A DNA stretch of 11,783 nt, from assembly GCA_005881995.1 (NCBI GenBank), contig VBHV01000558.1:3936-15718 (forward strand). The letters are read 5' to 3'. Shown here one piece after another: positions 1-11,783 of this stretch. Below the pieces are notes generated by a model. That model ran no database searches. It saw nothing but the letters and a program-made list of their open reading frames with translations, and was not told where the DNA came from. The position numbers and the translations under genes are program-made. The stretch comes from Chloroflexota bacterium (GTDB lineage: Bacteria; Chloroflexota; Ktedonobacteria; Ktedonobacterales; Ktedonobacteraceae). Numbering within the stretch: the stretch's first letter is position 1; each line of letters begins with the position of its first letter.

Positions 1-924
1 ATGGGCAGTGGGCAGAGTCACTAAATCCTCATCGGCAATGTGTTTTTGAGCATGACTGAAAACAGATGCGTTGGAGGAGCCAAATGAGCTTAGTGAATCC
101 TCAGAGCCATGTAAAGCTGTAAGAAAGGCTCGAACATCTGTATGCCGTTCCCCACGCTGCTTTGCCATCGCTTTGAGAATAGCCTGTTCGAGATACATTG
201 GTAACGCCGGATTGAGTTGGGTGGGAGCGACAGGGTGGTCTGTCAAATGCTTAAACCCCATCGCAAAGAAATCAGGGGCGGAAAAGGGCACATGCCCAGT
301 GAAGAGTTCATAGGCGATACAGCCCAGAGCATACTGATCCCCTTCTTTAGAAACGGTGCCCTGAAACTGTTCTGGAGCCATATAAGACGGTGTGCCAATG
401 ACTGAGCTATACTTGACGCTGCTCGTTGACAGCGTGGTAGCAATACCGAAATCTGCAAGAAGTGCTCTATCATTCGCGTTGAAAAGAATATTTTCAGGTT
501 TGAGGTCACGATGAACAATGTGCTGTTGATGAGCATAGTACAGTGCCTCCCCAACTTGTGAAAGGATGGTGAAGGAGACTTCTTCAGGCAGTATTGTGTG
601 AGCGGAGCGGGTGAGGAAATCGCGTAGCGAGCCATGTGGCGCGTACTCAGTGACCAGGTAGGGAAGGCCATTCTCTAATCCAGCATCAAAGATTTGGAGA
701 ATGTGCGGGTGGTGGATATGCCCAAGCAGGCGTGCTTCCTCTAAGAAGCGGTTCCGTTCCGCTGGAGTACCAAGATGGTTGTGTAGTATCTTGATGGAGA
801 CGACCCGCTCCGTCAGAATACTATGCTCTCCCTTATACACACTCCCAAATGCACCACTGCCGATGAGTGCCAGGATGCGGTAATTGCCGATACTGGTACC
901 AGCATAACTCCCTTGATCTCCCAT
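1..924 (-). CDS. Ser/Thr protein kinase, N-terminal part (3' end outside window)
   Basis: Open for 308 codons from ATG (922-924) to the window edge, so the C-terminus is missing. It phosphorylates Ser/Thr on unknown targets, as PknB-type (Hanks) bacterial kinases do. Motifs in order: glycine loop GSGAFGSVYKG (residues 22-32), ATP lysine Lys45 in VSIK, alpha-C glutamate near Glu63, catalytic loop HRDLKPEN (138-145), DFG (158-160), GTPSYMAPE (177-185), and a C-lobe to about 270. All catalytic residues are present, so an active kinase is expected. Ser43 replaces the usual Ala of VAIK, a mild oddity. After about 275 a Ser-rich, low-complexity stretch begins, probably a linker to a sensor or membrane part that cannot be seen. 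The start is set by a GGAGG SD (933-937) with an 8-nt spacer. It is transcribed away from the recombinase remnant. Confidence 0.93.
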   Translation of the reverse strand, partial: MGDQGSYAGTSIGNYRILALIGSGAFGSVYKGEHSILTERVVSIKILHNHLGTPAERNRFLEEARLLGHIHHPHILQIFDAGLENGLPYLVTEYAPHGSLRDFLTRSAHTILPEEVSFTILSQVGEALYYAHQQHIVHRDLKPENILFNANDRALLADFGIATTLSTSSVKYSSVIGTPSYMAPEQFQGTVSKEGDQYALGCIAYELFTGHVPFSAPDFFAMGFKHLTDHPVAPTQLNPALPMYLEQAILKAMAKQRGERHTDVRAFLTALHGSEDSLSSFGSSNASVFSHAQKHIADEDLVTLPTAH

Positions 925-932
925 ACCATGAA

Positions 933-937
933 CCTCC
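933..937 (-). promoter_or_regulatory. Shine-Dalgarno of the Ser/Thr kinase gene
   Basis: GGAGG on the minus strand lies 8 nt before ATG 924. An overlapping ATG five bases upstream is in another frame, so this SD supports the 924 start. Confidence 0.7.
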
Positions 938-1529
938 GAAAGGAACGACGTTCAGATGACGCACATCGAGGATAGATACCAACTCTTACAAGTTGGGGAA
1001 ACTGACTTCAGTCGAGGCTAATGCTCTAAGCAAGGATTAAGTTACTGGTGCTTCCTTGTTTCATCTTGCACTGCCTCACCTCTCGAGCTAATCAGCTATC
1101 GTTTCGCAGGTCGCCTTGCTCTATGGTGTGATCCTCTTTGTGGCCTTTGCTGCATGGCACACCTGATCTTGTCTGCTCACACAAGCGCATAATAGCTAAT
1201 CTTTGTGGTTTCAGTGATGAAATGTCCTCTCTCACTATAAAAGCTTAAAAGGAAGGTTCAAGTGATGATTTGGTTGAGGTAAGGTTATGATATGACTCTT
1301 TATGTCTCTATTTCTTCACTCTTTCAGCATTGCTTGTATAACTTTAGGCTATGAGGAACCGCGAAGCACAAAAATGTAGCGAGGTGAACGAGTTAGAGGC
1401 TGTAGGAAAAGCCCAGAGAAGCCACTTCTCATTGTTGAGATTCCATCAGCTTCTTGGGCTAATTCGTAGATCACTATAAGTGGTAATGCCTGTCGTTTGT
1501 TGCTGCAGAAGCCTGACAGAACGAAGTAA
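938..1529. other. Intergenic stretch without a convincing gene
   Basis: About 590 bases, AT-richer to the eye than the flanking genes, with frequent stops in all frames. It should hold the leftward promoter of the kinase gene, but I cannot pick a confident -35/-10 pair. A short inverted repeat, CCAACT-6 nt-AGTTGG, lies at 979-996 and could be an operator or a stem-loop in the kinase leader. The part from about 1380 may be decayed recombinase sequence: in the frame of the downstream remnant it reads through two stop codons (1467-1469 and 1527-1529). That assignment is weak. Confidence 0.5.
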
Positions 1530-1772
1530 CTCATCTCAAAGCTTTTCCGGCGTCTAGGAATGCGCGTCCCGATTGAGGGCAAGCGTGTCTCCGCCCATAA
1601 CTGCCGCCGTTATATGGCAACAACGCAGTTAAAAATGGGGAGAAGCCCGCTCGATGTGCAGCGACAAATGGGGCATACAACCTTGACAATGCCCAACCAG
1701 TATGCTTCTCTTGTGACAGAAGATATACAGCGTTCGCAAGAGCGGTACTCCCCCTACGGGCAAAAGACCTGA
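1530..1772 (+). pseudogene. Tyrosine recombinase (phage-type integrase) C-terminal remnant
   Basis: The longest open piece starts at ATG 1560 (70 residues), but similarity to a recombinase appears to begin upstream at 1530, directly after an in-frame TAA (1527-1529). The remnant keeps the C-terminal catalytic boxes of XerC/D-like integrases: HNCR (His13, Arg16 counting from ATG 1560), MGH (His39) and the nucleophile Tyr48 in NQYASL. The SAM-like N-terminal domain, first catalytic Arg and beta-hairpin Lys are absent, and no SD precedes ATG 1560, so it should be inactive. It marks a past mobile element. A short functional protein is unlikely. The family is clear from the motif order HxxR-GH-Y; the exact subfamily cannot be told. 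Confidence 0.75.
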
Positions 1773-1910
1773 GCAATAAAGAGACTTTCGGTTCAGGTTA
1801 TTGGGAGGAGTAGGGATATCGTTCGTGCAAGTTCAGGCTTCATTACTACCCCTGAAAGTAATAAAGCTCAATGTGTGAAGCCCCTCTACAGGCGGCTTAA
1901 GGTGCTAGTT

Positions 1911-2241
1911 ATGGCCTATTTTTTAGCAAAAACCGACCCTGAACACTACTCCATCGACAACCTGGAGCAGGACAAAGCAACCGTATGGGACGGAGTACGC
2001 AGCGCCGCGGCGCTGCTTGCTATCCGCGCCATGCGGCCCGATGACGAGGTGCTGATTTACCACAGCCAGGGAGAAGCCGCCATCGTCGGGCTGGCGCGTG
2101 TAGTCTCAGAACCCCGTCCAGACTCCAACGACCCGAAAAGCTGGGTGGTTGATATAGCGTTTATCCGCCGCCTTGAGCAACCAATCACCCTGCGGGAACG
2201 AAAATGTCGTGGCATGGCTCAAAGAGAAAAAAGTGTTGTAG
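1911..2241 (+). pseudogene. EVE-domain protein broken by an internal out-of-frame deletion
   Basis: EVE domains are PUA-like folds thought to bind modified nucleobases. From ATG 1911, 96 residues follow the family closely: MAYFLAKTDPEHYSID at the start, WDGVR, the MRPDDEVLIYHS segment, IVGLARVVSEPRP and VVDIAFIRRLEQPITLRE. At 2198 homology stops in this frame and resumes at once, one base later, in the next frame as ENVVAWLKEKKVL ending at TAG 2239-2241, which is how such proteins end. The usual roughly 25-residue segment between them, with the DW.LVRQ.RLS motif, is missing. The frame-shifted product would run on with unrelated sequence to 2435, inside the next gene. ATG 1911 has AAGG 8 nt upstream; GTG 1875 is an alternative but adds a non-family extension. 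Probably non-functional. Confidence 0.75.
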
Positions 2242-2246
2242 GAGAT
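2241..2246 (+). promoter_or_regulatory. Shine-Dalgarno that sets a TTG start
   Basis: GGAG (2241-2244) overlaps the ancestral EVE stop codon (TAG 2239-2241) and sits 7 nt before TTG 2252. No in-frame ATG or GTG lies at a suitable distance, and the family's N-terminus begins here. Confidence 0.65.
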
Positions 2247-2251
2247 CACCA

Positions 2252-3094
2252 TTGGATAACAGCGCAACCTGGTATGTTGGCGGATGCTGGGTGCATCCCC
2301 ACGAAGCCACGCTCTCGATTAACGACATCGCGGTGCTGCGCGGCTACAGCGTCTTCGAGTCACTGCGCACCTACGACCGCCGCCCATTCCACCTCGACGA
2401 ACACCTCAAGCGCCTCTACCAATCTGCTGTATTGATCGGATTAGAGATACCCTGGTCATCCAGGTTTATCGCTGACATCATTCGCGAGACGATAGCGCGC
2501 AACACCTACAAACACGCGTCGATTCGCCTGCTGTTGACCGGTGGAGAAAGCGAGGATGGCATCACGCCATCTGGTAAGCCGGTATTGCTAGTTATGATCA
2601 CTCCCCTGGGAGAGCGCGATATGCAGCGATTTGCCAGGGGCATCAAGCTCATTATCACCAGGCTGCAGCGTGAAGCGCCAGAGGCAAAGACCACCAATTA
2701 TATGGCAGCAGTACAAGCATTGAAAGAGGCCGCGAACCGCGGAGCTGCGGATGCCCTCTTCGTCAATGAACAGGGGCATGTCCAGGAGGCGACGCGCAGC
2801 AACTTCTTCATATTTCGAGGCGATATCCTGGTCACACCCCGCGATGGCGTATTGCACGGCATCACCCGCAATGTTGTGCTACAACTCGCGCAAGGCCGCT
2901 TTGCCGTCGAGGAACGCCCGATCCTCCTGGAAGAATTGCTATTGGCCGACGAGGCCTTTATCACCTCGTCCTCTAAAGAGATTACCCCGGTCGTGCAGAT
3001 CGACGACCTGGTGATTGGCAGCGGCAAACCAGGGCCGCGTACTACTGAACTGGAACAGCGATTTATTGAGATGATCGAGCAAGGAGACTTTTAG
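2252..3094 (+). CDS. PLP-dependent class IV aminotransferase (BCAT/D-amino-acid/ADC-lyase family)
   Basis: A 280-residue enzyme, the usual length for fold-type IV PLP enzymes, which transfer amino groups from branched-chain or D-amino acids or act as aminodeoxychorismate lyase. It opens with DNSATWYVGG, then SVFESLRTY and the FHLDEHLKRL helix. Lys146 in EAKTTNY is the PLP Schiff-base lysine and Glu179 in QEATRSNFF contacts the pyridine nitrogen. The ITSSSKEITPV segment near the C-terminus is typical. Substrate cannot be decided; the overall look is closest to BCAT-like proteins. I chose TTG 2252 because of the SD at 2241. An open frame reaches back to ATG 2204, but those 16 residues are out-of-frame EVE sequence. 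It is followed after 9 bp by a dehydrogenase gene and is probably co-transcribed with it. Cytoplasmic. Confidence 0.88.
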   Translation: MDNSATWYVGGCWVHPHEATLSINDIAVLRGYSVFESLRTYDRRPFHLDEHLKRLYQSAVLIGLEIPWSSRFIADIIRETIARNTYKHASIRLLLTGGESEDGITPSGKPVLLVMITPLGERDMQRFARGIKLIITRLQREAPEAKTTNYMAAVQALKEAANRGAADALFVNEQGHVQEATRSNFFIFRGDILVTPRDGVLHGITRNVVLQLAQGRFAVEERPILLEELLLADEAFITSSSKEITPVVQIDDLVIGSGKPGPRTTELEQRFIEMIEQGDF

Positions 3095-3103
3095 GATGCT
3101 ATC

Positions 3104-3985
3104 ATGCCAACAGTAAATAATCAGATGCAGGGGAAAATCTGCATGATAACCGGGGCCAACTCCGGGATCGGGAAAGCTACCGCACTCGGACTCGCGCAGA
3201 TGGGTGCGACGGTAGTGCTGGTAAGCCGGGACCGCGCCAGGGGCGAGGAAGCCCAAAACGAGATTAAGGCGAAAAGTGGCAACGACGCCATCGATCTCTT
3301 GCTTGCAGACCTGTCCTCGCAGCAGTCCATACGACAACTTGTAGCAGATTTCAAGCAGCGCTACACCCGGCTGCACGTGCTGATCAATAATGCCGGGACC
3401 TTCGCTTTGACCCGGCGCGAGACGGTGGACGGGCTGGAGATGAGCTTTTCCGTGAACGTGCTCGCGCCTTTCCTGCTCACCAACCTGCTGCTCGACGTGA
3501 TCAAAGCCAGCGCACCCGCGCGTATCGTGAATGTCAGCTCGAATCTGCAGGCAAAAAACTATTTGAAGCTGGATGACTTGCTCTCAAAGAAACGCTACCG
3601 CCCCATGCTTGGTTATGCGCAGTCGAAGCTCGCCGTGGTGCTTTTCACCTATGAGCTGGCGCGGCGGCTGGAGGGAACGGGCGTAACGGCCAACTGCCTG
3701 CACCCCGGCTTCGTGGCAACCAACATCGCGCAGCGCGACCTTGCACTTCCCGCTCGCCTCGCGACAAAGCTCATCTTCCGCTTTGGCACCAGCCCGGAAA
3801 TAGGCGCAAAGACCTCCCTCTACCTGGCTACTTCACCCGACGTAGAGGGCGTTACAGGCAAGTACTTCGAAAAGAGCGTTCCCAGAAGGTCAGCTGCGCT
3901 TTCCTATGATGTGTCGTTGCAGCAGCAACTCTGGAAGGCGTGCGCGCAATTGACCGGCTTAACAAACGAAGCGCTTCAAATTTGA
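3104..3985 (+). CDS. Short-chain dehydrogenase/reductase, retinol-dehydrogenase-like
   Basis: A 293-residue classical-type SDR that oxidises or reduces a carbonyl/alcohol substrate with NADP(H). Visible: nucleotide-binding TGANSGIG (16-23), Arg42 after the second strand (SRDR), which favours NADP(H) over NAD(H), the ADL adenine-ring motif (68-70), NNAG (95-98), Asn118, Ser145/Ser146 in NVSS, and the catalytic YAQSK (Tyr171, Lys175). The segments SKLAVVLFTYELARRL and HPGFVATNI are like animal RDH11-14 and WWOX-type SDRs, a group with many uncharacterised bacterial members, so substrate is unknown. ATG 3104 follows AGGA by 7 nt and lies 9 bp after the aminotransferase stop, suggesting one transcript. 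No terminator hairpin is visible between its stop and the convergent gene ending at 4027. Confidence 0.93.
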   Translation: MPTVNNQMQGKICMITGANSGIGKATALGLAQMGATVVLVSRDRARGEEAQNEIKAKSGNDAIDLLLADLSSQQSIRQLVADFKQRYTRLHVLINNAGTFALTRRETVDGLEMSFSVNVLAPFLLTNLLLDVIKASAPARIVNVSSNLQAKNYLKLDDLLSKKRYRPMLGYAQSKLAVVLFTYELARRLEGTGVTANCLHPGFVATNIAQRDLALPARLATKLIFRFGTSPEIGAKTSLYLATSPDVEGVTGKYFEKSVPRRSAALSYDVSLQQQLWKACAQLTGLTNEALQI

Positions 3986-4001
3986 AGTAATTTTCCCATC
4001 C

Positions 4002-4018
4002 AAAGGAGAACATAATTG
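4002..4018 (+). promoter_or_regulatory. SD plus TTG with no gene behind it
   Basis: AAAGGAG (4002-4008) followed after 7 nt by TTG (4016-4018) looks like the translation start of a third gene after the dehydrogenase. The frame closes after about 30 codons inside the 3' end of the opposite-strand fusion gene, so no matching gene follows. It may be a relic left when the downstream gene was lost or replaced. Confidence 0.3.
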
Positions 4019-4026
4019 GCAACAGC

Positions 4027-6252
4027 TTACGCTGGCACCCGCTCTTCTTGCAGACTGGCTGCAAACTGGGGATCGACTAATCTAAAGGACTCCACAAAGT
4101 CTTTCTGGTTGTAGAGTGCTTGCAGGACTTCTTGAGTCAGGGCAGCAAGAGCGGAATCAGGGATATTTTCCCCACCTCCCTCTTCCCACGCGCTTGCCCA
4201 CACCGCGGCCATACATTTACAGCCCTCGGCTATACAGGTGACCGTGCGCTCTCCAAGGACACTCCACATATTCTGGAGCAGCTGCCTTCCGCCCCCCTGG
4301 TCGAACGTATTGATGATATCCATAGGAGGGAGCGTAGCAATGCTCCTGCGCATCAAGTCCACCACGGCTAGAGCAGTGGCGTGCCCTCCTTGAAACGCAG
4401 GCTGTATTTTGGTCTGTTGCAGAGCCTGATTGACACCGGCAATGACATCTGGCGCGAAAGCGTCCATCATACTGGTCTCGTACTTTGAATGCACGGGGAT
4501 CTCTTCGTGGTGATCCGGTCGACCATGATGCAGGTACGACACGTGGAGCGGTTGACAGGCATCGCCCACGTAGTGCGAGACAATGCCCCCAGCGCAGATA
4601 AACTCGGTAATTTTTCCCGCCTTGACAAATTGCACCATCTGACTATACATCTGCCAGACGCGGAAGGGAAGTGCGCCGCGTTTGTCCACATTGAGACTCT
4701 CGTAGTAGTGATTCCACGTGTCAACGCTCAGGTTATTCGGGTCCTGGCACAGATCTAACAGGGTTTTCCCACTGAAGTCTCCCTGGCCCTCTTGGTCCAT
4801 ATCCGCAAAATGATTGAATTCATCCTCCGGGCGCGTCCTACGCCAGACCAGGTCGGCCACATCGGCCAGCGGGACAAATTGGTGCGCATCGATTGCTCGA
4901 ATCTGTCCAGATTGAATGGCCTCATCACGGAAGGCAATCAAATCAACATTGTTATGAAGCAATTGGCTTAGCCTGGGATCGGTCACCAGTTCGCAGGCTT
5001 TGGCCGCAATCTTGTAGTGCCCCGTCGCGCCCCAGTATTCTCTGTGCCCGATATTCCAGCCACGAAAGACATCGACGTCCAGTTCGCGGCAGATTGTGCT
5101 GAGGCAGGTTGCAAGCGCAAAGCGGAAAGTCACCTTCCCTTGCCCATCCAGCAGCTCATGACCACCCCACTGAAGAGCAATTGGGCGATAACGGCGTGCT
5201 CGCCCTCCTTGCTCTGGTATTGGTTCATCAAAGAACCAGACCGTACCAGAATCCCCCGGGTGGGTGTTCAGTGGCATCTGCTCATTACGTGGGCCGATTA
5301 ACAATTCGCTGACATAATCAAACCCGCCTGTTGATTTATAACGATAAAAGAGTGCCTGGATTTCCCCGACCAGTTCACCGGAAGCGCCACCGAAGGCACG
5401 CATAGGACAACCAATGAGATCGAGCGAGAGAGTATCGGAGTTGAGATCCACGGGCTCACCAAGTTCGCCAACACCAAACACCTGCGCAGTCCAACAATTC
5501 ATATCTTCCACATCAATCAGGCCTGCATCCATGTTCAAGTAGGAGCGAGTCCCCGAAAATGCCTCATACACCTCTTGAAAGGGCTTCTTGCCCACCTGGT
5601 TCTTGTAAGATCTACCTATTTGTTGGCGTTCTCCGCCAAGTAAGGAGTAAACCGGACGCCCTTGCTCTCCTGTAACGTGGCGATTGGTGAGTGCGTAAAC
5701 CGCATCTCCATCTGAGACAAGGCAACCAAGCGATCCGATGTGGGCCTCGCCCTGCACATCCGTCAGCACAGGATAGCCGCCACCAATCAACATGTCAGGA
5801 AACGCTATATTCTGAAGCGGCGGAGGTGCTTGTTCCTGTTCTTCCACGAGCAGGACGCATGTGGGCACAACCCGGCCATCGGGCATATAGAGGAAACGCG
5901 GAACGACCTGGTCGGGATCCTCTTTAAGTAGCTCCTCCTGCGACTGCCACCGATTCACAAACACAAGCACGCAAGGCCATGACCAGGGCGTCACTACCGT
6001 ATTTTGCAAAGTGCGAACAGGAGAAGTTCTCCCACTTCTCTTCTCAAGCGGATGTTTTGCTACTTTCGCATCAGGATCACTGCTGCGGATGCGATACAAG
6101 CCAATAGCAGTCGCAACAACATTTTCTAAGTGGGCAAGGTGTACATGGTAGGCCTCACGCGCCTGTAGCAGATCATATATGGAAAGTGACTTAAAGTCTC
6201 TTTTCCCAGGGAAAAAACTTTTCATAGGTACATTCTTTCTAAAGGAAACCAT
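4027..6252 (-). CDS. Trypsin-like serine protease fused to zinc-dependent phospholipase C/P1-nuclease domain
   Basis: A 741-residue two-enzyme protein. Residues about 30-388 form a chymotrypsin-fold protease: triad His192 in ALTNRHVTG, Asp242 in NMDAGLID, Ser335 in HPGDSGTVWF. The region before it (ENVVATAIGLYRI, then DGRVVPTCVL) is a common lead-in of bacterial trypsin-like peptidases; the LTNRH core also recalls plant NAL1. Residues 407 to about 700 form a phospholipase C/S1-P1 nuclease fold with candidates for all nine zinc ligands: Trp407 and His412 (WGATGH), Asp443, His481 (NHFADMD), His560/Asp564/His570 (HYVGDACQPLH), and His588/Glu592 (HSKYE). HxxxE is as in phospholipase C, while QPLH and the W-to-H spacing are as in P1 nuclease, so phosphodiester substrate class is open. 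No signal peptide or membrane segment is seen. ATG 6252 has no SD; ATG 6225 (Met10) with AGAAAG 9 nt upstream may be the real start. Confidence 0.85.
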   Translation of the reverse strand: MVSFRKNVPMKSFFPGKRDFKSLSIYDLLQAREAYHVHLAHLENVVATAIGLYRIRSSDPDAKVAKHPLEKRSGRTSPVRTLQNTVVTPWSWPCVLVFVNRWQSQEELLKEDPDQVVPRFLYMPDGRVVPTCVLLVEEQEQAPPPLQNIAFPDMLIGGGYPVLTDVQGEAHIGSLGCLVSDGDAVYALTNRHVTGEQGRPVYSLLGGERQQIGRSYKNQVGKKPFQEVYEAFSGTRSYLNMDAGLIDVEDMNCWTAQVFGVGELGEPVDLNSDTLSLDLIGCPMRAFGGASGELVGEIQALFYRYKSTGGFDYVSELLIGPRNEQMPLNTHPGDSGTVWFFDEPIPEQGGRARRYRPIALQWGGHELLDGQGKVTFRFALATCLSTICRELDVDVFRGWNIGHREYWGATGHYKIAAKACELVTDPRLSQLLHNNVDLIAFRDEAIQSGQIRAIDAHQFVPLADVADLVWRRTRPEDEFNHFADMDQEGQGDFSGKTLLDLCQDPNNLSVDTWNHYYESLNVDKRGALPFRVWQMYSQMVQFVKAGKITEFICAGGIVSHYVGDACQPLHVSYLHHGRPDHHEEIPVHSKYETSMMDAFAPDVIAGVNQALQQTKIQPAFQGGHATALAVVDLMRRSIATLPPMDIINTFDQGGGRQLLQNMWSVLGERTVTCIAEGCKCMAAVWASAWEEGGGENIPDSALAALTQEVLQALYNQKDFVESFRLVDPQFAASLQEERVPA

Positions 6253-6564
6253 TTACTTGAAGAGAAATGGGCAGGCCTCTCAAGAGGACTACCTTGTAGA
6301 CTTGCCTACGCTACAACTTAATGAGGCTGAATGAAAACGCCACAAAGCTTTCACCGTCATTATAACTACGCGTACCTTATCTGTTTTTACGGCATCATTT
6401 TTTGTGTCAATAAGCGACTCCAACACCCTTTACTGATCTCAGCATGGAGAAGTAAAGATGTCGTAGAATAGGAGTATGGGGGCACCAAGAAAAGCCAGAG
6501 GTCATTGGCCGTATAGACAGTTCCCTCACCAGACAGACCAGAATACCTGAATAGGAAGGATATA
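6253..6564. other. Divergent intergenic region
   Basis: About 310 bases between two divergently transcribed genes; both promoters should lie here. On the minus strand TATAAT (plus-strand 6359-6364) is a good -10 candidate for the fusion gene, giving a leader of about 100 nt, but no fitting -35 lies 16-18 nt upstream. A near-palindrome CCTCT-CA-AGAGG (6276-6287) sits between that -10 and the fusion-gene start and could be an operator. No clear promoter for the rightward gene is seen. No supported small gene. Confidence 0.4.
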
Positions 6565-7200
6565 ATGCACATGGCTGAAACATTTCCATTAAAAATTGTC
6601 GTGCTTGGTGCGGGCAACATCGGAGGAACGCTTGGTCGCAAATGGAGCGCCGCTGGCCACCAGGTCACTTTCGGCGTCAGCGACCCCAAAGGACCTCGCT
6701 CGCAGGCGCTGCGCGCTGAACTGGGCGACAAGATAAAAATTGGCACGGTCGCGGACGCGCTGCAAGCAGGGGACGTGGTCGTTATGGCCCTACCAGGCGG
6801 CGCTATGGAAACGACCATTACTACCAACGCTGCTCAACTCGATGGTCGCATTATCATCGACACGGCGAATCGTATGGGAGGCGGCCCAATGAATAGTCTC
6901 GCAACCTTCCAGGCCCATACGCCGCGCGCGCAAGTCTACCGCGCATTCAATACACTTGGCTGGGAAAACTTTGCCGATCCACTATTCAGTGGTATACCCG
7001 CAGACCTCTTCTACTGTGGACCAGCAGGCGACTCCAACGATATGGTCACACGCATGATTGAGGATATCGGCCTGCGCCCCATGTACCTGGGCGACAACAG
7101 TCAGATTGACCTGGTAGACGCGGTTGGAAGAATCTGGTTTGCCCTGGTCTTCGGCCAGCATAAGAGTCGCCACCTGGCATTCAAAGTCTTGACCCGCTAG
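6565..7200 (+). CDS. NADP-binding, F420-reductase-like oxidoreductase
   Basis: A 211-residue Rossmann protein of the NADPH-dependent F420 reductase/ProC-like family, which moves hydride between NADP(H) and F420 or another acceptor. The N-terminus holds LKIVVLGAGNIGGTLGRKW with the GxGxxG loop at residues 15-20; VTFGVSDP after strand 2 is where NADP phosphate is usually read. DVVVMALPGG (residues 69-78) is the conserved strand-loop, and the C-terminal IWFALVFGQHKSRHLAFK segment is typical of short bacterial members. Length fits the family. F420 use is not proven from sequence; many relatives are only annotated as NAD(P)-binding proteins. The SD AGGAAGGA (6553-6560) serves ATG 6565 or Met3 at 6571. 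The next gene starts 38 bp after its stop, so the two are probably co-transcribed. Cytoplasmic. Confidence 0.85.
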   Translation: MHMAETFPLKIVVLGAGNIGGTLGRKWSAAGHQVTFGVSDPKGPRSQALRAELGDKIKIGTVADALQAGDVVVMALPGGAMETTITTNAAQLDGRIIIDTANRMGGGPMNSLATFQAHTPRAQVYRAFNTLGWENFADPLFSGIPADLFYCGPAGDSNDMVTRMIEDIGLRPMYLGDNSQIDLVDAVGRIWFALVFGQHKSRHLAFKVLTR

Positions 7201-7238
7201 CTCGATTAAAGCGCGTATTTGAAAGAGAGGGAATAGCT

Positions 7239-8114
7239 ATGCCAAAACGCGCTCGCGTAGCATTAAAAGTGAACAACCTGGCATCCAGCGTCACCTTTTA
7301 CGTCGATAGCCTGGGTTGCCAACTCGTAGAGGGCCAGCCGGATGCCGACATGGCTGTTGTCCTCGATCCTTACGGTGACCTTCTCCTGTTAGCCGGGCCT
7401 GAAGCTAAAGATGTAAAGAATCACCTGGATGAGACATGCGTCATTTATAAGCCAGGAGATACCCTCGATCTCTCAGAACAAGAGGAAAACCTCGATGCGC
7501 GCCTCGCGGCTCTTACCGCACGCGGCTTGACCGATATCCACCAGGAGCAAACTGCCGAGGGCGACCGCAAGCTGACCATCAAAGACCCAAGCAACTATAC
7601 GATTACCTATATTCAACGCGTGCAGCGCTCTCCCGAGGAAACGAGAGCGCTGTATGCCAGGGGAGGAGACGACCTGGAAGCTGTCCTGGCAGGGTTAACT
7701 GAAGCTGATCTCGACCTTACACGCGCCCCGGATGAGTGGTCTATCCGCCAGATTGTTCACCACCTTGCCGAAGTCGATGCTATGTTCCTCATGATTTTTG
7801 AGTCGGCTCTTGCTCAGCCCGGCATTACCTTTATCCGCAACACCTACGACCAGGCTCACTGGGCAGAAACGCTGGCCTACAAAGAACGAACGATTGAACC
7901 ATCCCTCGCATTGATCAAAGCCACACGCCAACATATTGCAAGACTCTTACAGCATATTCCCGATCATTGGGATCATTTTGTACTGTTGAAGTTTGCAAGC
8001 GACGAGGGTGAGGGGTACAAGATGACTGTCGGACAACAGCTGAGTGAAATGAACTGGCATCAAGCAGAACACTGCGAGGAGATTAATGAGACACGCCGCA
8101 TCCACGGTCGCTAA
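7239..8114 (+). CDS. VOC (glyoxalase-like) domain fused to DinB-like domain
   Basis: A 291-residue two-domain protein. Residues 1 to about 128 look like one VOC module: a short N-terminal strand ending ARVALKVNNLASSVTFYVDSLG, then a LDPYGDLLLLAG strand and a C-terminal half ending IKDPSNYTITYIQRV. VOC proteins include glyoxalases, dioxygenases and drug-binding proteins. Residues about 135-291 form a DinB-type four-helix bundle with EWSIRQIVHHLAEVD and HQAEHCEEI; His175, His274 and His278 fit the metal triad of DinB/bacillithiol-transferase-like proteins. No substrate can be named. Thiol-dependent detoxification is a reasonable guess because both folds host such enzymes. Start ATG 7239 has GAGGGA about 6 nt upstream. 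The fusion reads through without a stop. It lies behind the F420-reductase-like gene and before a hairpin. Confidence 0.85.
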   Translation: MPKRARVALKVNNLASSVTFYVDSLGCQLVEGQPDADMAVVLDPYGDLLLLAGPEAKDVKNHLDETCVIYKPGDTLDLSEQEENLDARLAALTARGLTDIHQEQTAEGDRKLTIKDPSNYTITYIQRVQRSPEETRALYARGGDDLEAVLAGLTEADLDLTRAPDEWSIRQIVHHLAEVDAMFLMIFESALAQPGITFIRNTYDQAHWAETLAYKERTIEPSLALIKATRQHIARLLQHIPDHWDHFVLLKFASDEGEGYKMTVGQQLSEMNWHQAEHCEEINETRRIHGR

Positions 8115-8127
8115 AACAAAGATGTCT

Positions 8128-8165
8128 TTCTCATACTGCCACGAGCGCCCGTGGCAGCATGAGAA
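8128..8165. terminator. Probable bidirectional terminator hairpin
   Basis: The arms TTCTCAT-A-CTGCCACG and CGTGGCAG-C-ATGAGAA pair over 15 of 16 positions (one A/C mismatch) around a 6-nt loop. It lies between the stops of two convergent genes (8114 and 8193), the expected place for a shared terminator. T-runs are weak on both sides, so efficiency is uncertain. Confidence 0.7.
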
Positions 8166-8192
8166 GTTGTTCCTAATGGATGACCAGGTCTG

Positions 8193-9545
8193 CTAACCAA
8201 CCGAGGTAATCGCCTCCGCCTCTGCCACCGAGCTAAGCGCCTCCTCGAAGATGTCCAGCCCCTGCTTGAGCTGCTCGTCTGTCACACTGAGCGGGACCAG
8301 GATGCGCAGCACATTATCGTACATACCGGCCTTAATGAGCACTAATCCACGGTGATGGGCCGCGGCCAGCACATCGCTTGCCGCATGGGAGTCGGGTTCT
8401 TTGCTCGTGCGATCGCTCACAAGTTCCATTGCCGCCATACCACCCAATCCTCGCACGTCACCGACGAACGAGAAACGCTCCTGGAGATGTAAGAAGCGCT
8501 GGGTAATGGCGTGGCCAATCTCGCGCGAACGGGCTGCGTAGTCTTCCTTCTCGAACAGGTCAAGCACCGCAATTGCTGCGGCGCAGGCTACGGGGTTGCC
8601 GCTGTAGGTGCCGCCGAGTGTTCCAGGCGGCGGCGCATCCATAATATCCGCACGTCCCACGACACCGCTGATGGGCATACCCGCGCCCATCGATTTTGCG
8701 ATAATCATCAGGTCAGGCGCAACGCCATCATGATCAACGGCAAACATACGACCTGTACGGCAGAAACCGGACTGAATCTCGTCGGCAATGAACAGAATGT
8801 CATACTTCTCACACACGGCTTTGAGTGCGTGCAAGAAGCCAGCTGGGGCGGGCATAAAGCCGCCTTCACCCTGCACAGGTTCAATCACAATCGCGGCGAC
8901 CTGGTCAGGCGCAACCTCGCCCACAAACATGCGCTCCAGTTCCCGGATGCAGAAATCTGAAGCTTCCTGCGCCGTCATATTCATGCGGTATGGATAAGGG
9001 AACGGAGCGTGATAGACCTCTGGCGCGTATGGGCCGAAACGATGTTTATAGGGCTTCACTTTGGCGGTCATGGTCATGGTCATAAGTGTGCGGCCATGAA
9101 AGGCATTATCGAAAGTGATAATCGCCGGTTTGCCGGTGGCATAGCGAGCAATCTTTACCGCGTTTTCAACCGCCTCAGCCCCGCTATTAAAGAAGAGTGC
9201 TTTCTTCGGAAAAGCGCCGGGAGCAATTTTGACGATGCGTTCAGCCAGATCAATATATGGCTCGTACATCATGACGCTAAAGCAGGTATGCGTAAATTTC
9301 GCAGCCTGTTCAGCAATGGCCTTCACTACTTCCGGGCGGCTATGCCCGATGTTCATCACCCCAATACCACCGGCAAAGTCGATATAGCGATTGCCATCGA
9401 CATCCTCAATGATAGCCCCTTCGGCCTTCGCTGCAAATACAGACATGGTGGAAGAAACACCGCGCGCCACAAACTGCTGGCGACGCGCCAGCAGCTCACG
9501 CGATTTTTCTCCGGGAATGTTCAAATACGCCTTTTTGTCGGACAT
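8193..9545 (-). CDS. gabT: 4-aminobutyrate aminotransferase (class III, PLP)
   Basis: A 450-residue class III aminotransferase that converts GABA and 2-oxoglutarate to succinate semialdehyde and glutamate in the cytoplasm. It follows E. coli GabT closely as remembered: FNSGAEAVENAVKIARYAT (119-137), AFHGRT with Arg152 matching substrate-gating Arg141, IEPVQGEGGF with Glu227 matching Glu211, DEIQSG with Asp255 at the PLP ring nitrogen, Lys284 (IIAKSMGAG) as Schiff-base lysine, GGTYSGNPVAC, and a C-terminal NVLRILVPL. The Glu-to-Lys spacing of 57 equals that in the E. coli enzyme. A related omega-amino acid could be the true substrate. The start has AGGAGG (9551-9556) 5 nt upstream. No succinate-semialdehyde dehydrogenase gene is in the window. 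It ends facing the hairpin at 8128-8165; 120 bp separate it from the upstream helix-hairpin-helix gene, with no clear promoter seen between. Confidence 0.93.
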   Translation of the reverse strand: MSDKKAYLNIPGEKSRELLARRQQFVARGVSSTMSVFAAKAEGAIIEDVDGNRYIDFAGGIGVMNIGHSRPEVVKAIAEQAAKFTHTCFSVMMYEPYIDLAERIVKIAPGAFPKKALFFNSGAEAVENAVKIARYATGKPAIITFDNAFHGRTLMTMTMTAKVKPYKHRFGPYAPEVYHAPFPYPYRMNMTAQEASDFCIRELERMFVGEVAPDQVAAIVIEPVQGEGGFMPAPAGFLHALKAVCEKYDILFIADEIQSGFCRTGRMFAVDHDGVAPDLMIIAKSMGAGMPISGVVGRADIMDAPPPGTLGGTYSGNPVACAAAIAVLDLFEKEDYAARSREIGHAITQRFLHLQERFSFVGDVRGLGGMAAMELVSDRTSKEPDSHAASDVLAAAHHRGLVLIKAGMYDNVLRILVPLSVTDEQLKQGLDIFEEALSSVAEAEAITSVG

Positions 9546-9550
9546 GGAAG

Positions 9551-9556
9551 CCTCCT
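9551..9556 (-). promoter_or_regulatory. Shine-Dalgarno of gabT
   Basis: A full AGGAGG on the minus strand, 5 nt before ATG 9545; one of the strongest translation starts in the window. Confidence 0.75.
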
Positions 9557-9665
9557 AGAATGAAGAAGAAAAGGTAGAGCGCCAACAGTCTTTCTACCAT
9601 TCTATCATATTCCATAGGAGGCTAGAACGGCCAGGTCCACTATTAAAGATCAGCCATAGTTAGCA

Positions 9666-10274
9666 TCAAGCTACGCCGCCAAGCTGCGCCGGTTCCTTGC
9701 GTCCCAGAAAATGCGCCGCAGCCTCCTTCAACCGCGTCTCACTGCGCACGCCAAAACCGGACAACTTACGGAGGCGCTGCTGATGAGCCGCCCACCACAG
9801 CTTTTCGGGCGAATCGATGCCCAGTTCTTCATACAAGCGGATAGCAACATGCGGGCCAACATGCTCGACCGCCATCAATGAACGCGCGCCCTGGGGCAAG
9901 GATTGCATGCACAGATCATTGTAGAATGTCATCGTACCCGTGCTCACCAGCTCGGCGATGCGCATCTGCAAACGCCTGCCCAGACCCGGCACAGGCAATA
10001 GTTCACCTCGCGCGACAATTGCCGCGGCAGGTTCCTGCAATTCCAGCACTCCACGAGCCGCGTTACGGTATGCCTGTATACGATACGGGTTACTATTTTG
10101 AAACTCCAACAGGCTGGCGATACTCGAAAGCACCTCGGCAACCTGGCGATTCGTCACCATTGGCCGTGTTGTTTGTTCTGCCTCTAAACCCGGCAGCATT
10201 GGCTGCACAGGCTGCTTCCCTGGCTTGCCGTAAGCATAAGGCATTATTTGGATGGTTTGTGTAAGCTGCATCAT
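9666..10274 (-). CDS. Stand-alone helix-hairpin-helix protein (PolX N-terminal-like)
   Basis: A 202-residue protein equivalent to the DNA-binding N-terminus of family X DNA polymerases without the palm. After a loose, Pro/Gln-rich first 40 residues comes an 8-kDa-domain-like helix bundle (VAEVLSSIASLLEFQ, then NPYRIQAYRNAARGV), followed by three HhH units: VPGLGRRLQMRIAEL (about 95-109), VEHVGPHVAIRLYEELG (136-152) and LSGFGVRSETRLKEAA (171-186). No nucleotidyltransferase GS motif or catalytic Asp pair and no PHP domain follow, so it is unlikely to polymerise DNA. A role in binding gapped or branched DNA is inferred. I chose ATG 10274 over ATG 10373 because AAAGAGG lies 9 nt before it, while 10373 lacks an SD and falls about 15 nt after the predicted transcription start; the extra 33 residues look like leader. 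Confidence 0.8.
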   Translation of the reverse strand: MMQLTQTIQIMPYAYGKPGKQPVQPMLPGLEAEQTTRPMVTNRQVAEVLSSIASLLEFQNSNPYRIQAYRNAARGVLELQEPAAAIVARGELLPVPGLGRRLQMRIAELVSTGTMTFYNDLCMQSLPQGARSLMAVEHVGPHVAIRLYEELGIDSPEKLWWAAHQQRLRKLSGFGVRSETRLKEAAAHFLGRKEPAQLGGVA

Positions 10275-10283
10275 AGAGTTCAG

Positions 10284-10290
10284 CCTCTTT
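10284..10290 (-). promoter_or_regulatory. Shine-Dalgarno that decides the helix-hairpin-helix protein start
   Basis: AAAGAGG on the minus strand lies 9 nt before ATG 10274. The longer reading frame start at 10373 has no comparable site. Confidence 0.65.
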
Positions 10291-10395
10291 TCTTCACAGA
10301 CGCCCTGTCTGGTCTCTATCTCTCTATTCTTTTTGCGCCGCCCCAATGTGGAAAACTGCGCATTAGTGTACAAGATACATTGAAATCTTGTTCTA

Positions 10396-10424
10396 ATTAT
10401 AGCACATTACACAAGAAGCGTCAA
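10396..10424 (-). promoter_or_regulatory. Sigma-70-type promoter of the helix-hairpin-helix gene
   Basis: On the minus strand TTGACG (-35, plus positions 10419-10424) is followed after exactly 17 nt by a perfect TATAAT (-10, 10396-10401). Transcription should start near 10389, leaving a leader of about 115 nt before ATG 10274. It lies just downstream of the GNAT gene, so the helix-hairpin-helix gene, and perhaps gabT, need not depend on read-through. Confidence 0.7.
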
Positions 10425-10472
10425 TTCAATGATCCTGGTTTTCTGGAGCTTGCAAAGTACATTGACCAGGCG

Positions 10473-11357
10473 CTAGAGCAAATCCGAACCAGATGGAACA
10501 TAGCAGCGTGCATCGAAGAAAGGTGTGGCAGCAGTCGAGTGAAACGTCTCGACATAGATGATATGAAAGCCGCTCTCTAGCAATGGCGCCAGGCACGGAT
10601 GCGGCCCCGGCACATCAATCCGCACCCTCTCGGCCCGTGGTCGGGCCCAACTCGTGGCTGCCAGGACACAAGCCGTTGCATCTCCTGGCTCGCTCACCCC
10701 CAATGGTCCTACAACCCAGGTCTGGGGCGTGAGTGCAGTTTCCGCCTGCCGCACGTACGCGTAGCCAACGGTAACGCCTTGCCGTCGAAACCACAGGGGA
10801 ATGCTCTGCTGCTGCCTCATCCAGAAGGCATGATCTACCGGGCGCGTCCGTCCGCTTACCTGAGCATCCCACTGGAGAAAGGCCGGGTCCCCGGCTTGCC
10901 CCTCGACAACCTTGAGGTCAGAGGGTGACTGTTCCTGGCGAGCATGTCCCTGCCACAGCAGGTTAAAGTGCGGAAAAACCGGCTGCATCCCCAGGCGAAC
11001 GTACAAAGCCTGCGCTCGCGGGTCCGTCGAACTCATGGTGCAGCGAATACCTTGATCCTGGGGAAGGACATGCGAGAGCAAGGTCTTTCCCAGCCCGCCC
11101 GATTGGGTCCGGGGATGGACGAACAGGTCGGTGAGAAAGGTAACCGGACCTCGTGTAATTGCCCCTGCAAAGGCCAGGATTTGACCATCCTGCTCGGCCA
11201 CGTACATCGTGCCGGTCTCAAACACGTGACGCAGCACCGAGGGAACGGTCAGGGGAAGCGCTGTATCGACACCCTCCGTTTCTCCTACCTCACTCAGATA
11301 GTACACCAGGTACATCGAGGCAAGATCGCTCGCTCTTGCCGCACGAAAACTCATCAT
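10473..11357 (-). CDS. Two-domain GNAT-family N-acetyltransferase
   Basis: A 294-residue acetyl-CoA-dependent acetyltransferase of unknown substrate. Residues 1 to about 140 are a full GNAT domain: FRAARASDLASMYLVYYL at the N-terminus, LTDLFVHPRTQSGGLGKTLL (75-94) as motif A with the Q/RxxGxG/A pyrophosphate loop, and DPRAQALYVRLGMQPV (112-127) as motif B. Residues about 150-294 look like a second, degenerate GNAT unit: GYAYVRQ strand, VVGPLGV, then ESGFHIIYVETFHS and a tail YVPSGSDLL that recurs in tandem GNAT proteins. The second half has no clear acetyl-CoA loop, so it may be structural. ATG 11357 has AGAGGAG (11364-11370) 6 nt upstream; the next codon is also ATG. It ends about 50 bp before the promoter of the next gene. 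No signal peptide. Confidence 0.88.
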   Translation of the reverse strand: MMSFRAARASDLASMYLVYYLSEVGETEGVDTALPLTVPSVLRHVFETGTMYVAEQDGQILAFAGAITRGPVTFLTDLFVHPRTQSGGLGKTLLSHVLPQDQGIRCTMSSTDPRAQALYVRLGMQPVFPHFNLLWQGHARQEQSPSDLKVVEGQAGDPAFLQWDAQVSGRTRPVDHAFWMRQQQSIPLWFRRQGVTVGYAYVRQAETALTPQTWVVGPLGVSEPGDATACVLAATSWARPRAERVRIDVPGPHPCLAPLLESGFHIIYVETFHSTAATPFFDARCYVPSGSDLL

Positions 11358-11455
11358 GCTGATCTCCTCTTTTTATATGAGTTAACCAGCTAAAACAAAA
11401 TTTCATTCCATGTACCAGGTAGCAAAATACTCATGGCCATGTCTATAAGAAAATT

Positions 11456-11783
11456 TCAGCGTGTAATCAAGTGCGTCGCGAATAGTTCAGAAGAGGGCAT
11501 CGTCGGGATCAATCTTGCTAATAGCTCGTCATTGACGGCTGCACCCGCCGCCTCTAACGCTGAGAAGAGTACCCCCACAATTGGCTCGAAACGGCTGCGT
11601 GTCGGGCGCGCATCGGGAGAGGTCGTCCGGACGCGCTCAATAATCGTATCTGCCAGCAGAATTGATGGATGGCGCAAGACCCCCCCGGCTAAGACCAGCG
11701 AAAAGGGCGTTCCTTCAAGCCCGACGCGCCGCGCCGCCACTATCGCGTAATTGCCAAGTGCCCGGCCATGTTCCTGCACAATC
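11456..11783 (-). CDS. BadF/BcrA-type ATPase, N-acetylglucosamine kinase-like, C-terminal part
   Basis: Open from the right window edge to its stop at 11456; the N-terminus lies outside. The 109 visible residues match the C-terminal lobe of the BadF/BadG/BcrA/BcrD ATPase family (ASKHA fold), whose common bacterial members are N-acetylglucosamine kinases that use ATP to phosphorylate GlcNAc from peptidoglycan or chitin. Seen: HGRALGNYAIVAARRVGLEG, then the VLAGGV strand-turn that closes the ATP site, then an RFEPIVGVLFSALEAAGA helix. This part cannot separate sugar kinase from other ATPases. A GTG at 11777-11779 is an internal codon, not the start. About 98 bp separate its stop from the GNAT gene start, so co-transcription is possible but not shown. 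Confidence 0.8.
   Translation of the reverse strand, partial: IVQEHGRALGNYAIVAARRVGLEGTPFSLVLAGGVLRHPSILLADTIIERVRTTSPDARPTRSRFEPIVGVLFSALEAAGAAVNDELLARLIPTMPSSELFATHLITR

Follow-up and report, generated by a model that had tools for sequence, protein, structure and literature searches.

A NAL1-like protease fused to a PLC/P1-type zinc enzyme: a possible self-maturing metalloenzyme of bacteria

How can an enzyme whose relatives build their metal site on a free N-terminal tryptophan function when that tryptophan lies in the middle of the encoded chain? The question is raised by one open reading frame at positions 4027..6252 (reverse strand) of the window, the stretch of 11,783 nucleotides from a Ktedonobacteraceae contig analyzed here. 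The frame encodes 741 residues, with a protease half first and a zinc-enzyme half second.

Integrity and distribution of the fusion

Of 7996 candidates scored in a protein search with the fusion, 2330 matched at an E value of ≤1e-3; the top 120 of these are nearly all full length, and those that have a name are mostly called "hypothetical protein," with a few called "S1/P1 Nuclease." Scanning genome contigs with an alignment of the family (A1) yielded 78 loci, while the same kind of scan with the single window protein as the query gave no match. At 75 of the 78 loci, the match extends from residue 25 or earlier to residue 665 or later and spans both halves. The order of a protease followed by a zinc enzyme, described in a sequence-only reading of this DNA, is thus shared by relatives, and the genome survey proposed there shows that the join is not an artefact; a frameshift or chimeric join is ruled out. 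The titles of the loci include Ktedonobacter, Archangium, Minicystis, Bradyrhizobium, Burkholderia, Sphingomonas, Acidobacteria, Bacteroidetes, Mycobacterium, Isosphaeraceae, Rokuibacteriota, Krumholzibacteriia, and Obscuribacterales, among others, which we take from these titles to represent about ten phyla. In draws of genomes by phylum, a full-length fusion was found in 1 of 151 genomes for Ktedonospora, 1 of 296 for Pseudonocardia, 1 of 188 for Minicystis, and 2 of 247 for Chryseolinea, four of the five being in the genomes on which the draws were centered. Relatives occur in four plasmid records, and none was found in the one phage collection searched. The fusion is widespread but patchy.

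One in-frame stop was present in each of 3 of the 78 loci. The copies of Ktedonobacter racemifer (L007), a Ramlibacter metagenome-assembled genome (L055), and Minicystis rosea (L078) are broken by a stop or frame break, and the Ktedonobacter copies L002, L005, and L011 are intact, the last two being carried on separate contigs of Ktedonobacter sp. SOSP1-85. At locus L008, the fusion is preceded by a long open frame that itself has no Pfam match. When the halves were considered separately, 78 of 119 N-half matches contained both motifs. Among the 119 C-half matches, the N termini inspected by eye were those with the Trp motif in the initial 60 residues and those lacking it; none of these had a clear signal peptide directly before the motif, and many seem to be fragments of the fusion or alternative gene calls of it. 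Proteins P0327 (with a cluster of 249 members) and P0343 belong to a group in which the chain begins 10 to 12 residues ahead of the Trp of an EHWG motif; this start may reflect the gene calling, or the group may have a two-gene form.

The protease half is NAL1-like

Residues 20 to 399 (5056..6195, reverse strand) form a module consisting of a helical/alpha-beta N-terminal part and a chymotrypsin fold. The Pfam family Nal1_C matches residues 165 to 366 with 32.1 bits against a cut-off of 26.1, and it matches 27 of 27 members of alignment A1 at an E value of ≤0.01. A search of solved structures with the single sequence (E ≤ 1) returned rice NAL1 chains only, the best at 8.6e-7 over residues 93 to 365, and a NAL1-type fold is predicted by structure modeling for the N-terminal part together with the protease. 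The trypsin-like triad already assigned to the 741-residue chain holds: His192 (5677..5679), Asp242 (5527..5529), and the nucleophile Ser335 of the GDSG motif (5248..5250), all on the reverse strand, are invariant in all covering rows, with His192 aligned with LTNRHV and Ser335 with GDSG of NAL1. The protease half is therefore NAL1-like, belonging with the rice NARROW LEAF 1 family. The aligned part of rice NAL1 ends a few residues before the point at which the zinc domain of the fusion begins, and NAL1 itself is not known to carry such a zinc domain. In a Mycobacterium genome, Nal1_C additionally matches L096, which is a different protein and not the fusion.

The zinc half belongs to the PLC/P1 superfamily

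The second half, residues 407 to 696 (4165..5034, reverse strand), scores below the Pfam cut-offs in the window protein (S1-P1_nuclease, 16.1 versus 29.5; Zn_dep_PLPC, 16.7 versus 26.8), and the S1-P1 cut-off is exceeded by two fusion places in other genomes. At E ≤ 0.01, S1-P1 is matched by 24 of 27 family members and Zn_dep_PLPC by 23 of 27. The mixture of phospholipase C and P1 features noticed earlier is confirmed. Modeling predicts a PLC/P1 fold for this half, so that the structure prediction put forward as a check in the sequence-only reading returned both of the predicted folds. The zinc half may be a phosphodiesterase, acting as a nuclease or a phospholipase C.

Nine zinc ligands had been proposed for this domain, and all but one of them stand. 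Among 121 near rows, neither the triad nor any of the originally listed ligands varies, except for D443, which is present in 120. In a broad set of 79 rows, D443 is found in only 52 of 78 rows, and the triad and remaining ligands are kept in every covering row. The residues D464 and D467 are each present in 78 of 78 rows of the broad set. When 13 stand-alone relatives were aligned with 11 fusions, position 467 was Asp in 24 of 24 rows and position 464 fell in a gap in the stand-alone relatives. These results rule out D443 and D464 and place Asp467 (4852..4854, reverse strand) in the set, which becomes W407, H412, D467, H481, H560, D564, H570, H588, and E592. The eight side-chain ligands of the superfamily are thus conserved, as assigned from alignment; the last of them is Glu, as in PLC.

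An internal tryptophan at the place of a mature N terminus

The zinc ions of S1 nuclease are coordinated by the main chain of Trp21, which becomes N-terminal after signal cleavage (PMC5201275, in part). In the portion of PMC10576769 consulted, Listeria PC-PLC is described as binding metal through main-chain atoms of W1, as being an inactive proenzyme until a protease takes off its propeptide, and as losing its activity when one extra residue stands ahead of W1.

The counterpart of this residue in the fusion is Trp407 (5032..5034, reverse strand), which is kept in 224 of 224 rows even though it is internal in the encoded chain. Its neighbor, residue 406, varies in the same rows (Y185, T25, F5, S4, R2, I2, and V1). 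The S1-P1 Pfam match of the window protein begins at Trp407 with profile position 1. Among 22 fusion-bearing genomes, 26 S1-P1 matches were found, comprising 12 fusions and 14 other frames, and all 12 fusion places begin at profile position 1. In the alignments of a first structure model, residue 407 is paired with residue 1 of the P1 nuclease, AtBFN2, and Listeria PC-PLC chains. In a second model, the zinc-domain alignments listed begin at residue 408 or later, with one exception; Trp407 is unclearly seated in that prediction, which is weakly compatible with a blocked Trp.

Stand-alone members of the superfamily look different at this point. Of the 14 S1/P1-type frames that are not fusions, 12 have the Trp after a hydrophobic, signal-like stretch, as judged by eye, with one residue between the two in L106; the exceptions are L107, which has an internal Trp and lacks the signal-like stretch, and L109, which lacks the Trp. 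The best 13 stand-alone Bacteroidota relatives all have a signal-like stretch ahead of a WGxxGH motif (13/13, by eye), with about five residues in between in L137. This count leaves aside L128 and L129 (Trp after a hydrophobic stretch, without WGxxGH), L130, and L151, in which the motif precedes the first Met. The first 45 residues of the window protein contain no hydrophobic stretch (best 12-residue hydropathy mean, 0.56), and in the first 45 residues of 120 near homologs, none reaches a 10-residue hydropathy of 2.0. The absence of a signal peptide is judged here from hydropathy alone, a measure that separates the two groups imperfectly, since five stand-alone signal stretches range from 1.92 to 3.29 and the highest value of a fusion is 1.99. 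Export by a signal peptide, a trait of the superfamily, thus appears to be missing from the window protein, and the protease occupies the place where stand-alone relatives have their signal-like stretch.

With the signal-like stretch absent and the Trp invariant, metal binding by Trp407 in the usual way requires that the chain be cut directly ahead of it. Since an added residue inactivates the solved relative (PMC10576769, in part), the encoded form of the zinc half could well lack activity, and the earlier impression that both halves look active calls for revision in view of the internal position of Trp407.

The junction coevolves with the protease

The junction, residues 391 to 406 (5035..5082, reverse strand), is of fixed length. 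L391 and H412 delimit a segment of 22 residues in 224 of 224 rows, despite the variable sequence of residues 397 to 406; among segments of 22 residues taken from along the query, 90% show a constant length in a smaller share of rows (median, 82%). The pLDDT here is <50 at residues 398 to 408 in the first model and has a mean of 70 over residues 401 to 410 in the second.

Residue 406, a Tyr in the window protein and the proposed P1 residue, covaries with Gly364 (5161..5163, reverse strand) of the QWGG strand, which putatively lies beside the substrate pocket. By mutual information with average-product correction, the pair 364-406 ranks second of 195,256. When position 406 is Y, F, or R, residue 364 is Gly in 190 of 192 rows; none of the 32 rows with T, S, I, or V at 406 has Gly364. 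Bulky residues at 406 are thus paired with Gly364, and small ones mostly with a larger residue at 364. In 111 added rows from outside the ranking set, many of them fragments, the ratio of Gly to other residues is 89/2 with bulky and 5/15 with small residues at 406 (Fisher P, 1.4e-12, only a guide because the rows are related). Among 37 representatives at 50% identity, the corresponding ratios are 23/2 and 1/11 (P, 1e-6).

Relatedness was also addressed with a FastTree tree of 335 rows, from the building of which columns 406 and 364 were excluded. The class of residue 406 changes 8 times and that of residue 364 changes 8 times, with 3 changes on common branches; under random placement by branch length (100,000 trials), the P value is 8e-5, which is no independent test because 364 was picked from overlapping data. 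An earlier tree of 224 rows, with 4 and 6 changes, of which 3 were shared, likewise gave 8e-5. Column 364 tops 60 comparably variable columns of residues 20 to 399 in this test; the runner-up, column 332, lies three residues ahead of Ser335 and shares 3 of 26 changes, and columns 330 and 361, presumed to be near the pocket, share 1 branch each. The signal of the tree test is carried by few independent switches; three of the eight changes at 406 and five of the eight at 364 fall on tips or pairs, and one branch has a support of 0.19.

Across all rows, the exceptions to the coupling are small residues at 406 with Gly364 (5 of 52 rows) and bulky residues without it (4 of 283 rows); in one of the latter, P0312, the upstream stretch seems to be nonhomologous. 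Residue 405 covaries with positions 257, 340, 255, 42, and 364, and residues 404, 409, and 410 covary mostly with positions other than those. The rows with Arg406 (L034 and P0153) both have Gly330 and acidic residues at 196, 210, 226, and 371.

By way of its W-G motif, we take QWGG at 361 to 364 to correspond to the chymotrypsin segment 214 to 217, which flanks the S1 pocket. In chymotrypsin and elastase, a bulky side chain needs room in the pocket, whereas a small one tolerates a pocket that is filled or open. The five rows combining a small residue with Gly364 are in keeping with this relation, since a small residue tolerates an open pocket. The simplest reading of the covariation is that residue 406 would be the P1 residue of the substrate of its own protease and residue 407 the new N terminus. 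From the coupling of 406 with 364, together with the Trp at the junction, we infer a cut between residues 406 and 407 that would activate the zinc enzyme.

A proposed proenzyme activated by its own protease

We therefore put forward, as a somewhat probable reading of the sequences, a cytoplasmic single-chain proenzyme whose NAL1-like protease would cut between residues 406 and 407 and thereby activate the zinc domain. An upstream step would trigger the serine protease of residues ~20 to 399, which would then cleave its own chain, in cis or between subunits. Once cut free, the C-terminal domain would begin with Trp407, whose main chain would complete the three-zinc site, and the domain would turn into an active phosphodiesterase, either a nuclease or a phospholipase C. 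By freeing Trp407, the protease would take over the job that signal peptidase performs in the stand-alone secreted relatives. The active enzyme might serve to dismantle the cell's own nucleic acid or membrane in suicide, developmental lysis, or defense.

The fuller proposal, on which we are evenly divided, is that of a self-maturing metalloenzyme in which a NAL1-type protease has replaced the signal peptide and makes the N-terminal Trp by the 406|407 cut. Such an enzyme would be protease gated, cytoplasmic, encoded by one gene in what we presume to be about ten phyla, possibly used for self-destruction, and a counterpart of plant NAL1. Compared with the sequence-only reading, the NAL1 relationship, the missing signal peptide, and the coupling of the junction with the protease are new.

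Gene neighborhoods and a possible role in defense

A role as an antiviral effector would be compatible with the proenzyme reading: infection would trigger the protease, and the zinc enzyme would destroy DNA, RNA, or membrane and so stop the phage. The patchy occurrence speaks for such a role, as do the published precedent of protease-activated nucleases (PMC12799240, in part) and the presence of relatives in the four plasmid records. One of these was inspected for its neighborhood (L152, on the conjugative plasmid p1 of Sphingobium fuliginis, NZ_CP060037.1); here the copy adjoins an annotated anti-phage dGTPase and a ParD/RelE-type toxin-antitoxin pair, followed by transposition genes. Each of the scanned members (27 of 27) matches the PADLOC model PDLC03017, which is named "trypsin-like" and lacks a description, and so does each half of the protein separately. 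The model says little, however, because it also matches a trypsin-ATPase protein over residues 9 to 565 of 611. A search with PADLOC models of 299 genomes of the phylum of genome G007 matched the center genome and G263 only, and the latter match is ruled out as a fusion, its protein being the trypsin-ATPase. In G263 (L099), the protein with trypsin-like and ATPase-like parts adjoins a second trypsin-like gene, and the PADLOC names there are "trypsin-like" and "nacht."

The neighborhoods showed no link to defense. After removal of 21 near-duplicate or partial loci, 58 loci with script-called genes were left, the window included, and no neighbor family occurred within two genes of the fusion in more than 3 of them. 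The commonest Pfam family among 100 genes adjoining the fusion was seen 3 times. At E ≤ 1e-8, the adjoining genes matched 19 PADLOC models with 7 names, and 100 distant control genes from the same loci matched 10 models with 8 names; single PADLOC-type matches beside some copies also occur among the control genes. An origin in defense islands is thus not supported by either comparison, and no sensor domain was found in the family protein. On balance, we regard an antiviral role as rather unlikely.

The genes around the fusion in the window encode a kinase, an EVE-domain protein, aminotransferases, dehydrogenases, and others, among which no functional link to the fusion was seen. Among 14 genomes searched, the nearest relatives of the aminotransferase neighbor, at 52% identity, lie in three Ktedonobacter genomes, a weak hint of an uncultured Chloroflexota-like host. 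The EVE-domain frame (1875-2435, forward strand; E, 8.7e-26) overlaps an aminotransferase class IV frame (2204-3094, forward strand), and either the C-terminal part of the EVE protein may be truncated or the aminotransferase may start further downstream. Also in the window are a 291-residue protein (7239-8114, forward strand) with a glyoxalase-type and a DinB-like domain and a 235-residue PolX-like helix-hairpin-helix protein (9666-10373, reverse strand) without a polymerase match.

Alternatives to self-cleavage

The internal Trp407 could instead work uncut, in an independent bifunctional enzyme whose halves act on separate substrates of one pathway. The catalytic sets of both halves are conserved, as such an enzyme would have it, and the related frame L107, whose internal Trp has no signal-like stretch ahead of it, counts in its favor and against the proenzyme. 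We consider it improbable, as it leaves unexplained an invariant Trp407 beside a variable residue, the junction length kept in 224 of 224 rows, and the coupling of residue 406 with the protease.

That coupling would also be expected from an uncut linker docked in the protease cleft, or from packing on residue 364. In the predicted monomer, residues 403 to 406 form no strand and thus show no docking, which counts against the self-cleavage reading. A pseudo-substrate lock, in which the uncut linker holds residue 406 in the pocket and blocks both halves until an outside signal or protease arrives, would likewise account for the coupling of 406 with 364 and for a junction of constant length, but we find it hard to credit, as the site of an outside protease has no need to coevolve with this pocket and an uncut junction keeps Trp407 blocked, a state that costs activity in the solved relative (PMC10576769, in part).

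Relation to known systems

No description of the fusion was found in searches of the open-licence literature, and the family is large yet nearly anonymous. The self-cleavage reading makes a sharp prediction, namely, that a single bond is cleaved and that a single activity depends on its cleavage. If it is true, a further fold would join the proteolytically gated effector enzymes of bacteria, an enzyme class matured by secretion would be shown to be usable inside the cell, and a plant developmental protease family would be linked to bacterial relatives with a defined self-substrate.

Among the closest precedents are pairs of a protease and a nuclease. In Hachiman and Avs systems, trypsin-like proteases activate MBL-fold pro-nucleases by cutting them (Tuck et al. 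2025, PMC12799240, in part). By analogy, the Hachiman, Avs, Lamassu, and DRT pairs would share with the fusion a trypsin-like protease and a metal enzyme that becomes active after proteolysis; in the same portion of that source, they differ in that the MBL-fold nuclease has a gene of its own and the protease forms a fusion with a defense enzyme. The fusion has a protease of the NAL1 type and a zinc domain of the PLC/P1 fold within one chain, rather than an MBL-fold pro-nuclease from a neighboring gene, and no defense core was seen beside it. In NucA-trypsin systems, for which a proteolytic cascade has been proposed, a trypsin-like peptidase and an endonuclease likewise occur together, sometimes in one protein, but the nuclease is HNH-type, and the PLC/P1 fold and a junction Trp are absent from the section seen (Kaur et al. 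2020, PMC7159879). Trypsin domains are also listed in related systems (Kaur et al. 2021, PMC8195603, in part). The terms "NAL1" and "P1 nuclease" do not appear in the main texts of PMC12799240, PMC7159879, and PMC8195603.

Within the PLC/P1 superfamily (B. cereus PLC, Listeria PC-PLC, S1, P1, AtBFN2, and SmNuc1), the fusion stands apart in having no signal peptide and an internal Trp. Listeria PC-PLC is similar in that a propeptide ahead of Trp1 holds the enzyme inactive until its removal (PMC10576769, in part). In that enzyme, which is exported, the propeptide is taken off by a separate metalloprotease, whereas in the fusion the presumed activator would be a serine protease in the same chain.
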